NCBI RefSeq assembly: GCF_007827455.1 | Contig: NZ_VISM01000001.1 | Coordinates: forward strand, 2,705,501-2,769,500 | Reading direction: 5' to 3' | Origin: Lutibacter sp. Hel_I_33_5 | Lineage (GTDB): Bacteria > Bacteroidota > Bacteroidia > Flavobacteriales > Flavobacteriaceae | DNA length: 64,000 bases | Shown here: in pieces, positions 1 through 64,000 of the stretch | Numbering within the stretch: the stretch's first letter is position 1 | How the letters are laid out: the number at the start of each line of letters is the position of its first letter | Program-made: the position numbers and the translations under genes | Notes under the pieces: model-generated | What the model was told of the DNA's origin: nothing | The model's database searches: none | What the model saw: the letters and a program-made list of their open reading frames with translations, nothing else

Positions 1-1760
1 AAAATCAACAATTTTATAAAGAGGATGCTTTTGTTGCCAAAAATAATATTTCTAATGAAAATAGTAAAAGGCAAAAAAGAAAAAATACTATAAGAATAAT
101 AATAGAAGGAAAAGTAGTTTCAAACAATGTACCCATAAGAGATGTAAATATTAGAGTAGAAGGAAGTGCTGTTGGTGTTTTTTCTAATGCTAATGGAGAA
201 TTTAAATTAGAAACCTATACTGGAGATATCTTACGTTTTAGTCATATTTCTTACGAAAATTTAGCTGTTGTTATAGAGAATGATACAAAAGTTTTAAACA
301 TTACTCTAACACCATTAATAAATGAGTTGGACGAAGTAACAGCTATAAATTTAAAATCGAAAGGCAGAGCCACTATTAAAGCTAAAAAAGCAAATAAAAA
401 ATTTGTTACTGCACGTGGTAATATCGATCCAAAAAGAACAGGTTTTGCAATGTCTTTTGTAGATGGAGAAGATATCTACAGTATATATCCATCAATAACT
501 GATGCATTAGTTGGTAAAGTGCCCGGTGTTAGGAAAGATTTTATTACTGGAAAATTAATTATTAGAGAAAGTACTTCTATTAATACACCTTATTATGCTA
601 TTTGGGATGTAGATGGTTATATTTTTGAAGATGAACCTCCAATTGATTTAAATAATATTAAAAGTGTACGTATTTTAAAAACCTTAGCGGGTACAAATAA
701 ATACGGAACTAGAGGTGTTGGTGGGGTTGCAGTTGTAAAAACTAAATCAGGTAATTTTAACCCAAAAAATGCAGCACAAAATAAAATTAATGATAAATAT
801 ACTAATAAAGAATTTTATAGAGATGATGCAGAAATTTTTGATCCTAATTCAAGTGATAATTCAATATTTGCAAATCTCTTAGAGAAGTTTAAAAGTAAGA
901 AAGATGCATATGTTTACTATACACAAAATTTAAAAAATAAAGCTAAAAATTATTCAAATAATATTGATGTAGCACTTAAATTTATTAATCATTTTAAAGA
1001 TCAAAACCTTGGAGTTTCAATATTTAAAGAAATTGCAATAAAGAATGATGAAAACCCTGAAATTTTAAAATCGATAGCCTACTATTATCAAGTTTTAAAT
1101 GAAAGAAAAGAAGCTATTAAATTATATGAAAAGATTTATAGACTAAGACCAAAATATGCTCAATCCACAAGAGATTTGGGTAATGCGTATTTAGAAAATG
1201 ATTTGTATAATAAAAGTTGGAAGCTTTACATGGGTTATTTATTAAAAGGGAATAATGTTAGTAAAGAAGGTATTGGTCAATTAATTTATAATGATATGGA
1301 GTGGCTGTATTTTCAAAGAGATAATCAGACTAAAATAACTCAAAAGTTCACACCTGTTAATAAGGATATTGATGAATTTAAAAATGATACAAGATTGGTT
1401 TTTGAGTGGAATACTTCGGAAGCAGAATTTGAATTAGAATTTGTGAATCCAGAATTAAGATCTTATGTTTTTGACCATAGTTTAGATGCAAATCCTGAAC
1501 TAATCAAAGAAGAAAAAGCAATTGGTTATTCAAGTAAATACTTTTTCATTGATAACCTTCAAAATGGAGAATGGTTGGTGAATTTAAAATATAAAGGAAA
1601 TAAAAAACCAGAACCTACATTTTTTAAAATAACAGCACATTATAATTGGGGTAAGCCTACAGAATATAAAAAAACCTATGTGTATAAAATGGAGAATCAA
1701 AGGAATAAAATCCAATTACTTAAAATTAATAAACAGCATTTAACGGTTGCAAATAATTAA
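1..1760 (+). CDS. CarboxypepD_reg / TonB-plug / TPR protein without barrel (5' end outside window)
   Basis: The frame is open from the first bases of the window (first full codon at position 3), so the gene starts upstream; the ATG at 327 is internal. About 585 residues are visible. In order they are a carboxypeptidase-D-regulatory-like beta-sandwich (visible residues about 33-108), a TonB-receptor plug-like domain (about 160-250, with GTRGVGGVAVVKTKSG), two or more TPR-like helical repeats (about 340-410), and a C-terminal beta-rich domain (about 470-585). No outer-membrane beta-barrel follows the plug, so this is not a receptor in the usual sense. Such fusions occur in Bacteroidetes, often with proteins predicted to sit in the periplasm. 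Function is not known to me; a structural or signalling role at the envelope is inference. Confidence 0.8.
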   Translation, partial: NQQFYKEDAFVAKNNISNENSKRQKRKNTIRIIIEGKVVSNNVPIRDVNIRVEGSAVGVFSNANGEFKLETYTGDILRFSHISYENLAVVIENDTKVLNITLTPLINELDEVTAINLKSKGRATIKAKKANKKFVTARGNIDPKRTGFAMSFVDGEDIYSIYPSITDALVGKVPGVRKDFITGKLIIRESTSINTPYYAIWDVDGYIFEDEPPIDLNNIKSVRILKTLAGTNKYGTRGVGGVAVVKTKSGNFNPKNAAQNKINDKYTNKEFYRDDAEIFDPNSSDNSIFANLLEKFKSKKDAYVYYTQNLKNKAKNYSNNIDVALKFINHFKDQNLGVSIFKEIAIKNDENPEILKSIAYYYQVLNERKEAIKLYEKIYRLRPKYAQSTRDLGNAYLENDLYNKSWKLYMGYLLKGNNVSKEGIGQLIYNDMEWLYFQRDNQTKITQKFTPVNKDIDEFKNDTRLVFEWNTSEAEFELEFVNPELRSYVFDHSLDANPELIKEEKAIGYSSKYFFIDNLQNGEWLVNLKYKGNKKPEPTFFKITAHYNWGKPTEYKKTYVYKMENQRNKIQLLKINKQHLTVANN

Positions 1761-1797
1761 TTACTATTTTTAGGTTTAATTACTTAAAATCAGATTA

Positions 1798-3387
1798 ATG
1801 AAACTTTTAAAAATAGTTTTTGCTATATTACTTTTTATAGCGAGTTCGATACATGCTCAAGATTCATATTTAGGAGAAGGTCCCTTTAAACAATTAATCA
1901 TACGAGGAGTAACGCTTATAAACGGTGATGGATCACCTCCAAGAGGCCCAATAGATATTGTTGTAGAAAATAATAAAATTGTTAATATACAAGTTGTTGG
2001 TTATCCAGGGGTAAAAATTAATGAAGAGAAAAGACCAAAATTAAAATCAGGAGGAAAAGAATTAGATGCAGCTGGAATGTATTTGTTACCAGGTTTTGTA
2101 GATATGCATGGCCATATAGGTGGCGTTCATCAAGGAGCAGAACCAGAATATGTTTTTAAACTTTGGATGGCACATGGAATCACCACAGTTAGAGAACCAA
2201 GTGGAAGAGGTGTTGATTTTACTCTTAATTTAAAAAAATTAAGTAAAGAAAATAAAATCGTTGCACCAAGAATATTTAATTATACAGGCTTTGGTCAAAC
2301 TTCAAAATCATTTAATCCATTAAATGATATTCCGATTAGCACTCCAGAACAGGCAAGGAAATGGGTGAGAGCAAATGCGAGTAAAGGCTCAGATGGAATT
2401 AAGTTTTTTGGTGCAGAGCCAGAAATAATGGCAGCTGCTTTAGATGAAAACAGAAAGCTTGGTTTAGGTTCAGCTTGTCATCATGCGCAATTAAGTGTAG
2501 CTAGATGGAATGTTTTACATTCAGCTAGAGCAGGTTTAACTACAATGGAACATTGGTATGGTTTGCCAGAGGCTTTATTTGATGATAAAACCGTGCAAGA
2601 TTATCCTTTAGATTATAATTATCAAAATGAACAACATCGTTTTGAAGAAGCAGGAAAATTATGGAGTCAAGCAGCAAAGCCTTATTCAAAACATTGGAAT
2701 AAAGTAATGGACGAATTATTGTCCTTAGATTTCACGTTAGATCCAACATTTAATATTTACGAAGCAAGTAGAGATTTACAAAGAGCTAGAAGGGCAGAAT
2801 GGCACGAGGATTATACACTTCCATCTCTTTGGAAATTTTATGAGCCAAGTAAAATAAGTCATGGTAGTTATTGGCATTTTTGGGGGACAGAACAAGAAGT
2901 TGCCTGGAAAAAGAACTTTCAGTTATGGATGACATTTATTAATGAATATAAAAATAGAGGAGGTAGAGTAACCACAGGGTCGGATTCTGGATTTATCTAT
3001 CAGTTATATGGATTTGCTTATATAAGAGAATTAGAATTATTAAGAGAAGCAGGTTTTCATCCACTAGAAGTAATTAGAGCTGCAACATTAAATGGTGCAG
3101 AAGCTTTAAAAATGGATGATAAAATAGGTTCAATTCAAATTGGAAAGTTAGCGGATTTTGTTATTGTTGATGAAAACCCATTAGTAAATTTGAAGGTTTT
3201 ATATGGTACAGGAGCAATTAAATTAACGGAAGATAATAAAGTGATAAGAGCAGGAGGAGTTAAGTATACCATTAAAGATGGGGTAATTTATGATGCTAAA
3301 AGATTACTTTCTGATGTTAAGAAAATGGTAGATAAAGAGAAAGCTAAAACCAATTGGAAGTTATTACAGCCAGGTATTAAGAATTAA
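1798..3387 (+). CDS. Secreted metal-dependent amidohydrolase
   Basis: 529 residues. An N-terminal signal peptide ends near SIHAQ. The first metal-binding motif of the amidohydrolase superfamily is seen as DMHGHIGG (about residue 101), with later histidines (ACHHAQ, TMEHWYG) and the catalytic aspartate in TTGSDSG. The C-terminal part (GSIQIGKLADFVIVDENPL) is the usual small beta-sandwich closing the fold. It resembles imidazolonepropionase/prolidase-like periplasmic amidohydrolases, which hydrolyse C-N bonds in cyclic amides or peptides; the substrate cannot be told. It begins 37 nt after the plug/TPR gene on the same strand, so cotranscription is possible. It is not the hutI partner of the hutU at 12.9 kb: the sequence has a signal peptide and a different length class. 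Confidence 0.88.
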   Translation: MKLLKIVFAILLFIASSIHAQDSYLGEGPFKQLIIRGVTLINGDGSPPRGPIDIVVENNKIVNIQVVGYPGVKINEEKRPKLKSGGKELDAAGMYLLPGFVDMHGHIGGVHQGAEPEYVFKLWMAHGITTVREPSGRGVDFTLNLKKLSKENKIVAPRIFNYTGFGQTSKSFNPLNDIPISTPEQARKWVRANASKGSDGIKFFGAEPEIMAAALDENRKLGLGSACHHAQLSVARWNVLHSARAGLTTMEHWYGLPEALFDDKTVQDYPLDYNYQNEQHRFEEAGKLWSQAAKPYSKHWNKVMDELLSLDFTLDPTFNIYEASRDLQRARRAEWHEDYTLPSLWKFYEPSKISHGSYWHFWGTEQEVAWKKNFQLWMTFINEYKNRGGRVTTGSDSGFIYQLYGFAYIRELELLREAGFHPLEVIRAATLNGAEALKMDDKIGSIQIGKLADFVIVDENPLVNLKVLYGTGAIKLTEDNKVIRAGGVKYTIKDGVIYDAKRLLSDVKKMVDKEKAKTNWKLLQPGIKN

Positions 3388-3412
3388 ATAAAAACTTCAA
3401 GTAAAATTCTTG

Positions 3413-3420
3413 TATTTTTG
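3413..3420 (+). promoter_or_regulatory. Bacteroidetes -7 box (TAttTTTG) for ygiQ
   Basis: The box TATTTTTG matches the Bacteroidetes TAnnTTTG -7 consensus and lies only 6 nt before the ATG at 3427. A transcript starting a few bases downstream would have almost no leader. The box contains the in-frame TTG at 3418, which argues against that TTG as the start. Confidence 0.6.
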
Positions 3421-3426
3421 CAAAAT

Positions 3427-5391
3427 ATGCAGGAAACTAAAAGACATCAATTAACAGATTGGTTACCAACTACAAACAAAGAAGTTAAAATTCGTGGTTG
3501 GGAACAATTAGATGTTATCCTTTTTAGTGGTGATGCGTATGTAGATCACCCATCTTTTGGTCCAGCAGTAATTGGGCGAATTTTAGAAAGTTATGGTTTA
3601 CGAGTTGCTATTGTTCCGCAACCCAGTGTTACCGATAATCTCCAAGATTTTGAAAAATTAGGAAAACCTCGTTTGTTTTTTGGAGCAACTGGAGGCTGTA
3701 TGGATCCAATGGTTTCTAATTACACAGCCAGTAAAAAACGAAGAGATAAAGATGCTTATACACCAAATGGAGATAAAGGGTTTAGACCAGATTATGCAAC
3801 ATCTGTGTATTCAAAAATATTAAAAGAAAAATTCCCAGATGTACCTGTTTTAATTGGTGGAATAGAAGCTTCGCTAAGACGTGTAACTCATTATGATTAC
3901 TGGTCTGATAAACTATTACCAACTATTTTAGAAACTTCTAAAGCAGATATGTTGGTCTATGGAATGGGGGAACAACCCTTACGAGAAATTGTAGAATTAT
4001 TACAAAAAGGCGTTCCATTTTCTAGTTTAAAAAACATCAAACAAACAGCGGTTTTAATCAATCAGAAAGAAGAAAAAATTCCTGTAATTAATGATTGGGA
4101 AGATGTTACTATCAATTCTCATGAAGCTTGTTTAAAAGATAAAAAAACATTTGCTTCCAATTTTAAAACAATTGAGCAAGAATCAAATAAATTAAAAGCA
4201 AGACGTATTTTTCAAGAAGTAGGAGAGAAGACGTTGGTTATTAATCCACCTTTTCCAACAATGACTTCAACCGAAATTGATGGTTCTTTTGATTTGCCTT
4301 ATACACGACTACCACATCCAAAATATAACAAACGTGGTCCTATACCTGCGTTTGAAATGATAAAGTTTTCTATCAATATTCACAGAGGATGTTTTGGTGG
4401 ATGTAGTTTTTGTACAATATCAGCACATCAAGGAAAATTTATTGCTAGTAGGAGTCAAGAATCAGTTTTAAAAGAAGTGGATAAAGTGGCAAATATGCCA
4501 GATTTTAAAGGCTATTTATCTGATATTGGTGGGCCTTCTGCAAACATGTATCAGATGAAAGGGAAAGTACAATCTATCTGTGACAAATGTGTTGCGCCAA
4601 GTTGTATTTCACCAGTGATTTGTTCTAATTTAGATACGTCTCATAAGCCGTTAACTGAATTATATCAGGCTGTAGATAAACACCCAAAGATTAAAAAATC
4701 ATTTATTGGAAGTGGAATTCGACATGATATGTTAGTTCCAGAATTCAATAAAAATGCAGATCCAAAAGAGTTGGATGCGTATACAGAAGAGGTAATGACG
4801 AAACATGTTTCTGGTCGATTAAAAGTAGCGCCAGAACATACTTCAGATCCTGTTTTAAAGTTGATGCGTAAACCTTCTTTTACGTATTTCCATAAGTTTA
4901 AAGAGCGTTTTGATAGGATAAATATCAAGAAAAAGTTGAACTTACAATTGATTCCGTATTTTATTTCTAGTCACCCAGCAAGTGAGGTTGAGGATATGGC
5001 AAACTTGGCTGCAGAAACTAAGAATATGGGGTTTCAGTTAGAACAAGTTCAAGGTTTTACGCCAACACCAATGACAGTTGCTACGGTTATCTATTATTCT
5101 GGATTTCATCCGTATACAATGAAACCGACTAAAACTCCTAAGACTAAAAAGGAGAAAGAAGATCAACACAAGTTTTTCTTTTGGTATAAAAAAGAAAATA
5201 AAGATTGGATTAGAAACACCTTGAATAAAGTTGGTAGACAAGATTTATTAAAAGTGTTATTACCAGGGAACGATTCTTGGAAAAAGAATAAAAAAGCAAA
5301 AGAAACAAAAAATACGTTTGATGATGCTGTCCCTTTTAATCGAAGGAAAAAGAAAGCAACAAGATCAAAATCTAAAAAAAGAAGAAGGTAA
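3427..5391 (+). CDS. YgiQ family radical SAM protein
   Basis: 654 residues from the ATG at 3427; an in-frame TTG at 3418 lies in the promoter box and was rejected. The radical-SAM iron-sulphur motif is visible as CX3CX2C at Cys322, Cys326 and Cys329 (RGCFGGCSFC). An N-terminal B12-binding-like region (DVILFSGDAYVDHPSFGPA) and a very basic C-terminal tail (KKKATRSKSKKRRR) match the YgiQ/UPF0313 family, whose length is about 600-700 residues. Another Cys cluster (CDKCVAPSCISPVIC) follows the SAM core. The family's reaction is not established to my knowledge. The basic tail suggests nucleic-acid or ribosome contact, which is inference. The gene is monocistronic and converges on the dienelactone hydrolase. 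Confidence 0.93.
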   Translation: MQETKRHQLTDWLPTTNKEVKIRGWEQLDVILFSGDAYVDHPSFGPAVIGRILESYGLRVAIVPQPSVTDNLQDFEKLGKPRLFFGATGGCMDPMVSNYTASKKRRDKDAYTPNGDKGFRPDYATSVYSKILKEKFPDVPVLIGGIEASLRRVTHYDYWSDKLLPTILETSKADMLVYGMGEQPLREIVELLQKGVPFSSLKNIKQTAVLINQKEEKIPVINDWEDVTINSHEACLKDKKTFASNFKTIEQESNKLKARRIFQEVGEKTLVINPPFPTMTSTEIDGSFDLPYTRLPHPKYNKRGPIPAFEMIKFSINIHRGCFGGCSFCTISAHQGKFIASRSQESVLKEVDKVANMPDFKGYLSDIGGPSANMYQMKGKVQSICDKCVAPSCISPVICSNLDTSHKPLTELYQAVDKHPKIKKSFIGSGIRHDMLVPEFNKNADPKELDAYTEEVMTKHVSGRLKVAPEHTSDPVLKLMRKPSFTYFHKFKERFDRINIKKKLNLQLIPYFISSHPASEVEDMANLAAETKNMGFQLEQVQGFTPTPMTVATVIYYSGFHPYTMKPTKTPKTKKEKEDQHKFFFWYKKENKDWIRNTLNKVGRQDLLKVLLPGNDSWKKNKKAKETKNTFDDAVPFNRRKKKATRSKSKKRRR

Positions 5392-5419
5392 TTTGTTTTT
5401 AGTCCCAATAAATACTATT

Positions 5420-6310
5420 CTAACTTTTTAAATGGGTGTTAAAAAAATCAATTGTTCTTTTCCAAGATAAATCTGCAGATTCTTTGTCAAAACGCGGAGT
5501 TGTATTGTTGTGAAATCCATGGTTTGCATTTGGGTAAAAATGTGCTGTATGTTCAATTTTATTTGTCTTTAAGACTTTTTCGAAAGCTGGCCAACCTTTA
5601 TTAACTCTTTTATCTAATTCACCATATTGTAATAATAAAGGTGATTTAATTTGAGCTGCCATTTCATCTGAAGGTTGCCTTCCATAGTAAGGAACAGCTG
5701 CACCTAAATCAGCTACTTGAACAGCCATCATATTCGAAATCCAACCACCAAAACAAAAACCTACAACACCAACTTTACCAGTACAGTTTTTATGGTTTTT
5801 TACAAAATTATAGGCAGCAATAAAATCTTCGAGCATTTCTAAACGATCTCTTTTTCTTTGCATTGTTCTTCCTTCGTCATCATTTCCAGGATAGCCTCCT
5901 AATGGTGTTAATGCATCTGGTGCTAAAGAAATAAAACCCTCTAAAGCGGCTCTTTTACCAACGTCTTTTATATAAGGGTTTAACCCTCTGTTTTCGTGTA
6001 CTACAATAACTCCCGGTAACTTTCCTTTTGCGCCTTTTGGTAATGACAATAAACCATCAATTTTTAATCCACCTTTTGGAGAATCATAAGTAATCATTTG
6101 CGAATTTAATCGAGGGTCATCATCTTGAACAGTAATAGAATCGATATAATTTGGAGAAACAAAGCTTAAAAGAGCGGGTAAAGTAATTGCACCTACTGCA
6201 TATAAAGATAGTTTGGCTAAAAATTCTTTTCTTGTAAGTTTATTATGAGCATAATCATCGTATAAATCGAATACTTCTTGGCTAATATCTTCTTTTTTAA
6301 GATCTATCAT
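5420..6310 (-). CDS. Dienelactone hydrolase family protein
   Basis: 296 residues from the ATG at 6310; the ATG at 6343 would add 11 residues unlike the family. An N-terminal segment resembling a Tat/signal anchor (TRKEFLAKLS followed by a hydrophobic stretch) precedes the alpha/beta-hydrolase fold. The nucleophile is the Cys of GFCFGG, as in dienelactone hydrolases (Cys-Asp-His triad), and the His is in HGFHNN. The family opens lactone or ester bonds; the physiological substrate here is unknown. It is the third gene of the operon metallothionein-like peptide - sigZ-like - hydrolase. A periplasmic location is inferred from the N-terminal segment. Confidence 0.88.
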   Translation of the reverse strand: MIDLKKEDISQEVFDLYDDYAHNKLTRKEFLAKLSLYAVGAITLPALLSFVSPNYIDSITVQDDDPRLNSQMITYDSPKGGLKIDGLLSLPKGAKGKLPGVIVVHENRGLNPYIKDVGKRAALEGFISLAPDALTPLGGYPGNDDEGRTMQRKRDRLEMLEDFIAAYNFVKNHKNCTGKVGVVGFCFGGWISNMMAVQVADLGAAVPYYGRQPSDEMAAQIKSPLLLQYGELDKRVNKGWPAFEKVLKTNKIEHTAHFYPNANHGFHNNTTPRFDKESADLSWKRTIDFFNTHLKS

Positions 6311-6370
6311 TTCGTTGAAATTTAAGTTGAGGTAAAATTTCATCTAATATAAATAAAAAAAAGAAGTACA

Positions 6371-6910
6371 TTAACTACAAATTTTACAATCTTCTTTTTC
6401 TTGAATTTCACCAATTAGGTTTCCGTCAGAATTCATTACAAACCCACAACAATCCATAAACCCTTTTGCTATTAATTTACGAGCGCGTTGAATTTGAGAT
6501 TTTGTAGTTGGTAAAGTTTGTTTTAGTTGAATTGCTACTTCTTGTTGTTTTAATCCTTTTATATCTGATAAAAATAAAGGGTCTCTGTATTTTTTTGGTA
6601 AGTTTTTTAAGATACCACGTAAACAATCTTTTTCCGTATGAACGTTTTCTGTAATTTCTGTTTCAGACTCAAAATTTGCTATTTCGAATGTTTGATTTGT
6701 AGTTTTCCAATAGTCTAAAATTGAGTTCCTAGCAATAGTAAAACACCATGGTTTCAATTTTTTGATATCTTGTAATTTATGAAGATTAGTATGAATCTTA
6801 AGAAAAGTATCCTGCAAAATATCATCAGCAATAGCAATATTTTTCACTTTGCTGATGATAAATCTTTTTAGATCTTCAGAATACTGTGTCCAAACTTGTT
6901 TTGTTGTCAT
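6371..6910 (-). CDS. SigZ-type ECF RNA polymerase sigma factor with Cys-rich tail
   Basis: 179 residues with sigma region 2 (DDILQDTFLKIHTNLHKL...PWCFTIARN, about residues 25-75) and region 4 (LPKKYRDPLFLSDIKGLKQQEVAIQL...TKSQIQRAR, about 105-150). This is the pattern of sigma-70 ECF factors of the SigZ type. Beyond region 4 is a tail with paired cysteines (DCCGF and EDCKIC), a possible metal or redox sensor, which would fit the Cys-rich peptide encoded 5 nt upstream. No anti-sigma gene is adjacent, so direct sensing through the tail is a reasonable inference. The dienelactone hydrolase follows in the same direction. Confidence 0.88.
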   Translation of the reverse strand: MTTKQVWTQYSEDLKRFIISKVKNIAIADDILQDTFLKIHTNLHKLQDIKKLKPWCFTIARNSILDYWKTTNQTFEIANFESETEITENVHTEKDCLRGILKNLPKKYRDPLFLSDIKGLKQQEVAIQLKQTLPTTKSQIQRARKLIAKGFMDCCGFVMNSDGNLIGEIQEKEDCKICS

Positions 6911-6915
6911 TTAAT

Positions 6916-7020
6916 TTAACAATTACAATTGTTACAAGAACAACTTTCACAAGTACAATTTGCACACTGTCCGTCTTTACATTGTTGACAATTACAAGTG
7001 CATTCGTTTTTATGTTTCAT
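6916..7020 (-). CDS. Cys-rich 34-residue metallothionein-like peptide
   Basis: A 34-codon frame with ATG at 7020-7018 and TAA at 6918-6916. It encodes 11 cysteines in 34 residues, all after residue 6, in CXC and CXXC spacings (ECTCNCQQC near the start, CTCESCSCNNCNC at the end), with no aromatic residue and one His. This composition is that of a metallothionein-like metal-binding peptide. The stop lies 5 nt before the sigZ-like start codon, so the two are almost certainly cotranscribed. The regular Cys codon pattern kept over the whole frame makes a chance ORF unlikely. It matches no named family I can recall with certainty. A role in binding copper, zinc or cadmium, or in passing redox state to the sigma factor, is inference. 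Confidence 0.75.
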   Translation of the reverse strand: MKHKNECTCNCQQCKDGQCANCTCESCSCNNCNC

Positions 7021-7088
7021 AATTTATCGTTTTAAAATTCATATAATAGACTAACAAATTACGAAAAAGATGCAGTTTTTTTATGAAA

Positions 7089-7706
7089 TTATTTTTTTAA
7101 TGTTTCAATTTCACTAATAATCATATCTAATTTGTTTAAATGTGTTGCATACAAAACTTTTGTTGATATACTAAATACAGTAAATGCTATTATTGAAGTT
7201 ATTAATACAATTAATGAACCAATACCTAATATTTCAATAAATTTAGTTTCATTTGATATAAACTTATTTAAAAAACTTTTTTCTTTCACATAAAAAGTAA
7301 TAACAAAAATTGATAATATAGCTATTGGAATAATAAATACTACAAGTTTTTTTGAAGATTTTGTGATTGAATTGATAACATTTTTATAGTTTTTTAAATA
7401 AGTGAGATTATCTGACTTTATATCTATATTATTAAAATTATTTAAAAGATTTCTATTATAAAAATATAAAAGAACCATTAAAAAAGAAGCATATATTCCT
7501 ATAATGGCATTAGAAAATACAGACATTACGATTGCAAAAACAAGTGCTAAAGGTAGTAAGCTTTTATTGTCAATTTCATAAGTTCGTTTTATTTTATCAA
7601 TTATTGATTTTGATTTTTGGTTATATAAATCATTTACTTTTGGTATTACTAATGAGTCTTCTTTAATAAAGGATTCATTCCAAATTTTTTCAATTGATTT
7701 TTCCAT
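7089..7706 (-). CDS. Membrane protein paired with ECF sigma factor (putative anti-sigma partner)
   Basis: 205 residues. A soluble N-terminal stretch (about 1-50, with WNESF and KVNDLYNQKSKSIIDK) is followed by two adjacent hydrophobic segments near 50-83 (LLPLALVFAIVMSVFSNAII, then SFLMVLLYFY), and further segments near 122-140 and 158-185, so about four transmembrane helices. The start codon lies inside the end of the upstream sigma gene (17-nt overlap), the usual arrangement of an ECF sigma factor and its membrane-bound regulator. The sequence does not show a classic anti-sigma zinc motif, so the regulatory role rests on context. Confidence 0.75.
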   Translation of the reverse strand: MEKSIEKIWNESFIKEDSLVIPKVNDLYNQKSKSIIDKIKRTYEIDNKSLLPLALVFAIVMSVFSNAIIGIYASFLMVLLYFYNRNLLNNFNNIDIKSDNLTYLKNYKNVINSITKSSKKLVVFIIPIAILSIFVITFYVKEKSFLNKFISNETKFIEILGIGSLIVLITSIIAFTVFSISTKVLYATHLNKLDMIISEIETLKK

Positions 7707-8172
7707 CTAATATTATTTTTAATTGTTTTTTTATTCTATTAATTCGAACAGCAATGTTATTAGAGCTTGTTCCTAATATATTTGCTATTTCTTGATAAGG
7801 ATTTTCTTCTAAGTGCAATAAAATTATAGCTCTGTCAACATTAGATAATTTTTTAATTGCTTCATACAATAAATTTAAGTTTTCATTCTCAAAAGCTAGA
7901 TTAGATTCAGATTTTTCTTTAATAAGTTCTTCTCTTTTAATTTTTCTATTCTTTTTCTTAGAAAGTGTTAAACAAATATTTAATGTAATTCTATATATCC
8001 ATGTACTCCATTTAGATTTTTCTTGAAAAGCATTTCTACTTTTCCAAATTTGTAAGCAAACCTCTTGATAAAAATCTTCAAAATCTTCTTGAGTATCTGT
8101 ATAGGCTCTGCAGATTTTAATTATAATACCTGAATATGGTAAAATTGATGATGTGTAAAAATCGTTACTCAA
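7690..8172 (-). CDS. ECF RNA polymerase sigma factor
   Basis: 160 residues. Region 2 is seen in DTQEDFEDFYQEVCLQIW and the following WSTWIYRITLNICLT; region 4 is seen in LSNVDRAIILLHLEENPYQE followed by IANILGTSSNNIAVRINRIKKQLK. The start appears to be TTG at 8172-8170: an in-frame TGA lies a short way upstream, there is no ATG before region 2, and the residues after the TTG already match the expected N-terminus. It is coupled to the membrane protein downstream by a 17-nt overlap. It is a separate unit from the SigZ-type factor at 6.4 kb, so two alternative sigma factors lie within 2 kb. Confidence 0.88.
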   Translation of the reverse strand: MSNDFYTSSILPYSGIIIKICRAYTDTQEDFEDFYQEVCLQIWKSRNAFQEKSKWSTWIYRITLNICLTLSKKKNRKIKREELIKEKSESNLAFENENLNLLYEAIKKLSNVDRAIILLHLEENPYQEIANILGTSSNNIAVRINRIKKQLKIILDGKIN

Positions 8173-8241
8173 ATTGTTTTTATTGTTTAGTATTCTTCAA
8201 ATTAAAAATATTACAAGAAATTATATTTATTTTTTTGAAAT

Positions 8242-8273
8242 AAAAAAATCCACACAAAATATGTGCGGATTTT
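8242..8273 (-). terminator. Intrinsic terminator after the 175-residue protein gene
   Basis: Arms AAAATCCACACA (8245-8256) and TGTGCGGATTTT (8262-8273) pair with one G-U wobble in the minus-strand transcript, followed by a run of U. It lies about 30 nt beyond the stop at 8303. Confidence 0.8.
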
Positions 8274-8302
8274 CTTATTAAAATTAAGTGTTAGCTGTAA
8301 AT

Positions 8303-8830
8303 TTATTTTGTTCTAACACCTACAAAATTATCAGACTTCAATTTAAATAATACATTAAAAGTGGTTAAGCTTCCATAGATTCTAGTAATGTACTGTTGTA
8401 AATCAATTTTATCTTGATCGTCTAACGTTTTACTTGAATTTATTTTTTGTTCCATCACTCTAATTCTATCTCTAACCATCACAATTTTATGGAAAAAAGT
8501 ATCGATAGGGATTTCTTTCTCTGATAAATTAGAATCTTGTGGACGTAAAATAAGTGTTCCTTTTTTCCATCTATCTGCAATAGGAGCAATCTCTGTAACA
8601 TCAGACCATTTTTGCAAAATGTCTTTTAAAGATTTTTCAACTTCGTAAAAACTAACAGTATCAACTTCATCTTCAACAGCATCAATCACTTCAAATTCAC
8701 TTTCGATATCAATTGTTTCTAATCCATTTTTAATAAATGTTACCCAATAATGTTTACTTGTAACATTAGTTACAACACCAGAACCAAATTCTGAATGCTC
8801 AATTCTTGAGCCTATTCCTAATAATTTCAT
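8303..8830 (-). CDS. Conserved flavobacterial protein with N-terminal SH3/Tudor-like motif
   Basis: 175 residues, predicted soluble, with no signal peptide. The first 50 residues (GIGSRIEHSEFGSGVVTNVT) look like the small barrel found in UvrD/PcrA C-terminal and CarD-like domains, where the pattern G-x-V-x-H-x-x-F-G-x-G is common. The remainder is helical and charged with no catalytic motif visible. I recognise it as a family conserved near icmF-type genes in flavobacteria but know no function. Nucleic-acid or polymerase contact is only suggested by the N-terminal motif. It has its own terminator. Confidence 0.75.
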   Translation of the reverse strand: MKLLGIGSRIEHSEFGSGVVTNVTSKHYWVTFIKNGLETIDIESEFEVIDAVEDEVDTVSFYEVEKSLKDILQKWSDVTEIAPIADRWKKGTLILRPQDSNLSEKEIPIDTFFHKIVMVRDRIRVMEQKINSSKTLDDQDKIDLQQYITRIYGSLTTFNVLFKLKSDNFVGVRTK

Positions 8831-8890
8831 GTACTTTTTAATTTTTATTTAAAGATAATGATTTTAATAATTATCTGAAGGCATTACCTT

Positions 8891-11800
8891 CTACATATTC
8901 CTTCTATATTGTCCACCAACTTTAAATAAAGCTTCAGTAATTTGACCTAAAGAACAAACTTTTGTAGCTTCCATAAGTTTGTCAAATAAATTTTCATTCT
9001 GAATTGCTGCTTCTTGTAAAATTGCAATTTGCTCAACAACTTTAGTAGGATTTGCTTTATTAAGACTTTCTTTTGTATTAATTTGAAATTTCTTTTCATC
9101 TTCAGTAGCTCTAATAACTTCAGCAGGTTGAACTGTTGGCGATCCTTTAGAACTCAAAAAAGTGTTCACTCCAATAATTGGGAAATCACCATTATGTTTT
9201 AGCGTCTCATAATACAAACTTTCTTCCTGAATTTTAGAACGCTGATACATCGTTTCCATCGCTCCTAAAACACCACCACGTTCGGTAATTCTATCAAATT
9301 CTTCTAAAACAGCAGCTTCTACTAAATCAGTTAATTCTTCAATAATATAAGCACCTTGAATCGGATTTTCGTTTTTTGTCAATCCTAATTCTTTATTAAT
9401 AATTAACTGAATTGCCATTGCTCTTCTCACAGAATCTTCTGTAGGTGTTGTTATCGCTTCATCGTAAGCGTTTGTATGTAAAGAATTGCAATTGTCGTAA
9501 ATAGCATATAAAGCTTGAAGCGTAGTTCTAATGTCGTTAAAATCAATTTCTTGCGCGTGTAAAGAACGTCCAGAAGTTTGAATATGATACTTTAACATTT
9601 GCGCTCTTGGATTAGCGCCATATTTAAGTTTCATTGCTTTTGCCCAAATTTTACGAGCAACTCTACCTATAACAGCATATTCTGGATCAATTCCGTTTGA
9701 GAAGAAAAATGATAAGTTTGGACCAAATTTATTAATGTCCATTCCTCGACTTAAATAATATTCTACATAAGTAAAACCATTAGATAAAGTCAGTGCTAAT
9801 TGAGTTATAGGATTTGCGCCAGCTTCTGCAATATGATAGCCAGAAATAGAAACTGAATAAAAATTACGAACTTGTTTTTCAATGAAATATTCCTGAACAT
9901 CACCCATTAAACGTAAGGCAAATTCAGTTGAAAAAATACAGGTGTTTTGTGCTTGATCTTCTTTTAAAATATCAGCTTGAACCGTTCCTCTAACTTGCGC
10001 TAACGTATCTTTTTTTATTTGTTGATATACTTCTGATGGTAATACTAAATCACCAGTTAAACCTAAAAGAAGTAACCCTAAACCATTATTTCCTTCTGGT
10101 AATTTCCCTTGATATATTGGTCTTTCTAATCCTTTATAATCATAAACTTCTTTGAATTTTTCTTCAACATTTTTTTCAAGTTGATGTTCTTTGATGTATT
10201 TCTCACAATTTTGATCGATTGCCGCATTCATAAAGAATCCCAATAGCATTGGTGCTGGACCGTTAATCGTCATAGAAACTGATGTCATTTGGTGACTCAA
10301 ATCGAAGCCAGAATATAATTTTTTAGCATCATCTAAACAGCAAATTGAAACGCCTGCATTCCCAATTTTACCGTAAATATCTGGTCTATGACCAGGATCG
10401 TTTCCGTATAAAGTAACAGAATCAAAAGCTGTAGAAAGTCTTTTAGCATCCATTCCTAAACTCACATAATGAAAACGTCTGTTAGTTCTTTCTGGACCAC
10501 CTTCGCCAGCAAACATACGAGTTGGATCTTCACCAGTTCTTTTAAACGGATATAATCCAGCAGTATAAGGGAATTCTCCAGGAACATTTTCTTGTAAATT
10601 CCAACGTAATAAATCTCCCCAAGCTTTATATTTTGGCAAGCTTACTTTTGGTATTTTGGTGTGCGATAAAGACTCACTATGCGTTTCTATATTAATTTCT
10701 TTATCACGAACTTTAAACGAATAAATTAGATTTTTATATTTCTGAACTTTTTCATTCCAGTTTAAAATGATTTCCCAATTATAGGGATCAAGATTTAGTT
10801 TTACCTTTTCAAATTGAGCTAATAAAAGCTTCAAAAACTCTTTGTCATCTTGAGCACAGTCGAAAGACAGAATCTCATCAGTATTTAAACCAGTTTTTGT
10901 TAAAAAAGACTTCTCGACTGTGCTCGAAGTGACATCTGTTAACGATAATATTGTCTGATAAATACCATACAATTTTTGAGCAATGATAACTTGCTTATCA
11001 ACTTTTTCATCATAATTCCTATTAGAATCAGCTATCTCTGATAAATAACGAACACGTTTAGGTGGAATTACAAATATCTTTTCAGACATTTTTTTGGTAA
11101 TTTCTATATTCGATTTTAAATCTGTGCCAGTCTTTTCAACCAGTTTATCCATAATACGTTTGTATAACGTATTCATTCCTGGGTCGTTAAATTGTGAAGC
11201 AATAGTTCCAAAAACAGGCATGTCATCCATATGAACATCCCATAAATTATTGTTACGCATGTATTGTTTTTTTACATCACGTATCGCATCTAAAGCACCA
11301 CGTTTATCAAATTTATTAATGGCTACTAAATCTGCAAAATCTAGCATGTCAATCTTCTCTAACTGAGTTGCAGCACCAAATTCTGGAGTCATCACATATA
11401 AAGAAGTATCTGAATGTTCAATAATTTCGGTATCTGATTGCCCAATTCCAGAAGTCTCTAAAATGATCAAATCAAACTCGGCAGCTTTTAAAACTTCGAT
11501 AGCTTCATTCACATATTTAGACAATGCTAAATTAGATTGACGTGTTGCTAATGAACGCATATAAACTCGAGAATTATTGATTGCATTCATTCTAATTCTA
11601 TCTCCTAAAAGTGCGCCACCCGTTTTTCTTTTTGATGGATCAACAGAAATTAAGCCTATTGTTTTATCAGGAAAATCAATTAAAAAACGACGAACTAATT
11701 CATCAACTAAAGAAGATTTTCCTGCGCCACCAGTTCCTGTAATTCCGAGAACTGGGGTGGAAGCCCCTTTTAATTTTCCCAAATGGGAAAAAAGCCTATC

Positions 11801-12352
11801 GAATTCTGTATGTTGATTTTCTGCAAAAGAAATTAATCTTGCTATTGTATTTGTATTTTTTTCTTTTAAAAAGTCTGCTATTTCCATCCCTTTGGGAAGG
11901 ATTAAGGATGGGCTTTTGAAGTCTGATTTTTTAACCAAATCATTTATCATTCCTTGTAAACCCAATTCACGACCATCATCTGGAGAATAAATTCTTGTAA
12001 TTCCATATTCCATTAATTCTTTAATCTCTTCAGGAAGAATTACACCGCCACCTCCGCCAAAAATTTTGATATGACCTGCACCTTTTTCTTGCAACAAATC
12101 ATACATGTATTTAAAATACTCATTATGACCACCTTGATAAGATGTCATTGCAATAGCATTTACATCTTCTTGAATGGCACAGTTTACCACTTCTTCAACA
12201 GATCTATCATGTCCTAAATGAATGACTTCTACACCTGTAGATTGTATAATTCTTCGCATAATATTGATGGCTGCATCGTGTCCGTCAAATAATGAAGCTG
12301 CTGTTACAATACGAACTTTATGTGTAGGTTTATAAGGTTGAATTTGTTTCAT
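8891..12352 (-). CDS. icmF: Fused isobutyryl-CoA mutase / methylmalonyl-CoA mutase family protein
   Basis: 1153 residues in the IcmF order. Residues about 10-145 are the B12-binding domain with DGHD (His25 as cobalt ligand). Residues about 200-430 are the MeaB-like G-protein chaperone, with P-loop [11 protein letters not shown] at 203-213. The rest is the acyl-CoA mutase barrel ([32 protein letters not shown]). IcmF interconverts isobutyryl-CoA and n-butyryl-CoA with adenosylcobalamin while the GTPase domain guards cofactor loading; close relatives use other short acyl-CoAs. Residues 474-503 ([10 protein letters not shown] to [10 protein letters not shown]) are encoded exactly by a 90-nt inverted-repeat element inserted in frame in the linker between the GTPase and mutase parts (see the repeat entry). 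The remaining sequence looks intact, so the enzyme is probably active. Confidence 0.95.
10844..10933. repeat. 90-nt palindromic interspersed element inserted in frame in icmF
   Basis: The segment starts GTCA and ends TGAC and carries imperfect terminal inverted repeats of about 24 nt. Both ends share the core GAGCACAGTCGA (10853-10864, and its complement at 10913-10924), with about 40 nt between the arms. It is exactly 30 codons long and read through by icmF. The core closely resembles a short GTCA-type palindrome (consensus near TTCGAGCGCAGTCGAGAA) that I recall as dispersed in many flavobacterial genomes, usually between genes. Confidence 0.8.
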
Positions 12353-12422
12353 TCGTAATAAATCAAGTGTTTTGAGGTTGCAATTTACGAAATTATCAAT
12401 AAAAAAACGATTTTACTGATAA

Positions 12423-12746
12423 TTATAAATAAGAAAAAAATGCCCAAGTTTTTCTTTTTTTAACATATTCGAGATTTTTTTCATGTTGATACGCTTCTCT
12501 TTCAAAACTTAAATTTTTATACGCAATATATCCGTTTTGATATTTCATATATTTTATAATCCATTCGATTCCGTAAAAAAGATAAAAGAAGATGATTAAT
12601 AATTCGAGTTGTTGTTTTAAATGAATTTTTTCATGGTTGATTAGAATTATATCTTCTTTTAAATCTTTTCGTTTTAAAAAGATAAAAGGGAAAATTGTGA
12701 TTCCAGTAAATCCTTTTGGAACCATAAATTTAGAAATAAATATCAT
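12423..12746 (-). CDS. Small membrane protein with HEXXH motif
   Basis: 107 residues from the ATG at 12746; a TTG at 12764 was rejected. One hydrophobic segment near the N-terminus (GITIFPFIFL) and one in the middle (LLIIFFYLFYGIEWIIKYM) flank the motif INHEKIHLKQQLE, which contains HEKIH, a canonical HEXXH zinc-peptidase signature. A later conserved-looking FEREAYQHE offers a possible third ligand. The arrangement is like a stripped-down M56/M48 metalloprotease core, but at about 107 residues it is far shorter than those families. The family is widespread in flavobacteria in my memory, without a known role. Protease activity is inference. Confidence 0.75.
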   Translation of the reverse strand: MIFISKFMVPKGFTGITIFPFIFLKRKDLKEDIILINHEKIHLKQQLELLIIFFYLFYGIEWIIKYMKYQNGYIAYKNLSFEREAYQHEKNLEYVKKRKTWAFFSYL

Positions 12747-12782
12747 CAGTATAAAAATAGACAAATATCAGTCCAATTTAAA

Positions 12783-12790
12783 TATATTTG
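12783..12790 (+). promoter_or_regulatory. -7 box (TAtaTTTG) upstream of hutU
   Basis: TATATTTG matches TAnnTTTG. It lies about 155 nt before the hutU ATG, so the transcript would have a leader of roughly 150 nt. That leader contains a 24-codon frame (12807-12881) of doubtful reality. Confidence 0.45.
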
Positions 12791-12944
12791 TAGAAACTTC
12801 ATTAAAATGGATTTTATAACATTAAAATATAAAAAAAGGATTGAAGCTCAATATCACAGAGCAGATATCCGCTATCCATAGTTTTTGTCATTGATAGTGA
12901 TTTTTTAATCAGTTTTTAATTTAATAAAATTAAAATTTAATAAA

Positions 12945-14939
12945 ATGACATTTAAAGAACAAATACAAGAAGGAATTCCAACAGTTTTACCCGCTATAAA
13001 AAAGTATGATTTAGAAATTAATCATGCGCCGAAAAGAAAAGATATTTTAACTTCTGAAGAGAAGAAATTAGCATTAAAAAACGCGTTGCGTTATTTTGAT
13101 AAAGAACATCATCAAGTGTTATTATCAGAATTTACTGAAGAATTAGAAAAATATGGTCGAATCTATATGTACAGATTTAGACCAGATTATAAAATGTTTG
13201 CAAGAGATATTTCTGAATACCCAGGTAAGTCTGAGCAAGCAAAGTCTATCATGCTCATGATTCAGAATAATTTGGATTATGCTGTGGCACAACATCCTCA
13301 TGAATTAATTACTTATGGTGGAAATGGTGCTGTTTTTTCTAATTGGGCACAATATTTATTGACTATGAAATATTTATCAGAAATGACTGATAAACAAACA
13401 TTAACAATGTATTCTGGTCATCCAATGGGGTTATTCCCTTCTAATAAAAATGCGCCAAGAGTTGTGGTTACTAATGGAATGATGATTCCTAATTATTCCA
13501 AACCAGATGATTGGGAGAAATTTAATGCATTAGGGGTTACCCAATATGGACAAATGACGGCAGGAAGTTACATGTATATTGGTCCTCAGGGAATTGTGCA
13601 TGGAACAACAATTACTGTGTTAAATGGATTTAGAAAAATAAAAAAAGAACCTAAAGGAAATCTTTTTGTTACTTCTGGTTTAGGCGGAATGTCTGGTGCA
13701 CAACCCAAAGCTGGTAATATTGCTGGTTGTATTACTGTTTGTGCAGAGGTAAACCCAAAAATTACTCAAGTTCGTTTAGACCAAGGTTGGATTGATGAAA
13801 AAATCACTGATTTAGACGAATTAGTTGCTCGCGTAAAAAAAGCAAAGTCAATTAAAGAAAGAGTTTCAATCGCTTATTTAGGTAATATTGTTGATGTCTG
13901 GGAAAAGTTTGATGTAGAAAATATTCATATCGATTTAGGATCAGACCAAACTTCTTTGCACAATCCTTGGGCAGGAGGTTATTATCCTGCTGATATTTCT
14001 TTTGAAGCTGCCAACGAAATGATGGCGAATCAACCAGAACTTTTTAAAGAAAAAGTACAAGAAACGTTAAGAAGACATGCGAAAGCAATAAATAAACATA
14101 CAGAAAAAGGGACTTACTTTTTCGATTATGGAAATGCTTTTTTATTAGAAGCAAGTAGGGCAGGAGCAGATGTTATGAATCCGAATCCTACAATTGGAAG
14201 AGAATTTAAATATCCTAGTTATGTTCAGGATATTATGGGACCTATGTGTTTCGATTATGGTTTTGGACCTTTTAGATGGGTTTGCACTTCTGGAAAACCA
14301 GAAGATTTAGCAATAACTGATGCGATTGCTTGTAACGTGTTAGAAAAGATAAAAGAAAATTCACCGATTGAAATTCAGCAACAAATGGCTGATAATATCA
14401 AATGGATACAAGGTGCACAAGAGAATAAATTAGTAGTTGGATCACAAGCACGTATTTTATATGCTGATGCTGAAGGACGAATGAAAATTGCAAAAGCGTT
14501 TAATAAAGCGATTAAAAAAGGTGAGATTGGTGCTGTTGTGTTAGGAAGAGATCATCATGATGTTTCTGGTACAGATTCACCATATAGAGAAACATCAAAT
14601 ATCTATGATGGTTCTAGGTTTACAGCTGATATGGCGATCCAAAATGTGATTGGTGATAGTTTTAGAGGAGCTACTTGGGTTTCTATTCATAATGGAGGTG
14701 GAGTAGGCTGGGGAGAAGTGATAAATGGTGGTTTTGGCATGCTTCTTGATGGTTCTAAGCAGGCATCAAAGCGATTAAAATCAATGCTTTTCTGGGATGT
14801 TAATAACGGAATAGCAAGGCGTAGTTGGGCAAGAAATAATGAAGCTGTTTTTGCAATTAAACGCGCAATGGAAACAGAGAAAAAATTAAAGGTTACGCTA
14901 CCTAATATTGTGGATGATGCATTGTTTAACAATAATTAA
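12945..14939 (+). CDS. hutU: Urocanate hydratase
   Basis: 664 residues. The enzyme adds water across urocanate to give imidazolonepropionate, the second step of histidine breakdown, using tightly bound NAD+ as electrophile. Recognisable stretches are TYGGNGAVFSNWAQY, MYSGHPMGLFP, the NAD-binding FVTSGLGGMSGAQPKA, and near the C-terminus GRDHHDVSGTDSPYRETS and HNGGGVGWGEVINGG. It is longer than the roughly 555-residue proteobacterial form, as is usual for the Bacteroidetes branch. No hutH, hutI or hutG lies in the window, so the rest of the pathway must be elsewhere. The DUF4136 lipoprotein follows after 11 nt, and a strong terminator follows both. Confidence 0.95.
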   Translation: MTFKEQIQEGIPTVLPAIKKYDLEINHAPKRKDILTSEEKKLALKNALRYFDKEHHQVLLSEFTEELEKYGRIYMYRFRPDYKMFARDISEYPGKSEQAKSIMLMIQNNLDYAVAQHPHELITYGGNGAVFSNWAQYLLTMKYLSEMTDKQTLTMYSGHPMGLFPSNKNAPRVVVTNGMMIPNYSKPDDWEKFNALGVTQYGQMTAGSYMYIGPQGIVHGTTITVLNGFRKIKKEPKGNLFVTSGLGGMSGAQPKAGNIAGCITVCAEVNPKITQVRLDQGWIDEKITDLDELVARVKKAKSIKERVSIAYLGNIVDVWEKFDVENIHIDLGSDQTSLHNPWAGGYYPADISFEAANEMMANQPELFKEKVQETLRRHAKAINKHTEKGTYFFDYGNAFLLEASRAGADVMNPNPTIGREFKYPSYVQDIMGPMCFDYGFGPFRWVCTSGKPEDLAITDAIACNVLEKIKENSPIEIQQQMADNIKWIQGAQENKLVVGSQARILYADAEGRMKIAKAFNKAIKKGEIGAVVLGRDHHDVSGTDSPYRETSNIYDGSRFTADMAIQNVIGDSFRGATWVSIHNGGGVGWGEVINGGFGMLLDGSKQASKRLKSMLFWDVNNGIARRSWARNNEAVFAIKRAMETEKKLKVTLPNIVDDALFNNN

Positions 14940-14950
14940 AATCCAAAGAA

Positions 14951-15499
14951 ATGAAACGTAAACATTTACTTTTTTTACCCATACTAAGTTTGTTGGTAGC
15001 TTCTTGTAGTACTGTAAAAGTTGCTACAGATTATGATACCAAAGCAGATTTTACAAAACATAAAACATTCGCTTTTTATAAAAAAGGCATTGATAAAGCA
15101 AAAATTTCTGATTTAGATAAACGTAGAGTAATGCGTGCAGTTGAATCGGAATTAATTGCAAAAGGATTGCAAAAATCTGAAAATCCAGATATTTTGGTAA
15201 ATATTTTTACAAAATCGAGAGATAGAGTAAATGTCAGGCAAAATAATTTTGGATATGGTTTTGGCTGGGGATGGAATCCATGGATGTGGAACGGAATGAA
15301 TAATAATGTTAATGTTTCTCAATACACAGAAGGAACTTTATTTATCGATTTAATTGATAAAGAAAAGAAACAACTTGTATGGCAAGGTATTGGTACCGGT
15401 GCTTTATTAATGAGAAGCGCAGAGAAAAAAGAAATAAGAATAAAACAATTTGTTGGTGAGATTATGAAGAAATATCCACCAGAAAAACATAAAGATTAA
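14951..15499 (+). CDS. DUF4136 domain lipoprotein
   Basis: 182 residues. The signal peptide ends in a lipobox LVASC (Cys19), so the product is a lipoprotein of the periplasm or outer membrane. The body matches DUF4136: an N-terminal VATDYDTKADFTKHKTFAFY strand, a Gly/Trp/Asn-rich middle (GYGFGWGWNPWMW), and FIDLIDKEKKQLVWQGIGTG near the end. No function is established for the family. It is translated 11 nt after hutU and ended by the terminator at 15525. Confidence 0.9.
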   Translation: MKRKHLLFLPILSLLVASCSTVKVATDYDTKADFTKHKTFAFYKKGIDKAKISDLDKRRVMRAVESELIAKGLQKSENPDILVNIFTKSRDRVNVRQNNFGYGFGWGWNPWMWNGMNNNVNVSQYTEGTLFIDLIDKEKKQLVWQGIGTGALLMRSAEKKEIRIKQFVGEIMKKYPPEKHKD

Positions 15500-15524
15500 T
15501 TGTTGATTTATTAAAATCAGATTG

Positions 15525-15753
<229 letters not shown>

Positions 15754-15763
15754 TAAGTAAATA

Positions 15764-16474
15764 ATGATAAAAAGAATTTTAGTTTTAGCAGTGGCAATTA
15801 CATTTTCTGGATGTGCTGAATTACAAAAAGTGGTAAATACAGTATCACAAAGTGGTGTATTAAGTCAGGCACAAATTGGTAATGGATTGCGTCAAGCATT
15901 AGATAATGGAATTAAAAATCAGGTTTCTAAATTAACCGCAGCGGATGGTTTTTACAAAAATGAATTAGTAAAAATCTTATTGCCTAAAGAATTACAAGCT
16001 GTAAACGATGGTTTACGTAAAATTGGATTGGGTTCTGTTGCTAATGAAGGTATTAAAGCATTGAACAGAGCAGCAGAAGATGCGGTAAAAACGGCGACAC
16101 CAATTTTTGTAAATGCGGTAAAAGATATTACGTTTGCTGATGCTAAAAATATATTATTAGGAGAACAAAATGCTGCTACTTCTTATTTATTGTCAAAAAC
16201 TAATTCAGCTTTATACAATAAGTTTAATCCAGTAATTAAGAATTCTTTTGGTAAAGTAGGAGCAGATAAAATTTGGTCTGATTTAATTAATAAATATAAT
16301 CGCATACCTTTTGTAAATAAAGTAAATCCAGACTTAACTGATTATGTAACTACCCAAGCATTAAAAGGTGTTTTTACTATGATAGAAGTAGAAGAAAAAG
16401 GGATTAGACAGAAAGTAGGTTTACGTAACACTGCATTGTTAAAACAAGTTTTTGCACTTCAAGATAATCGTTAA
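15764..16474 (+). CDS. DUF4197 domain lipoprotein
   Basis: 236 residues. The lipobox FSGCAELQ gives a mature lipoprotein starting at about Cys17. The remainder fits DUF4197: LRQALDNGIKNQVSKLTAAD near the start, FFAN-like NAVKDITFADAKNILLGE in the middle, and VTTQALKGVFTMIEVEEKGI followed by R at the end. The protein is mostly helical after the lipid anchor. The family is common in Bacteroidetes and Proteobacteria with no proven role. It is the second gene after the DUF5522 protein. Confidence 0.9.
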   Translation: MIKRILVLAVAITFSGCAELQKVVNTVSQSGVLSQAQIGNGLRQALDNGIKNQVSKLTAADGFYKNELVKILLPKELQAVNDGLRKIGLGSVANEGIKALNRAAEDAVKTATPIFVNAVKDITFADAKNILLGEQNAATSYLLSKTNSALYNKFNPVIKNSFGKVGADKIWSDLINKYNRIPFVNKVNPDLTDYVTTQALKGVFTMIEVEEKGIRQKVGLRNTALLKQVFALQDNR

Positions 16475-16513
16475 AATAATTAACATAATTAAGTTAAAAT
16501 TCACTTAAATAAG

Positions 16514-16556
16514 AGTAAACTATTATCGGGAGATACCTAGTTAACGCTATTTTAAC
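16514..16556 (+). promoter_or_regulatory. Putative shared control element, copy A (upstream of AraC regulator)
   Basis: This 43-nt stretch begins AGTAAAC, continues with ATCGG and TAGTTA, and ends TTTTAAC. A similar stretch with the same order and spacing lies at 18110-18151 upstream of susC; the first 16 positions match at 13. No other clear structure is seen in the 128-nt gap before the regulator gene. Confidence 0.4.
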
Positions 16557-16603
16557 AAAAAATAACGTAAATTAGTAATTGGAATTTAAGTTTAACCAAG
16601 CTT

Positions 16604-18103
16604 ATGAAGTCAATTAAAGTTTCCTTACTATTTTTATTAATATGCTGTTTTTTTAACAGTAAGAATTTTTATGCCTTCAATTTTGAAGAACGTAATCCAA
16701 TAGCTACAGATAGTTTATTTATTGATAATCCTAATTTAAAAAAAGCAGCTTCCATTATAAAATGGCAAAAAGAGAATAGTTCTAAAAACTATACCGAAAA
16801 CGAATTAAAAAACATTTCAATCTCTTATGCGCTTTTAAATAATAAAACTGAATCATTATTTTATTTAGAAAAATATATAAAGCAATATTATGATGTTTCA
16901 ATCTTAGAAGAAAGTAATTTAAAAAATATAAAATCTTCAGAAGGGTATATCAACTTAGAAAAAAAATATAAGCCAGGAATTAATGGTTGGATTTTGTTTT
17001 TCTTCTCAACAGGTTTAATAGGATTGTTTTTGTCAGTGCTCATAAATCTTAGAAAGAAAGGAGATGTAATTGGAAACCTATTAATTAGTGTTTTTGTATT
17101 ATTTCACTCTATTTTTATTATTCATCTATGTTTGTTCTTATCAAATTATAGTTTTAATTTCCCCCACACACTATATATATCTACTTCTTTTTCTTTTTTA
17201 TATGGGCCACTATTATATTTTTACTTTATAAGAATATCTAGAAAGCACAAATTTAGACTGATAGATGGTTTGCATTTAATACCTTCTTTGCTATTGTTTT
17301 TATATTTCTTACCAATCTACTTATTGCCAGGTAGCGAAAAATTACACTTACTTTATAATAGAGATGAAGTGTTACATACTACTTTAATTTCTGTAGTTAT
17401 TTTAAAATGTATTTCATTAATTGGTTATGCTTTTTTAATATTTAAAGTATATAGAAAAGTAAAAAGTAAAGAACAAAAACCTCATCAGAATATATTGAAC
17501 TGGCAAAGAAATATGATGAGTCTTAACTTCTTATATGTGCTATTTTACATTATTTATGGTGCTGCTTTAATGAAGATTGTTACCTCTAATACGTTAATTT
17601 ATCCTCAGATTTTTGCCATGTCTTTCATTATTTTATATGTTGGGTATACCGCGTATGTTCAGCCAAAAGTATTTAGCAAAAAATATCTTTTTAATAATTT
17701 TACGATTACTAAGTATAAAAAATCAGGATTAACAACAACTTTTTCTAATGAATTAAAAGAAGAATTAATAAGATTGTTGGAAGAAGAAAAGGTTTTTAGG
17801 CAAAGTAATTTAAACTTAGAATTATTAGCAGAGAAATTGGGAACTACAAGACATAATATCTCGCAAGTTATTAATGAGCATTTTCATGTTAATTATTTTA
17901 ATTTAATTAATAAGTATAGAGTTAATGAAGCCATTGAAATATTAAAAAATGATTATAATAATAATCTAAATATTATTGATGTTGCCTACGATGTAGGATT
18001 TAATAACAAAGTAACTTTTAATAAAGCTTTTAAAGCTGAGAAAAACACGACTCCAAGTAACTACTTAAAAAACCTTGACAATCTAAGGCTTTCTAGAGCG
18101 TAA
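16604..18103 (+). CDS. Membrane-bound AraC family transcriptional regulator
   Basis: 499 residues. A signal-like N-terminus is followed by a periplasmic, helical stretch of about 100 residues, then about seven transmembrane segments between residues 125 and 350 (for example INGWILFFFSTGLIGLFLSV and MSFIILYVGYTAYV). A C-terminal AraC DNA-binding domain spans about 385-495, with both helix-turn-helix motifs: LNLELLAEKLGTTRHNISQV and IDVAYDVGFNNKVTFNKAF. The regulator lies directly upstream of a SusC/SusD pair on the same strand and shares an upstream sequence element with it, so it probably senses a signal at the membrane and controls those genes. That link is inference. Confidence 0.88.
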   Translation: MKSIKVSLLFLLICCFFNSKNFYAFNFEERNPIATDSLFIDNPNLKKAASIIKWQKENSSKNYTENELKNISISYALLNNKTESLFYLEKYIKQYYDVSILEESNLKNIKSSEGYINLEKKYKPGINGWILFFFSTGLIGLFLSVLINLRKKGDVIGNLLISVFVLFHSIFIIHLCLFLSNYSFNFPHTLYISTSFSFLYGPLLYFYFIRISRKHKFRLIDGLHLIPSLLLFLYFLPIYLLPGSEKLHLLYNRDEVLHTTLISVVILKCISLIGYAFLIFKVYRKVKSKEQKPHQNILNWQRNMMSLNFLYVLFYIIYGAALMKIVTSNTLIYPQIFAMSFIILYVGYTAYVQPKVFSKKYLFNNFTITKYKKSGLTTTFSNELKEELIRLLEEEKVFRQSNLNLELLAEKLGTTRHNISQVINEHFHVNYFNLINKYRVNEAIEILKNDYNNNLNIIDVAYDVGFNNKVTFNKAFKAEKNTTPSNYLKNLDNLRLSRA

Positions 18104-18109
18104 AAATTA

Positions 18110-18151
18110 AGTAAATATTTATCGGAAAAGGTAGTTATTATGGGATTTAAC
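18110..18151 (+). promoter_or_regulatory. Putative shared control element, copy B (upstream of susC)
   Basis: AGTAAATATTTATCGG, then TAGTTA, then TTTAAC, parallel the element at 16514-16556. It lies about 180 nt before the SusC start codon, immediately after the regulator's stop. Confidence 0.4.
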
Positions 18152-18329
18152 CCTATAAACTAATTAAAGCGGTTGATTTGAATTGTATTTGAATCAATTA
18201 AGCTGGTTATTATTTTAATTCACTTTATATTCCATTAAACTTTGACTTCATTCATAAGGCGTTTTTTATAATGCCAGCTTTTATTCAATTACACAACTTA
18301 ATTCAAATGTTTAATTAAAAAAGTAATTT

Positions 18330-21300
18330 ATGAAAGTAAAATTTTTTCTATTACTGATGATTTTGTTTATAAATGCATCAGTATTAGCGCAAGAAAAGAC
18401 TATATCTGGAACCGTAACAGATAAGTCAGAACCTTTACCTGGTGTTAGTGTACTAATTAAAGGTACTAATCAAGGAACAGAAACAGATTTTGATGGAAAA
18501 TATCAGATCAACGCAAAAAATGGCGATATCCTTGTTTTTAGATATCTAAGTTTTAATACCGTAGAAAGAACTGTAGGGTTATCAAGTAGTATTAATGTTT
18601 CAATGACTGAAAATAATACAGTTCTAGACGAAATTGTTGTTGTAGGATATGGTACACAAAGCAAAAGAAAATTAACCGATAATGTAGTTAAATTAAGTTC
18701 TAAAGATATTGATGGCATTCCTACACCCAATGTTTTTAACACAATTTCTGGTAAAGCTGCAGGTGTACAAGTGAATCAAACTAATGGTAAAGTAGAAGGA
18801 GGGCTTAATTTTAGAATTAGAGGTCAATCAAGTATTTCTGCAGGTACAAATCCTTTATTTGTGCTAGATGGTATTCCTTTAATTAGTGACGATGAATCTA
18901 ATAATGGTGCACCAACAAATCCATTATTAACTTTAAGTCCAAATGAAATTGAATCTATAGATATTTTAAAAGATGCATCATCTGCAGCAATTTATGGAGC
19001 AAGAGGTGCAAATGGTGTTGTAATAATTACAACTAAACAGGGTAAATCTGGAAAAGCAAAACTTAATGTTAATTTATCTAATGGTTTTAGTTCTCCAGCA
19101 GGTAGTAGAGATTGGTTAAATGCAGATCAATATATAGAATTGTTTACAGAAGCAGCTGCAAATGGCTTGGCTTTTGGTGGTTGGCCTGGACCAGGTTTTG
19201 TTGAAGGCAGGTTTGATAGGTATTCTAATGGAACATGGAAAGAAAGAACCTACGACACAGATTGGGAAAGTCTAGCGTTGGTTAAAGGACATACTAGAGA
19301 CTATGATTTTTCATTATCTGGAGGTAATGCAAAAACTACTTATTTTTTCTCTGGAGCATACAATGATACTAAAGGTATAGTAAGAGGTAATGAATTAAAT
19401 AGAGTAAATGCTCGTTTAAACATTAAACATCAACTTTCTAAAAGGTTATCTACAGGAATGAATATGTCATTCTCAATAACAAATATTGATAGAATTGCTA
19501 ATGATAATGCATTTGTTACACCATTACAAGCAATTGCACAATCGCCAATATCTCCGGCATTTGTAGATGGAGAGCCATTTGCAGGAACTGTGTATGCAAA
19601 TTTCCTATTACAAGATAAACACTCATTTTTTAATACAAAAATTAGAAGAGTGACAGGTAAAGTATTTGGAAAACTAGAAATTCTACCAGAATTATCTTTT
19701 AATTCTGATTTAGCATATGATTTATATGATCAAACTGAAAATAGTTTTACTGGTAGATTAGCACCATTCCAATCAACAAATGGACAAGCTTTTGCTTCTG
19801 ATGTTTTAACAGAGAACTTTATCTATAGTAACTATTTTACTTTTAATAAAGAATTTGGTGTTGATAATGATTTAAGTGTTGTAGGAGGAATGGAATTAAC
19901 AAAAAGTAGAAGGCGTTTTAGTAGTGTTACTGGAACTCAATTCCCAACAGATGATTTTCAAACAATTAATAGTGCGGCAGAAATTACTGTAGGTCAAGGT
20001 AGTTTAACAGCCTATTCTTTTGTTGGATATTTCTTAAGAGCAACTTTTTCGTTAAAAGATCGATATTTCTTAAAAGCAAGTATAAGAAGAGATGGTTCTT
20101 CTAGGTTTGGTAAGGATAGTAGATTTGGAACTTTCCCCGCGGTTTCTGCTGGTTGGATTGTTTCTAATGAAGATTTTTTAGCTAATAATGATATTGTGTC
20201 ATTTTTAAAATTAAGAGCAAGTTGGGGTAGAGTTGGAAATGCAGAAATTGGAAACTTTCCATCAAGAGGACTTTTTCAAGGAGTATCATATAATCAAAAG
20301 CCAGGTTTAGCGCCAACACAACCTTCTAATAAAGAATTAAGTTGGGAGTCTTCAGAACAAACTGATGTTGCATTAGAGTTTGGTTTTTTAGATGGAAGAA
20401 TATCTGGGGAAGTTGCATATTATGAAAAAAATACAGATGATTTATTACTAAATGTGCCATTACCAGGAAGTTCTGGTGTACCAGATGTTTTGGGATTGCC
20501 AGGAGGAATAAATAAAAATATTGGAGAAATAACAAACAAAGGTTTAGAATTTACCTTACAGACTAAGAATATTCAAACAGAAAATTTTAGTTGGTCAACT
20601 AATTTAAATTTAGGACAGAATAATAATAAAATAAAATCTCTACCTAATAAAAATGACATTATAGCAGGGCAAAATATTTTAAGAGAAGGAGAAGTAATTA
20701 ATGCATTTTATTTAATAGAATATGCAGGAGTTGATTCTACTAATGGAGATGCTTTGTATTATAAAAATACAGATACTAATGGTGTGTTAGATAAATCTAC
20801 CACAAATGACCCGAATTTGGCAAGTAGAATTGTTACAGGTAACCCTTTCCCTACATTAGTAGGAGGGTTAACTAATACATTAACGTATAAGAAATTTGAT
20901 TTAAATTTCACTTTACAAGGAGAATGGGGTGCAAGTATTTATAATGGAGCAGGTCGTTTTCAATCTACAAGTGCTTCTTGGTTTGATAATCAGACAGTAG
21001 ATCAATTAAATAGATGGCAAAAACCTGGAGATATCACAGATGTGCCTCAAGCTAGATTAGGATATACAAATGGTGCAGGTCATTCAACAAGATTTTTGCA
21101 AGAGTCCGATTTTATTAGGCTTAGAAATGTCACTTTAGGATATAATATTCCTAAAAGTTTAACACAGAAATCAGGTATACAAAACATCAGATTATATTTA
21201 AGTGGATTTAATTTATTGACAATTACAGATTATGATGGTTATGATCCAGAAACAAGAAGTGATGCAGGTGGAGTTGGACAGATATTTTATTCTGCACCAG

Positions 21301-21341
21301 CCGCAAAGACTTATTCTGTAGGTGTAAATATCACATTTTAA
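18330..21341 (+). CDS. SusC/RagA family TonB-linked outer membrane protein
   Basis: 1003 residues. After a signal peptide (ASVLAQ) comes the CarboxypepD_reg domain (ISGTVTDKSEPLPGVSVLIK, about 25-100), the plug domain (about 105-235, with GANGVVIITTKQGKSG), and a 22-strand type beta-barrel ending in aromatic YSVGVNITF. SusC proteins import oligosaccharides or peptides across the outer membrane, energised by TonB, with SusD as the lid. The SusD gene follows after 18 nt. No glycosidase or peptidase is adjacent, so the substrate cannot be predicted from context. Confidence 0.95.
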   Translation: MKVKFFLLLMILFINASVLAQEKTISGTVTDKSEPLPGVSVLIKGTNQGTETDFDGKYQINAKNGDILVFRYLSFNTVERTVGLSSSINVSMTENNTVLDEIVVVGYGTQSKRKLTDNVVKLSSKDIDGIPTPNVFNTISGKAAGVQVNQTNGKVEGGLNFRIRGQSSISAGTNPLFVLDGIPLISDDESNNGAPTNPLLTLSPNEIESIDILKDASSAAIYGARGANGVVIITTKQGKSGKAKLNVNLSNGFSSPAGSRDWLNADQYIELFTEAAANGLAFGGWPGPGFVEGRFDRYSNGTWKERTYDTDWESLALVKGHTRDYDFSLSGGNAKTTYFFSGAYNDTKGIVRGNELNRVNARLNIKHQLSKRLSTGMNMSFSITNIDRIANDNAFVTPLQAIAQSPISPAFVDGEPFAGTVYANFLLQDKHSFFNTKIRRVTGKVFGKLEILPELSFNSDLAYDLYDQTENSFTGRLAPFQSTNGQAFASDVLTENFIYSNYFTFNKEFGVDNDLSVVGGMELTKSRRRFSSVTGTQFPTDDFQTINSAAEITVGQGSLTAYSFVGYFLRATFSLKDRYFLKASIRRDGSSRFGKDSRFGTFPAVSAGWIVSNEDFLANNDIVSFLKLRASWGRVGNAEIGNFPSRGLFQGVSYNQKPGLAPTQPSNKELSWESSEQTDVALEFGFLDGRISGEVAYYEKNTDDLLLNVPLPGSSGVPDVLGLPGGINKNIGEITNKGLEFTLQTKNIQTENFSWSTNLNLGQNNNKIKSLPNKNDIIAGQNILREGEVINAFYLIEYAGVDSTNGDALYYKNTDTNGVLDKSTTNDPNLASRIVTGNPFPTLVGGLTNTLTYKKFDLNFTLQGEWGASIYNGAGRFQSTSASWFDNQTVDQLNRWQKPGDITDVPQARLGYTNGAGHSTRFLQESDFIRLRNVTLGYNIPKSLTQKSGIQNIRLYLSGFNLLTITDYDGYDPETRSDAGGVGQIFYSAPAAKTYSVGVNITF

Positions 21342-21359
21342 CTATAAAATTTAAAAGAA

Positions 21360-22715
21360 ATGAAAACATTAAAATATATTTTACTAATTGTTTTAACAGC
21401 TATAGGAATTAGTTGTGAAAATGACTTAAATATTGAGCCAGCTCAGAGTATTTCAACAGAAACAGCTTTATCTTCAGAAGATAATATCATTAATATTCTA
21501 ATTGGAGCTTATGATGAAGCAGGACAAGGACCTACATTTGGAGGTCAAACTCAAATCATAGCAGATTTATTAGGTAATTCTGGACAAGTGGGTTGGGGAG
21601 GATCATTTATAGATCCTAGACAATTAAACAACAAAAGCATTTTAACAAATAATGTATTTGTTAGAGATCTTTGGTATAATTCTTACGAAATTATTAATCA
21701 ATCAAATTTAGTGATTGATAATATTAGTTTAGTAACTAGTGGGAAAGCGAATCAAGTAGAAGGGGAGGCTAAATTTTTAAGAGCCTTGTCTTATTTTGAT
21801 TTAGTTCGTTTGTTTGGTAAGCAATATACAGCAGGAGGAGCAAATAGTCAGTTAGGAGTTCCTTTGCAATTAAAAGGGATTATAGAGTATGCAGAAGATT
21901 TGTCTATCGCAAGAAATACGGTAGAAGAGGTGTATACGCAAATTATTAATGATTTAAATGAAGCCTATAATAAATTGCCTGCTTCAAACAGTTATTTTGT
22001 CGATAAATATGCTGCAAAAGCACTTTTATCAAGAGTATATTTACAACAAGGAGCTTATGCGAATGCAAGAGATGCAGCACATGATGTTTTACAAAGTAGT
22101 GGTCATAGTTTAACTCCTACTTTTGCAGGTGCATTTAATAATAATGTTGATAGTTCTGAAGATATTTTTGCTTTTCAAGTTACCAGTCAGACTGGCGCGC
22201 AGCAATTAATTAATTTTTATGCTTCGCAAGCTAACGGAGGAAGACAAGGAGATATTACTATTCAGCCAGGTTATTTAGCTCTTTTTGATGATGTAGCTAA
22301 TGATATTAGAGATAATTTTAACTATGTGAGTCCAGATAATGGCGAAGATTTGACGTCAAAATATACAAACCAATTTGCTAATATTTCTATGTTTAGAATT
22401 GCAGAAATGCACCTCATAAGAGCAGAAGCTAACTTTAGAGAAGGAAGTTCATTAGGTTTAGCACCTTTAGTAGAAATAAACACATTAAGAGCAAGATCAT
22501 CAGCATCTCCTTTGGGAGCAGTCACTTTGGCGTTAATACTTAATGAAAGAGAACTAGAATTAGCTTTTGAAGGCTTCTTTTTACATGATTATAAGAGAAC
22601 GCAACGTACAGTTGCTGGAATTTCTTTTGATAGCGATAGTTTAGTGCTTCCGATTCCAGATTTAGAAATGGATACCAATTCTAAAATGGTACAAAACCCC
22701 GGGTATACAAATTAA
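21360..22715 (+). CDS. RagB/SusD family nutrient-binding outer membrane lipoprotein
   Basis: 451 residues. The lipobox is GISCEND (Cys20). SusD features are the N-terminal helical pairs with TPR-like spacing (VEGEAKFLRALSYFDLVRLF, AAKALLSRVYLQQGAY) and the C-terminal region FRIAEMHLIRAEANFREGS followed by LNERELELAFEG. It forms the surface lid over the SusC barrel and captures substrate. It is slightly short for the family (often 480-600), which is common for peptide-type or small-ligand systems. It is the last gene of the unit, ended by the hairpin at 22739. Confidence 0.94.
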   Translation: MKTLKYILLIVLTAIGISCENDLNIEPAQSISTETALSSEDNIINILIGAYDEAGQGPTFGGQTQIIADLLGNSGQVGWGGSFIDPRQLNNKSILTNNVFVRDLWYNSYEIINQSNLVIDNISLVTSGKANQVEGEAKFLRALSYFDLVRLFGKQYTAGGANSQLGVPLQLKGIIEYAEDLSIARNTVEEVYTQIINDLNEAYNKLPASNSYFVDKYAAKALLSRVYLQQGAYANARDAAHDVLQSSGHSLTPTFAGAFNNNVDSSEDIFAFQVTSQTGAQQLINFYASQANGGRQGDITIQPGYLALFDDVANDIRDNFNYVSPDNGEDLTSKYTNQFANISMFRIAEMHLIRAEANFREGSSLGLAPLVEINTLRARSSASPLGAVTLALILNERELELAFEGFFLHDYKRTQRTVAGISFDSDSLVLPIPDLEMDTNSKMVQNPGYTN

Positions 22716-22738
22716 ATTGCTTTTTTGAATTAACATTT

Positions 22739-22775
22739 AAAAGATCAGAAGATATTTTCTTCTGGTCTTTTTTTT
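22739..22775. terminator. Bidirectional terminator between susD and pyrF
   Basis: Arms AGATCAGAAGA and TCTTCTGGTCT pair with one wobble or mismatch and are flanked by A and T runs, so it can serve both converging genes. Confidence 0.8.
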
Positions 22776-23583
22776 ATAAAAGAGCGCTCATTTGTTTTTG
22801 CAATTCTTCAGCTTTCTTTGCAGCTGCATCTGCAAAATCAGTATCTTTTGAAGCATAAATAATTCCTCTAGAAGAATTAATCAATAATCCAACAGTATCG
22901 GTCATTCCATATTTACAAACATCTTGTAAACTTCCTCCTTGTGCGCCCACACCAGGAACTAATAAAAAAGAATCTGGAATAATTTTTCTGATATCTGCTA
23001 AATATTCTGCTTTAGTAGCGCCAACAACATACATTAGGTTTTCTGAGTTTTTCCAACTTTTAGAAGTCTCTAAAACCTGTTTGTACAATTCTGTATTGTC
23101 AAGTTGTTTTGTTTGAAAATCGTAAGCACCTTGATTTGATGTTAGTGCTAATAAAATAGTGTGTTTATTTTCAAAAGCTAGAAAAGGTTCAACAGAATCT
23201 TTACCCATATAAGGTGCAACGGTAACAGAATCGAATGCTAAATCTTCAAAAAAAGCTTTTGCATACATGGTAGAGGTATTTCCAATATCTCCACGCTTTG
23301 CATCTGCAATTGTAAAAATCTCTGGATGCTTTTCATTTAAATACCTAATGGTTTTTTCTAAGGCTTTCCATCCTTTAATTCCATAGGCTTCATAAAAAGC
23401 CGTGTTAGGTTTGTAAGCAACACATAAATGATGCGTAGCATCAATAATTGCTTTGTTAAATTCAAATATTGGGTCTTCTAAGGCTAATAAATGCGGTGGA
23501 ATTTTATCTAAATCAACATCTAAACCAATGCTTAGAAAAGATTTTTTCTTTCTAATTTCGGTAACCAATTGCTGTGTTGTCAT
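22774..23583 (-). CDS. pyrF: Orotidine 5'-phosphate decarboxylase
   Basis: 269 residues. It catalyses the last step of UMP synthesis, OMP to UMP plus CO2. The active-site motif is seen as [19 protein letters not shown] (Lys and Asp residues near 94-98), typical of the longer type-2 form of about 270 residues. [13 protein letters not shown] at the N-terminus and [11 protein letters not shown] with [12 protein letters not shown] near the C-terminus bind the phosphate. It is transcribed alone, divergently from the ABC permease. The other pyrimidine genes in the window, pyrR and pyrB, lie at 41.6 kb. Confidence 0.95.
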
Positions 23584-23603
23584 GTCAAGAATTAAAAGTT
23601 ATG

Positions 23604-23611
23604 CAAAGGTA
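23604..23611 (-). promoter_or_regulatory. -7 box (TAccTTTG) for pyrF
   Basis: On the minus strand TACCTTTG matches TAnnTTTG and lies about 20 nt before the pyrF ATG at 23583. Confidence 0.6.
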
Positions 23612-23632
23612 AGTATTTTTAAGACTTTCGGT

Positions 23633-23640
23633 TATCTTTG
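23633..23640 (+). promoter_or_regulatory. -7 box (TAtcTTTG) for the ABC permease gene
   Basis: TATCTTTG lies 6 nt before the ATG at 23647, giving an almost leaderless transcript. It forms a divergent pair with the pyrF box. Confidence 0.6.
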
Positions 23641-23646
23641 TTTTAA

Positions 23647-24723
23647 ATGATTCAGTATTTTCTTAACAAAATTTTCTACGGATTTTTAACGCTGTTTGGT
23701 GTGATAACGGTAATTTTCTTTCTATTTAATATTTTACCAGGAGATCCAGCACGTATGATGTTAGATCAACGAGAAGATGCAGCGCAATTAGAAATCATTA
23801 GAAAAAAATATGGTTTCGATCAGCCAGTTTTTACACAATACTTGTATTATTTAAATGATGTTTCACCAATTTCATTTCATTCTAATACAAGTGATAATTA
23901 CACTTATTTATCAGAAAATAAATATACCTACACTAAACTATTTTCAATAGGCAATAGAACCACGGTTATTAAATACCCGTATTTGCGACAATCGTTTCAG
24001 AAAAGTGGAAAAAAAGTATCTGAAGTAATTTCAGAAACATTACCCAATACAGCAGTTTTAGCATTGTTTTCAATACTAATTGCGATTGTATTAGGAATCT
24101 TTTTCGGCATTATCTCAGCCTTAAAAAAAGATACGGTCTTCGATAGCGTTATTGCTGTAATTAGCACGTTTGGAATGAGTGTTCCGTCCTTTTTCTCGGC
24201 TATTTTATTCGCTTGGTTCTTTGGATTTGTTTTGCATGAATATACCCATTTAGAAATGACAGGGAGTTTGTATGTAGTCGATAATTTTGGAGAAGGAAGT
24301 TATATTCAATGGAAAAACTTATTGCTTCCAGCAGTTGTTTTAGGTATTAGGCCCTTAGCAGTTGTTATACAATTAACTCGTAATTCTTTGCTCGAAATTT
24401 TAACGCAAGATTATGTAAGAACCGCAAAGGCAAAAGGACTAAGTATGTATAATGTTGTAAAAAGACATGCGTTAAAAAATGCCTTGAATCCAGTAGTTAC
24501 AGCAATTTCTGGTTGGTTTGCATCGATGTTAGCAGGGGCAGTTTTTGTTGAATATATTTTTAACTGGAACGGTTTGGGTAAAGAAATTGTAAACGCATTA
24601 AATACGCTAGATTTACCTGTAATCATGGGAAGTGTTTTGGTAATAGCAACATTGTTTATATTAATTAATATTCTAGTTGATGTTATCTATAGTTGGTTAG
24701 ATCCTAGAATTCGTTTAGAATAA
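23647..24723 (+). CDS. DppB-like ABC transporter permease
   Basis: 358 residues. The N-terminal signature of DppB/OppB permeases (FGVITVIFFLFNILPGDPAR) is followed by a periplasmic loop of about 90 residues and five more transmembrane helices. The cytoplasmic EAA loop is seen in DYVRTAKAKGLSMYNVVKRH. The family forms the membrane channel of peptide importers with a DppC partner, ATPases and a binding protein. None of these is nearby, so this permease must pair with subunits encoded elsewhere. The next gene begins 4 nt downstream and encodes a thioredoxin-like lipoprotein. Confidence 0.92.
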   Translation: MIQYFLNKIFYGFLTLFGVITVIFFLFNILPGDPARMMLDQREDAAQLEIIRKKYGFDQPVFTQYLYYLNDVSPISFHSNTSDNYTYLSENKYTYTKLFSIGNRTTVIKYPYLRQSFQKSGKKVSEVISETLPNTAVLALFSILIAIVLGIFFGIISALKKDTVFDSVIAVISTFGMSVPSFFSAILFAWFFGFVLHEYTHLEMTGSLYVVDNFGEGSYIQWKNLLLPAVVLGIRPLAVVIQLTRNSLLEILTQDYVRTAKAKGLSMYNVVKRHALKNALNPVVTAISGWFASMLAGAVFVEYIFNWNGLGKEIVNALNTLDLPVIMGSVLVIATLFILINILVDVIYSWLDPRIRLE

Positions 24724-24726
24724 AAA

Positions 24727-25209
24727 ATGAAAAAAATACTTTTACTACTGCTTGTTGTTTTTGCAAGCTGCGAAACGCCTACTCAATTTTCTGACATTGC
24801 TTTACAAGATACCGTGGTTACATTGCAAGATGAAACGGTAACCTTTATAGAAGTGCTTCATAAATATAAAGGGAAAAAAATATTGATTGATGTTTGGGCT
24901 TCTTGGTGTGGTGATTGTATAAAATCGTTACCAAGAACTAAAGAATTACAGCAAGAATTTCCAGAAGCTGTGTTTTTATTTTTATCGGTTGATAAAAACA
25001 ATAAAGCTTGGAAAAACGGAATTAAAAGATTTCGAATATCTGGTGAGCATTATAATTTACCTAAAGGAATGAAAAAAGGTGATTTAGTAGATTTTTTAGG
25101 ATTAAGATGGATCCCTAGATATCTTGTAATCAATGAAAACGGTTTCGTAGATTTATTTAAAGCAACCAAAGCTAGCGACTCAAATATAGTGGAAGCCTTA
25201 AAAAAATAA
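24727..25209 (+). CDS. TlpA-like thioredoxin lipoprotein
   Basis: 160 residues. The lipobox FASCE (Cys15) indicates a membrane-anchored lipoprotein. The thioredoxin fold has the active-site motif WASWCGDC (Cys61 and Cys64) and the cis-proline region LRWIPRYLVINENG. CGDC rather than CPPC or CGPC suggests a different redox potential from typical TlpA proteins. It probably reduces or exchanges disulphides in the periplasm. It is coupled to the ABC permease (4-nt gap); the functional connection is unknown. Confidence 0.9.
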   Translation: MKKILLLLLVVFASCETPTQFSDIALQDTVVTLQDETVTFIEVLHKYKGKKILIDVWASWCGDCIKSLPRTKELQQEFPEAVFLFLSVDKNNKAWKNGIKRFRISGEHYNLPKGMKKGDLVDFLGLRWIPRYLVINENGFVDLFKATKASDSNIVEALKK

Positions 25210-25211
25210 CT

Positions 25212-25219
25212 TATTTTTG
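25212..25219 (+). promoter_or_regulatory. -7 box (TAttTTTG) for tpiA
   Basis: TATTTTTG starts just after the thioredoxin stop codon, 42 nt before the tpiA ATG. Confidence 0.5.
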
Positions 25220-25261
25220 TGCTTTAAATATTGATATAAAAAACAACTAAAGTACTTTATA

Positions 25262-26020
25262 ATGAGACAAAAAATAGTAGCTGGTAACTGGAAAATGAAT
25301 AATGATAAAGATGCCACTAAAAAGTTGATCAAACAACTAAGAAAATCAACCAAGAAATTATCACTTAAAAATACTAGAGTTATTGTAGCTCCTACTTTTG
25401 TTAATCTTTCTGCTGCTATAAAAAGAGCAAAAAAATCTAAAATAGAAGTTGTAGCACAAAATATGCATCAAGCTAAAAATGGTGCTTTTACTGGAGAAAT
25501 TTCTGCTGAGATGTTAAAATCTATCGGTGTAAAAACAGTTATTTTAGGACATTCTGAAAGAAGAACATACTTTGGTGAAACAGATGCTTTACTTGCAGAA
25601 AAAGTAAATGCAGTTTTAGAAAACAAGTTAGAAACTATTTTTTGTTTCGGTGAATTATTAGAAGATAGAAAGTCTGAAAATCATTTTGCTGTTGTAGAAA
25701 GTCAATTAAAAAATGGATTATTTCATTTAGAAGCATCTGCTTGGAAACATATTGTTTTAGCGTACGAACCAGTTTGGGCTATTGGTACTGGAGAAACTGC
25801 AAGTCCAGAACAAGCACAAGAAATGCACGCTTTTATAAGAAGTATTATAGAAAAGCAATACAATAAAGATGTTGCCGATAATGTATCTATCTTATATGGT
25901 GGAAGTGTAAAACCAGCTAATGCAGAAGAGATTTTTTCTAAGCCAGATGTAGATGGAGGTTTAATTGGTGGTGCAGCATTAAAAGCAGAAGATTTTACCG
26001 CAATTATAAAAGCAATATAA
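25262..26020 (+). CDS. tpiA: Triosephosphate isomerase
   Basis: 252 residues. It interconverts dihydroxyacetone phosphate and glyceraldehyde 3-phosphate. Catalytic residues are visible: Lys11 in NWKMN, His97 in LGHSERR, and Glu169 in YEPVWAIGTG; the phosphate-binding SILYGGSVKP and GLIGGAAL loops are present. Length and spacing are normal. It has its own promoter box and a strong terminator at 26064, which runs into the prmA start. Confidence 0.97.
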   Translation: MRQKIVAGNWKMNNDKDATKKLIKQLRKSTKKLSLKNTRVIVAPTFVNLSAAIKRAKKSKIEVVAQNMHQAKNGAFTGEISAEMLKSIGVKTVILGHSERRTYFGETDALLAEKVNAVLENKLETIFCFGELLEDRKSENHFAVVESQLKNGLFHLEASAWKHIVLAYEPVWAIGTGETASPEQAQEMHAFIRSIIEKQYNKDVADNVSILYGGSVKPANAEEIFSKPDVDGGLIGGAALKAEDFTAIIKAI

Positions 26021-26056
26021 AGGAAGTTAAATTGTATTAATTCCTTAGAAAACTAA

Positions 26057-26064
26057 TAAATTTG
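26057..26064 (+). promoter_or_regulatory. -7 box (TAaaTTTG) for prmA
   Basis: TAAATTTG directly abuts the left arm of the tpiA terminator. A transcript starting about 6 nt downstream would lack part of that arm. Confidence 0.5.
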
Positions 26065-26098
26065 CATCAAGATTTTAAAAATCTTGATGCATTTTTTT
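26064..26098 (+). terminator. tpiA terminator abutting the prmA start codon
   Basis: A perfect 12-bp stem GCATCAAGATTT / AAATCTTGATGC with a 3-nt loop is followed by ATTTTTTT. The next base begins the prmA ATG at 26099. Confidence 0.85.
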
Positions 26099-26935
26099 AT
26101 GGATAATATTTATATAGAATATAATTTTACAGTGACACCTAAAGAACCAGCTACTGAAATTCTAATTGCAGAATTAGGAGCTGTTGGTTTTGAAAGTTTT
26201 GTTGAAAACGATAATGGAGTAACTGCTTTCATTCAGAAAAATGATTGGAACTCAACTATTTTAAACGATTTATTTATTTTAAATTCAGAAGATTTTACCA
26301 TAGAATATAATCATAATGAGGTAGCGCAGACTAATTGGAATGAAGAATGGGAAAAGAATTTTTCTCCAATTCAGGTTGACGATTTAGTGAGTATTCGCGC
26401 ACCATTTCATGAAAATCCTAATCTGAAATACGATATTGTTATTGAACCAAAAATGAGTTTTGGTACGGGACATCATGAAACTACACACATGATGGTACAA
26501 CATTTATTGCAAATAGATGTAACTGATAAGAAGGTATTAGATATGGGTTGCGGAACGGGTATTCTGGCAATTTTTGCAGAAATGAGAGGTGCAAATCCTA
26601 TCGATGCCATAGATATAGATACTTGGTGCTATGAGAACTCGATAGAAAATGTTGCTCGAAATAAGTGTAAATATATTTTGGTGTACGAAGGAGACTCATC
26701 GTTATTAATCAATAAGAAATACGATCTAATCATAGCAAACATCAATAGGAATATCTTATTGATGGATATGAAAATATATACCAACTGTTTAAATGATAAA
26801 GGCGTTTTATTATTAAGTGGGTTCTATCAAGAAGATATTCCACTTATAGATGAAGAAGTTTCTAAATACGATTTGGAATTAGAAACCGTTATTGAAAGAA
26901 ATAACTGGGTAGCGTTAAAATTTAATAAGAAGTAA
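26099..26935 (+). CDS. prmA: Ribosomal protein L11 methyltransferase
   Basis: 278 residues from the ATG at 26099; upstream in-frame TTG (26084) and ATG (26087) lie inside the tpiA terminator hairpin and are unlikely starts. PrmA trimethylates amino groups of ribosomal protein L11 with S-adenosylmethionine. The signatures are PKMSFGTGHHETTHMM, the SAM-binding VLDMGCGTGILAIFA, and the post-I region DLIIANINRNILLMDM, which holds the N-x-N substrate loop. The clpS gene follows after 23 nt. Confidence 0.95.
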   Translation: MDNIYIEYNFTVTPKEPATEILIAELGAVGFESFVENDNGVTAFIQKNDWNSTILNDLFILNSEDFTIEYNHNEVAQTNWNEEWEKNFSPIQVDDLVSIRAPFHENPNLKYDIVIEPKMSFGTGHHETTHMMVQHLLQIDVTDKKVLDMGCGTGILAIFAEMRGANPIDAIDIDTWCYENSIENVARNKCKYILVYEGDSSLLINKKYDLIIANINRNILLMDMKIYTNCLNDKGVLLLSGFYQEDIPLIDEEVSKYDLELETVIERNNWVALKFNKK

Positions 26936-26958
26936 AAAAATATTTTTACATTAGCAAG

Positions 26959-27234
26959 ATGAGTACAAAAGAAAAAATACAAGAAGAAGTTGATGTTTTA
27001 GAAAAAGAAGTCTTTCAACACGAAATTGTTTTACACAATGATGAAGTAAATACTTTTGATTTTGTTATTGATTCTTTAATGGATGTTTGCGAGCATACTT
27101 TAGAGCAAGCAGAGCAATGTACCATATTAGTTCATTATAAAGGTAAATGCACGGTTAAATCTGGTGAGTATAAAGATTTAGAGCCAAGATGCTCTAAGTT
27201 ATTACAGCTTGGTTTATCTGCAGAACTCGTTTAA
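26959..27234 (+). CDS. clpS: ATP-dependent Clp protease adaptor ClpS
   Basis: 91 residues. ClpS binds the N-domain of ClpA-type unfoldases and delivers N-degron substrates. The core is VLHNDEVNTFDFVIDSLMDV, with the hydrophobic N-degron pocket residues Asn and Asp followed by the helix, and HTLEQAEQCTILVHYKGKC. The short acidic N-terminal extension of about 20 residues is usual. It lies between prmA and a 90-residue gene that starts on the base after its stop codon. Confidence 0.93.
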   Translation: MSTKEKIQEEVDVLEKEVFQHEIVLHNDEVNTFDFVIDSLMDVCEHTLEQAEQCTILVHYKGKCTVKSGEYKDLEPRCSKLLQLGLSAELV

Positions 27235-27507
27235 ATGGAGAACGTATTTAAATATTACGAGTTTTCCGACTTCAAAAAAGACGAATCTGATTCGTTTTCT
27301 AATAATGAAATAAGTTTTACTGAATTAAATTCGACTCATTTTTTAATTTTTGAAAAAAATAATGATACTTATACATTATATGTTTCAAAATATTCTTCTA
27401 AAAACGATATTGGCGTTAAATCACCAGAAATACTAGAGTTGTTAGTAGAAAACTACGATAAGAGTATTCCCGAACATCGTGTAATTTTAAGGCGATATCT
27501 TGAATAA
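27235..27507 (+). CDS. Hypothetical protein translated directly after clpS
   Basis: 90 residues; no family recognised. The ATG follows the clpS TAA without a gap, so translational coupling is likely. The sequence is soluble, acidic and rich in Ser, Asp and Tyr (KKDESDSFSNNEISFTELNS, YTLYVSKYSSKNDIG) with a mixed alpha/beta character and no catalytic motif. A role in proteolysis with ClpS is only suggested by position. Confidence 0.65.
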   Translation: MENVFKYYEFSDFKKDESDSFSNNEISFTELNSTHFLIFEKNNDTYTLYVSKYSSKNDIGVKSPEILELLVENYDKSIPEHRVILRRYLE

Positions 27508-27610
27508 AGTGTAGTTCGTCGAAAACCTTCCCAACCTTTTTTAAGTTTTTTTTTAATTTGTAGTGACTTTAAGAAATAATTAGGGTCATATAAATAGAAA
27601 GAAACAAAAA

Positions 27611-27811
27611 ATGTTTAAAAATAATAAGATAAACATAATCTTAACATTTTTATTTCTGCTATCCTCAACACTATTAAGTGGTCAAATAGTACCACCGCCT
27701 GTGCCGCCGCCGCCGCCGCCAGGAATACCGATTAGTGGAGGAGTAGAAATACTTTTTGTAGGTGGATTGTTATACGGATTAATAAAAAAATATAAAGATA
27801 GTAGTAGTTAG
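27611..27811 (+). CDS. Small exported proline-rich protein with C-terminal hydrophobic anchor
   Basis: 66 residues. A signal peptide ends near LLSGQ. Then comes a short run of prolines (PPPVPPPPPPG), the motif IPISGGVEILFVGGLLYGL, and a basic end KKYKDSSS. The order signal peptide - Pro/Gly linker - P-I-x-G/D-G - hydrophobic helix - basic tail resembles small flavobacterial proteins with a PID-type C-terminal tail, somewhat like sorting signals. Nothing else is present, so the mature chain would be almost only linker and anchor. It has its own terminator. Confidence 0.7.
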   Translation: MFKNNKINIILTFLFLLSSTLLSGQIVPPPVPPPPPPGIPISGGVEILFVGGLLYGLIKKYKDSSS

Positions 27812-27836
27812 TTTTTATACTAAGTTTGGTTAGATG

Positions 27837-27872
27837 AAAGGGCCTTGAATTTTATTCAAGGTCTTTTCTATT
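27837..27872 (+). terminator. Terminator after the proline-rich protein
   Basis: GGCCTTGAAT and ATTCAAGGTC form a stem with a 3-nt loop, followed by TTTT. Confidence 0.8.
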
Positions 27873-27893
27873 TTTAGGAAAGTTTACACAAAA

Positions 27894-27926
27894 GAAAAAG
27901 CGCATCTAGTAAGATGCGCTTTTTTG
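27894..27926 (-). terminator. Terminator after tRNA-Arg
   Basis: A perfect 9-bp stem AGCGCATCT / AGATGCGCT with loop AGTA is flanked by A and T runs. It lies just beyond the tRNA 3' end on the minus strand and could act both ways. Confidence 0.85.
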
Positions 27927-27929
27927 TTG

Positions 27930-28003
27930 TGACCATGGCAGGATTCAAACCTGCAACCTCTTGAGCCGTAATCAAGTGCGCTATTCAGTTGCGCCACATG
28001 GCC
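27930..28003 (-). tRNA. tRNA-Arg (anticodon ACG)
   Basis: Read on the minus strand, a 74-nt cloverleaf is seen. The acceptor arms GGCCATG and CATGGTC pair with one G-T, the D-arm is GCGC/GCGC, and the anticodon stem CTTGA/TCAAG encloses the 7-base loop TTACGGC, which places ACG at the anticodon (27967-27969). The T-arm GCAGG/CCTGC has loop TTTGAAT. CCA is not encoded. ACG, with its A changed to inosine, reads CGU, CGC and CGA arginine codons. Confidence 0.95.
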
Positions 28004-28047
28004 TTTTGCGGCTGCAAATATACTTGTAATTTCTAAATACAGAAATA

Positions 28048-28275
28048 TTATTCAGTAATTTCTTTCCTATAATTTTCTATTATTGGTGTTGCTTTTTCTA
28101 AATCTTCATTTAAAATATATAATTCAACACTGTCTGGTAAGCTACCAAAACCACCTAAAACAGCAGAATGCACTTTGTCTTTTACAATGCTTACTATTTT
28201 AGTATCTTCTAAAAGATCTTTTAACCTGTTAACAATAATGTTACTGTTCGTAAATACTTTAATGTACTTGCTCAT
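28048..28275 (-). CDS. DUF2007 domain protein
   Basis: 75 residues, matching the small DUF2007 fold: YIKVFTNSNIIVNRLKDLLE, then DSVELYILNEDLEKATPII. The family is described as a putative signal-transducing, PII-like small fold with no proven function. The gene begins 12 nt after the stop of the 50-residue protein at 28288, so the two are cotranscribed on the minus strand, and tRNA-Arg follows them. Confidence 0.85.
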   Translation of the reverse strand: MSKYIKVFTNSNIIVNRLKDLLEDTKIVSIVKDKVHSAVLGGFGSLPDSVELYILNEDLEKATPIIENYRKEITE

Positions 28276-28287
28276 AATATTTGGTTT

Positions 28288-28440
28288 TTAATCTAACGAC
28301 TTTTTAGTGATAAAAGCTCTCCAACCAATAATAGCTAATTGAAATTTGGAAGCTTTAGTTACGTCCAATCTTTTTTTTGTAAAAGAAGGTAAAATTGCTT
28401 TATTAAGTTTGGCAATAGTTTTATAAAGTTGTTTTTTCAT
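28288..28440 (-). CDS. Conserved 50-residue flavobacterial protein
   Basis: 50 codons from the ATG at 28440 to the TAA at 28288. The peptide is basic, with ILPSFTKKRLDVTKASKFQL and IIGWRAFITKKSLD. I recognise this as a short protein found throughout flavobacteria. I recall it sometimes carrying the database name SsrA-binding protein, although it is far too short to be SmpB. The function is unknown. It lies just upstream of the DUF2007 gene. Confidence 0.7.
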   Translation of the reverse strand: MKKQLYKTIAKLNKAILPSFTKKRLDVTKASKFQLAIIGWRAFITKKSLD

Positions 28441-28900
28441 TAAAGTTTGATTCTGAATCAAAAATAAGGAAAATTTCGTAGCAAAATAATAGGTATATTC
28501 TATTTTAGAATAGAATTAGAGAAATTATTTCTAATAGTTTTGCGATTAAGTTTAAGATAATTGAGATCATAGTTAGTTTGTTTTAGGTAATTTTTATAGC
28601 AATTTTTTATATGTCTTAACAATATATAACCAATCAAATAGTAGTTCCAAATTTTTTATAATCAATTAATTAATTTGAATTTATAATTATAGGTAATAAG
28701 ATTGTTTTAGTTTTAATATGAAATGCATGTGCTTATGATTTAATTTGTAATGATAAGTCAAAAATGAATAATCAGTTTTAAAGTGTAATAAAGTAAAGGC
28801 GTTTTTTTTATGCTTTTAAAAAAGCAAAGGGAATTTCATCTTTTTTTAAGGTGTTTTTAGCCTTTTCATCTTTTTAGTAATTGGTAAACTGATAAAAATG
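28441..28900. other. AT-rich intergenic region without a recognised feature
   Basis: About 460 nt between divergent genes. No open frame of note, tRNA or strong hairpin was seen. It presumably contains the promoter of the 50-residue gene. Confidence 0.5.
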
Positions 28901-28908
28901 TATCTTCG
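28901..28908 (+). promoter_or_regulatory. Promoter (TTG-N17-TAtcTTCG) for the antiporter
   Basis: A TTG at 28881-28883 and the box TATCTTCG give a -33/-7 pair with 17-nt spacing, ending 14 nt before the ATG at 28923. Confidence 0.6.
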
Positions 28909-28922
28909 CAAAAAACAAATTA

Positions 28923-29861
28923 ATGAGTGTTGTTTATATACTTTTAGGATTGGTATTATTGGTTTTTGGAGGTGATTTCTTAGTAAAAGCTTCTGTAGGT
29001 TTATCCTTTAAATTAAGTATTTCTAAAATGGTAATAGGTATGACGGTTGTTTCTTTTGCAACGTCAGCACCCGAGTTATTGGTGAGTTTACAAGCTGCTT
29101 TAGATGGTTTGCCTGCAATTGCAATAAATAATGTTATTGGCTCTAATATTGCCAATATTGGATTAGTTTTGGGTATAACCGCTTTAATTGGACCAATTGT
29201 TGTGAGTAAAGATTTTTATAAACTAAACTGGCCAGCAATGATGTTTTTTTCATTGCTTATTTATAGTTTTTTGAAAAACGATTCTCTTTTATCTCAAAAT
29301 GAAGGCTTCATACTTGTTTCTGTTTTAATTCTTTTTTTAGTTTATTTAATAAAAACAGCTAAAAATACAGCTGCAAATGATGAAGTTGATGATGCACTTG
29401 CTGAGGTTGGTTATGCAAAAATTAGCCTTTGGTTATTATTAGGAGGTTTAGCTTTGTATTTTGGGTCTAAATGGTTAGTAGAAGGCGCAACAGAATTGGC
29501 AGAAAAAGTAGGTGTTAGTGAAGGAGTTATTTCGATAACTATGATTGCTATTGGAACCAGTGTTCCCGAATTATCGGCATCAGTCATTGCAGCCTTAAAA
29601 GGGGAGAAAGCAATTTCTTTAGGTAATTTAATTGGATCTAATATTTTTAATATTGCTTCTGTTTTAGGATTAACAGCAATTATTAAAGAAATTCCAGTTA
29701 CAGAACCTCAAATATTGACGAATGATATTTTTTGGATGTTAGGATTTACGGCAATTATTTTACCGTTAGTATTTGTACCAAAGAAATTTGTGTTTAGTAG
29801 ATATAAAGGAGGACTTCTATTTTTAGGATATCTTACCTTTATATATTTAGTTCTTAGCTAA
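28923..29861 (+). CDS. Calcium/sodium antiporter family protein (YrbG-like)
   Basis: 312 residues with about ten transmembrane helices in two inverted halves. Each half carries the family's alpha-repeat: GMTVVSFATSAPELLVSL with NVIGSNIANIGLVLG, and AIGTSVPELSASVIAALKGE with NLIGSNIFNIASVLG. The acidic residue in the S-x-P-E-L motif of each repeat binds the cation. YrbG-type proteins exchange Ca2+ for Na+ across the inner membrane. The gene is monocistronic and ends 3 nt from the stop of the converging thioredoxin gene. Confidence 0.93.
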   Translation: MSVVYILLGLVLLVFGGDFLVKASVGLSFKLSISKMVIGMTVVSFATSAPELLVSLQAALDGLPAIAINNVIGSNIANIGLVLGITALIGPIVVSKDFYKLNWPAMMFFSLLIYSFLKNDSLLSQNEGFILVSVLILFLVYLIKTAKNTAANDEVDDALAEVGYAKISLWLLLGGLALYFGSKWLVEGATELAEKVGVSEGVISITMIAIGTSVPELSASVIAALKGEKAISLGNLIGSNIFNIASVLGLTAIIKEIPVTEPQILTNDIFWMLGFTAIILPLVFVPKKFVFSRYKGGLLFLGYLTFIYLVLS

Positions 29862-29864
29862 AAC

Positions 29865-30329
29865 TTAGTAATTTTCTATTACAGATTGAAAAAATGGATA
29901 GTAATATTCAGTTAAAATCAACCCTTTTTTATAGGCAATCATTTTTCCTTTATGATTAGTGAAAACTAATGTAGGATACGATCTAACTTTGTATTTCCTA
30001 ATTAAATCAAAATTTACATCTAACTTTTCTGGAGTCACTAAATCCTTGTTTCTAGGATTGTCGGCTTCATAAATAATAAAGTTTTCATCCGCTAAATCTT
30101 TAAATTTTTGCGTGTGAAATAATCTTTTATCTAACATTTTACATGGCCCACACCAGTCTGATCCTGTAAAATAAATTAAGACAGGTTTCTTTTCTTTTTT
30201 TGAAGCTTTTAAAGCGTCTTTAAATGAATCTTTCCAGTTTAAATGAATTTCTTCTGCTACGACATCATCTTGAGAAAAACCAGAAAAAGTAATTCCTATT
30301 ACAAGTATTAAAAATAAAACTCTTTTCAT
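29865..30329 (-). CDS. Secreted thioredoxin family protein
   Basis: 154 residues. The signal peptide ends near FSGFSQ. The thioredoxin fold has the active site GSDWCGPC (Cys60 and Cys63) and the cis-proline in KVRSYPTLVFTN. The spacing (KKPVLIYFTGSDWCGPCKML) is that of DsbD-gamma/thioredoxin-7-like proteins. It probably acts as a periplasmic disulphide reductase. It lacks the lipobox of the other thioredoxin at 24.7 kb. No operon partner is visible. Confidence 0.9.
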   Translation of the reverse strand: MKRVLFLILVIGITFSGFSQDDVVAEEIHLNWKDSFKDALKASKKEKKPVLIYFTGSDWCGPCKMLDKRLFHTQKFKDLADENFIIYEADNPRNKDLVTPEKLDVNFDLIRKYKVRSYPTLVFTNHKGKMIAYKKGLILTEYYYPFFQSVIENY

Positions 30330-30461
30330 TTGTTAAAGTATATGTGTCAAATTTATCAAAAATAATACCATTTCACTAATTTTATTTAAATAGTGACTTT
30401 TTAAAAAATAATGTGTCTTATAAAATAAGCAAGAATGATATTTCTGTTCTAACTTAAAATC

Positions 30462-30492
30462 AAAAAAAACCGATACAATTAGTATCGGTTTT
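30462..30492 (-). terminator. lpxK terminator
   Basis: AAAACCGATAC and GTATCGGTTTT form a stem with a 6-nt loop flanked by A and T runs; the right arm overlaps the lpxK stop codon. Confidence 0.85.
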
Positions 30493-31510
30493 ATTTTTTT
30501 AGATAATTGAGTATGTGAGTGTTAAATTTACTGGTATTCTTATTTAAAAATTTTGTTTCAATAGGTAAATAATATAAGTTATCAATTTTGTTAGAAATCC
30601 TCATAAAATCTTTTTCTGTAGTTAGAATTATTTTTTTAGACGATTTTATTGATTTAAAAGCAGTTTCAATTTCTGCAATATCTTTGTTTTTAAAGCTATA
30701 ATGATCTGGATATTCTAAATGGGTGAACTTTACATTTAAACCGCTTAGATGTCTTAACATAGGTTTGGGATTCGCAATTCCTGTTACTAAAACAGTTTCA
30801 TATTCATGTAAGGTGGTATTATTAATATTTTCTTTTCCGATACTTTTATCAGCATAAGAAATAGTTGTAAAGTAAATTTTTTGTTGTGAAATAGGTTTTA
30901 ATTTCTTTATAATTTCTTGCTGTTTCGTTTCAGAAAGGTTTTCAGGACATTTTGTAACAATAATAATAGTTGCTCTTTGTGCGCCTCTTTTACTTTCTCT
31001 TAAATTTCCAGTAGGCAATAAAAAATCATCAGTATATAAATCATCATATTTTGTCAATAAAATATAACAATCTGCAGTTACTTTTCTATGTTGAAAAGCA
31101 TCATCTAAAAGAATTACATCAAGTTTTTTTGTAAGTAATTGATTGATTCCGTTCACCCTGTCTTCATCAACTGCAACAGTGCATTTAGTGAATTTTTTAA
31201 AATATTGCAAAGGCTCATCACCAACATCATCTGCAGTGTGATTATTATCTACTAATACAAAACCGTTGGTTTTACGTTTATAGCCCCTGCTTAAAATCGC
31301 TATATTAAAAGTATCTTGTAATAAACGGATTAAATATTCTATTTGAGGCGTTTTACCAGTTCCGCCTACATTTAAATTTCCAACAGCTATGATAGGTGTT
31401 TTAAACGTTGTTGATTTAAAAATTTTAGTGTCGTAAAAGTAATTACGGATACTTGTAATTAAATCATACAGAATAGCAAAAGGGAATAATATAAAACGAA
31501 GTAGCTTCAT
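30491..31510 (-). CDS. lpxK: Tetraacyldisaccharide 4'-kinase
   Basis: 339 residues. LpxK phosphorylates the 4'-position of the lipid A precursor at the inner membrane. An N-terminal membrane-associated helix is followed by the P-loop GNLNVGGTGKTP (44-55). Later motifs are ILSRGYKRKT, GDEPLQYF, and the Asp-containing LDVILLDDAFQHRKV, which is diagnostic for the family. Its promoter region is shared divergently with the Nif3-like gene. Confidence 0.95.
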   Translation of the reverse strand: MKLLRFILFPFAILYDLITSIRNYFYDTKIFKSTTFKTPIIAVGNLNVGGTGKTPQIEYLIRLLQDTFNIAILSRGYKRKTNGFVLVDNNHTADDVGDEPLQYFKKFTKCTVAVDEDRVNGINQLLTKKLDVILLDDAFQHRKVTADCYILLTKYDDLYTDDFLLPTGNLRESKRGAQRATIIIVTKCPENLSETKQQEIIKKLKPISQQKIYFTTISYADKSIGKENINNTTLHEYETVLVTGIANPKPMLRHLSGLNVKFTHLEYPDHYSFKNKDIAEIETAFKSIKSSKKIILTTEKDFMRISNKIDNLYYLPIETKFLNKNTSKFNTHILNYLKK

Positions 31511-31515
31511 TAAGA

Positions 31516-31523
31516 CGAAAATA
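31516..31523 (-). promoter_or_regulatory. -7 box (TAttTTCG) for lpxK
   Basis: On the minus strand TATTTTCG lies 5 nt before the lpxK ATG, so the transcript would be nearly leaderless. Confidence 0.5.
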
Positions 31524-31535
31524 CATTAAATATCT

Positions 31536-31543
31536 TAACTTTG
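31536..31543 (+). promoter_or_regulatory. -7 box (TAacTTTG) for the Nif3-like gene
   Basis: TAACTTTG matches the consensus and includes the in-frame TTG at 31541, supporting the ATG at 31562 as the true start. Confidence 0.55.
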
Positions 31544-31561
31544 ATTTTCAATTTAATAAAA

Positions 31562-32656
31562 ATGACAATAAAAGAAGTTGCAGATTATATAGAAAAGTTA
31601 GCACCACTTTCTTATACGGAAGATTTTGACAATGTTGGATTGTTGGTGGGTAACTATGCTACAAAAGTTACAGGTGTTCTGGTAACATTAGATACGTTAG
31701 AACAAACTGTAGATGAGGCAATCGCTAATAATTGTAATTTAATTGTTAGTTTTCATCCTATTATTTTTAGCGGATTAAAAAAGTTGAACGGAACTAATTA
31801 TGTAGAACGCGTTGTGTTAAAAGCGATAAAACATGATATTGCTATTTATGCGACACATACGGCGTTAGATAATTCTGATAAAGGAGTTTCTGCAAAAATG
31901 TGTGAAGTTTTGGGCTTAGAGTATACGCAGGTGTTATTGCCAAAAAAAGGAATCATAAAAAAGTTAGCTGCTTATGTGCCTACAGAAAAAGCTACTGAGT
32001 TAAGGGATGCATTATTTAATGCAGGTGCAGGAAATATTGGTAACTATAGTAACTGTAGTTTTAATTCGGAAGGAAAAGGAACGTATAAAGGGAATGAAAA
32101 TTCGAACCCTTCTATTGGAGAAAAAGGGGTTTTATCTATTGAAAATGAAACACGTATCACCGCAGTTTTTGAAAGTTATTTAGAATCTAAAGTTTTAAAA
32201 GCATTGTTTACAAATCATCCGTATGAAGAAGTTGCGTATGAAATTGTTACCCTAGATAATATCAATCAAAATATTGGTATGGGAATGATAGGAACGCTTC
32301 CAAATGAAATGGATGAAAAATCATTTTTAAGTTTTATTAAAAAAACTTTTAAAACTGATTGCGTTCGATATTCAGAATTTACAGATAAAAAGATAAAAAA
32401 AGTTGCTGTTCTGGGAGGTTCAGGAAGTTTTGCAATTAATGCTGCAATCAATTCAAAAGCAGACGCCTACATAAGTGCAGATTTTAAATATCACGACTTT
32501 TTTAAGGCAGAAAAGCAGATTTTATTGGCAGATATTGGTCATTATGAAAGCGAACAGTTTACAAAAGACCTTTTGTTTGAGTATCTTACAAAAAAAATTA
32601 CTAATTTTGCAGTCGTTTTATCAGAAAGAAGTACAAATCCAATTTATTATTTATAA
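31562..32656 (+). CDS. Nif3-like dinuclear metal center protein
   Basis: 364 residues from the ATG at 31562. The family forms a toroidal hexamer with two metal ions per subunit. Metal ligands are visible in NLIVSFHPIIFSG and DIAIYATHTALDN near the start, and in LADIGHYESEQF near the end (His and Glu). A PII-like insert occupies the middle (KLAAYVPTEKATELRDALFN), making this the long form. The enzymatic role is not settled; a GTP cyclohydrolase I type 2 label is often used. The zinc-ribbon-like gene follows after 2 nt. Confidence 0.93.
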   Translation: MTIKEVADYIEKLAPLSYTEDFDNVGLLVGNYATKVTGVLVTLDTLEQTVDEAIANNCNLIVSFHPIIFSGLKKLNGTNYVERVVLKAIKHDIAIYATHTALDNSDKGVSAKMCEVLGLEYTQVLLPKKGIIKKLAAYVPTEKATELRDALFNAGAGNIGNYSNCSFNSEGKGTYKGNENSNPSIGEKGVLSIENETRITAVFESYLESKVLKALFTNHPYEEVAYEIVTLDNINQNIGMGMIGTLPNEMDEKSFLSFIKKTFKTDCVRYSEFTDKKIKKVAVLGGSGSFAINAAINSKADAYISADFKYHDFFKAEKQILLADIGHYESEQFTKDLLFEYLTKKITNFAVVLSERSTNPIYYL

Positions 32657-32658
32657 AC

Positions 32659-33432
32659 ATGGCAAAAAAGAAAGAAATATCGGTAGAAGAGAAGTTAAGA
32701 GCACTATATGATTTACAATTAATTGATTCTAGAATTGATGAAATTAGAAATGTACGTGGTGAGTTACCTTTAGAAGTTGAAGACTTAGAGGATGAAGTTG
32801 CTGGATTAAATACTAGAGTTTCTAATTTAGGTGAAGATGTAACTAATTTGGAAACTGACATTAATAATAAAAAAATTACGATTAACGAATCTAAAGCTTT
32901 GATGAAGAAATATGACGAGCAGCAAAAAAAGGTTCGTAATAATAGAGAGTTTGATTCTTTAACAAAAGAAATTGAATATCAAGATTTAGAAATTCAATTA
33001 GCTGAAAAAAGAATTAAAGAGTTTAAAGCTAAGATTGAGCAAAAAAATGAAGTAATTAATGCAACTAAAGAAAAGTTAGCAAAACAAGTAAATCATTTAG
33101 AGCATAAAAAATCTGAGTTAGACGCTATTTTAAAGGAAACAGAAAAAGAAGAAAAATTATTACATTCTAAATCTGAGGAGTATGCAGGATCTATAGAAGG
33201 TCATTTATTTACTGCCTATAGTAGAATTAGAAATAAAGTAAAAAATGGTTTAGCGGTTGTTGCAATTGAAAGAGGAGCTTCTGGAGGATCTTATTTTACA
33301 ATTCCACCACAAGTACAATTAGAGATTGCTAATCGTAAAAAAATTATGATTGATGAGCACAGTGGTAGAATTTTAGTTGATGCTGCTTTAGCTGAAGAGG
33401 AGAAACAAAAAATTGATGCTATTTTTTCTTAA
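32659..33432 (+). CDS. Coiled-coil protein of the C4 zinc-ribbon family, with all four Cys replaced
   Basis: 257 residues. Residues about 35-180 form a long coiled coil (heptads in RVSNLGEDVTNLETDINNKK and VNHLEHKKSELDAILKETEK). The C-terminal 55 residues align by eye with the zinc ribbon of the DUF164 family, usually CGGC...PPQ...C-x-x-C-GRIL. Here the ligands read ASGGSYFTIPPQ and IDEHSGRILVD, so the four Cys positions are Ser, Ser, Asp and Ser, and zinc cannot bind in the usual way. The ribbon shape is otherwise kept. It is coupled to the Nif3-like gene (2-nt gap), a pairing common in bacteria, and ends at its own terminator. Confidence 0.9.
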   Translation: MAKKKEISVEEKLRALYDLQLIDSRIDEIRNVRGELPLEVEDLEDEVAGLNTRVSNLGEDVTNLETDINNKKITINESKALMKKYDEQQKKVRNNREFDSLTKEIEYQDLEIQLAEKRIKEFKAKIEQKNEVINATKEKLAKQVNHLEHKKSELDAILKETEKEEKLLHSKSEEYAGSIEGHLFTAYSRIRNKVKNGLAVVAIERGASGGSYFTIPPQVQLEIANRKKIMIDEHSGRILVDAALAEEEKQKIDAIFS

Positions 33433-33455
33433 GAAAGAATACAAAATATTGATAT

Positions 33456-33491
33456 AAAAAAAACGTCTAAATTTTATTTAGACGTTTTTTT
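33456..33491. terminator. Bidirectional terminator between zinc-ribbon-like and DUF349 genes
   Basis: AAACGTCTAAAT and ATTTAGACGTTT form a stem with a 2-nt loop, with A and T runs on both sides; it serves both converging genes. Confidence 0.85.
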
Positions 33492-33507
33492 ATGCTCTTT
33501 ATATGCG

Positions 33508-35454
33508 TTAGTATTTTAATCTTTTAAGATAATCTAACTTAACTTGCCAAACATCTAATTCGCTTTTAAATCCTTTAACGCGATCTCTTACATTTTTTAC
33601 TAACGGATTATCTTCGGTAGCATTAGAAATAAAACCTAAATTATTTTCTAGTTGTTGCATCTCACGTACCGTTTCATCTATCTTTTTACGGATAAACATT
33701 TTTTCTGAATCTAATTTTCGTACATCGTTATTATTTACGAATCCATCAACAATATTGGTGAATTTCAACATAACAACTTCACTCTTATCTAAGTTTAATG
33801 ATTCTAAAAGTTTATCTATTTGTTTGTTAAACTTCCCTTCTAAATGACGTGCATTTCTTGGTAAGCTACCAGCAGCATTCCAATTAGAAACCAATGCTAA
33901 AACTTCTTCTTTAGTAGTTGCTTTTGCATCTTTTAAATCTTCAATCAATTGTTTTTTAGTATCTACAATTTCTTGTTGTTCTGCATTTAGACTATTTCTG
34001 TTTTCATGAAATTTGTCGAAATAATGATTACAAGCTGCCTTAAAACGTTTCCAGATATCATCAGAAAATTTACGTGGTACATGCCCAATTCTTTTCCAAT
34101 CGGCTTGTACTTTTTTCATTGCATTGGTAGTGTTTTCCCAATCATCACTATCTTTTAAGCTTTCTGCAAGCTCTATCAAAGCAATTTTCTTTTGTAAATT
34201 ATCTTGTTGAGATGACTTTTCTTGTTTGTAAAAAACATTCTTAGCCTGATTGAATTTTTTAGTTGCTTCTTTAAATTTTTGCCAAACTTCTTCACTTTTA
34301 GAATACGGTAATTTACCTGCATTAAAATATTCTTGTCTTAATGATTCAATATCTTTTATACTTTTTTGCCAGTGATTATGTGTAGCGTTTTTAGAAGAAT
34401 CGTATTGATCTATTTTTTCTATAACCAATAATTTAGCATCAATTATTTCTTGATATTTAGACTTCATTTCTCTAAAATAATCATGTCTTTTATCATGAAT
34501 AGTTTTAGTTGCTAAGCTAAATCGTTGCCAAATTTCTTCTCTAGATTCTTTGGCAACAGGGCCAATATCTTCTTTCCAAAGTTTATGTAAATTTTGTAGC
34601 TCTTTAAAAGCTTCGTTAACATCTTTAGCTTCTGTAAGCTTTTCGGCTTTTTCTACAAGCTTAGTTTTTTCTACTAAGTTGTTTTTGAAATCTAAATCTC
34701 TTAAATCTTTACTTATATGTAATAAATCGTAAAAACGCTCTACATGATGATGGTAAATTTTCCAAGTATCGTTGTATTTTGTCTTAGGAATACCGCCAAT
34801 ACTTTTCCAGATGTTTTGTAAATCTCTAAATTTAGGATACATCGTTTGTGTATCTGCTTCTTCAATTAAAGCTTTTAAATCTGCTATAACTTGATTCCGT
34901 TTTTCTAAATTATCTTTGAGTTGTTTATCTAATTCAGCATAAAATTTATCACGTTGTGTTTTGTATTCTGAAAGTAAATTATTGTATTCTGTTTTAATCG
35001 GACTTGAAAATTGAAAATCAATAGAATTTCCTCCTTCTGCTAAAAACGCCTCTTTTTTCTCTTTTAATAAAGCACCAAATTGTTGATTGAAAGCACTTTT
35101 TATACCTTCAACTTGCGTCTTAATACGATTTATTGGATTGTTTTTGATGGTTTTTTTAAGTTCACTCACCAAAGCTTCGAAATCCATTTTATCATATTCT
35201 AAAACGGGTATTTCTACTTTTTCTTCTGTCTTTTCTTCTACTTTTTCTGCATCTTCAGCAACCTCATTTTCAACGCTTTCTACTGCGGCTTCTACTTCTT
35301 TAGCATTTGCGCTTTCTTCAGTTTCTACAACAGTTTCTGTTTTTTCTTCAGAAGTTACTTCCTCGGTATCTATAGTGGTTTCTTCTGCGTTAGTTGTGTT
35401 TTCTTCAGAAGTGTTATCTGTATTTTCAATATTTTCATCGCTTTGTTCTAACAT
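33508..35454 (-). CDS. DUF349 repeat protein
   Basis: 648 residues, no signal peptide. The first 110 residues are an acidic low-complexity region rich in Glu and Thr (TSEENTTNAEETTIDTEE). The remainder consists of about five DUF349 repeats of roughly 75 residues, each with a W-x-x-I/F core (LQNIWKSIGGIPKTKYNDTW, VQADWKRIGHVPRKFSDDIW) and helical coiled segments. DUF349 proteins are cytoplasmic and of unknown function in Bacteroidetes; nucleic-acid association has been suggested for relatives. The aroE gene lies upstream in the same direction, about 95 nt away. Confidence 0.9.
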   Translation of the reverse strand: MLEQSDENIENTDNTSEENTTNAEETTIDTEEVTSEEKTETVVETEESANAKEVEAAVESVENEVAEDAEKVEEKTEEKVEIPVLEYDKMDFEALVSELKKTIKNNPINRIKTQVEGIKSAFNQQFGALLKEKKEAFLAEGGNSIDFQFSSPIKTEYNNLLSEYKTQRDKFYAELDKQLKDNLEKRNQVIADLKALIEEADTQTMYPKFRDLQNIWKSIGGIPKTKYNDTWKIYHHHVERFYDLLHISKDLRDLDFKNNLVEKTKLVEKAEKLTEAKDVNEAFKELQNLHKLWKEDIGPVAKESREEIWQRFSLATKTIHDKRHDYFREMKSKYQEIIDAKLLVIEKIDQYDSSKNATHNHWQKSIKDIESLRQEYFNAGKLPYSKSEEVWQKFKEATKKFNQAKNVFYKQEKSSQQDNLQKKIALIELAESLKDSDDWENTTNAMKKVQADWKRIGHVPRKFSDDIWKRFKAACNHYFDKFHENRNSLNAEQQEIVDTKKQLIEDLKDAKATTKEEVLALVSNWNAAGSLPRNARHLEGKFNKQIDKLLESLNLDKSEVVMLKFTNIVDGFVNNNDVRKLDSEKMFIRKKIDETVREMQQLENNLGFISNATEDNPLVKNVRDRVKGFKSELDVWQVKLDYLKRLKY

Positions 35455-35548
35455 ATCTACAATGTTTAAGGTTCCAATTAATTAAGTCTATAAATATACA
35501 GATGTATTATAAAACAGCAAAAGAAAGCCGCGTTTAAGTATTTTTTAA

Positions 35549-36304
35549 TTATTTATTCCAAATTTTCCAAGACGCCTCAGCTTGAAGTTCTAACATTTGA
35601 AATCCGTTTTTTATAGTTGCTCCTTTTTCTTTTCCTTTTGATAAAAAAGTAGTTTCTGTTGGATTGTAAATTAAGTCAAATAAAAGATGATTTTTTGTAA
35701 GATATTGATACGGAATATTTGGACTTTCATCAATATTTGGATGTGTTCCTAAGGGAGAGCAGTTCACAATAATTTGATATTTATTCAATACTTTTTCCGT
35801 TAACTCTTGGTAGGTAAATTGTTTCTTTTTTGAAGTTCTTGATACAAATTTTGATGGAATGTCTAATTGCTTAAAAGCATAAGCAATTGCTTTTGATGCA
35901 CCACCAGTACCTAATATTAATGCTTTTTTATGATGCTTTTTTAATAAGGGAACTATCGAGTTTTTAAAACCAATAACATCGGTATTGTATCCTTTTAGTT
36001 TTCCTTTTTTAGTGAATTTAATGGTGTTTACAGCTCCAATTTCTTTAGCAACTTTATGTAAGCTATCAAGAAAAGGCATCACTTCTTGTTTATATGGAAT
36101 GGTAACATTCATACCTTTTAGAGCTTGCTGATTTTTATGAATCTCTTCAGCTAAATCTTCTATTTGTTGAATATCAAAATTTATATATTGATGATTTTCT
36201 AAATTTAATTTTTTAAATTTTTCAGTAAAATATCCTTTAGAAAAAGAATAAGAGATATTCTTTCCTAATAATGCAAAGAGGTTTTTATTTTCGTTTTCTG
36301 TCAT
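35549..36304 (-). CDS. aroE: Shikimate dehydrogenase
   Basis: 251 residues from the ATG at 36304; a TTG at 36313 was rejected. It reduces 3-dehydroshikimate with NADPH in aromatic amino-acid synthesis. The shikimate-binding N-terminus (LLGKNISYSFSKGYFTEKF), the catalytic Lys in GMNVTIPYKQEVMPF with Asp in GYNTDVIGF, and the nucleotide-binding LILGTGGASKAIAYAF are all present. The start lies inside the end of the upstream DUF368 gene (20-nt overlap), so translation is probably coupled. Confidence 0.95.
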   Translation of the reverse strand: MTENENKNLFALLGKNISYSFSKGYFTEKFKKLNLENHQYINFDIQQIEDLAEEIHKNQQALKGMNVTIPYKQEVMPFLDSLHKVAKEIGAVNTIKFTKKGKLKGYNTDVIGFKNSIVPLLKKHHKKALILGTGGASKAIAYAFKQLDIPSKFVSRTSKKKQFTYQELTEKVLNKYQIIVNCSPLGTHPNIDESPNIPYQYLTKNHLLFDLIYNPTETTFLSKGKEKGATIKNGFQMLELQAEASWKIWNK

Positions 36305-37283
36305 AAAAATCAATTAATAGTATGATGGCAACACCAATCAATATAAATAATAAAGCAATCCAAGTTTCATGTGTTGAAAAATTAGGGATGAAACGTTCAT
36401 AATTCTCCACAATTTTATGTTGGTTTTTATCGAATAGAAAATCACCATTTTTTGTTTTAAAAATTGTTTTTTTCCATGGCCAAACAATTCCTAAAGATCC
36501 AGTTATAAAACCAATAATTACAGCGGTAACAATTTGTTTCCATCTTTTTAATACATAGCCTAAAACATGAGATATGGTTACAAGACCAAATGCAGAACCT
36601 GCAGTAAACATCCCCATTACTTTTAGGTAACGTATTTTTTCTGGATCTTGTAATATTGCCCAATTTCCAGCTATTAAGTTGGTAATTACACTAAATAAAG
36701 CATTTACAGAATCAACTAAAAGCAGTACATAGTTTCCTAATAGTATTAATATAAATGAGCCAGAAAGTCCTGGAAGCGTCATTCCAGAAACACCTATAAT
36801 TCCACAAATAAAAACAAACCAAAGTGCATCATTTTCTGTTGCAGGTGTTAAAAAACTGATTCCAATTCCTATAGAAATTCCAATTAATAATGAAAAGATA
36901 TTTTTAAAATTCCATTCACCAAAATCTTTTCCGATATAATAAATCGAGCCTAAAATCATTCCAAAAAACCAAGACCAAACAAAGAGTTCATAGTTTTTTA
37001 AAAAGTAATCTAACACTAGTGAAATACTAAAATAACTAAAAGCACTTCCAGTTAAGATTAGGGTTAAAAAACCGGCATTGGTATAGGTTAAGAATTGTTT
37101 GAATTTCCCTGTAAAAAGTAACTTAAATGCTTTTGCATTAATTTTTCTAAAGGAATTAATTAGTTCTTCGTAAAAACCTAAAACAAAAGCTACCGTACCG
37201 CCAGAAACCCCAGGAACTTTATTAGCAGCTCCCATGGTTAATCCTTTAAAAAATAATGCTATTTTATCTTTAGAAGTACGCAC
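36285..37283 (-). CDS. DUF368 membrane transporter (PopT-like), second copy
   Basis: 332 residues with about nine or ten transmembrane helices. The two family motifs are MGAANKVPGVSGGTVAFVLG near the N-terminus and SGMTLPGLSGSFILILLGNY in the middle, an inverted pair of loops with V/L-P-G-x-S-G. DUF368 proteins (PopT) have been linked to undecaprenyl-phosphate recycling across the membrane in other bacteria. The start codon appears to be GTG at 37283, 12 nt after the stop of the first copy. It differs clearly from that copy, so the duplication is old. It overlaps aroE. Confidence 0.9.
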   Translation of the reverse strand: MRTSKDKIALFFKGLTMGAANKVPGVSGGTVAFVLGFYEELINSFRKINAKAFKLLFTGKFKQFLTYTNAGFLTLILTGSAFSYFSISLVLDYFLKNYELFVWSWFFGMILGSIYYIGKDFGEWNFKNIFSLLIGISIGIGISFLTPATENDALWFVFICGIIGVSGMTLPGLSGSFILILLGNYVLLLVDSVNALFSVITNLIAGNWAILQDPEKIRYLKVMGMFTAGSAFGLVTISHVLGYVLKRWKQIVTAVIIGFITGSLGIVWPWKKTIFKTKNGDFLFDKNQHKIVENYERFIPNFSTHETWIALLFILIGVAIILLIDFYDRKRK

Positions 37284-37295
37284 TTTGTTTTAGAA

Positions 37296-38222
37296 TTATT
37301 CGTTTTTGTTGACGGCTAGTTTTTCTAATAAAAGGATTAATCCAAAACCTAGTATGGCAAATATAATAGCGTACATTAATTGTGGATTTCCATCAAAAGA
37401 AAAAGGAGATACACTTTTTTCTAAAAGTGGTTTTAATGCTCCATGTCTGTCTGTATAAGTTGTTAAGGTGGTTTTCCAAGGCCAAACTTTATTTAAAGAG
37501 CCTAACATAATTCCTGTTAAAACGACCAGCATTTGGTTCTTATAATTTGAAAATAAAAATTTTAAAAACTTAGAGAATGCAATTAGCCCAATCATAACTC
37601 CAATGGCAACAGCAGATAATACTTTTAAATCTTTGCTTGTTATGGCGGCCATTACTGTTGGGTAAACACCAATTAAAAGTAAAATATAGGAACCAGAAAT
37701 TCCCGGTAAAATCATAGCGCAAGAAGCTATTGCACCAGCAACAACTAAAAATATGAAACTTGTTTCTTGCCCGTTAACAGAAGGAATAATGGTAATTATG
37801 TAACCAAAAGCAACTCCTAAAACTCCTAATACTATATTTTTATAATTCCAATTCGTAATTTGTTTTGCTATATAAATAATACTAGCTAAAACCAATCCAA
37901 AAAAGAAAGACCATAATAGTACAGGTTGGTTTTCTAATAACCATTTAATTGCCTTGGCTAATGAAACAATACTTGTGAAAATCCCAATAAAAAGGGCTAA
38001 TAAAAAATTACCATTTGCTTGTTTCCAAGCTGCTTTAAAACCTTTATTTTTTAGGGTTTTTAATAGTGAAAGATTTATGTTACTGATGCTAGATAAAAGT
38101 TCTTCATAAATTCCAGAAATAAAAGCAATTGTTCCGCCAGAAACTCCAGGTACAACATCAGCAGCACCCATGCCTAAACCTTTTAATCCAATAATGATAT
38201 AATCTTTTAATTTTCTACTCAT
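37296..38222 (-). CDS. DUF368 membrane transporter (PopT-like), first copy
   Basis: 308 residues with the same architecture as its neighbour: MGAADVVPGVSGGTIAFISG followed by a helical half, then ASCAMILPGISGSYILLLIG and the second half. It starts with ATG and is the first gene of the operon DUF368 - DUF368 - aroE (- DUF349). As a PopT-type carrier it would return C55 lipid phosphate to the cytoplasmic face for cell-wall and surface-glycan synthesis; this is family knowledge applied here by inference. Why two copies are kept in tandem is unclear. Confidence 0.9.
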   Translation of the reverse strand: MSRKLKDYIIIGLKGLGMGAADVVPGVSGGTIAFISGIYEELLSSISNINLSLLKTLKNKGFKAAWKQANGNFLLALFIGIFTSIVSLAKAIKWLLENQPVLLWSFFFGLVLASIIYIAKQITNWNYKNIVLGVLGVAFGYIITIIPSVNGQETSFIFLVVAGAIASCAMILPGISGSYILLLIGVYPTVMAAITSKDLKVLSAVAIGVMIGLIAFSKFLKFLFSNYKNQMLVVLTGIMLGSLNKVWPWKTTLTTYTDRHGALKPLLEKSVSPFSFDGNPQLMYAIIFAILGFGLILLLEKLAVNKNE

Positions 38223-38337
38223 TTTAAGTTTGATTTTTGGTGAAACGAAGATAGTGGAAAATGGTTAAAATTTAATAGTTTTAGATATACTAAACATAAG
38301 AATTAAAATTTATTATATTTATAGAAAAAATCACGAT

Positions 38338-39174
38338 ATGAAAAAAAGTAAATTAGGTTACATTATATTTTTTACGTTATTAATTTTAAGTTCTTGTTCA
38401 AAAGAGAGGAGTGATACTGAATTTATATCAACTGAGAACAAAATTAATAACGAAAATGAAAGCAAAATTGAAAGTAAAATTGATGAAAAAGGAAAAAATA
38501 AAAGTAATAACGATGTAGTTAGGTCGGAAATTATAGAAGGCGGATTTAATTCTTTAGTTGATAATCAATATCATAAGTATGTTTTATATGTGCCAGATAG
38601 TTATTACACTTCACAATCAACTCCTTTAATAATTTATTTGCATGGAGCAAGTAGTACAGCAAAAGATGATTTAAAAGTAAAAGGTCCTTTTAGAGCTATA
38701 AATAAAGGTATAGAGCTCGATTTCGTTGTAGCTTCACCTCATTCTAGAGGCTGGAACCCTAAAGTTGTAGATGAATTTTTAGAAAACATTGTTTTAAAAC
38801 ATTTTGAAAATATAGATAGCAAAAGAGTATACGTTACAGGGCACAGTATGGGGGGATTTGGAACTCTTGATTTTGCAGTTGAATATCCAGAAAAAGTAGC
38901 AGCTATAATACCAATAGCTGGTGCTAATTTAGAAAGTGGAAGAAAATGTAATTTAAGAGATATTCCTGCTTGGTTTTTCCATAGTAGAGATGACAAAGCT
39001 GTACCATTTAGTTTTTCAGAAAATGCAGTAAATTTAATTAATACATGTTGTCCATCTATACCTCCTAAGTTTACTATTTTTGAAACAAAAGGTCATGGTA
39101 TTTCTTGGTTTATTTATAATAAATCAGTTGAAGAAATTGATATTTATTCTTGGATGCTGCAGTATTCTAAATAA
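38338..39174 (+). CDS. Lipoprotein alpha/beta-hydrolase (esterase), copy 1
   Basis: 278 residues. The signal peptide has the lipobox ILSSCSKERS (Cys20), followed by a charged low-complexity linker (about 21-65, rich in Asn, Glu, Lys and Ser). The hydrolase domain has an oxyanion-loop LIIYLHGASS, the nucleophile elbow TGHSMGGFGT, an acid region AWFFHSRDDKAVP and a histidine in ETKGHGISWF, so the Ser-Asp-His triad is complete. It is like PHB-depolymerase/prolyl-oligopeptidase type esterases at the cell surface. A close paralogue follows 13 nt downstream. Confidence 0.88.
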   Translation: MKKSKLGYIIFFTLLILSSCSKERSDTEFISTENKINNENESKIESKIDEKGKNKSNNDVVRSEIIEGGFNSLVDNQYHKYVLYVPDSYYTSQSTPLIIYLHGASSTAKDDLKVKGPFRAINKGIELDFVVASPHSRGWNPKVVDEFLENIVLKHFENIDSKRVYVTGHSMGGFGTLDFAVEYPEKVAAIIPIAGANLESGRKCNLRDIPAWFFHSRDDKAVPFSFSENAVNLINTCCPSIPPKFTIFETKGHGISWFIYNKSVEEIDIYSWMLQYSK

Positions 39175-39187
39175 AAAACAACTAGCT

Positions 39188-39979
39188 ATGAGGACAAAAG
39201 GATTAAGTTATATTATATTTTTTATGTTATTAATTTTAAGTTCTTGTTCAAAAGAGAGAGTGCCATCTACAACCACAAAAGTAACTTACCAGCCAAATAT
39301 TATAGAAGATGGATATGTTTCAAAAGTAGATAATTTGTATCATAAATATGCTGTATATCTACCTGATAATTATTATTCTTCAGAATCGACGCCTTTAATA
39401 ATTTTTCTACACGGGGCAGGAGGAGGAAGGAACCCAGAAGATTTAACAAAAAAAGGGCCATATAGAGCTATTAATAAAGGTATAAAACTTGACTTTGTTG
39501 TAGCATCATTGTTAAACCCAGATATAATTTTACATGGTAGGGAAATGGTAAATCTTTGGAATTCTGAAGTTATTAATGAATTTTTAGAAAAAGAGATTAA
39601 AGTTTTATATAAAAATATTGATATTAAAAGAATTTATATAACAGGTCACAGTATGGGAGCAGGTGGGACTGTAAGATATGCTGCCGATTACCCAGAAAAA
39701 GTTGCAGCCATTGTACCAATATCTGGAGGACGTTTACCTGAAGAAAAAAAATGTAATTTAAAAGAAGTTCCAGCTTGGTTTTTTCATAGTAAAGATGATA
39801 TAGCAGTGCCAATTAGTGTTTCGCAAAACACTGTGGATTTAATTAATTCTTGCTTACCTACGGTTATTCCTAAATTTACAGTTTTTAATAAGTTAGGACA
39901 TGGTATCTCTTACTTTATTTATGATAAATCAGATGAAGAAATTGATATTTATTCTTGGATGCTCCAGTATTCAAAATAA
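39188..39979 (+). CDS. Lipoprotein alpha/beta-hydrolase (esterase), copy 2
   Basis: 263 residues from the ATG at 39188; a longer frame reaching back into copy 1 is not credible, because this ATG begins a lipoprotein signal nearly identical to that of copy 1 (LILSSCSKER). The triad is kept in TGHSMGAGGT, AWFFHSKDDIAVP and KLGHGISYF. It lacks the long charged linker of copy 1 and has a small insertion near LLNPDIILHGREM. Nucleotide identity is highest over the signal peptide and the last 45 nt, so this is a tandem duplication with diverging middle parts. Confidence 0.88.
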   Translation: MRTKGLSYIIFFMLLILSSCSKERVPSTTTKVTYQPNIIEDGYVSKVDNLYHKYAVYLPDNYYSSESTPLIIFLHGAGGGRNPEDLTKKGPYRAINKGIKLDFVVASLLNPDIILHGREMVNLWNSEVINEFLEKEIKVLYKNIDIKRIYITGHSMGAGGTVRYAADYPEKVAAIVPISGGRLPEEKKCNLKEVPAWFFHSKDDIAVPISVSQNTVDLINSCLPTVIPKFTVFNKLGHGISYFIYDKSDEEIDIYSWMLQYSK

Positions 39980-40008
39980 AAAAAGCCAAAGCAAAGCTTT
40001 GACTTTTT
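39977..40008. terminator. Bidirectional terminator between esterase 2 and the TPR gene
   Basis: AAAGCCAAAGC and GCTTTGACTTT pair around a 2-nt loop with A and T runs on either side; the one odd pair is a G-U wobble in the minus-strand transcript. Confidence 0.75.
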
Positions 40009-40033
40009 ATTCAATAAACTCCCTAAGCTTATG

Positions 40034-41404
40034 TTATCCCATCGCTTTTTTATAGTTGATGAGTAATTTTTTTACTTTAGTGTTTTCTGTTATGATTGGG
40101 AAAAGTTCATTCATAATTGTATGATAGTCATAATCTATTTTCATACCATTTATTAAATGATCAATTCCGTAATTTTCTTTATTTAAAATAATAAACAATC
40201 CAGCCAATCTATATTCTATTTCAGCAAAATATTTGTAGGTCTTTTGTGCTTTGAATAGTATTTTTAAAGCGTCATTAAAATCGCCTAAAAATAATAATAC
40301 ATCCGCTAAGGCAATATAAATTTCTATAGCAATATCATTTAACTCAATACATTTTTCAAAACCATTTACGGCTTCCTCAAAAAAGTTAAGTTTTATATTT
40401 ATTTCAGAATATTTACGCCAATATAACGAATTGTCTTCATCAATTTTTAATGCTTTTGCAATGTAATATGCCGCTTTTTGATAGTCTTTTTGTTTGTAGT
40501 AAGCATTAGTTAATAGTAACCAACCTTTATCTAATAAAGGATCTTCATGTACCGCTTTTTTATAATAACTAACTGCAGTATCTTCTTGCTTAATTTTTTC
40601 GTAGCATTCACCAATTCTTACATACACAAAAGCTGTAGGATCATCTAATTCTAAAGTAATTAAATAATTTTCTATGGCTTCTTTATATTGACCAAGTTCT
40701 TCTAAAGTTTTGGCTTTTTCTAAATAACCGCCAATAAAACTTTCGTCAATTAAAACAGCATAATCAAAAGAAGTTAAGGCTTCTTTAAACATGTTTAGAA
40801 CAAAGTATTGTCTCCCTAATTGATGCCAAGCAACTTCGCTATATGGGTTTCTATTGATGTATGAATTTAAAAAATGAATGGCATCTTCATGTTCTTTTTG
40901 CATATCAAAACAATACACAATATTATACAATGCAGAATAATCTTCATAATCTACATCAATACATTTTGCAAAACTTAAACGCGCATTTTCAAAATCGTCT
41001 AAAAATAAATATTCCATTCCCATTAAAGACCAAAGATCAACTTGCTCATCAGAAAAAGTTAATCCGATTTTTAAAGCTTCAATAGCTTTTTCATGTTGAC
41101 CACCTTTTGATAAAATAGTTGCTTTTTGAATGTATACTTCATCATTTTCTGGTGCAATTTTTTCTAATCTTTTTACTGATTTTGCTGCATCATCAAACTT
41201 TCCTTCAAAAATTAACAACTCTACATGGAGTAATTTTAAATCGATAGAAGTAGGGTGTTGTTGTAAGCCTAATTTAACGGCTTTATTGGCTAAAGAGTGT
41301 TTTCCACAATCTAAATAATGGACGATAATTTCTTCAAATTCAACCAAATCAAAGAAATAAACACTGTTGGTTTTTAGCATTGATTCAAATTTTGATAGAG
41401 ACAT
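40034..41404 (-). CDS. TPR repeat protein
   Basis: 456 residues, no signal peptide, composed almost entirely of tetratricopeptide repeats (about eleven, for example AWHQLGRQYFVLNMFKEALT and VYVRIGECYEKIKQEDTAVS). The N-terminus FESMLKTNSVYFFDLVEFEE is characteristic of a conserved flavobacterial TPR protein. It presumably acts as a cytoplasmic protein-interaction scaffold. Nothing in its neighbours indicates a partner; pyrR lies divergently upstream. Confidence 0.88.
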   Translation of the reverse strand: MSLSKFESMLKTNSVYFFDLVEFEEIIVHYLDCGKHSLANKAVKLGLQQHPTSIDLKLLHVELLIFEGKFDDAAKSVKRLEKIAPENDEVYIQKATILSKGGQHEKAIEALKIGLTFSDEQVDLWSLMGMEYLFLDDFENARLSFAKCIDVDYEDYSALYNIVYCFDMQKEHEDAIHFLNSYINRNPYSEVAWHQLGRQYFVLNMFKEALTSFDYAVLIDESFIGGYLEKAKTLEELGQYKEAIENYLITLELDDPTAFVYVRIGECYEKIKQEDTAVSYYKKAVHEDPLLDKGWLLLTNAYYKQKDYQKAAYYIAKALKIDEDNSLYWRKYSEINIKLNFFEEAVNGFEKCIELNDIAIEIYIALADVLLFLGDFNDALKILFKAQKTYKYFAEIEYRLAGLFIILNKENYGIDHLINGMKIDYDYHTIMNELFPIITENTKVKKLLINYKKAMG

Positions 41405-41552
41405 AGGCTATTGTATTTGAATTATTACTCTAAGGTACACTAAGTCTTAAAGAGCATTTAATTTCATTCGAATTGTTTTCAACAATTTAATTAACAGTTT
41501 GATTGTTTTTTGATAAAAAGAAAGAAATTTTGTCCATCGACATTTTTTGTAG

Positions 41553-41560
41553 TAGCTTTG
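41553..41560 (+). promoter_or_regulatory. Promoter (TTG-N20-TAgcTTTG) for pyrR-pyrB
   Basis: A TTG at 41530-41532 and the box TAGCTTTG make a -33/-7 pair. The leader of about 40 nt contains a direct repeat of CTATTAGG (41572-41579 and 41587-41594). Confidence 0.6.
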
Positions 41561-41605
41561 CGCTTTGATAACTATTAGGAATAATTCTATTAGGTTTCAA
41601 AAACA

Positions 41606-42151
41606 ATGAGCAGAAAAACATTACTTAACTCTAAAGAAATTGAAATAATTCTGCATCGATTAGCATGTCAGCTAATTGAAAATCACAACGATTTTTCTAA
41701 TACCGTTTTAATTGGTCTACAACCTAGAGGTTCTTTCTTAGCTAATAGATTGGTAGATTTACTTAAAAATGAATACGGAATTAAAAATCTTGAGCTTGGT
41801 CTTTTAGACATCACTTTTTATAGAGATGATTTTAGAAGAAGAGACGAGCCTTTGGAAGCTACACCTACTGAAATTGATTTTTTAATTGAAGACAAGAAAG
41901 TAGTGATTATTGATGATGTGTTGTATTCTGGTAGAAGTGTAAGAGCTGCTTTAACTGCAATTCAATCGTACGGAAGACCCGATAATATTGAGTTATTGGT
42001 ATTAATTGATAGACGATTTAGTAGACATTTACCAATTCAACCGAATTACAAAGGAAGACAGGTTGATGCAATTAACGAAGAAAAAGTAATTGTAAATTGG
42101 AAAGAAACGCATAAAAAAGATGTTATTTATTTAGATAATACGGTAGAATGA
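41606..42151 (+). CDS. pyrR: Bifunctional PyrR: pyr regulator / uracil phosphoribosyltransferase
   Basis: 181 residues. The PRPP-binding motif is KVVIIDDVLYSGRSVRAAL, and the family's LIGLQPRGSFLANRL and LLDITFYRDDF stretches are present. PyrR binds pyr mRNA leaders in Gram-positives; in Bacteroidetes the regulatory role is uncertain, and it may serve as uracil phosphoribosyltransferase. Its stop overlaps the pyrB start (ATGA), so translation is coupled. Confidence 0.93.
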   Translation: MSRKTLLNSKEIEIILHRLACQLIENHNDFSNTVLIGLQPRGSFLANRLVDLLKNEYGIKNLELGLLDITFYRDDFRRRDEPLEATPTEIDFLIEDKKVVIIDDVLYSGRSVRAALTAIQSYGRPDNIELLVLIDRRFSRHLPIQPNYKGRQVDAINEEKVIVNWKETHKKDVIYLDNTVE

Positions 42152-43077
42152 AGGAGCTAAGTGTAGAAAATTTATTAGGCATAAAATACCTCACTAAAAG
42201 TGATGTAAATCTTATTTTTGAAACTGCAGATCATTTTAAAGAAGTTTTAAATAGACCGATAAAGAAAGTTCCATCGCTTAGAGATATTACGATTGCCAAT
42301 TTATTTTTTGAAAATAGTACACGAACAAAATTATCGTTCGAACTGGCAGAAAAAAGATTATCTGCAGATGTAATTAATTTTTCTGCAAGTCAATCTTCAG
42401 TAAAAAAAGGAGAAACTTTAATAGATACAGTAAACAATATTTTATCAATGAAAGTTGATATTGTTGTGATGCGTCATCCAAATGTTGGGGCAGGAGTTTT
42501 CTTATCTAAACATGTTGATGCTAAAATTATTAATGCAGGTGATGGAACCCATGAACATCCAACACAAGCTTTATTAGATTCGTACTCTATTAGAGAAAAA
42601 CTTGGAACCGTAAAAGGAAAGAAAATTGTAATTGTAGGTGATGTTTTACATTCTAGAGTTGCACTATCAAATATTTTTGCATTAAAATTACAAGGAGCAC
42701 AAGTAAAAGTTTGTGGCCCAACAACGTTAATTCCTAAGCATATTACAAGTTTAGGAGTAGAGGTAGAGACCAATCTCAAGAAAGCATTAGAATGGTGTGA
42801 TGTTGCAAATGTTTTGCGTGTTCAACATGAACGTATGGATATTAAATATTTTCCTTCTACAAGAGAATACACACAGCTTTTCGGAATAAATAAACAGATT
42901 TTAGATAATCTTGGCAAGAAAATTGTAATCATGCATCCAGGGCCAATTAACCGTGGTGTAGAAATTACAAGTGACGTTGCAGATGCAGATCAATCTATAA
43001 TTTTAAACCAAGTAGAAAATGGTGTTGCCGTTAGAATGGCAGTCATTTATTTATTGGCGCAACAAATTAAAAGATAA
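42148..43077 (+). CDS. pyrB: Aspartate carbamoyltransferase catalytic subunit
   Basis: 309 residues. PyrB condenses carbamoyl phosphate with aspartate, the committed step of pyrimidine synthesis. The carbamoyl-phosphate loop is ENSTRTKLSFE (Ser57, Thr58, Arg59, Thr60), the second is GDGTHEHPTQALLDSYSI, and the C-terminal HPGPINRGVE contacts aspartate. No pyrI regulatory chain gene follows, so the enzyme is of the catalytic-trimer type or uses a chain encoded elsewhere. It overlaps pyrR by 4 nt. Confidence 0.96.
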   Translation: MKELSVENLLGIKYLTKSDVNLIFETADHFKEVLNRPIKKVPSLRDITIANLFFENSTRTKLSFELAEKRLSADVINFSASQSSVKKGETLIDTVNNILSMKVDIVVMRHPNVGAGVFLSKHVDAKIINAGDGTHEHPTQALLDSYSIREKLGTVKGKKIVIVGDVLHSRVALSNIFALKLQGAQVKVCGPTTLIPKHITSLGVEVETNLKKALEWCDVANVLRVQHERMDIKYFPSTREYTQLFGINKQILDNLGKKIVIMHPGPINRGVEITSDVADADQSIILNQVENGVAVRMAVIYLLAQQIKR

Positions 43078-43089
43078 AGTTTATTCCCA

Positions 43090-43422
43090 ATGAATATAGT
43101 ACATAAAGAAGGATATCATCTTATAACTTCTGATGAAGATTCGTTTTCATCTTTTTTTAAAAACTTTTCTAAAGCGTTTTCTTCTTTAGAAAAAAATCAT
43201 GTTATTATTCAACTTTCTGAGAATCTTAACGTTGTGAAAGACGAAATTTCATTATTTTTGGATTTTAGTTCTAGGTTACAACAAAATGGCATGTCCTTTG
43301 TAGTAATTATTAAGAATGTAAATGTTGATGATTTTCCAGAAGAATTTAACATAGTGCCTACTTTAGTAGAAGCAGAAGATGTAATTGATATGGAAAACAT
43401 GCAACGAGAATTAGGGTTTTAA
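43090..43422 (+). CDS. Small soluble protein, possibly STAS-like
   Basis: 110 residues. Alternating short strands and helices (HVIIQLSENLNVVKDEISLF, FVVIIKNVNVDDFPEEF, ending EDVIDMENMQREL) recall the STAS/anti-sigma-antagonist fold, but no phospho-serine motif can be assigned with confidence. It is the third gene of the pyrR-pyrB transcript and lies before a T9SS-type small protein and ribonuclease Z, an order I recall in other flavobacteria. The function is unknown. Confidence 0.7.
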   Translation: MNIVHKEGYHLITSDEDSFSSFFKNFSKAFSSLEKNHVIIQLSENLNVVKDEISLFLDFSSRLQQNGMSFVVIIKNVNVDDFPEEFNIVPTLVEAEDVIDMENMQRELGF

Positions 43423-43430
43423 AGAATAAT

Positions 43431-43751
43431 ATGATTAAAAAGTTACTTTTTATTTCTTTTCTATTGATTGCTACTATTGGTTTTGCTCAGCAAAAATCAA
43501 TTAGTAAGTTGGTTACTACACCAAATCCTTTTACAGAAAAAACCACAATTCATTTTAATGCTACTTCTACGCAAAAAATTACTCTAAGTGTTAGTAATAT
43601 TTTAGGAAAGGTAGTTTACAAGAAAATACATAAAGTAAAAAAAGGAAAAAATTCAATTCCATTCTCTAGAAATAATTTACAAACAGGTATGTACATTTAT
43701 GTACTACAAAACCATAAAGAAATTATTTCTAAACGTTTTGTAATTAAATGA
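43431..43751 (+). CDS. Exported protein consisting only of a T9SS type A sorting domain
   Basis: 106 residues. After the signal peptide (IATIGFAQQ) the whole chain resembles the C-terminal Por-secretion/T9SS type A domain: TTPNPFTEKTTIHFNATSTQ, SVSNILGKVVYKK, NNLQTGMYIYVLQ, and the final basic KRFVIK. Normally this about 80-residue domain is the tail of a larger cargo; here there is no cargo. Its stop overlaps the rnz start (ATGA). It may be a remnant, a decoy for the secretion machine or a surface protein in its own right. Confidence 0.85.
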   Translation: MIKKLLFISFLLIATIGFAQQKSISKLVTTPNPFTEKTTIHFNATSTQKITLSVSNILGKVVYKKIHKVKKGKNSIPFSRNNLQTGMYIYVLQNHKEIISKRFVIK

Positions 43752-44662
43752 TTGCAAAACTCACTATTCTAGGCTGTCATTCTGCAACCCCGCGTGTAAA
43801 CGCACACCCAACATCACAACATTTAGAGTTAAATAATCGTCATTTTTTAATAGATTGCGGAGAAGGTACACAGCGTCAAATGCGCAAGTATAAAGTTGGT
43901 TTTGCTAAAATCAATCAGATCTTTATTTCACATTTACATGGAGATCATTTTTTTGGATTAATCGGATTAATATCAACTTTCGGAATTTTAGGTAGAGAAA
44001 ATCCATTGCATGTTTTTGGACCTAAAGGAATAAAGGAGATTATTACTTTGCAATTAAAATTGTCTAAATCGTATGCAAAATACGAGATGATTTTTCATGA
44101 ACTTTCTTCAACTGAAAGTGAACTTATTTTTGAAGATGATAAAGTGACGGTGCATACAATTCCATTAGAACATCGCGTATATACAAATGGCTACTTATTT
44201 ACAGAAAAAGAGAAGCCAATAAAATTACATATAGAAAATATAAGACAATATCCAGAAATAGAAGTTTGTGATTATCATGCAATTAAAGCAGGAAAAGATG
44301 TTACGTTACAATCTGGAGAAATTATTGCTAATAAAGAATTAACGTTACCTCCAGAAAAATCAAAAAGCTATGCTTTTTGTAGTGATACAGTTTATAAACC
44401 TTCCATAGCACCTATTATAAAAAATGCTGATTTGTTATATCATGAAGCTACTTTTTTAAATGATAGAGAAGATTTAGCAGAAAAAACAAAACATGCTACG
44501 GCACAACAAGCGGCACAAATAGCAAAAGATGCTGGAGTTCAAAAATTAATTATTGGCCACTATTCTAGTAGATATTCAGATATATCAAAATTTAAAAAAG
44601 AAGCATCAGTAGTTTTTGATAATACCATGTTAGCAGAAGCAGGAAAAGTGTTTACTTTTTAA
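43748..44662 (+). CDS. rnz: Ribonuclease Z
   Basis: 304 residues. Rnz removes the 3' trailer from tRNA precursors. It is a metallo-beta-lactamase-fold enzyme with the zinc motif SHLHGDHFFGL (His62, His64, Asp66, His67), further ligands in IPLEHRVYTNGY and YAFCSDTV, and the final IGHYSSRY. The length is usual for the short form. As tRNA genes here lack an encoded CCA (see tRNA-Arg), 3' trimming by Rnz before CCA addition fits. It converges with the CoA-binding gene, overlapping by 4 nt. Confidence 0.95.
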   Translation: MIAKLTILGCHSATPRVNAHPTSQHLELNNRHFLIDCGEGTQRQMRKYKVGFAKINQIFISHLHGDHFFGLIGLISTFGILGRENPLHVFGPKGIKEIITLQLKLSKSYAKYEMIFHELSSTESELIFEDDKVTVHTIPLEHRVYTNGYLFTEKEKPIKLHIENIRQYPEIEVCDYHAIKAGKDVTLQSGEIIANKELTLPPEKSKSYAFCSDTVYKPSIAPIIKNADLLYHEATFLNDREDLAEKTKHATAQQAAQIAKDAGVQKLIIGHYSSRYSDISKFKKEASVVFDNTMLAEAGKVFTF

Positions 44663-45021
44663 TACTGATTTGTTGCTAATAAAACTAAGGTACAAGCAAC
44701 TTCTGAAATAATATTATTTTCTAACAACTGCTTTACAAATTTTTCGTTTTCTGTTCCTGGATTAAAAATGACTCTATTCGGTTTTAATGCAATAATATAC
44801 TTGTAATATTCTTTTTGTCGCTTTGGGTTAAGATATAAAGTAACTGTATCTATATCTTCATAAAATATTTTTTGATTTTCGATTGTTACATCATCTACGA
44901 TACCTTGCCTCAATCCAATTGCTTTTACTTGTTTATTATTACTTCTTAATCTTTTAATAGCCTTATTAGAATACCTTTCTTCTTTTAATGAAGCTCCTAA
45001 AACTAATGTTACATTTTTCAT
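44659..45021 (-). CDS. CoA-binding protein
   Basis: 120 residues with the CoA-binding Rossmann domain (YccU-like): VTLVLGASLKEERYSNKAIK at the nucleotide loop, DIDTVTLYLNPKRQKEYYKY and ALKPNRVIFNPGTENEKF in the middle. It is a single-domain version of the family and its role is not known. It lies divergently from the outer-membrane barrel gene and its tail overlaps rnz. Confidence 0.9.
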   Translation of the reverse strand: MKNVTLVLGASLKEERYSNKAIKRLRSNNKQVKAIGLRQGIVDDVTIENQKIFYEDIDTVTLYLNPKRQKEYYKYIIALKPNRVIFNPGTENEKFVKQLLENNIISEVACTLVLLATNQY

Positions 45022-45034
45022 TTGTTAATAATAC

Positions 45035-45059
45035 GTTAAACTCTGTTAAACACCGTAAC
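45035..45059. promoter_or_regulatory. 10-nt-spaced GTTAAAC direct repeats
   Basis: GTTAAAC occurs at 45035-45041 and 45045-45051, with a partial third copy GTAAC at 45055. The spacing is one helical turn, in the divergent promoter between the CoA-binding and barrel genes. This could be an operator for a protein binding one face of the DNA. Confidence 0.4.
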
Positions 45060-45117
45060 AAAGATATCCAGTTATACGTCTATAAGACATCAATAAAAAT
45101 ATAATTAATCAAACACG

Positions 45118-47508
45118 ATGAAAAAAATAATACTATTTTTTATGCTAACAATAACTATGAGTTCATTTGCTCAGTTAGCCAAAAGCGACTTACCTAAACC
45201 TGGAACTATCTCTGGTAAAGTTGTAGACGAAAAAACCAAAGAACCCTTACCGTATGTTAATATTGTTGTACGAGATATAGCAAAAAAAGTATTAACAGGA
45301 GGTATTACTAGTGAAAATGGAACTTTTAAAATTAAAGGAATTCCAGAAGGAAATAGTGTAGTAGAGGTACAATATATTGGATATGAAAAATTTACGCGTA
45401 ACATAAGTGTAACTAATAAAAGACGTTCAATTAATTTAGGAACTATCGGATTAAAAGAGGATAGTGCACAATTAGATGAAGTTGTTGTACGTGCAGAAAC
45501 ATCTACAGTTGTACAGAAAGTTGACAGAAAAGTAATTAATGTTGGAAAGGATTTAACATCTGCTGGTGCAACTGCATCAGAATTACTAAATAACGTACAA
45601 TCTGTTAGTGTAGATAGTCAAACTGGAAATATTAGTTTACGTGGAAACGAGAATGTAAGAGTTCTTGTAGACGGTAAACCAACCAATATGCCTGCTGCAC
45701 AATTATTAAAACAAATTCCTTCAACATCTATAAAAAGCGTTGAGTTAATTACAAATCCATCAGCAAAATACAATCCAGAAGGAATGAGTGGAATTATAAA
45801 TATTGTATTAAATAAAAGTGCAAATTTAGGATTCAATGGTTCTTTAAATACCGGAATAGAAGCTGGACATTATGTGCGTTATAACGCATCTACAAATATG
45901 AATTACAAAACCGGAAAAGTTAACTTTTTTGGTAATTATGGATATAGATCTGGAGAACGATATAATTTTGGCTATGTAAATAGACCTGGTGTTAATAATC
46001 AAGATTTTATTTTTGTAAATGATAATACATCACATTTATTAAAATTAGGAGCCGATATTTACTTAGATAAAAAGAATACTTTGTCTTTTTATACAACGCA
46101 GAATATGAATGATAATTTTGCAGATGGAACAGCAAAAATTACATTAGCTGGCGGAACTCTTTTCGAAAATTCACCTAACTCTCAAAAATCTGAGACTAAA
46201 AATCAAACATACAATGCTAACTTTAAGCATGATTTTGATGATAAAGGTCATAATATTGAAGTAGAAGCTACTTATTCTAAAAATAATACTCCAACTTTTC
46301 TTGAAAATCAATTTCAATTAGCAACTCAGCCAAATTATATTAATGATATCACTAATGATAGAACGAATACATTAATTAATTTAGATTATACCAATCCGGT
46401 ATCTAAGAACGGAAAATTAGAGTTGGGACTTGAGTATCGAGTTAATAAAACAGAGAATACGAATAACACTACTCAACTAGGTTTTAATAATTCATCATTT
46501 ACTTATGATAGAGATATCTATTCTGGATATGTAAATTATGGGCATAAATTTGGAAAAATAACCATGCAATTAGGTGCGAGGTTAGAACAATATGAAATTG
46601 AAGGTAACTTTAGCCAAGTTTCTTTACCTTCTGCAAAAGTTACTGATGAGATATTTTCTATATATCCATCTGCATTCTTTACTTTTAATCCATCTGATAA
46701 AAATCAATTTCAGTTAAGTTATAGTAAAAGAGTAGATAGACCAAGTATAGGACAAGTTAATCCTATTAGAGAATGGAGTACACCATTAATTACTTCTGTT
46801 GGTAATGAAAACCTTGTTCCACAGTTTACAAATTCTTTTGAGGTTAATTATACTAGAAAAATAAAAGGCGGTTCGTTAACTTTCGGAACTTTTTATAGAA
46901 ATATTAATGATGCAATTAACAGAGTTACTTCTAGAGATCTATCAGATCCAAATAGACAAATTCTATCATTCGCAAATTTTGATGATACCAGTTCTTATGG
47001 TTTAGAGTTTTCTACCAATTATAAAGTTGCAAAATGGTGGAGAGCCAATGCAAGTTTAGATTTTTACTCTCAAAAGCAATTTGGTGTAACAGATTTAAGT
47101 AATCCAAATACTCCAAGAATAGAAGTTCAAAACGAAGTGTTTAATGCAAGATTAAGCAATAGTTTTACGGTAACTAAAAAGTTGCGTATGCAATTATTTG
47201 CTATGTATAGAGGTGCTAATAAAGATATTCAATGGGAAACACAGCCAATGAAAATGATAAATCTAGGTGCTAGTTATTCTGTTTTTAAAAGAAAGGGAAC
47301 TATTTCATTTAGAGTTAATGATATTTTTAATTCCATGCGATTTGCTTTTAATTCAAACAGTCCTTTTGTACAAAATGGACAGTTTAAATGGGAAAGTAGA
47401 ACAGCTTTCTTAGGATTTAATTACAGATTTGGTGGTGGGAAGAATAAAGCAAAAAGAAGAAGAAATAGAGATAATAACGAGAAGCAAGGTGGTGGAGGTT
47501 TCTTCTAA
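45118..47508 (+). CDS. Outer membrane beta-barrel family protein (TonB-receptor-like)
   Basis: 796 residues. The signal peptide ends near SSFAQ. A CarboxypepD_reg domain (ISGKVVDEKTKEPLPYVNIV, about 30-115) is followed by a plug-like domain (about 120-240, NISLRGNENVRVLVDGKPTN) and a C-terminal barrel of the OMP_b-brl_3 type. The tail is Lys/Arg-rich and then glycine-rich (KAKRRRNRDNNEKQGGGGFF), which is unusual after the last strand. Such proteins are TonB-dependent receptor relatives in Bacteroidetes without a known ligand. The gene stands alone with a strong terminator. Confidence 0.92.
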   Translation: MKKIILFFMLTITMSSFAQLAKSDLPKPGTISGKVVDEKTKEPLPYVNIVVRDIAKKVLTGGITSENGTFKIKGIPEGNSVVEVQYIGYEKFTRNISVTNKRRSINLGTIGLKEDSAQLDEVVVRAETSTVVQKVDRKVINVGKDLTSAGATASELLNNVQSVSVDSQTGNISLRGNENVRVLVDGKPTNMPAAQLLKQIPSTSIKSVELITNPSAKYNPEGMSGIINIVLNKSANLGFNGSLNTGIEAGHYVRYNASTNMNYKTGKVNFFGNYGYRSGERYNFGYVNRPGVNNQDFIFVNDNTSHLLKLGADIYLDKKNTLSFYTTQNMNDNFADGTAKITLAGGTLFENSPNSQKSETKNQTYNANFKHDFDDKGHNIEVEATYSKNNTPTFLENQFQLATQPNYINDITNDRTNTLINLDYTNPVSKNGKLELGLEYRVNKTENTNNTTQLGFNNSSFTYDRDIYSGYVNYGHKFGKITMQLGARLEQYEIEGNFSQVSLPSAKVTDEIFSIYPSAFFTFNPSDKNQFQLSYSKRVDRPSIGQVNPIREWSTPLITSVGNENLVPQFTNSFEVNYTRKIKGGSLTFGTFYRNINDAINRVTSRDLSDPNRQILSFANFDDTSSYGLEFSTNYKVAKWWRANASLDFYSQKQFGVTDLSNPNTPRIEVQNEVFNARLSNSFTVTKKLRMQLFAMYRGANKDIQWETQPMKMINLGASYSVFKRKGTISFRVNDIFNSMRFAFNSNSPFVQNGQFKWESRTAFLGFNYRFGGGKNKAKRRRNRDNNEKQGGGGFF

Positions 47509-47534
47509 ACCGAACTACTATAATTATTTGAAAC

Positions 47535-47566
47535 AAAAAACCCGAAGCAGATGCTTCGGGTTTTTT
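47535..47566. terminator. Bidirectional terminator between barrel gene and glnA
   Basis: AAAAAACCCGAAGCA and TGCTTCGGGTTTTTT form a GC-rich stem with a very short loop, flanked by A and T runs; it serves both converging genes. Confidence 0.92.
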
Positions 47567-47585
47567 AATATCTCTAAATTGCTAA

Positions 47586-48608
47586 TTAAATCTTAGCAGA
47601 TTTTACAGTCTTAATAATTCTTCCAGCAATCTTATATGGATCACCATTAGAAGCTGGTCTTCTATCTTCTAACCAACCTTTCCAGCCTTTCTCTACTGCG
47701 ATAATTGGAATTCTAATTGAAGCTCCTCTATCAGAAACTCCCCAAGAGAAATCTGTAATAGCAGCAGTTTCATGATCACCAGTTAAACGTTGATCGTTAA
47801 ATTCACCGTAAACAGCAATATGTTCTTTTACAACTGGTCTAAATGCTTCACAAATTTTTGCATACACATCTTTATCACCACAAGTTCTTAACGTTGTGTT
47901 AGAGAAGTTAGCGTGCATACCAGAACCATTCCAATCCATATCTTTACCTAATGGTTTTGGGTGATAATCGATATAGTAACCATGTCTTTCTGTTAATCTA
48001 TCTAATAAGTAACGAGCAATCCAAATTTCATCACCTGCTTTTTTAGCTCCTTTAGCAAACAATTGGAATTCCCATTGTCCAGAAGCAACTTCTTGATTAA
48101 TTCCTTCAAAGTTTAAACCAGCATCAATACATAAATCTGCATGTTCTTCAACTAAGTCTCTACCATGTGTGTTTTTACCACCAACAGAACAGTAATACAT
48201 TCCTTGTGGAGCTGGATAACCACCAATAGGGAATCCTAAAGGTAATTGTGTTTTAGTATCCATGATAAAATATTCTTGCTCAAAACCAAACCAGAAATCA
48301 TTATCATCATCTTCAATTGTAGATCTTCCGTTAGAAACGTGAGGCGTACCATCAGCATTTAAAACTTCAGTCATTACTAAATAACCATTCCTTCTTGAAG
48401 GATCTGGATAAATAGCAACTGGCTTAAGTAAACAGTCAGAAGCACCACCAGAAGCTTGTCTTGTAGACGATCCATCAAAAGACCAATTATCTAATTCTTC
48501 AATTGTTCCTTGAAAATTTTCATGTTCCTCAACTTTGGTTTTAGATCTCATATTCTGAGTTGGAAAATATCCATCTAACCAAATGTATTCTAATTTAATT
48601 TTAGCCAT
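47586..48608 (-). CDS. glnA: Glutamine synthetase, type II (short form)
   Basis: 340 residues from the ATG at 48608; an upstream in-frame start at 48659 would add a non-matching segment that crosses the promoter box. Glutamine synthetase joins ammonia and glutamate with ATP. The short length and motifs (LEYIWLDGYFPTQNMRSKTK, WNGSGMHANFSN, GVSDRGASIRIPI) mark the GSII (eukaryote-like) branch rather than the bacterial GSI of about 470 residues. The active-site glutamates appear in FGFEQEYFI. It has its own promoter and is monocistronic. Confidence 0.93.
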   Translation of the reverse strand: MAKIKLEYIWLDGYFPTQNMRSKTKVEEHENFQGTIEELDNWSFDGSSTRQASGGASDCLLKPVAIYPDPSRRNGYLVMTEVLNADGTPHVSNGRSTIEDDDNDFWFGFEQEYFIMDTKTQLPLGFPIGGYPAPQGMYYCSVGGKNTHGRDLVEEHADLCIDAGLNFEGINQEVASGQWEFQLFAKGAKKAGDEIWIARYLLDRLTERHGYYIDYHPKPLGKDMDWNGSGMHANFSNTTLRTCGDKDVYAKICEAFRPVVKEHIAVYGEFNDQRLTGDHETAAITDFSWGVSDRGASIRIPIIAVEKGWKGWLEDRRPASNGDPYKIAGRIIKTVKSAKI

Positions 48609-48639
48609 AATAAATAATTGTGTTGATGTTAATAAAGTA

Positions 48640-48647
48640 CAAATATA
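48640..48647 (-). promoter_or_regulatory. -7 box (TAtaTTTG) for glnA
   Basis: On the minus strand TATATTTG lies about 31 nt before the chosen glnA start at 48608 and downstream of the rejected start at 48659. Confidence 0.55.
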
Positions 48648-48783
48648 GAGCAAAAACACATTTTTATTAAGGAAAATGTAAAGAAAAGCGCATTTTTATG
48701 AATTTATTATTATGACTTTAAATTTTTAAGGATGTGGTAATTTCTCATTTTAAATTTTGTCTAAATGACAATAAATAGAATAT

Positions 48784-51633
48784 CTATTCACCAGAACCAT
48801 TAAGTACAAATGGAGCCCACATATACACAGATTTAAAATTCTCTCCAACTTCACCTTTTAACATGGCTCTTTTAGCATTTGTTAAAGCAAGAGAAGCTGG
48901 TTGATTTTTTAAATACATATTTTGATACATTAATGTCATTAAAATCATGGTTCCTGCATCATTAACTGGCCATAAACTTAATAAGGTATTATTAGCACCT
49001 GCAACTAATAAAGAAGAATTTAATCCATTAATACCTTCTCCGCCATATATTTTACCTAGTGCTGTTTGACATGCACTTAAAACTACCATATCTGCATTTA
49101 AGTTTAGTTTTTCAATTTCATATGCTAATAAAAAGGTGTCTTCTCCTTTATTTTTTTCACTTTCATTTTGTGTCATCATTACACCAGAAAGTGCTGGATT
49201 ATTATCTGAAGCAAAACCATGAGTTGCAATATGTACCCATTTATAATTAGCTAACTCTCCTGTGGTATTCATTTTTTTGATTCCAGATTCAGTCATGTAA
49301 TTGCCAGTTAAAACTGTAGCATTTGTAATTATCTTTTTTAAATTATTTACTTCACGTAAAGTTCCGGGTAAATAGTTTGCTCCACCAAAACCAAAAGCAC
49401 TTAATTCTTCAGAAAGGTTTTTTGTATTGGTTTTAATTTTACTAGATAAATCTTTTTTTACAGCATAATAGTCTTTTTTGCTTCTAGATTTCCCACCTTT
49501 ATTAGCAGGAGGGTAGTAGGTTGCTCCTCCAAAGGCTAATAAACTTTTTCTTGAAGATGAATATTTTCTTTCCTTTAATTTAGACCAAACAGTAACAGAA
49601 GGTATATAAGTGATGTTATAGTTTTCTAATAAATATTTATTGCTGTTATTTTTAAAAGCTTCAAAAGGAAGGTAATTTAATTCTCCTTCTCCACTAATAA
49701 TCAAGTTCTTTTTTCCGTTAATATCATTAGCAATAGGAGCAACTAAAAAAGAATACCAATGTTTTAAAAATTGATCTAAATAAGCTGCATTTTTTTTATC
49801 AGCAGTTTCCATTAACTGCCTGGTTAATGAAGTGAACACGTTAAAATCATCAGCAGAAAAAGCTTGTTTTTTGTCTTTGTATTTTATGAGTTGACCATCA
49901 ATAATATCTTCATCCATTTTTATTAGATGATTATTAATAGTGTTAGGTTTTTTCTTTACAAGATTTACAAATCTTTTTTTCAGCTTTAACCAAGTATCTA
50001 TTGGAAAGTTATATTTTATTGTTTTATTGTTTTTTGTTATTACAGTTGCAACCATTTCACCTGGTCCTAATAAAGAATAATAGATTAAAGCATCATCGTT
50101 AGTTAATTTATTTTGAACGTCAATTATATTTTTTCCAAATGCTTTTTGATGCAGTTTTTTACTTAATAATCTACTTCTGTTTGCATCTTGTACTTTAAAT
50201 AATTCATGTACATTTCTAGTGTCTTTATAGGTCATAATTAAACCGCTGTATGCACTAGTATATTCATTCATTAAACCAAGTTGAGTGTCTGGGTCTGAAT
50301 TTTCTAAATGCTTTTCTGATAAATTAATGGCTTTAGAAAACATTTTTGAAGCATTTGTATAATCTTTAGACATATAAGACATGAAGCCTATATTATTTGC
50401 TAATAATTGAGCGCCACTTACGTCTTTTAATTCTTCTTTTATATCAATCGCTTTTAAAGCAACTTCTTTGGCTTTTTGCTTCTGGTTTTTTTGCCACAAT
50501 GAAATGGAATAATTACCAGAAATATCTGAAATTAAATTTTTATTATTTAATTCAACTGATTGATTATATGCTTTTTGTGTGTATTGGAAAGCTTTATTTC
50601 TGTCAGTTGATATAACACTATTTGAGTAATATTGACCTAAAGAATTATTTGCTAACGCCTGAAAATACGTATTGTTTTTTTCTTTCCCTTTTCTTAAGAG
50701 TGAATTGGCAGTAGCAACAATATCTTTTTTCTTTTGTAAACCTGTTAACGCTTTTAATTTATTATTTAAAAGAATTAATTCTAATTGATCTGTTTTAAAT
50801 TTTTTTAGAATTTGTAATCCTTTGTTAGCTTCATTTAACATGTTTTCATAATCATAACTATAATAACTATTATCTGCTAAATAACTATAAGCCTGAGCAA
50901 CTTGATATTGTAAATTTTCATTATTTCTTACTAATGGATTTTCAAGAAATTGATTGATTGCCTTTACTCCAAAATTGATTTTATTGTTATTATAAAATAT
51001 AACGCCTTTTAAAAATTTATAAACAGATAATGCTGTTTTTCCATAATTTCCTTTAGAAGCTAAATAGTTTTCAATTTCTTTTTCATTTGCATAATTTTTT
51101 CCTTTTTGCCAGTCTGAAAAACTAGTAAATAATTTTTGAGCCTTTAGTATTGCTTGAGAATTATTTGTATTAGCAGATTTTGCATACTCTTTTAGTAAAG
51201 TACAGTCTTTACCTGTTTCTTTTTCTATCCAATTGATATCATCTAATGTTGTAGTTAAAGCATTTGGATAAGAAATTAAAGCGTAACTAAAATCCATTTG
51301 TTTTTTAGAAGCTTCTAATTCTCCATTTAAAAAAGAGATATAGGATAAAATTGCAAAATTAGAAGCATCTATATAATTAATGTTTAGTGATGTTCTTGCG
51401 TTTGTTGTAGCAGATACCACATCATTTTCTAAACAATTTACAAATGCTAGGTACAAATAACCCGCATAATTTTCTGGCGCTTTCTTTATTAATGAATTTG
51501 CGGTTACTTTAAGATTTGGAATGTTCTTATTTTTTACAGCTTCTGCAGCTTTTGTAAAAAGTGTGTTTAAATCTTGAGCGTTTAATGACATTGTAAAAAA
51601 TATCACTATTAAAATAATTATTTTTTGTTTCAT
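48784..51633 (-). CDS. Secreted TPR-CHAT protein (caspase-like peptidase domain)
   Basis: 949 residues from the ATG at 51633; a start at 51666 would precede the signal peptide. The signal peptide ends at MSLNAQ. Residues about 20-480 are TPR-like helical repeats (for example YFQALANNSLGQYYSNS, GAQLLANNIGFMSYMSKDYT). A linker of about 130 residues leads to a C-terminal CHAT domain (about 620-949). Both catalytic residues of the CHAT caspase-like fold are present: His805 in WVHIATHGFA and Cys855 in VVLSACQTALG. CHAT peptidases cut protein partners, as in TPR-CHAT/separase-like proteins. Export to the periplasm or surface is unusual compared with cytoplasmic CHAT effectors. It is the last gene of the four-gene operon. 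Confidence 0.9.
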   Translation of the reverse strand: MKQKIIILIVIFFTMSLNAQDLNTLFTKAAEAVKNKNIPNLKVTANSLIKKAPENYAGYLYLAFVNCLENDVVSATTNARTSLNINYIDASNFAILSYISFLNGELEASKKQMDFSYALISYPNALTTTLDDINWIEKETGKDCTLLKEYAKSANTNNSQAILKAQKLFTSFSDWQKGKNYANEKEIENYLASKGNYGKTALSVYKFLKGVIFYNNNKINFGVKAINQFLENPLVRNNENLQYQVAQAYSYLADNSYYSYDYENMLNEANKGLQILKKFKTDQLELILLNNKLKALTGLQKKKDIVATANSLLRKGKEKNNTYFQALANNSLGQYYSNSVISTDRNKAFQYTQKAYNQSVELNNKNLISDISGNYSISLWQKNQKQKAKEVALKAIDIKEELKDVSGAQLLANNIGFMSYMSKDYTNASKMFSKAINLSEKHLENSDPDTQLGLMNEYTSAYSGLIMTYKDTRNVHELFKVQDANRSRLLSKKLHQKAFGKNIIDVQNKLTNDDALIYYSLLGPGEMVATVITKNNKTIKYNFPIDTWLKLKKRFVNLVKKKPNTINNHLIKMDEDIIDGQLIKYKDKKQAFSADDFNVFTSLTRQLMETADKKNAAYLDQFLKHWYSFLVAPIANDINGKKNLIISGEGELNYLPFEAFKNNSNKYLLENYNITYIPSVTVWSKLKERKYSSSRKSLLAFGGATYYPPANKGGKSRSKKDYYAVKKDLSSKIKTNTKNLSEELSAFGFGGANYLPGTLREVNNLKKIITNATVLTGNYMTESGIKKMNTTGELANYKWVHIATHGFASDNNPALSGVMMTQNESEKNKGEDTFLLAYEIEKLNLNADMVVLSACQTALGKIYGGEGINGLNSSLLVAGANNTLLSLWPVNDAGTMILMTLMYQNMYLKNQPASLALTNAKRAMLKGEVGENFKSVYMWAPFVLNGSGE

Positions 51634-51672
51634 AATATTTAAATCATTTAAAAATAATATTTGCATGGTCTA

Positions 51673-53391
51673 TCATTTTAATTTTAAACATTTAGACATA
51701 TTTACTTTGTAGTTTCTATTTCTGTTCGATTTTATAGTAAAAATATCATCTTTCATAGACCAAGAAAATGCTACTGAAGCACCTAGATATCCAGAACTTT
51801 TATCACTAGAATTATTTTTATTAGTTTTAGTTAAATGTGTGTCTCTACCCAAAAACATTACTTTTTCATGCTGGTATTTCCCATTAATTATACTTACATA
51901 ATATTCTGTATGATTCCATCTCATAAGATAATCTCCTCTAAATTTCTGATCGCTCTTAGTTGATTTAATGAAAACTACTTTTCTGTCTAAATCACAAGAA
52001 GAGATGATAGCAACACCTTCTGGAGTTCCATTATATGAACCTACATTTCCTAACTTATATTCTGTAGCATTCATATCTGTCATTTCAGCAGATAACGTTC
52101 TTAAACTTCCAGATTCTGGAAAAATAGACAAGCCATCTATGGTTTTTCTAATTACTTTGTTAGTAGCTTTAGATGAATAGTTCTTGGAATTGTTGTTATT
52201 AGAAGAATTGTTTTTAGTACTTTTATTATTAACAATTGAATAATTAATGTCTGATTTCCCTAACGATTGTATGTAAACACCATTATCCCAAATACCACAT
52301 TGAGGTTTTGAGTTTTTGAAATAATAAGCACCTAACCCATGTAACTTATCTTCTTTCCATTCTCCAATATATACATCTCCATTACTGTAACTATAACTTC
52401 CAGTTCCAGTTTTTTTGTTGTCTTTCCATTCTCCAATATAGCTGGTTCCACTTTTAAAAGTTAATTTTCCAAAACCATCTCTTTTGTCGTTCTTAAAATT
52501 CCCAATATAAATCGCATCATTTTCATATTTATAGGCTACAATTCCGTTTTTACAATCGCCAGCTAAACATGCTTTGTTCTCATTAAAAGATAAGATAGTT
52601 TTCTCGTTGTTTTTATCTGTAATTTCAAGTTCTTTTTTGCTTTCATTATAATTCACTTGTAGATTTTTATTTAAATCCTTATAACTAAAATCACCTTTTA
52701 ATCCTTCATTATAAACAAAATTTTTTGAACTTGAATAACTTCCAACGTAGTTAGAAAAGGTGCTTTTTCCATTATTGTAAGCTATTTTTATTGGACCATT
52801 TGGTACATCATTTTTAAAAAATCCTTTTGCTTTTCCGCCATCAGAATTGGTAACTTCTTTGTATTCAAAACTGTTCAATTTTTCAATTAAACTTTGTGTT
52901 TTAAAACTATCTTCATGAAGTTTTATTGGGTTTAGTGTATAAGGAACAACATTTTTAAAATGCTCAAGTAATAACGTGTTTTGTTCAAATTGCCCTCTAT
53001 AAATTACATCAATTTTGTTCGTATCATATTTGTAAATTGAACTCTTTTTTATATAAACACCATTTTCATTATAAACATGCACGCCACCGCTTTTAGTTTT
53101 AAACCAAAAACCATTTTCAGTATTTATGTTGGCTAACTCTGCGTTATACTCTTTGTCATTTTCTTTATTTTTAAAGTCTTTACAAATGTAGAGTTGTTTT
53201 TTTGCTGGATAATAAACTAGTAAATCATTATTCATGTAACCGTTTTTACAATAATTTCCGATTTTACTATCGTTTAATAAAAAGTTGAAATTTTTCCCAT
53301 TATTTATTTTTTTAAAAGTGACTTTATCATTTTGGGAGTTAGATAAAGTAGAAAATAAAAGAAAGAAAAGTAGTATAATTTTATATTTCAT
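51673..53391 (-). CDS. Exported MORN-repeat protein
   Basis: 572 residues. The signal peptide ends near LSNSQ. The N-terminal half is beta-rich, with an ornithine-poor repeat-like stretch (GGKAKGFFKNDVPNGPIKIA). MORN repeats lie at about 285-375, seen as NDAIYIGNFKNDKRDGFGKL, TSYIGEWKDNKKTGTGSYSY and GDVYIGEWKEDKLHGLGAYY. An Asn/Ser-rich linker (about 390-415) leads to a C-terminal domain of about 150 residues with no family I recognise. MORN repeats bind lipid or protein surfaces; in Bacteroidetes they often accompany caspase-like peptidases. It lies 39 nt upstream of the CHAT gene in the same operon. Confidence 0.88.
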   Translation of the reverse strand: MKYKIILLFFLLFSTLSNSQNDKVTFKKINNGKNFNFLLNDSKIGNYCKNGYMNNDLLVYYPAKKQLYICKDFKNKENDKEYNAELANINTENGFWFKTKSGGVHVYNENGVYIKKSSIYKYDTNKIDVIYRGQFEQNTLLLEHFKNVVPYTLNPIKLHEDSFKTQSLIEKLNSFEYKEVTNSDGGKAKGFFKNDVPNGPIKIAYNNGKSTFSNYVGSYSSSKNFVYNEGLKGDFSYKDLNKNLQVNYNESKKELEITDKNNEKTILSFNENKACLAGDCKNGIVAYKYENDAIYIGNFKNDKRDGFGKLTFKSGTSYIGEWKDNKKTGTGSYSYSNGDVYIGEWKEDKLHGLGAYYFKNSKPQCGIWDNGVYIQSLGKSDINYSIVNNKSTKNNSSNNNNSKNYSSKATNKVIRKTIDGLSIFPESGSLRTLSAEMTDMNATEYKLGNVGSYNGTPEGVAIISSCDLDRKVVFIKSTKSDQKFRGDYLMRWNHTEYYVSIINGKYQHEKVMFLGRDTHLTKTNKNNSSDKSSGYLGASVAFSWSMKDDIFTIKSNRNRNYKVNMSKCLKLK

Positions 53392-53404
53392 AATTTATTT
53401 TTAA

Positions 53405-55033
53405 TTATTTGATATATACTCTTATTTTATCAACTCTATAAAATTTTACGTTTTTATACGAATCTTGACGAAAATAAAATGTTAATTCCTGTTTACGACC
53501 ATCATAATAGTCATCCCATTTGTATATCATAAAACTAGAATAATCTTTATAAGGTTGCCCTAATTTTTTAATTACTTCCGCTCTAGTAGCATTATTAAAG
53601 AATTCTTCATATTTTTTTAATTTTTTATCTTGTTTTCTAATAAATCTTTTTTCGGCTTTAGTTTTTTCTCTAGAATATCTTTCTGGGGATTTATTAATGG
53701 TAACTTTAGGTTTTTCTATTTTATTTAATGCACCAATATTTTCTTTTTTGGCGTCATTCCATAAATTATCATACTTGATAATTAATTTATCTTGCTCTTT
53801 TTTAGAACGATACGTTTGTGTGATCTTTAAATCATCTACACTAACTTTTATACTATCTGGTACTTTTATATAAATAGTATTTCCAAAATCTTCTTTGATC
53901 AATTTGTTAACCACTTTATTATTTAAAATGAAATAGACATTATTTTCTATTTTTTTGATTCGTAAAGAATTGTTTTCATTTTCTTTTATAAGACTTGTTT
54001 TTTGCCATTCACTATGATTAGTCACTTTTTCATTTTTTTCAACTTTAGAAAACCAATATCCATTGTGTGCATATGCAAACTGTATTAAGTCTTCTTTATC
54101 TTTAATTAGTAAGCTAATTCCTTTATTTACTGTTCCAGACACTCTTTTTAAAGAAGTTGAAACATCAAAATCATGACTTGGATTCAATTTAATATCTGAC
54201 CAAGTTTGATAATCGTATTTAGACGTGTTAACAATTTCTAAAGCGCTATTTGCAATTTCAAAAGTGTAATCCTTGGTTTTTCCTAAAGTAAAATTAAATT
54301 CGTTATCATTAAAAGAGGTGTATAATTCTTTGGTAGGTGTATTTTCTATGATAACATTTTTTTCTACTTTTTTTAAGGCTGTTATTTTTTGATATAAATC
54401 TTTAGCATATTGCTTTTTATCACTTTTACTCATCTTTAAATATCCAATTTTTAAATATTTAAAAACTACTTCAGAGTGTTGACAAATAGATAAACCAACT
54501 TGCTTAAATGACAAATCCATATTAGATTTTACTAAAACAGGTGTATTATTAATTAGGAAGAAAACTTTGTTATCAATTTTTTGAATAGTCAGTGTATTGA
54601 ATTCACCTGTCTTTATAAAATCAATTTTAGACCAACCAGTTTTTTCAATATAGTTTTCATTTTTTAGCTGTTTAAATTTCCAATAACCATCATCAGAAAT
54701 TCCAAAATCATTAAAATTTTTGTCATCATCACTTTTATTAAAAAACAGAGTTAGTAATTCATCCTTTCCAGAAATTTTCTTTACAGAGGTTTCTATAATA
54801 AAATCTTTCTTAAGATTAATATCTGTGTTTAGATATGCCCACTTGTCACTATCTGTTTTGTTGTTAAAGTATAATTTATTGTCTTTAATTTCAGAACTAT
54901 AATCTTTGTCATTAAATAGTTCCCAAGAATTGCTGTTATCTTTAAAGTTTTCTTGTAAAATAGTTTCTATATTAACTTGTGCAGATATTATATTTATGAA
55001 TAAAACGAAGGGTATTAAAATAGGTTTTTTCAT
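53405..55033 (-). CDS. Exported protein with two laminin-G-like modules and BamE/SmpA-like tail, copy 2
   Basis: 542 residues. The signal peptide ends near NIISAQ. Two similar beta-sandwich modules follow, at about 25-195 and 240-405; each has a D-F-D/I-x-x-T-S strand, a NGYWF/DGYWKF strand, a N-x-L-x-I-x-K-I-x-N/D-x-V-x-F strand and a lid strand. They look like concanavalin/laminin-G or DUF1080-type folds. A coiled, Lys-rich stretch (about 410-475) precedes a C-terminal domain with ATRAEVIKKLGQPYKDYSSF, reminiscent of the SmpA/OmlA (BamE) fold. It is close in sequence to the neighbouring copy 1, and 13 nt separate it from the MORN gene. Confidence 0.85.
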   Translation of the reverse strand: MKKPILIPFVLFINIISAQVNIETILQENFKDNSNSWELFNDKDYSSEIKDNKLYFNNKTDSDKWAYLNTDINLKKDFIIETSVKKISGKDELLTLFFNKSDDDKNFNDFGISDDGYWKFKQLKNENYIEKTGWSKIDFIKTGEFNTLTIQKIDNKVFFLINNTPVLVKSNMDLSFKQVGLSICQHSEVVFKYLKIGYLKMSKSDKKQYAKDLYQKITALKKVEKNVIIENTPTKELYTSFNDNEFNFTLGKTKDYTFEIANSALEIVNTSKYDYQTWSDIKLNPSHDFDVSTSLKRVSGTVNKGISLLIKDKEDLIQFAYAHNGYWFSKVEKNEKVTNHSEWQKTSLIKENENNSLRIKKIENNVYFILNNKVVNKLIKEDFGNTIYIKVPDSIKVSVDDLKITQTYRSKKEQDKLIIKYDNLWNDAKKENIGALNKIEKPKVTINKSPERYSREKTKAEKRFIRKQDKKLKKYEEFFNNATRAEVIKKLGQPYKDYSSFMIYKWDDYYDGRKQELTFYFRQDSYKNVKFYRVDKIRVYIK

Positions 55034-55036
55034 TTT

Positions 55037-56638
55037 TTAATTTTTATAGTTGATTACTGCGTAGTTAACCATTTTGTACTTTATTTTCCCTTTTTGGTAG
55101 GGGATATAAAAGAATTCTAAATCTTGTGGTCTTCCATCATAAGAATCGTTATACCGATAAGAAATTGAAAAACTATTTGATTTATAAGGCTGTCCTAGTT
55201 TTTTTATAACATCTGATAAAGGGGCATTTTTAAACATTTTATTGTATTTTTTTCTTGCTTTATCCTGTTTTTTTTTAAATTTCTCCTTTGCCTTATCATG
55301 AACAATTTGTTGCTTTTCAGTTTTTCCTAAAGCGCCAACATTTTCGGTTTTAGCTTTGTCCCATAAATTGTCATATTGTGCAATTAATTTATCTTGCTCT
55401 TTTTTAGAACGGTACGTTTGAGTAAGTTTTAAATCATCTACACGAATTTTTATACTATCGGGTGCTTTTATATAAATAGTATTTCCAAATCCTTTTTCAA
55501 CTACTTTGTTTACCACTTTATTATTTAAAATGAAATAGACAGTATTTTGAATTTTCTTAATTCTTAAAGAATTATTTTCTCTTTCTTTTACAAGGTTGGT
55601 TTTTTGCCACTTACTAAATTTTGTTGATTTATCATTTTTTTGAACATCAGAAAACCAGTATCCATTTTGTGCATATGCAAGCTGTAATTTGTTTATTTTA
55701 TCTTTAATTACTAAACTAATTCCTTTATTTATTGTGCCAGACACTCTTTTTAAAGAAGTTGATATATCAAAATCTTGCATTGGATTTATTTTAATTTTGG
55801 ACCAAGTATGATAATAGGATTTTGAAGTATTATTAATTTCTAAAGCACTATCTACAATTTTATAGGTGTAATCTTTTGTTTCATTTAAGTAAAAACCAAA
55901 TTCATTCTTATCAAAAGAAGTATGTAATTCTTTAGTAATTGTGTCTTCAATTAATACGTTTTTACCTGTAGTTTTAGCGTCTATTAATTTTTGATATAAT
56001 TGGTTAGCATATTTTTCTTTATCATTTTTACTCATCTTTAGATATCCAATTTTTAGATATTTAAAAGCTACTTCAGACTTGCTACAAACTGATAGCCCAA
56101 CCTGATTAAATGATAAATCCATATTAGTTTTTACTAAAATTGGTGTATTATTAATTAAAAAGAAAACCTTCTCATTAATTTTTTGAATTGTTAGTGTATT
56201 ATATTCACCAGCGTTTATATAATCAATTTTATACCAGTTTGTATCTCCAATAATGCTACTGTTGTTTTTTTGTTTAAACTTCCAATAACCATTATCGGAT
56301 ATTCCAAAGTCATTATAATTTTTAGCATCATCAGTTTTATTAAATATTAGTGATAACAGATTGTTATTCGTTCCCGAAACTAATTTTAATGATGTTTCTA
56401 TGACAAAATCTTTTTTAAGATTGATTTTAGTATTTAGGTACGCCCATTTGTTTTTTTCAGACCTATTATTAAAGTATAATTGATTATCCTTTATTTCACA
56501 GCTATAGTTTTTATTATTAAACAGTTTCCAAGAATTGCTATTATCTTTAAAATCTTCTTGTATAATAGTTTCTATATTAACTTGTGCAGATACTATATTT
56601 ATAAATAAAAAGAAGAGTATTAAAATAGATTTTTTCAT
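55037..56638 (-). CDS. Exported protein with two laminin-G-like modules and BamE/SmpA-like tail, copy 1
   Basis: 533 residues from the ATG at 56638, chosen because it matches the start of copy 2 (MKKSILILFFLFINIVSAQ here). The two modules, coiled middle and BamE/SmpA-like end (APLSDVIKKLGQPYKSNSFS) follow in the same order as in copy 2. An in-frame ATG at 56698 would prepend a second signal-like segment (MKRLLFVFFIFFAAFSFTKK), and the promoter box lies just upstream of that ATG, so the longer start is not excluded. It is the first gene of the operon; copy 2 starts 3 nt after its stop. It binds an unknown ligand, perhaps glycan, by analogy with the fold. Confidence 0.82.
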   Translation of the reverse strand: MKKSILILFFLFINIVSAQVNIETIIQEDFKDNSNSWKLFNNKNYSCEIKDNQLYFNNRSEKNKWAYLNTKINLKKDFVIETSLKLVSGTNNNLLSLIFNKTDDAKNYNDFGISDNGYWKFKQKNNSSIIGDTNWYKIDYINAGEYNTLTIQKINEKVFFLINNTPILVKTNMDLSFNQVGLSVCSKSEVAFKYLKIGYLKMSKNDKEKYANQLYQKLIDAKTTGKNVLIEDTITKELHTSFDKNEFGFYLNETKDYTYKIVDSALEINNTSKSYYHTWSKIKINPMQDFDISTSLKRVSGTINKGISLVIKDKINKLQLAYAQNGYWFSDVQKNDKSTKFSKWQKTNLVKERENNSLRIKKIQNTVYFILNNKVVNKVVEKGFGNTIYIKAPDSIKIRVDDLKLTQTYRSKKEQDKLIAQYDNLWDKAKTENVGALGKTEKQQIVHDKAKEKFKKKQDKARKKYNKMFKNAPLSDVIKKLGQPYKSNSFSISYRYNDSYDGRPQDLEFFYIPYQKGKIKYKMVNYAVINYKN

Positions 56639-56722
56639 TTTTTTAGTAAATGAAAAAGCAGCGAAAAAAATGAAGAAAACGAATAAAAGCCGTTTCATAA
56701 GTTGAATTTTTTGGTTACAAAA

Positions 56723-56730
56723 CAAAAATA
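56723..56730 (-). promoter_or_regulatory. -7 box (TAttTTTG) for the CHAT operon
   Basis: On the minus strand TATTTTTG lies about 25 nt before the ATG at 56698 and 85 nt before the one at 56638. It is divergent from the purM promoter about 80 nt away. Confidence 0.5.
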
Positions 56731-56811
56731 AAAAAAATATGATGTTGATAAAATACGTCATTTGCCGTATTTTTAAATGAAGATAAATTATTGTTTTTAT
56801 CCTCAAAAAAT

Positions 56812-56819
56812 TACCTTTG
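56812..56819 (+). promoter_or_regulatory. Promoter (TTG-N18-TAccTTTG) for purM
   Basis: A TTG at 56791-56793 and the box TACCTTTG with 18-nt spacing form a good Bacteroidetes promoter, ending 19 nt before the purM ATG. Confidence 0.7.
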
Positions 56820-56838
56820 CAACCTTACAATACACAAC

Positions 56839-58017
56839 ATGAGTCAAGAAGTTTCTAAACGATACGCACAACGCGGAGTTTCTGCATCTAAAGAAGATGT
56901 ACATAATGCTATTAAGAATATAGATAAAGGATTATTCCCAAAAGCGTTTTGTAAAATTGTTCCCGATTATTTAACAAATGATGAAGATTATTGTTTGATA
57001 ATGCATGCAGATGGCGCTGGAACTAAATCTTCTTTGGCATATATGTATTGGAAAGAAACGGGTGATGTTTCTGTATGGAAAGGTATTGCGCAAGATGCGT
57101 TAATTATGAATATTGATGATTTGCTTTGTGTTGGAGCAACCGATAATATACTACTTTCTTCCACTATTGGACGTAATAAAAGTAAGATTCCTGGAGAAGT
57201 ATTGTCAGCAATTATAAACGGAACAGAAGAACTTATTGAAGATCTAAAAGGTTTTGGTGTTACGATACATTCAACTGGAGGAGAAACCGCAGATGTTGGT
57301 GATTTAGTACGTACAATTATTGTAGACTCTACAGTTACAGCACGTATGAAACGTACGGATGTAATTGATAATGCGAATATAAAAGCAGGAGATGTAATTG
57401 TTGGTTTAGAATCTTTTGGACAAGCAACTTATGAAACTGAATATAATGGAGGAATGGGTTCTAATGGATTAACATCTGCAAGACACGATGTTTTTCATAA
57501 ATATTTAGCCGATAAATATCCAGAAAGTTTCGATGCTGCAGTTCCAGAAGAATTAGTCTATTCTGGAAATACTAAGTTAACAGATTTAGTAGAAAACTCT
57601 CCAATTGATGCTGGTAAATTAGTCTTGTCTCCAACAAGAACATATGCACCTATTATAAAAGAAATTTTATCGAAGTTCAGTTCTGATACTGTTCATGGAA
57701 TGATTCATTGTTCTGGTGGAGCGCAAACTAAAATTTTACACTTTGTAGATAATTTACATATTGTAAAAGATAATCTATTTCCAATTCCGCCTTTATTTAA
57801 ATTGATACAAGAACAATCTAAAACTGATTGGAAAGAAATGTATCAAGTTTTTAATTGCGGACACAGAATGGAAATTTATGTTGCTAAAGAAGTAGCTCAA
57901 GACATTATTGCAATTTCTAAATCCTTTAATGTTGATGCGAAAATAGTTGGTAGAGTTGAGGCTTCAACAACAAAAAAACTCACTATTAAAAGTGAGTTTG
58001 GTGTTTTTGAGTATTAA
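56839..58017 (+). CDS. purM: Phosphoribosylformylglycinamidine cyclo-ligase
   Basis: 392 residues from the ATG at 56839 (MSQEVSKRYAQRGVS); an upstream in-frame TTG at 56791 is the -33 element and was rejected. PurM closes the imidazole ring of the purine (FGAM to AIR) with ATP. Visible are HADGAGTKSSLAY, the metal/ATP-binding MNIDDLLCVGATDNILLSST, THSTGGETADV-like IHSTGGETADVGDLV, and FNCGHRMEIYV near the end. The form is longer than the E. coli enzyme, as usual in Bacteroidetes. The last codons (LTIKSEFGVFEY) double as the terminator of the converging lipoprotein gene. Confidence 0.94.
   Translation: MSQEVSKRYAQRGVSASKEDVHNAIKNIDKGLFPKAFCKIVPDYLTNDEDYCLIMHADGAGTKSSLAYMYWKETGDVSVWKGIAQDALIMNIDDLLCVGATDNILLSSTIGRNKSKIPGEVLSAIINGTEELIEDLKGFGVTIHSTGGETADVGDLVRTIIVDSTVTARMKRTDVIDNANIKAGDVIVGLESFGQATYETEYNGGMGSNGLTSARHDVFHKYLADKYPESFDAAVPEELVYSGNTKLTDLVENSPIDAGKLVLSPTRTYAPIIKEILSKFSSDTVHGMIHCSGGAQTKILHFVDNLHIVKDNLFPIPPLFKLIQEQSKTDWKEMYQVFNCGHRMEIYVAKEVAQDIIAISKSFNVDAKIVGRVEASTTKKLTIKSEFGVFEY
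57972..58001 (-). terminator. Intrinsic terminator encoded inside the 3' end of purM
   Basis: AAACTCACT and AGTGAGTTT pair around ATTAAA. On the minus strand the stem is followed by seven U, so it terminates the lipoprotein gene at 58019. It also encodes purM residues KKLTIKSEF. A 30-nt identical copy lies at 59559-59588. Confidence 0.75.
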
Positions 58018-58018
58018 A

Positions 58019-58366
58019 TTACTTTTTTTTATAAGATGAATAAAAAACTGTTTTCCAGTCATCTTGGAAATCTGTAAAAATTAAATTATCACCAGAGATA
58101 GTAATTTTACCACTAAAATTTTCTGGATAAACTCCTCCAGATGTACCTCTTTTAATAACTGCTTTACCTTCAAACAAATTATTTTCTAGAGTAAAATAAC
58201 CTGCAATAAAAATATCATTATATTCGTATTGAAAATTGGTATTTATAAATGTTAGTGTTTTATCACCTAATTTCCAAGTTCCAACTAATTGATCTCTTGA
58301 AATATTATCTTCATTACTGCAAGAAATCATTGATATAAAAACTATTAAATAAATTATCTTTTTCAT
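58019..58366 (-). CDS. Small lipoprotein, lipocalin-like
   Basis: 115 residues. The lipobox is MISCSNED (Cys16). The mature part has the pattern of short lipocalin-like lipoproteins of Bacteroidetes: QLVGTWKLGDKTLTF at the start, then alternating strands (FSGKITISGDNLIFTDFQDD) and a C-terminal FYSSYKKK. No ligand is known. Its ATG overlaps the stop of the 31-codon AlbA_2 remnant (ATGA), and its stop lies 1 nt from that of purM, whose coding end supplies its terminator. Confidence 0.8.
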   Translation of the reverse strand: MKKIIYLIVFISMISCSNEDNISRDQLVGTWKLGDKTLTFINTNFQYEYNDIFIAGYFTLENNLFEGKAVIKRGTSGGVYPENFSGKITISGDNLIFTDFQDDWKTVFYSSYKKK

Positions 58367-58458
58367 TTTTTATTATTTTTTTTAAACTCAATCCACTCAG
58401 TTTCATTAGGAAATGAACGTAGCTCACTTAACAGCGTTGTTAATTCATTTTTATTCAT
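58363..58458 (-). pseudogene. N-terminal remnant of an AlbA_2 (Schlafen-type) domain gene
   Basis: 31 codons from the ATG at 58458 to a TGA overlapping the next gene's ATG. The peptide has LLSELRSFPNETEWIEFKKN, which reads like the extreme N-terminus of bacterial AlbA_2-domain putative DNA-binding/ATP-dependent proteins, where L-P-x-E-T-x-W-x-E-F-K is typical. Those proteins are several hundred residues long; nothing of the remainder follows. It is best seen as a deletion remnant, with the lipoprotein gene now fused downstream. A short independent peptide is the alternative. Confidence 0.6.
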
Positions 58459-58643
58459 TTGTCATATAAAAATCAGTTATTAATTATCTTTATTTCAGGT
58501 AATTAAGTGTTTGTTTAAAACGTTTAGTCACATAGTAATCACATAGACAAATGTATGAAAAAAAGATACTTTATTTAGAGAAAAATAAATATTCCTTTAA
58601 TTTTTCAAAACAAAATCAATTTAAAAAAAAGACATTTTGTGTA

Positions 58644-59138
58644 CTAACTATTCACTAAATCTTTAGTTTTGTCTTGGTTTAAACCTTTTTCATTTAATGT
58701 AATATTGTGTTCTAAATAGGCTTTAAGATTGGCAAGCCAAAAAGTCCAACCTGTAGAACAACCTACATAAAACTCCATTTTACTTTTATCATCTGTAGGA
58801 ATATTATCTTGCGTTAAAACTACCTCTGTGCAATTCTGGGCTTCATTTAATTGCACATGTACATTGCCTGCACTACCAAAGCTAAACGAAAGAACATCTT
58901 TGTGGTTTGTAGTTAAAATCTCACCACTCTCTGTTGATTTCCAATTATACCACTTCCAAATAAATGTATCTCCTTTTTGAATTAATTCATTTAGATTTCT
59001 TGTCTTTAAGCCATCGCTATAATCAGCTTTTTCTAAAAGCCATTTTTCAATTCCTGCTTTTGTAGCCCAACATTTAAAAACATCTTCAACAGGTTTATTT
59101 ATTGAAATCCTTTTTATAAATTTAGTCCAATCTTGCAT
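58644..59138 (-). CDS. SRPBCC / AHSA1 family protein
   Basis: 164 residues. The START-like hydrophobic-pocket fold of the AHSA1 type is recognised by ISINKPVEDVFKCWATKAGI, EKWLLEKADYS, DTFIWKWYNWKST and the C-terminal TGWTFWLANLKAYLEHN. There is no signal peptide, so it is cytoplasmic. Members bind small hydrophobic ligands or regulate partners; the ligand is unknown. It lies 12 nt downstream of the lipoprotein pseudogene on the same strand and may share its transcript. Confidence 0.9.
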   Translation of the reverse strand: MQDWTKFIKRISINKPVEDVFKCWATKAGIEKWLLEKADYSDGLKTRNLNELIQKGDTFIWKWYNWKSTESGEILTTNHKDVLSFSFGSAGNVHVQLNEAQNCTEVVLTQDNIPTDDKSKMEFYVGCSTGWTFWLANLKAYLEHNITLNEKGLNQDKTKDLVNS

Positions 59139-59150
59139 AGTAAAGAAGTT

Positions 59151-59556
59151 TTAATTAGTGTTTAATTTATCAAATATAAAATCAATTTTAAAATCTGGAT
59201 TAGCAACTTCTGCTTTTAATTGTTTCTTTTCTAACGAATAGGTTATCTTCTTAGGAAACTCATTTTTTGGATTTTCAGCAATAAAAGAAGAATCAGTTTG
59301 TTGAGTAAATTTAAATAGAGTAGGAGAATCATTAACATCTTCAACCTTTAAAAATAAAGTGTCTTTTAAATTAATGATACTCAGAATTTCTTTAAAAGTA
59401 GTGTCTTTTTCTTTTATGTTAATTCCTGAACCTGTAAAATTTTTATGCCAAGTTTCAAAGGTTGTCTTCCTTCTTTTCCATTAATTCGTATCCAATCACC
59501 AATTAAAAACGAAGGTTTTTTTATTTCAGGCTTTTTAGTTTTACAAGAAATTAAAA
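59151..59556 (-). pseudogene. Decayed copy of the DUF6265-like lipoprotein gene
   Basis: Nearly identical at the nucleotide level to the intact gene at 59820-60260. A one-base deletion at about 59465 (GTTGTCTTCC against GTTGTACTTCC in the intact copy) shifts the frame early in the protein. The first part of the signal peptide with the start codon is missing: similarity begins just before the lipobox (ISCKTKK) and is replaced upstream by the purM-derived hairpin. The downstream frame to the TAA at 59151 is otherwise open (for example GINIKEKDTTFKEILSIINL), so inactivation looks recent. Confidence 0.85.
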
Positions 59557-59558
59557 TA

Positions 59559-59605
59559 AAAAAAACTCACTATTAAAAGTGAGTTTGGATTTTTGACTAT
59601 TAAAC
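59559..59605 (-). repeat. Copy of the purM 3' end (terminator hairpin)
   Basis: The first 30 nt (59559-59588) are identical to purM 57972-58001 and the next 17 nt match with one gap and two changes, up to the purM stop region. Here the segment is non-coding and, on the minus strand, ends the small Cys lipoprotein gene with a hairpin and eight U. It also marks the truncation point of the DUF6265-like pseudogene. Confidence 0.8.
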
Positions 59606-59607
59606 TC

Positions 59608-59757
59608 TTAAAAACAATTTGTTGGTACATCAAAACAAGTTTTACTACCGTCAGGTCGATTGAAACAATTCTGTTTTGTTTCACAAGTATTTTCTTCTGG
59701 AGTACAAGATGAAATAATCACTAAGAACACTACTAATATTAAATATTTAATTTTCAT
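59608..59757 (-). CDS. 49-residue Cys-containing lipoprotein
   Basis: 49 codons from the ATG at 59757 to the TAA at 59608. The signal peptide ends in the lipobox VIISSCTPEE (Cys18). The 32-residue mature chain has five cysteines in all: the lipidated one plus four (NTCETKQNCFN, KTCFDVPTNCF) that could form two disulphides. No family recognised. It has its own downstream hairpin (the purM-derived copy) and lies between the broken and the intact lipoprotein copies. Confidence 0.7.
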   Translation of the reverse strand: MKIKYLILVVFLVIISSCTPEENTCETKQNCFNRPDGSKTCFDVPTNCF

Positions 59758-59819
59758 ATTATATTTTTTTAAGTTAATACCTCAAATATTTTACATTGAA
59801 ATTGATAAGGTAAATGTAA

Positions 59820-60260
59820 TTAGTTTTTTATTTTTTCAAAAACAAAATCAATTTTAAAATCTGGATTAGCAACTTCTGCTTTTAATTGTTTCTTTTCTAA
59901 CCAATAGGTTATCTTTTTCGGAAATTCATTTTTTGGATTTTCAGCAATAAAAGAAGAATCAGTTTGTTGAGTAAATTTAAATAGAGTTGGAGATTCATTT
60001 ACACCTTCAACTTTTAAAAATATGGTGTCTTTTAAATTAATGATACTCAGAATTTCTTTAAAAGTAGTGTCTTTTTCTTTTATAGTAATTCCTGAACCTG
60101 TAAAATTTTTATGCCAAGTTTCAAAGGTTGTACTTCCTTCTTTTCCATTAATTCGTATCCAATCACCAATTAAAAACGAAGGTTTTTTTATTTCAGGCTT
60201 TTTAGTTTTACAAGAAATTAATAGAAAAAAGGAGAAAATTATTAAGAGTGTGTTTTTCAT
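59820..60260 (-). CDS. DUF6265-like lipoprotein
   Basis: 146 residues. The lipobox is LISCKTK (Cys17). The mature protein begins KPSFLIGDWIRINGKEGSTT and continues with FETWHKNFTGSG, a lipocalin-like beta barrel typical of DUF6265-type proteins (G-x-W...E-x-W pattern). It has no known role. Its ATG overlaps the stop of the ABC ATPase (4 nt), so it is translated as the third member of the small ABC unit. The frameshifted copy lies 660 nt downstream. Confidence 0.82.
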   Translation of the reverse strand: MKNTLLIIFSFFLLISCKTKKPEIKKPSFLIGDWIRINGKEGSTTFETWHKNFTGSGITIKEKDTTFKEILSIINLKDTIFLKVEGVNESPTLFKFTQQTDSSFIAENPKNEFPKKITYWLEKKQLKAEVANPDFKIDFVFEKIKN

Positions 60261-60913
60261 AAATCGTTTATATAGTTATGCTGAATTAATTCTTTTTTAG
60301 ATTTAATTAATCTACTCCAACCATCTTTTAATAAGTAAAGGTCATCCGAAACTTCTAAAATCTCTTTATATAAATGATCGGTAATTATAATTATTTTATG
60401 TTTCTTTTCTATATCTAAAATTTCTTTAATTTTATTAATATACAAGGGTGAAAGATGTGAAAAAGGTTCATCTAACATAACAATCTTAGCTTTAGATCTA
60501 AGAATTATATAAGTTTCAATTAATCTTCTTTCTCCACCAGAAAATTGATAAATAGCATTGTTTATTTGTGCTTTAAAACTCGGGAAATCAATTAAGAAAT
60601 TTTCTAATGAAGTATTAAATAAAGCAAACCCTTTTTTTAGTGATAATGTTTTTTTTAAAATATGAAACTGTGGCAAAAACTTAATAATCCCTTTTTTATA
60701 TAATGGTTTTAAAATAGGGGTGTTATTAATACGTGTTAGTTTATTTTTAGGTGTTAATTCACCAAAAATAATTCTTAATAAAGATGTTTTTCCGCATCCA
60801 TTACTGCCTAGTACTCCTGTAACTTTACCTTCCTCAGCTTTAAAATAAATAGCTTTTAGAATTTCTATTTTTCCGAAATTTAATTCAATGTTATCAATTT
60901 CTAAAACATCCAT
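60257..60913 (-). CDS. ABC transporter ATP-binding protein
   Basis: 218 residues, a single ABC ATPase domain: Walker A GSNGCGKT (36-43), signature QFSGGERR (123-130), Walker B VMLDEPFSHLSP (145-156) and the switch His in IIITDHLY. The length suggests a minimal ATPase of the LolD/LptB class. It overlaps the 97-residue membrane-protein gene by 13 nt, which makes that protein the obvious but very small partner. The cargo is unknown; the lipoprotein gene follows in the same unit. Confidence 0.9.
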   Translation of the reverse strand: MDVLEIDNIELNFGKIEILKAIYFKAEEGKVTGVLGSNGCGKTSLLRIIFGELTPKNKLTRINNTPILKPLYKKGIIKFLPQFHILKKTLSLKKGFALFNTSLENFLIDFPSFKAQINNAIYQFSGGERRLIETYIILRSKAKIVMLDEPFSHLSPLYINKIKEILDIEKKHKIIIITDHLYKEILEVSDDLYLLKDGWSRLIKSKKELIQHNYINDL

Positions 60914-61194
60914 TTAATATACATATTTACAATTGTTAAAATGATTATGTTTAGAAAAAAGGTAAAAGAATAAAGCTTAATTTGAGTAAGTCCTAAATTA
61001 AAATAGAGGTACAGATTTTTATTTTTTGGGTCGTTAATATATCGTTGATATAGCCAAAGCAATAATGTAGTAGAAATTAATATAAAAAAAGCTAAGGGCA
61101 TCGCTTTAAACTTTAGTAAGGTAAAAAGGGCTAACCCCAAAGGAGGAAAAAACATGTTCTTATAAAAAAGAAAATAAAGTTTAAGCGTTTTCAT
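60901..61194 (-). CDS. Small three-helix membrane protein paired with the ABC ATPase
   Basis: 97 residues from the ATG at 61194; a start at 61218 would add eight residues. Three or four hydrophobic segments are visible (NMFFPPLGLALFTLLKF, PLAFFILISTTLLLWLYQRY, LYSFTFFLNIIILTIVNMYI). It is too short for a full ABC permease (usually six helices), so it might dimerise or work with another protein. It overlaps the ATPase gene, is divergent from prfA, and belongs to a conserved flavobacterial pair as I recall. Confidence 0.75.
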   Translation of the reverse strand: MKTLKLYFLFYKNMFFPPLGLALFTLLKFKAMPLAFFILISTTLLLWLYQRYINDPKNKNLYLYFNLGLTQIKLYSFTFFLNIIILTIVNMYIKWMF

Positions 61195-61260
61195 AGAATT
61201 TGTTGCCTTTAAAATCAAATATACATCAAATCAATTATAAAAACTTTCCGATAAAAATTG

Positions 61261-61268
61261 TAAATTCG
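61261..61268 (+). promoter_or_regulatory. -7 box (TAaaTTCG) for prfA
   Basis: TAAATTCG matches the TAnnTTCG variant and lies 22 nt before the prfA ATG at 61291. Confidence 0.5.
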
Positions 61269-61290
61269 CATTCCAAGAAATGAATTCCCA

Positions 61291-62367
61291 ATGTTAGATA
61301 AAATAAAAATTGTAAAGCAACGTTTTGATGAGGTTTCGGATTTAATTATCCAGCCAGATATTATTACAAATCAAAAACGTTACGTACAATTAAATAAAGA
61401 ATATAAAGATTTAGGTAAGGTTGTAGAAAGAGGTAATGAGTATGAAACGTTACTAAATAATATTGCTGAAGCTAAAGAAATTATTTCTGACGGTTCTGAC
61501 GCAGAAATGGTAGAAATGGCTAAGATGGAAATGGATGAAGCTAATGCTAGAATTCCAGTTTTAGAAGACGAAATTAAATTCTTGTTAATTCCTAAAGACC
61601 CAGAAGATTCTAAAAATGCAGTTGTAGAATTACGTGCCGGAACTGGAGGTGATGAGGCTAGTATTTTTGCTGGAGATTTGTTTAGAATGTATACTAAATA
61701 TTGTGAAGGTAGAGGTTGGAAAGTTTCTACTGTAGATTATTCTGAAGGAACAAATGGGGGATTTAAAGAAATTCAGTTTGAAGTTACTGGTGATGATGTG
61801 TATGGAACGTTAAAATTTGAAGCGGGTGTTCACCGCGTACAACGTGTACCACAAACTGAAACACAAGGTAGAGTGCATACTTCTGCAGCAACTTGTATGG
61901 TTTTTCCAGAAGCAGAAGAGTTTGATGTAGAAATTAATCCAAAAGAGGTGAGAATCGATTTTTTCTGTTCATCAGGTCCAGGAGGTCAGTCTGTAAATAC
62001 AACTTATTCTGCGGTGCGTTTAACACATATTCCAACAGGTTTGGTAGCACAATGTCAAGATCAAAAAAGTCAACATAAAAATAAAGAGAAAGCATTTAAA
62101 GTATTACGTTCTCGTTTATATGATTTAGAATTGGCGAAAAAGCAAGCAGAAGATGCTGCAAAAAGAGGTACTATGGTTACTTCTGGAGATAGATCAGCAA
62201 AAATTAGAACGTATAATTATCCACAAGGAAGAGTTACTGATCATAGAATTGGCTTAACTTTATATGATTTAGCTAATATTGTAAATGGTGATGTTCAGAA
62301 AATTATAGACGAACTAATGTTGGCAGAAAACACGTCAAAATTAAAAGAACTTAGTGACGGTTTTTAA
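61291..62367 (+). CDS. prfA: Peptide chain release factor 1
   Basis: 358 residues. RF1 ends translation at UAA and UAG. The stop-codon reading motif PxT is seen as Pro187-Gln188-Thr189 ([15 protein letters not shown]), which separates RF1 from the SPF motif of RF2. The catalytic GGQ is Gly231-Gly232-Gln233 in SGPGGQSVN; the usual residue after GGQ is His, here Ser, a small variation seen in Bacteroidetes. The remainder ([20 protein letters not shown]) is typical. A hemK/prmC partner is not adjacent. Confidence 0.96.
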
Positions 62368-62369
62368 TT

Positions 62370-62396
62370 GTCATATTCCTGTGAAAGCAGGAATCT
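62370..62396. repeat. Short palindromic REP-like repeat between prfA and the MBL gene
   Basis: GTCATATTCCTGTGAAAGCA (the first 20 nt) continues GGAATCT. The stem ATTCCTG/CAGGAAT encloses TGAAAG. It closely resembles a dispersed flavobacterial intergenic repeat (near GTCATTCCTGCGAAAGCAGG) that I recall from other genomes. It lacks a U run, so it is a poor terminator. Confidence 0.65.
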
Positions 62397-62415
62397 TATA
62401 AAATTAAAACCTTAA

Positions 62416-63177
62416 TTATTTCTGATACCAATTTCTTAAACGGACTTCAATATTTTTATTTTTAGAATTTACTAATTCTTTAAATTTAGAGGTATCGCTA
62501 ATCATTCCTTTTCCTCTATAATGATACGGATATACAATCTTTGGATTAAAATCTAACACGCCATCCGCAGCTTCATTTATGTCCATTGTGTAGGGTAAAT
62601 TCATACAAACAAATGCAATATCAATATTTTGTAACATTCTCATTTCCTGAATTGCAGCGGTATCACCAGAGATATAAAGATCAAAGTCTCTGATAGAAAC
62701 TACATACCCATTTCCTCGACCTTTTGTATGTTTTTTAGCATTTTCTGCTTCGGGACGATTATACATCGCAATAGCATTAATATAAAAGCCTAATCTGTGA
62801 ACAGCTTGATCGTTTTTTAAAACAACAGTATTTGATTTATAAGGTTCAGGTAATTTTTCTGCTACTACATTCGGAGCAATAATAATCGCTTTTTTAGGAG
62901 ATAATTCTTCAATGGTTTTTAGATTGAAATGATCTCCATGAATATCTGTGATTAAAATAATATCAGGACTTTTTAATCCAGTATAAGCAACTTTTCCACC
63001 TGTAGGATCAACATAAATAGTTTTGTTGTTGTAAGATAAAACTAAACTACCGTGTTTAATAGGTTGAATTTTAAGGCTACCATAACCAGTATTTATAATG
63101 TCTGATGGTGGTAACGTATTTTGTGAATTGGTAATACTAAAACTTAAAAAAGCTATACATGTAAAAAGTAACTTCAT
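62416..63177 (-). CDS. Secreted MBL-fold metallo-hydrolase
   Basis: 253 residues. The signal peptide ends near SITNSQ. The beta-lactamase-like fold has the zinc motif ITDIHGDHFN (His, His, Asp, His), further ligands in LYISGDTAAIQEM and the closing IVYPYHYRGKGM. It belongs to the UlaG/YcbL-like branch of MBL hydrolases that act on sugar or phosphate esters, but the substrate is open. It starts 54 nt after the stop of the GH31 gene on the same strand, with a perfect inverted repeat immediately before its ATG. Confidence 0.9.
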   Translation of the reverse strand: MKLLFTCIAFLSFSITNSQNTLPPSDIINTGYGSLKIQPIKHGSLVLSYNNKTIYVDPTGGKVAYTGLKSPDIILITDIHGDHFNLKTIEELSPKKAIIIAPNVVAEKLPEPYKSNTVVLKNDQAVHRLGFYINAIAMYNRPEAENAKKHTKGRGNGYVVSIRDFDLYISGDTAAIQEMRMLQNIDIAFVCMNLPYTMDINEAADGVLDFNPKIVYPYHYRGKGMISDTSKFKELVNSKNKNIEVRLRNWYQK

Positions 63178-63179
63178 AA

Positions 63180-63221
63180 TGGAATAAAATTTATAATAGT
63201 AATATTACAAATTTTATTCCA
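63180..63221. promoter_or_regulatory. 13-bp perfect inverted repeat directly upstream of the MBL gene
   Basis: TGGAATAAAATTT (63180-63192) and AAATTTTATTCCA (63209-63221) flank a short AT-rich core. The palindrome ends two bases before the MBL ATG and begins 10 nt after the GH31 stop. It has no U run. It could be an operator, a leader hairpin that hides the start codon, or a weak processing site. Confidence 0.5.
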
Positions 63222-63230
63222 AAAAGTATT

Positions 63231-64000
63231 TTATTGACCAAATAAATGCAATTCAGTAAATTCTTTATCTATTGTGATGGTTTGATGTCCGTTAACCTTT
63301 AAATTATCTAAACTAATAGCAACATTATCTATTTGAACAGATGTAATTGTAAACGGTAAACTATGTAATACAATTTTGAATTTAGAATACTCTGCATCAA
63401 ATTTACCTTGTTTATGTTGCTGTAAGATAAACTCGTTTGCTTTTCCAGTTACTTTAAAAGTACGTAAACTATAACGTCCTTTTTTATAATCGTATCCATC
63501 ATGTGCATCATCATATAATTGAGAACGTTCTTTACCATCTTTATAATAAACATCTAAAGTAATTTCGTCAAATTTCTTTTCGCCAACATATTGTTGAACA
63601 GGATATTTAGGAATAACAGCACCTTCTTTAATAAATATAGGCATACTATCTAAATCTGCATCTACCCAAATTTCTTTTCTTCCTTCTACAACTTCATCCG
63701 TCCAGAAATTAAACCATTTTCCTCGAGGAATATACATTCTTCTTCCTTTAGCATTTGGCTCTTGAATTGGGCAAACTAAAATTTTATCACCATATACAAA
63801 TTCATCACTTCTATAATGTGTTGCTGTATCTTCTTGATCAAATAAAACCAGAGATTTTAAAATTGGTGTACCGTTATTAATATGATTCCAAAAAGCAGTA
63901 TATAAATATGGTAAAAGCTGATATCTTAACTCGACAAACTTTCTAACAATATCTGTAATTTCATCTCCAAAAACCCAAGGTTCTTGATCTCCATGATCTC
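63231..64000 (-). CDS. Glycoside hydrolase family 31 protein, C-terminal part (5' end outside window)
   Basis: About 256 codons are visible; the frame stays open to the window edge, so an ATG at 63737 is internal. The upstream residues (QEPWVFGDEI, FVELRYQLLPYLYTAFWNHI, SDEFVYGDKILVCPIQEPNA) are the end of the GH31 TIM barrel and the proximal beta-sandwich. MYIPRGKWFNFWTDE continues the sandwich, and the last 100 residues (ITLDVYYKDGKERSQLYDDA) are the DUF5110-type distal domain. GH31 enzymes are alpha-glucosidases, alpha-xylosidases or relatives; the catalytic residues lie outside the window, so the specificity cannot be read. Confidence 0.92.
   Translation of the reverse strand, partial: DHGDQEPWVFGDEITDIVRKFVELRYQLLPYLYTAFWNHINNGTPILKSLVLFDQEDTATHYRSDEFVYGDKILVCPIQEPNAKGRRMYIPRGKWFNFWTDEVVEGRKEIWVDADLDSMPIFIKEGAVIPKYPVQQYVGEKKFDEITLDVYYKDGKERSQLYDDAHDGYDYKKGRYSLRTFKVTGKANEFILQQHKQGKFDAEYSKFKIVLHSLPFTITSVQIDNVAISLDNLKVNGHQTITIDKEFTELHLFGQ

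What the first reader, a model, noticed from the sequence alone, without database searches (positions are those of the whole stretch)
48784..56730. Four-gene operon of exported proteins ending in a TPR-CHAT peptidase: candidate undescribed system
The sequence shows four minus-strand genes with gaps of 3, 13 and 39 nt behind one promoter box: two paralogous two-module laminin-G-like/BamE-tail proteins, a MORN-repeat protein and a TPR-CHAT protein. All four begin with signal peptides. The CHAT domain keeps His805 and Cys855, so peptidase activity is expected from what is known of CHAT/caspase-like folds. Known TPR-CHAT effectors act in the cytoplasm; an exported one, with putative binding modules on separate chains, points to a periplasmic or cell-surface proteolytic or sensing system. 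The roles (binding module, MORN membrane contact, protease) are inference.
Basis: partly seen in the sequence, partly recalled or inferred. Interest (0 to 1): 0.78.

Follow-up and report, generated by a model that had tools for sequence, protein, structure and literature searches.

The report
Exported caspase-type protease with partner proteins
A marine bacterium carries a small gene cluster for a caspase-like protein-cutting enzyme that appears to be shipped out of the cell interior together with separate lectin-like and repeat proteins, which may be its sensors or regulators; relatives carry similar parts shuffled or fused, but what it senses and cuts is unknown.

Summary
The four-gene block is real. 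Gaps are 3, 13 and 39 nt, all four N-termini fit the Bacteroidetes Q-rule for signal peptides, the last gene encodes a TPR-CHAT protein, and His805/Cys855 are kept in every relative aligned. The two paralogues each hold two jelly-roll modules (gene 1 modelled; CBM66/laminin-G-like fold). The BamE label of their tails was not confirmed, and the promoter box carries no weight.

The set is not fixed. It sits between AIR synthase and glutamine synthetase in 2 of 166 congeneric genomes; 15 of 15 other sites fetched lack it. The other carrier has one jelly-roll gene plus TPR-CHAT and no MORN gene. In four relatives at 44-48% identity the upstream partner is a TPR or an unassigned exported protein.

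What recurs is an exported binding or repeat protein linked to a protease: jelly-roll arrays fused to a caspase-like domain (31 of 38 congeners with the module), MORN-caspase, MORN-trypsin and jelly-roll-trypsin proteins. Outside the genus, however, the module mostly joins OmpA or PD40. Exported TPR-CHAT proteins look common in Bacteroidota, so export itself is not the novelty.

Best reading: a split-chain, partner-gated periplasmic protease. Cluster, export signals and dyad are shown; ligand, substrate and gating are inferred.

The parts
55037..56638 (-). gene 1: exported protein, two jelly-roll (laminin-G/CBM66-like) modules plus a small alpha-beta tail, 533 aa; signal peptide residues 1-18. 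An in-frame ATG at 56698 also exists; homologues support 56638
   Evidence: AF2 model pLDDT 82.7; fold matches; no Pfam hit over cut-off
56021..56572 (-). gene 1, jelly-roll module 1
   Evidence: module profile, alignment A3
55397..55936 (-). [not shown]
   Evidence: secondary structure; no usable profile hit
53405..55033 (-). gene 2: paralogue of gene 1 (67% identical), 542 aa, exported; modules at 54419-54967 and 53795-54334
   Evidence: sister of gene 1 with support 1.0 in the tree
51673..53391 (-). gene 3: exported MORN-repeat protein, 572 aa, signal peptide residues 1-19
   Evidence: one full-length homologue found, P0028 (63%)
52267..52581 (-). gene 3, stretch holding the MORN repeats (about residues 271-375, limits chosen by eye)
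51676..52146 (-). gene 3, C-terminal domain (residues 416-572), most conserved part between the two homologues (117 of 156 identical, against 157 of 251 in residues 20-270)
48784..51633 (-). gene 4: exported TPR-CHAT protein, 949 aa, signal peptide residues 1-19
50149..51576 (-). gene 4, TPR superhelix (about residues 20-495)
   Evidence: AF2 pLDDT 82-97 in blocks of residues 21-440; TPR profile matches below cut-off
48796..49764 (-). gene 4, CHAT domain (residues 624-946)
   Evidence: E 2.2e-58; poorly modelled
49219..49221 (-). His805 codon of the putative catalytic dyad
49069..49071 (-). Cys855 codon of the putative catalytic dyad
56723..56730 (-). TATTTTTG, possible Bacteroidetes -7 box; not more than chance
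56791..58017 (+). flank: AIR-synthase-like gene (purM family; name recalled, not family-scanned), one side of the insertion site
47586..48611 (-). flank: glutamine synthetase, other side of the insertion site

Best explanation
The locus encodes a split-chain, partner-gated protease that works outside the cytoplasm, most likely in the periplasm. The TPR-CHAT protein is the enzyme: a clan-CD (caspase/separase-like) cysteine peptidase held inactive until its TPR superhelix binds a partner. The partners are the exported proteins encoded upstream. The two jelly-roll proteins would recognise a glycan or protein ligand in the envelope, and the MORN protein would be an adaptor or second sensor. Ligand binding would reorganise the TPR-CHAT protein, as target RNA does in Craspase, and the CHAT domain would cut a periplasmic target, passing on an envelope signal or triggering damage. 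SHOWN by sequence or model: cluster, export signals, jelly-roll fold, helical TPR-type part plus CHAT domain, intact dyad, and the recurrent linkage of jelly-roll, MORN or TPR partners to CHAT, caspase or trypsin peptidases. INFERRED: that the four proteins form one complex, that the partner gates the enzyme, and what is sensed and what is cut.
For: Tight same-strand cluster with signal peptides on all four. Dyad in 21 of 21 CHAT proteins compared and 9 of 9 family rows. An exported or exported-looking partner gene lies directly upstream of this TPR-CHAT in 6 of 6 contexts read: window, G321 and the four relatives. In P0012 and P0015 a TPR partner is fused to the CHAT protein. Jelly-roll/CHAT pairs are indicated in three metagenome lineages by equal contig lengths (P0004/P0012, P0005/P0014, P0007/P0011); the last length is shared by the MORN homologue P0028. 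The jelly-roll module is linked to proteases in several architectures: on one chain with a caspase-like domain in 31 of 38 congeneric genomes with the module (found there by BLAST to L041 and L043; L043 matches Pfam C14 and Glucodextran_B, L041 Glucodextran_B, and an NCBIfam caspase model below its cut-off) and with Pfam C14 in G277 (L050); four-module proteins beside two TPR-CHAT genes in G364 and G391; with trypsin in L051, L052, L083 and L130. MORN repeats occur with caspase (7) and trypsin (2) domains among 77 hits (P0029 and P0041 checked). Regulators: response regulators directly behind CHAT in L076, L077, L079 and a TPR-histidine kinase upstream in L076, L079 (regulators of L076 and L077 and kinase of L076 Pfam-checked). 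Gating precedent: Craspase TPR-CHAT is autoinhibited until non-self RNA binds its partner complex (PMC9729208, passages seen).
Against: No activity, complex or substrate is shown. The partner set changes between relatives, so genes 2 and 3 may be dispensable; the MORN protein has no full-length match in 166 congeneric genomes besides its own, only partial, mostly repeat-region matches in 19 others, and most of its 77 database hits cover only the repeat part. The window operon has no regulator of its own, so a signalling output is borrowed from relatives; no response regulator was noticed beside CHAT in L078. Outside the genus the module is mostly not with proteases: of 52 proteins scanned 15 match OmpA, 14 PD40, 3 trypsin and 1 caspase, and the caspase (L050) and one trypsin (L051) carrier had been added by me, so the two surveys themselves gave 2 of 50 (L083, L130). 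The caspase loci whose neighbours I read share their surroundings, so they probably count as one event. In the blocks holding H805 and C855 the model has pLDDT 43 and 36, so dyad geometry is untested. In L079 the CHAT gene is broken by stops.
Confidence: 0.45

Rival explanations
1. An exported conflict (immune) system: the binding modules recognise phage adsorption or a competitor's product at the envelope, and the CHAT protease then kills or disables the cell.
For: Patchy presence, 2 of 166 congeneric genomes, at a site that lacks it in 15 of 15 others fetched and holds other inserts in some. Conflict systems pair protein- or carbohydrate-binding sensors with trypsin or caspase-type effectors, and some sensors are predicted outside the cytoplasm (PMC10907252, passages seen); the same effector choice is found here. 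The related caspase domains in L041 and L043 resemble NCBIfam caspase_w_EACC1, below its cut-off.
Against: No convincing PADLOC match for the four proteins (best E 0.026). No adapter, NTPase or mobile-element family over its cut-off among the eight operon and flank proteins scanned; the rest of the window was not scanned.
Confidence: 0.2
2. A periplasmic processing or nutrient-related peptidase: the jelly rolls bind a polysaccharide or glycoprotein during uptake, and the CHAT domain constitutively trims imported or envelope proteins without sensing.
For: Jelly-roll folds close to CBM66, GH43 C-terminal and GH16 folds; an outer-membrane-receptor-like gene (by eye) lies at 45118-47508 beyond GlnA; the genus has polysaccharide-degrading members (recalled).
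Against: No carbohydrate enzyme or receptor inside the operon; Craspase shows that a TPR-CHAT can be regulated; relatives carry regulators.
Confidence: 0.15
3. A scaffold or cell-division/envelope-shape factor like HetF, in which the CHAT fold matters for binding, not necessarily for cleavage.
For: HetF, a CHAT-TPR protein, is a membrane protein at midcell and interacts with FtsI (PMC8406250, passages seen).
Against: Dyad kept in 21 of 21 compared, which argues for catalysis; a match in only 2 of 166 congeners does not fit a division role.
Confidence: 0.1
4. Chance neighbours: unrelated exported accessory genes collected in an insertion hotspot.
For: The site holds other multi-gene inserts in L182 and L187; MORN gene and second paralogue are missing in G321.
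Confidence: 0.1

Closest known systems
TPR-CHAT of Craspase (Csx29), type III-E CRISPR
   Same: N-terminal TPR part, C-terminal CHAT domain, His-Cys dyad; enzyme acts with a separate partner (PMC9729208, passages seen)
   Different: Cytoplasmic (recalled) and RNA-guided; the operon mates here are exported proteins, not Cas proteins; the window protein has a signal peptide and no CHAT-domain sequence match in the PDB searches
HetF of Anabaena (CHAT/TPR membrane protein)
   Same: CHAT and TPR in one protein, membrane-linked (PMC8406250, passages seen)
   Different: HetF has the CHAT part N-terminal and one predicted transmembrane segment; the window protein is TPR then CHAT behind a signal peptide
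Bacterial metacaspases/orthocaspases with N-terminal helices or signal peptides and accessory modules
   Same: Clan-CD peptidase joined to binding or repeat modules; an extracellular place of some was already proposed (PMC3501461, passages seen)
   Different: There the modules are on the same chain; here they are on separate chains and the peptidase is CHAT
Jelly-roll-array caspase-like proteins of the same genus (e.g. L041 8106-12143, L043 8333-11212)
   Same: Same jelly-roll module family, exported-looking, caspase-like peptidase domain
   Different: Single chain, Glucodextran_B domain before the caspase-like domain, different genomic site; most have a papain-family gene next door
Sensor/peptidase conflict systems with carbohydrate- or protein-binding sensors
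   Same: Binding module plus trypsin or caspase-like effector (PMC10907252, passages seen)
   Different: No NTPase or adapter family over its cut-off among the operon and flank proteins scanned

Membership tests
CHAT peptidase domain (PF12770) | Profile match over the curated cut-off | tested here: met
   198.4 bits against cut-off 24
CHAT peptidase domain (PF12770) | His-Cys dyad | tested here: met
   H805 and C855 in 9 of 9 family rows and 21 of 21 wider rows
CHAT peptidase domain (PF12770) | Dyad in catalytic geometry | tested here: inconclusive
   model pLDDT 43 and 36 in the blocks holding H805 and C855
CHAT peptidase domain (PF12770) | Proteolytic activity | not testable with these tools
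   needs a bench assay
Craspase (type III-E CRISPR protease) | TPR-CHAT encoded with a Cas7-11 effector | tested here: inconclusive
   operon mates and the four flank proteins scanned are not Cas7-11; the rest of window and genome was not scanned for it
Known anti-phage defence system (PADLOC-DB 2.0.0) | Match of a component to a PADLOC model | tested here: not met
   four proteins scanned; two weak matches only, E 0.026 and 0.042; later systems not covered
BamE/SmpA-OmlA fold (tail of genes 1 and 2) | Profile or fold match of the tail | tested here: inconclusive
   no usable profile match; fold rows covered mainly residues 233-410
Laminin-G/concanavalin/CBM66-like jelly roll | Jelly-roll fold | tested here: met
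   [not shown]
CBM66 or other carbohydrate-binding module | Binds a glycan | not testable with these tools
   fold alone shows no function
T9SS cargo | C-terminal T9SS sorting domain | tested here: not met
   no T9SS C-terminal-domain family matched at E up to 1 in the four proteins (Pfam, NCBIfam; family names recalled)

The most novel reading that the evidence does not exclude
Bacteroidota use a modular class of periplasmic surveillance proteases in which exported recognition chains (jelly-roll, MORN, TPR) gate a peptidase (TPR-CHAT, C14 caspase or trypsin), either fused on one chain or, as in the window, split over an operon; an envelope counterpart of the cytoplasmic sensor-caspase systems.
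Probability: 0.3. Interest if true: 0.78.

Novelty: new variant of a known kind. Interest (0 to 1): 0.52.

Why it matters
TPR-CHAT proteins are known from a CRISPR-guided protease and from HetF. The sample here (14 of 20 CHAT proteins with a signal-peptide call) suggests that in Bacteroidota many work in the envelope. I saw no functional study of such an exported one in my searches: searches gave no paper, searches gave 1 and 3, and searches listed only the top 20 of 706 and 10 of 517; subscription papers are mostly not held. The split operon gives a testable case: purify four mature proteins and ask whether the upstream proteins switch the protease on. If so, partner-gated caspase-type proteolysis extends to the bacterial periplasm.

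Tried and rejected
Promoter evidence: the TAnnTTTG pattern is below chance expectation in the window, dropped. BamE tail: Pfam and a tail profile against solved structures gave nothing usable; kept only as an unconfirmed label. Homology between the MORN protein's C-terminal domain and that of the distant relatives' partner proteins (both hold a short '...SCD...' stretch): hhalign probability 0.6% and 1.0%, not supported. Dyad geometry by structure: CHAT model too poor, so no fold search was run with it. Solved CHAT relatives by sequence: none at E 0.01 with the single sequence; the profile search listed 34 chains, mostly TPR proteins, with no best stretch in the CHAT part. Plasmid carriage of this CHAT family: two plasmid matches only, covering 35-40% at 29-32% identity. 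Fixed four-gene system: contradicted by G321 and the four relatives. Protease linkage as the rule for this module: not so outside the genus, where OmpA and PD40 are the commonest Pfam partners. Rows dropped before that count: L086 (broken frame) and L090, L095, L108 (no frame passed); only matches whose locus was kept (30 per search at most) were looked at. Signal-peptide heuristic: mine, choosing the best start codon within 140 codons, so optimistic; with hydrophobicity 2.4 or more and a Q-rule site it of 20 sampled CHAT proteins and 57 of 144 long frames in the control loci, which include many exported genes. The 20 CHAT genes were picked by hand, one per genome, from the places listed, the window genome's second CHAT among them. 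My notebook gives 15 of 20 by a looser reading; 14 (heuristic) and 12 (C-terminal hydrophobic segment) are the counts borne out.
Full report
WHAT IS THERE. The window lies in a single-contig 3.10 Mb genome of a Polaribacter-like flavobacterium; the name is inferred from the closest named proteins (P0003, P0013, labelled Polaribacter haliotis). Four genes on the minus strand follow each other at 55037-56638, 53405-55033, 51673-53391 and 48784-51633 with gaps of 3, 13 and 39 nt. The products are two paralogues (67% identical), a MORN protein and a TPR-CHAT protein. All four N-termini look like signal peptides ending in S-Q or A-Q. The glutamine is invariant in the nine relatives of genes 1/2 and in the nine rows of CHAT alignment A4 (P0012 and P0015, which carry N-terminal extensions, the fragment P0019 and the broken L079 gene were left out). 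That is what the Bacteroidetes Q-rule predicts (PMC5837995; I saw the abstract and outline). None of the four matches a T9SS sorting domain at E up to 1, so the periplasm is the simplest location; no dedicated predictor was run.

DISTRIBUTION. The TPR-CHAT protein has a match at E 1e-30 in 2 of 166 genomes of the genus, the window's own and G321. In G321 it lies at the same site, between the AIR-synthase-like gene and glutamine synthetase genes, with one jelly-roll gene and no MORN gene. Of 25 sampled genomes 24 have the AIR-synthase-like gene, 22 of them besides the two carriers; I fetched 15 of these 22 sites, and in 15 of 15 neither gene is seen within 10 kb; some hold other inserts. A pattern-based scan of the GTDB species genomes gave four more relatives at 44-48% identity. 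In all four the gene directly upstream is an exported-looking protein of 489-510 aa; their C-terminal parts align (not tested statistically). TPRs are over the cut-off in L077 and weak in L076; L079 aligns with L076 and was not scanned; L078 has no Pfam match. L076, L077 and L079 have a response regulator directly downstream; L076 and L079 also have a TPR-histidine kinase upstream and MORN genes nearby (regulator, kinase and MORN gene of L076 and regulator of L077 Pfam-checked). In P0012 and P0015 a relative of the TPR partner is fused to the CHAT protein. Jelly-roll and CHAT clusters with identical longest-contig lengths (17062, 4769, 14985) indicate three more paired loci, the last also with the only full-length MORN homologue, P0028. 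That they share a contig is inferred. Against this, P0009 (contig 64256) has no CHAT hit of equal contig length, and P0015 (8082) and P0016 (5064) no jelly-roll hit; P0006 and P0008 lie on contigs too short to hold both genes. The MORN protein has only partial matches, mostly of the repeat region, in 19 congeneric genomes besides its own.

THE MODULE ELSEWHERE. The jelly-roll module was found in 38 of 166 genomes of the genus. I fetched a stretch from each of the 37 other than the window's own and read them with a module profile and BLAST queries. In 31 a chain holds the module (three to five copies where the chain is whole) and a caspase-like domain with its His and Cys motifs; the frame is broken in L045, and L148 and L053 are cut by contig ends. 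The caspase assignment rests on BLAST to L041 and L043: L043, a second locus of G350, matches Pfam C14 and Glucodextran_B; L041 matches Glucodextran_B but not C14 at E 0.1, and an NCBIfam caspase model below its cut-off. 3 genomes have a four-module protein without caspase, in two of them (L046, L057) convergent to two CHAT genes (TPR and CHAT Pfam-checked in L046), while the third contig (L047) ends there. 1 has the module with a trypsin domain behind a lipoprotein-like start (L052); 1 is a fragment (L156); and G321 has the pair described. In 29 of 29 caspase loci where the upstream side is visible, a papain-family gene (by BLAST to the L041 protein, which matches Peptidase_C1 and DUF4384) lies directly upstream; L043 has none. 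The loci whose neighbours I read share their surroundings, so they probably count as one event. Outside the genus, of 52 module-bearing proteins scanned, 15 match OmpA, 14 PD40, 3 trypsin and 1 caspase; L050 (caspase) and L051 (trypsin) had been added by me, so the order and phylum surveys gave 2 of 50 with a protease, L083 and L130. So the module is a general exported module, with proteases as one recurrent partner. MORN repeats likewise occur with caspase domains (7 of 77 hits carry PF00656, the query counted among the 77) and trypsin domains (2 of 77) by the precomputed Pfam column; P0029 and P0041 were confirmed.

EXPORT OF CHAT PROTEINS. In 118 genomes of the phylum 60 hold a CHAT match. 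Of 20 genes picked by hand, 20 match CHAT and at least 18 TPR, 14 pass my signal-peptide heuristic with a Q-rule site, and 12 show a C-terminal hydrophobic segment; in the control 57 of 144 long frames pass. The window genome's second CHAT (L176) has both, with a TPR gene and a sigma-factor-like gene convergent to it. Thus exported TPR-CHAT proteins look common in this phylum. A Bacteroides fragilis study notes a CHAT protein predicted to be transmembrane (PMC11854122, passages seen), and HetF is a membrane CHAT-TPR protein (PMC8406250, passages seen).

MECHANISM. The best-supported model is a partner-gated periplasmic protease. Shown are the cluster, export signals, the jelly-roll fold, the helical TPR-type part, dyad conservation and the recurrent linkage of such partners to clan-CD or trypsin peptidases. 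Inferred are complex formation, gating by partner or ligand (by analogy with Craspase, PMC9729208, passages seen), the ligand and the substrate. Neighbouring two-component genes in relatives suggest signalling; the patchy, insert-like distribution leaves room for an immune role. I give the model 0.45.

NOVELTY. TPR-CHAT, metacaspases with accessory modules and possible export (PMC3501461, passages seen) and sensor-peptidase conflict systems (PMC10907252, passages seen) are known. The split-chain exported arrangement with jelly-roll and MORN partners is a new variant. The finding is interesting mainly as an entry to a little-studied class of envelope CHAT and caspase proteins, not as an isolated new system.

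Noticed in passing
L041 4589-12143 and equivalents in 31 congeneric genomes: Conserved locus: a transglutaminase-like DUF3857 gene in 15 of the fetched stretches, then a papain-family gene (29 of 29 where visible), then the jelly-roll-array/caspase-like gene; an ECF sigma factor and an anti-sigma gene follow in 13. A two-protease exported module that deserves its own study.
   Followed up: partly
G000:C1:1740939-1741724 (L002, L176): The window genome's second CHAT protein has a signal peptide and a C-terminal hydrophobic segment, next to a TPR gene and a sigma-factor-like gene on the other strand.
   Followed up: partly
L076, L077, L079: Distant relatives of the TPR-CHAT gene lie in operon-like blocks with an exported-looking partner and a LuxR-type response regulator; L076 and L079 also have a TPR-histidine kinase.
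   Followed up: partly
L182, L187 and other sites: The AIR-synthase/glutamine-synthetase junction looks like an insertion hotspot, with multi-gene inserts of exported-looking proteins in L182 and L187.
   Followed up: no
window 47586-48784: A 727-aa glutamine-synthetase-like gene (type III by recall) stands at this junction in G321 and in 15 of 15 other sites read, with GlnA beside it in 14 of the 15; it is not at the junction in the window. The whole genome was not searched for it.
   Followed up: no
L050 5910-7541: In another genus (G277) a one-module jelly-roll/Glucodextran_B/caspase gene lies about 7 kb from relatives of the same glutamine synthetase and exchanger genes that flank the operon in G321.
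   Followed up: no
window 53408-53689: The C-terminal tail of gene 2 resembles that of P0009 more than that of its sister gene 1 by eye, which hints at recombination or gene conversion in the tail.
   Followed up: no
L113-L128, L087: In other Bacteroidota the same jelly-roll module often stands at the N-terminus of proteins of about 700 aa with PD40 and OmpA domains (15 OmpA and 14 PD40 among 52).
   Followed up: partly
L129 1-1998, L130 439-1917: Two further partners of the module: a TPR array before it (L129, where the module itself scores as 3-keto-disaccharide hydrolase PF06439) and a trypsin domain before it (L130).
   Followed up: no
window 51676-52146: The MORN protein's C-terminal domain is its most conserved part against P0028 but matches no family; a short similarity to the C-terminal part of the distant partners is not significant.
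   Followed up: partly
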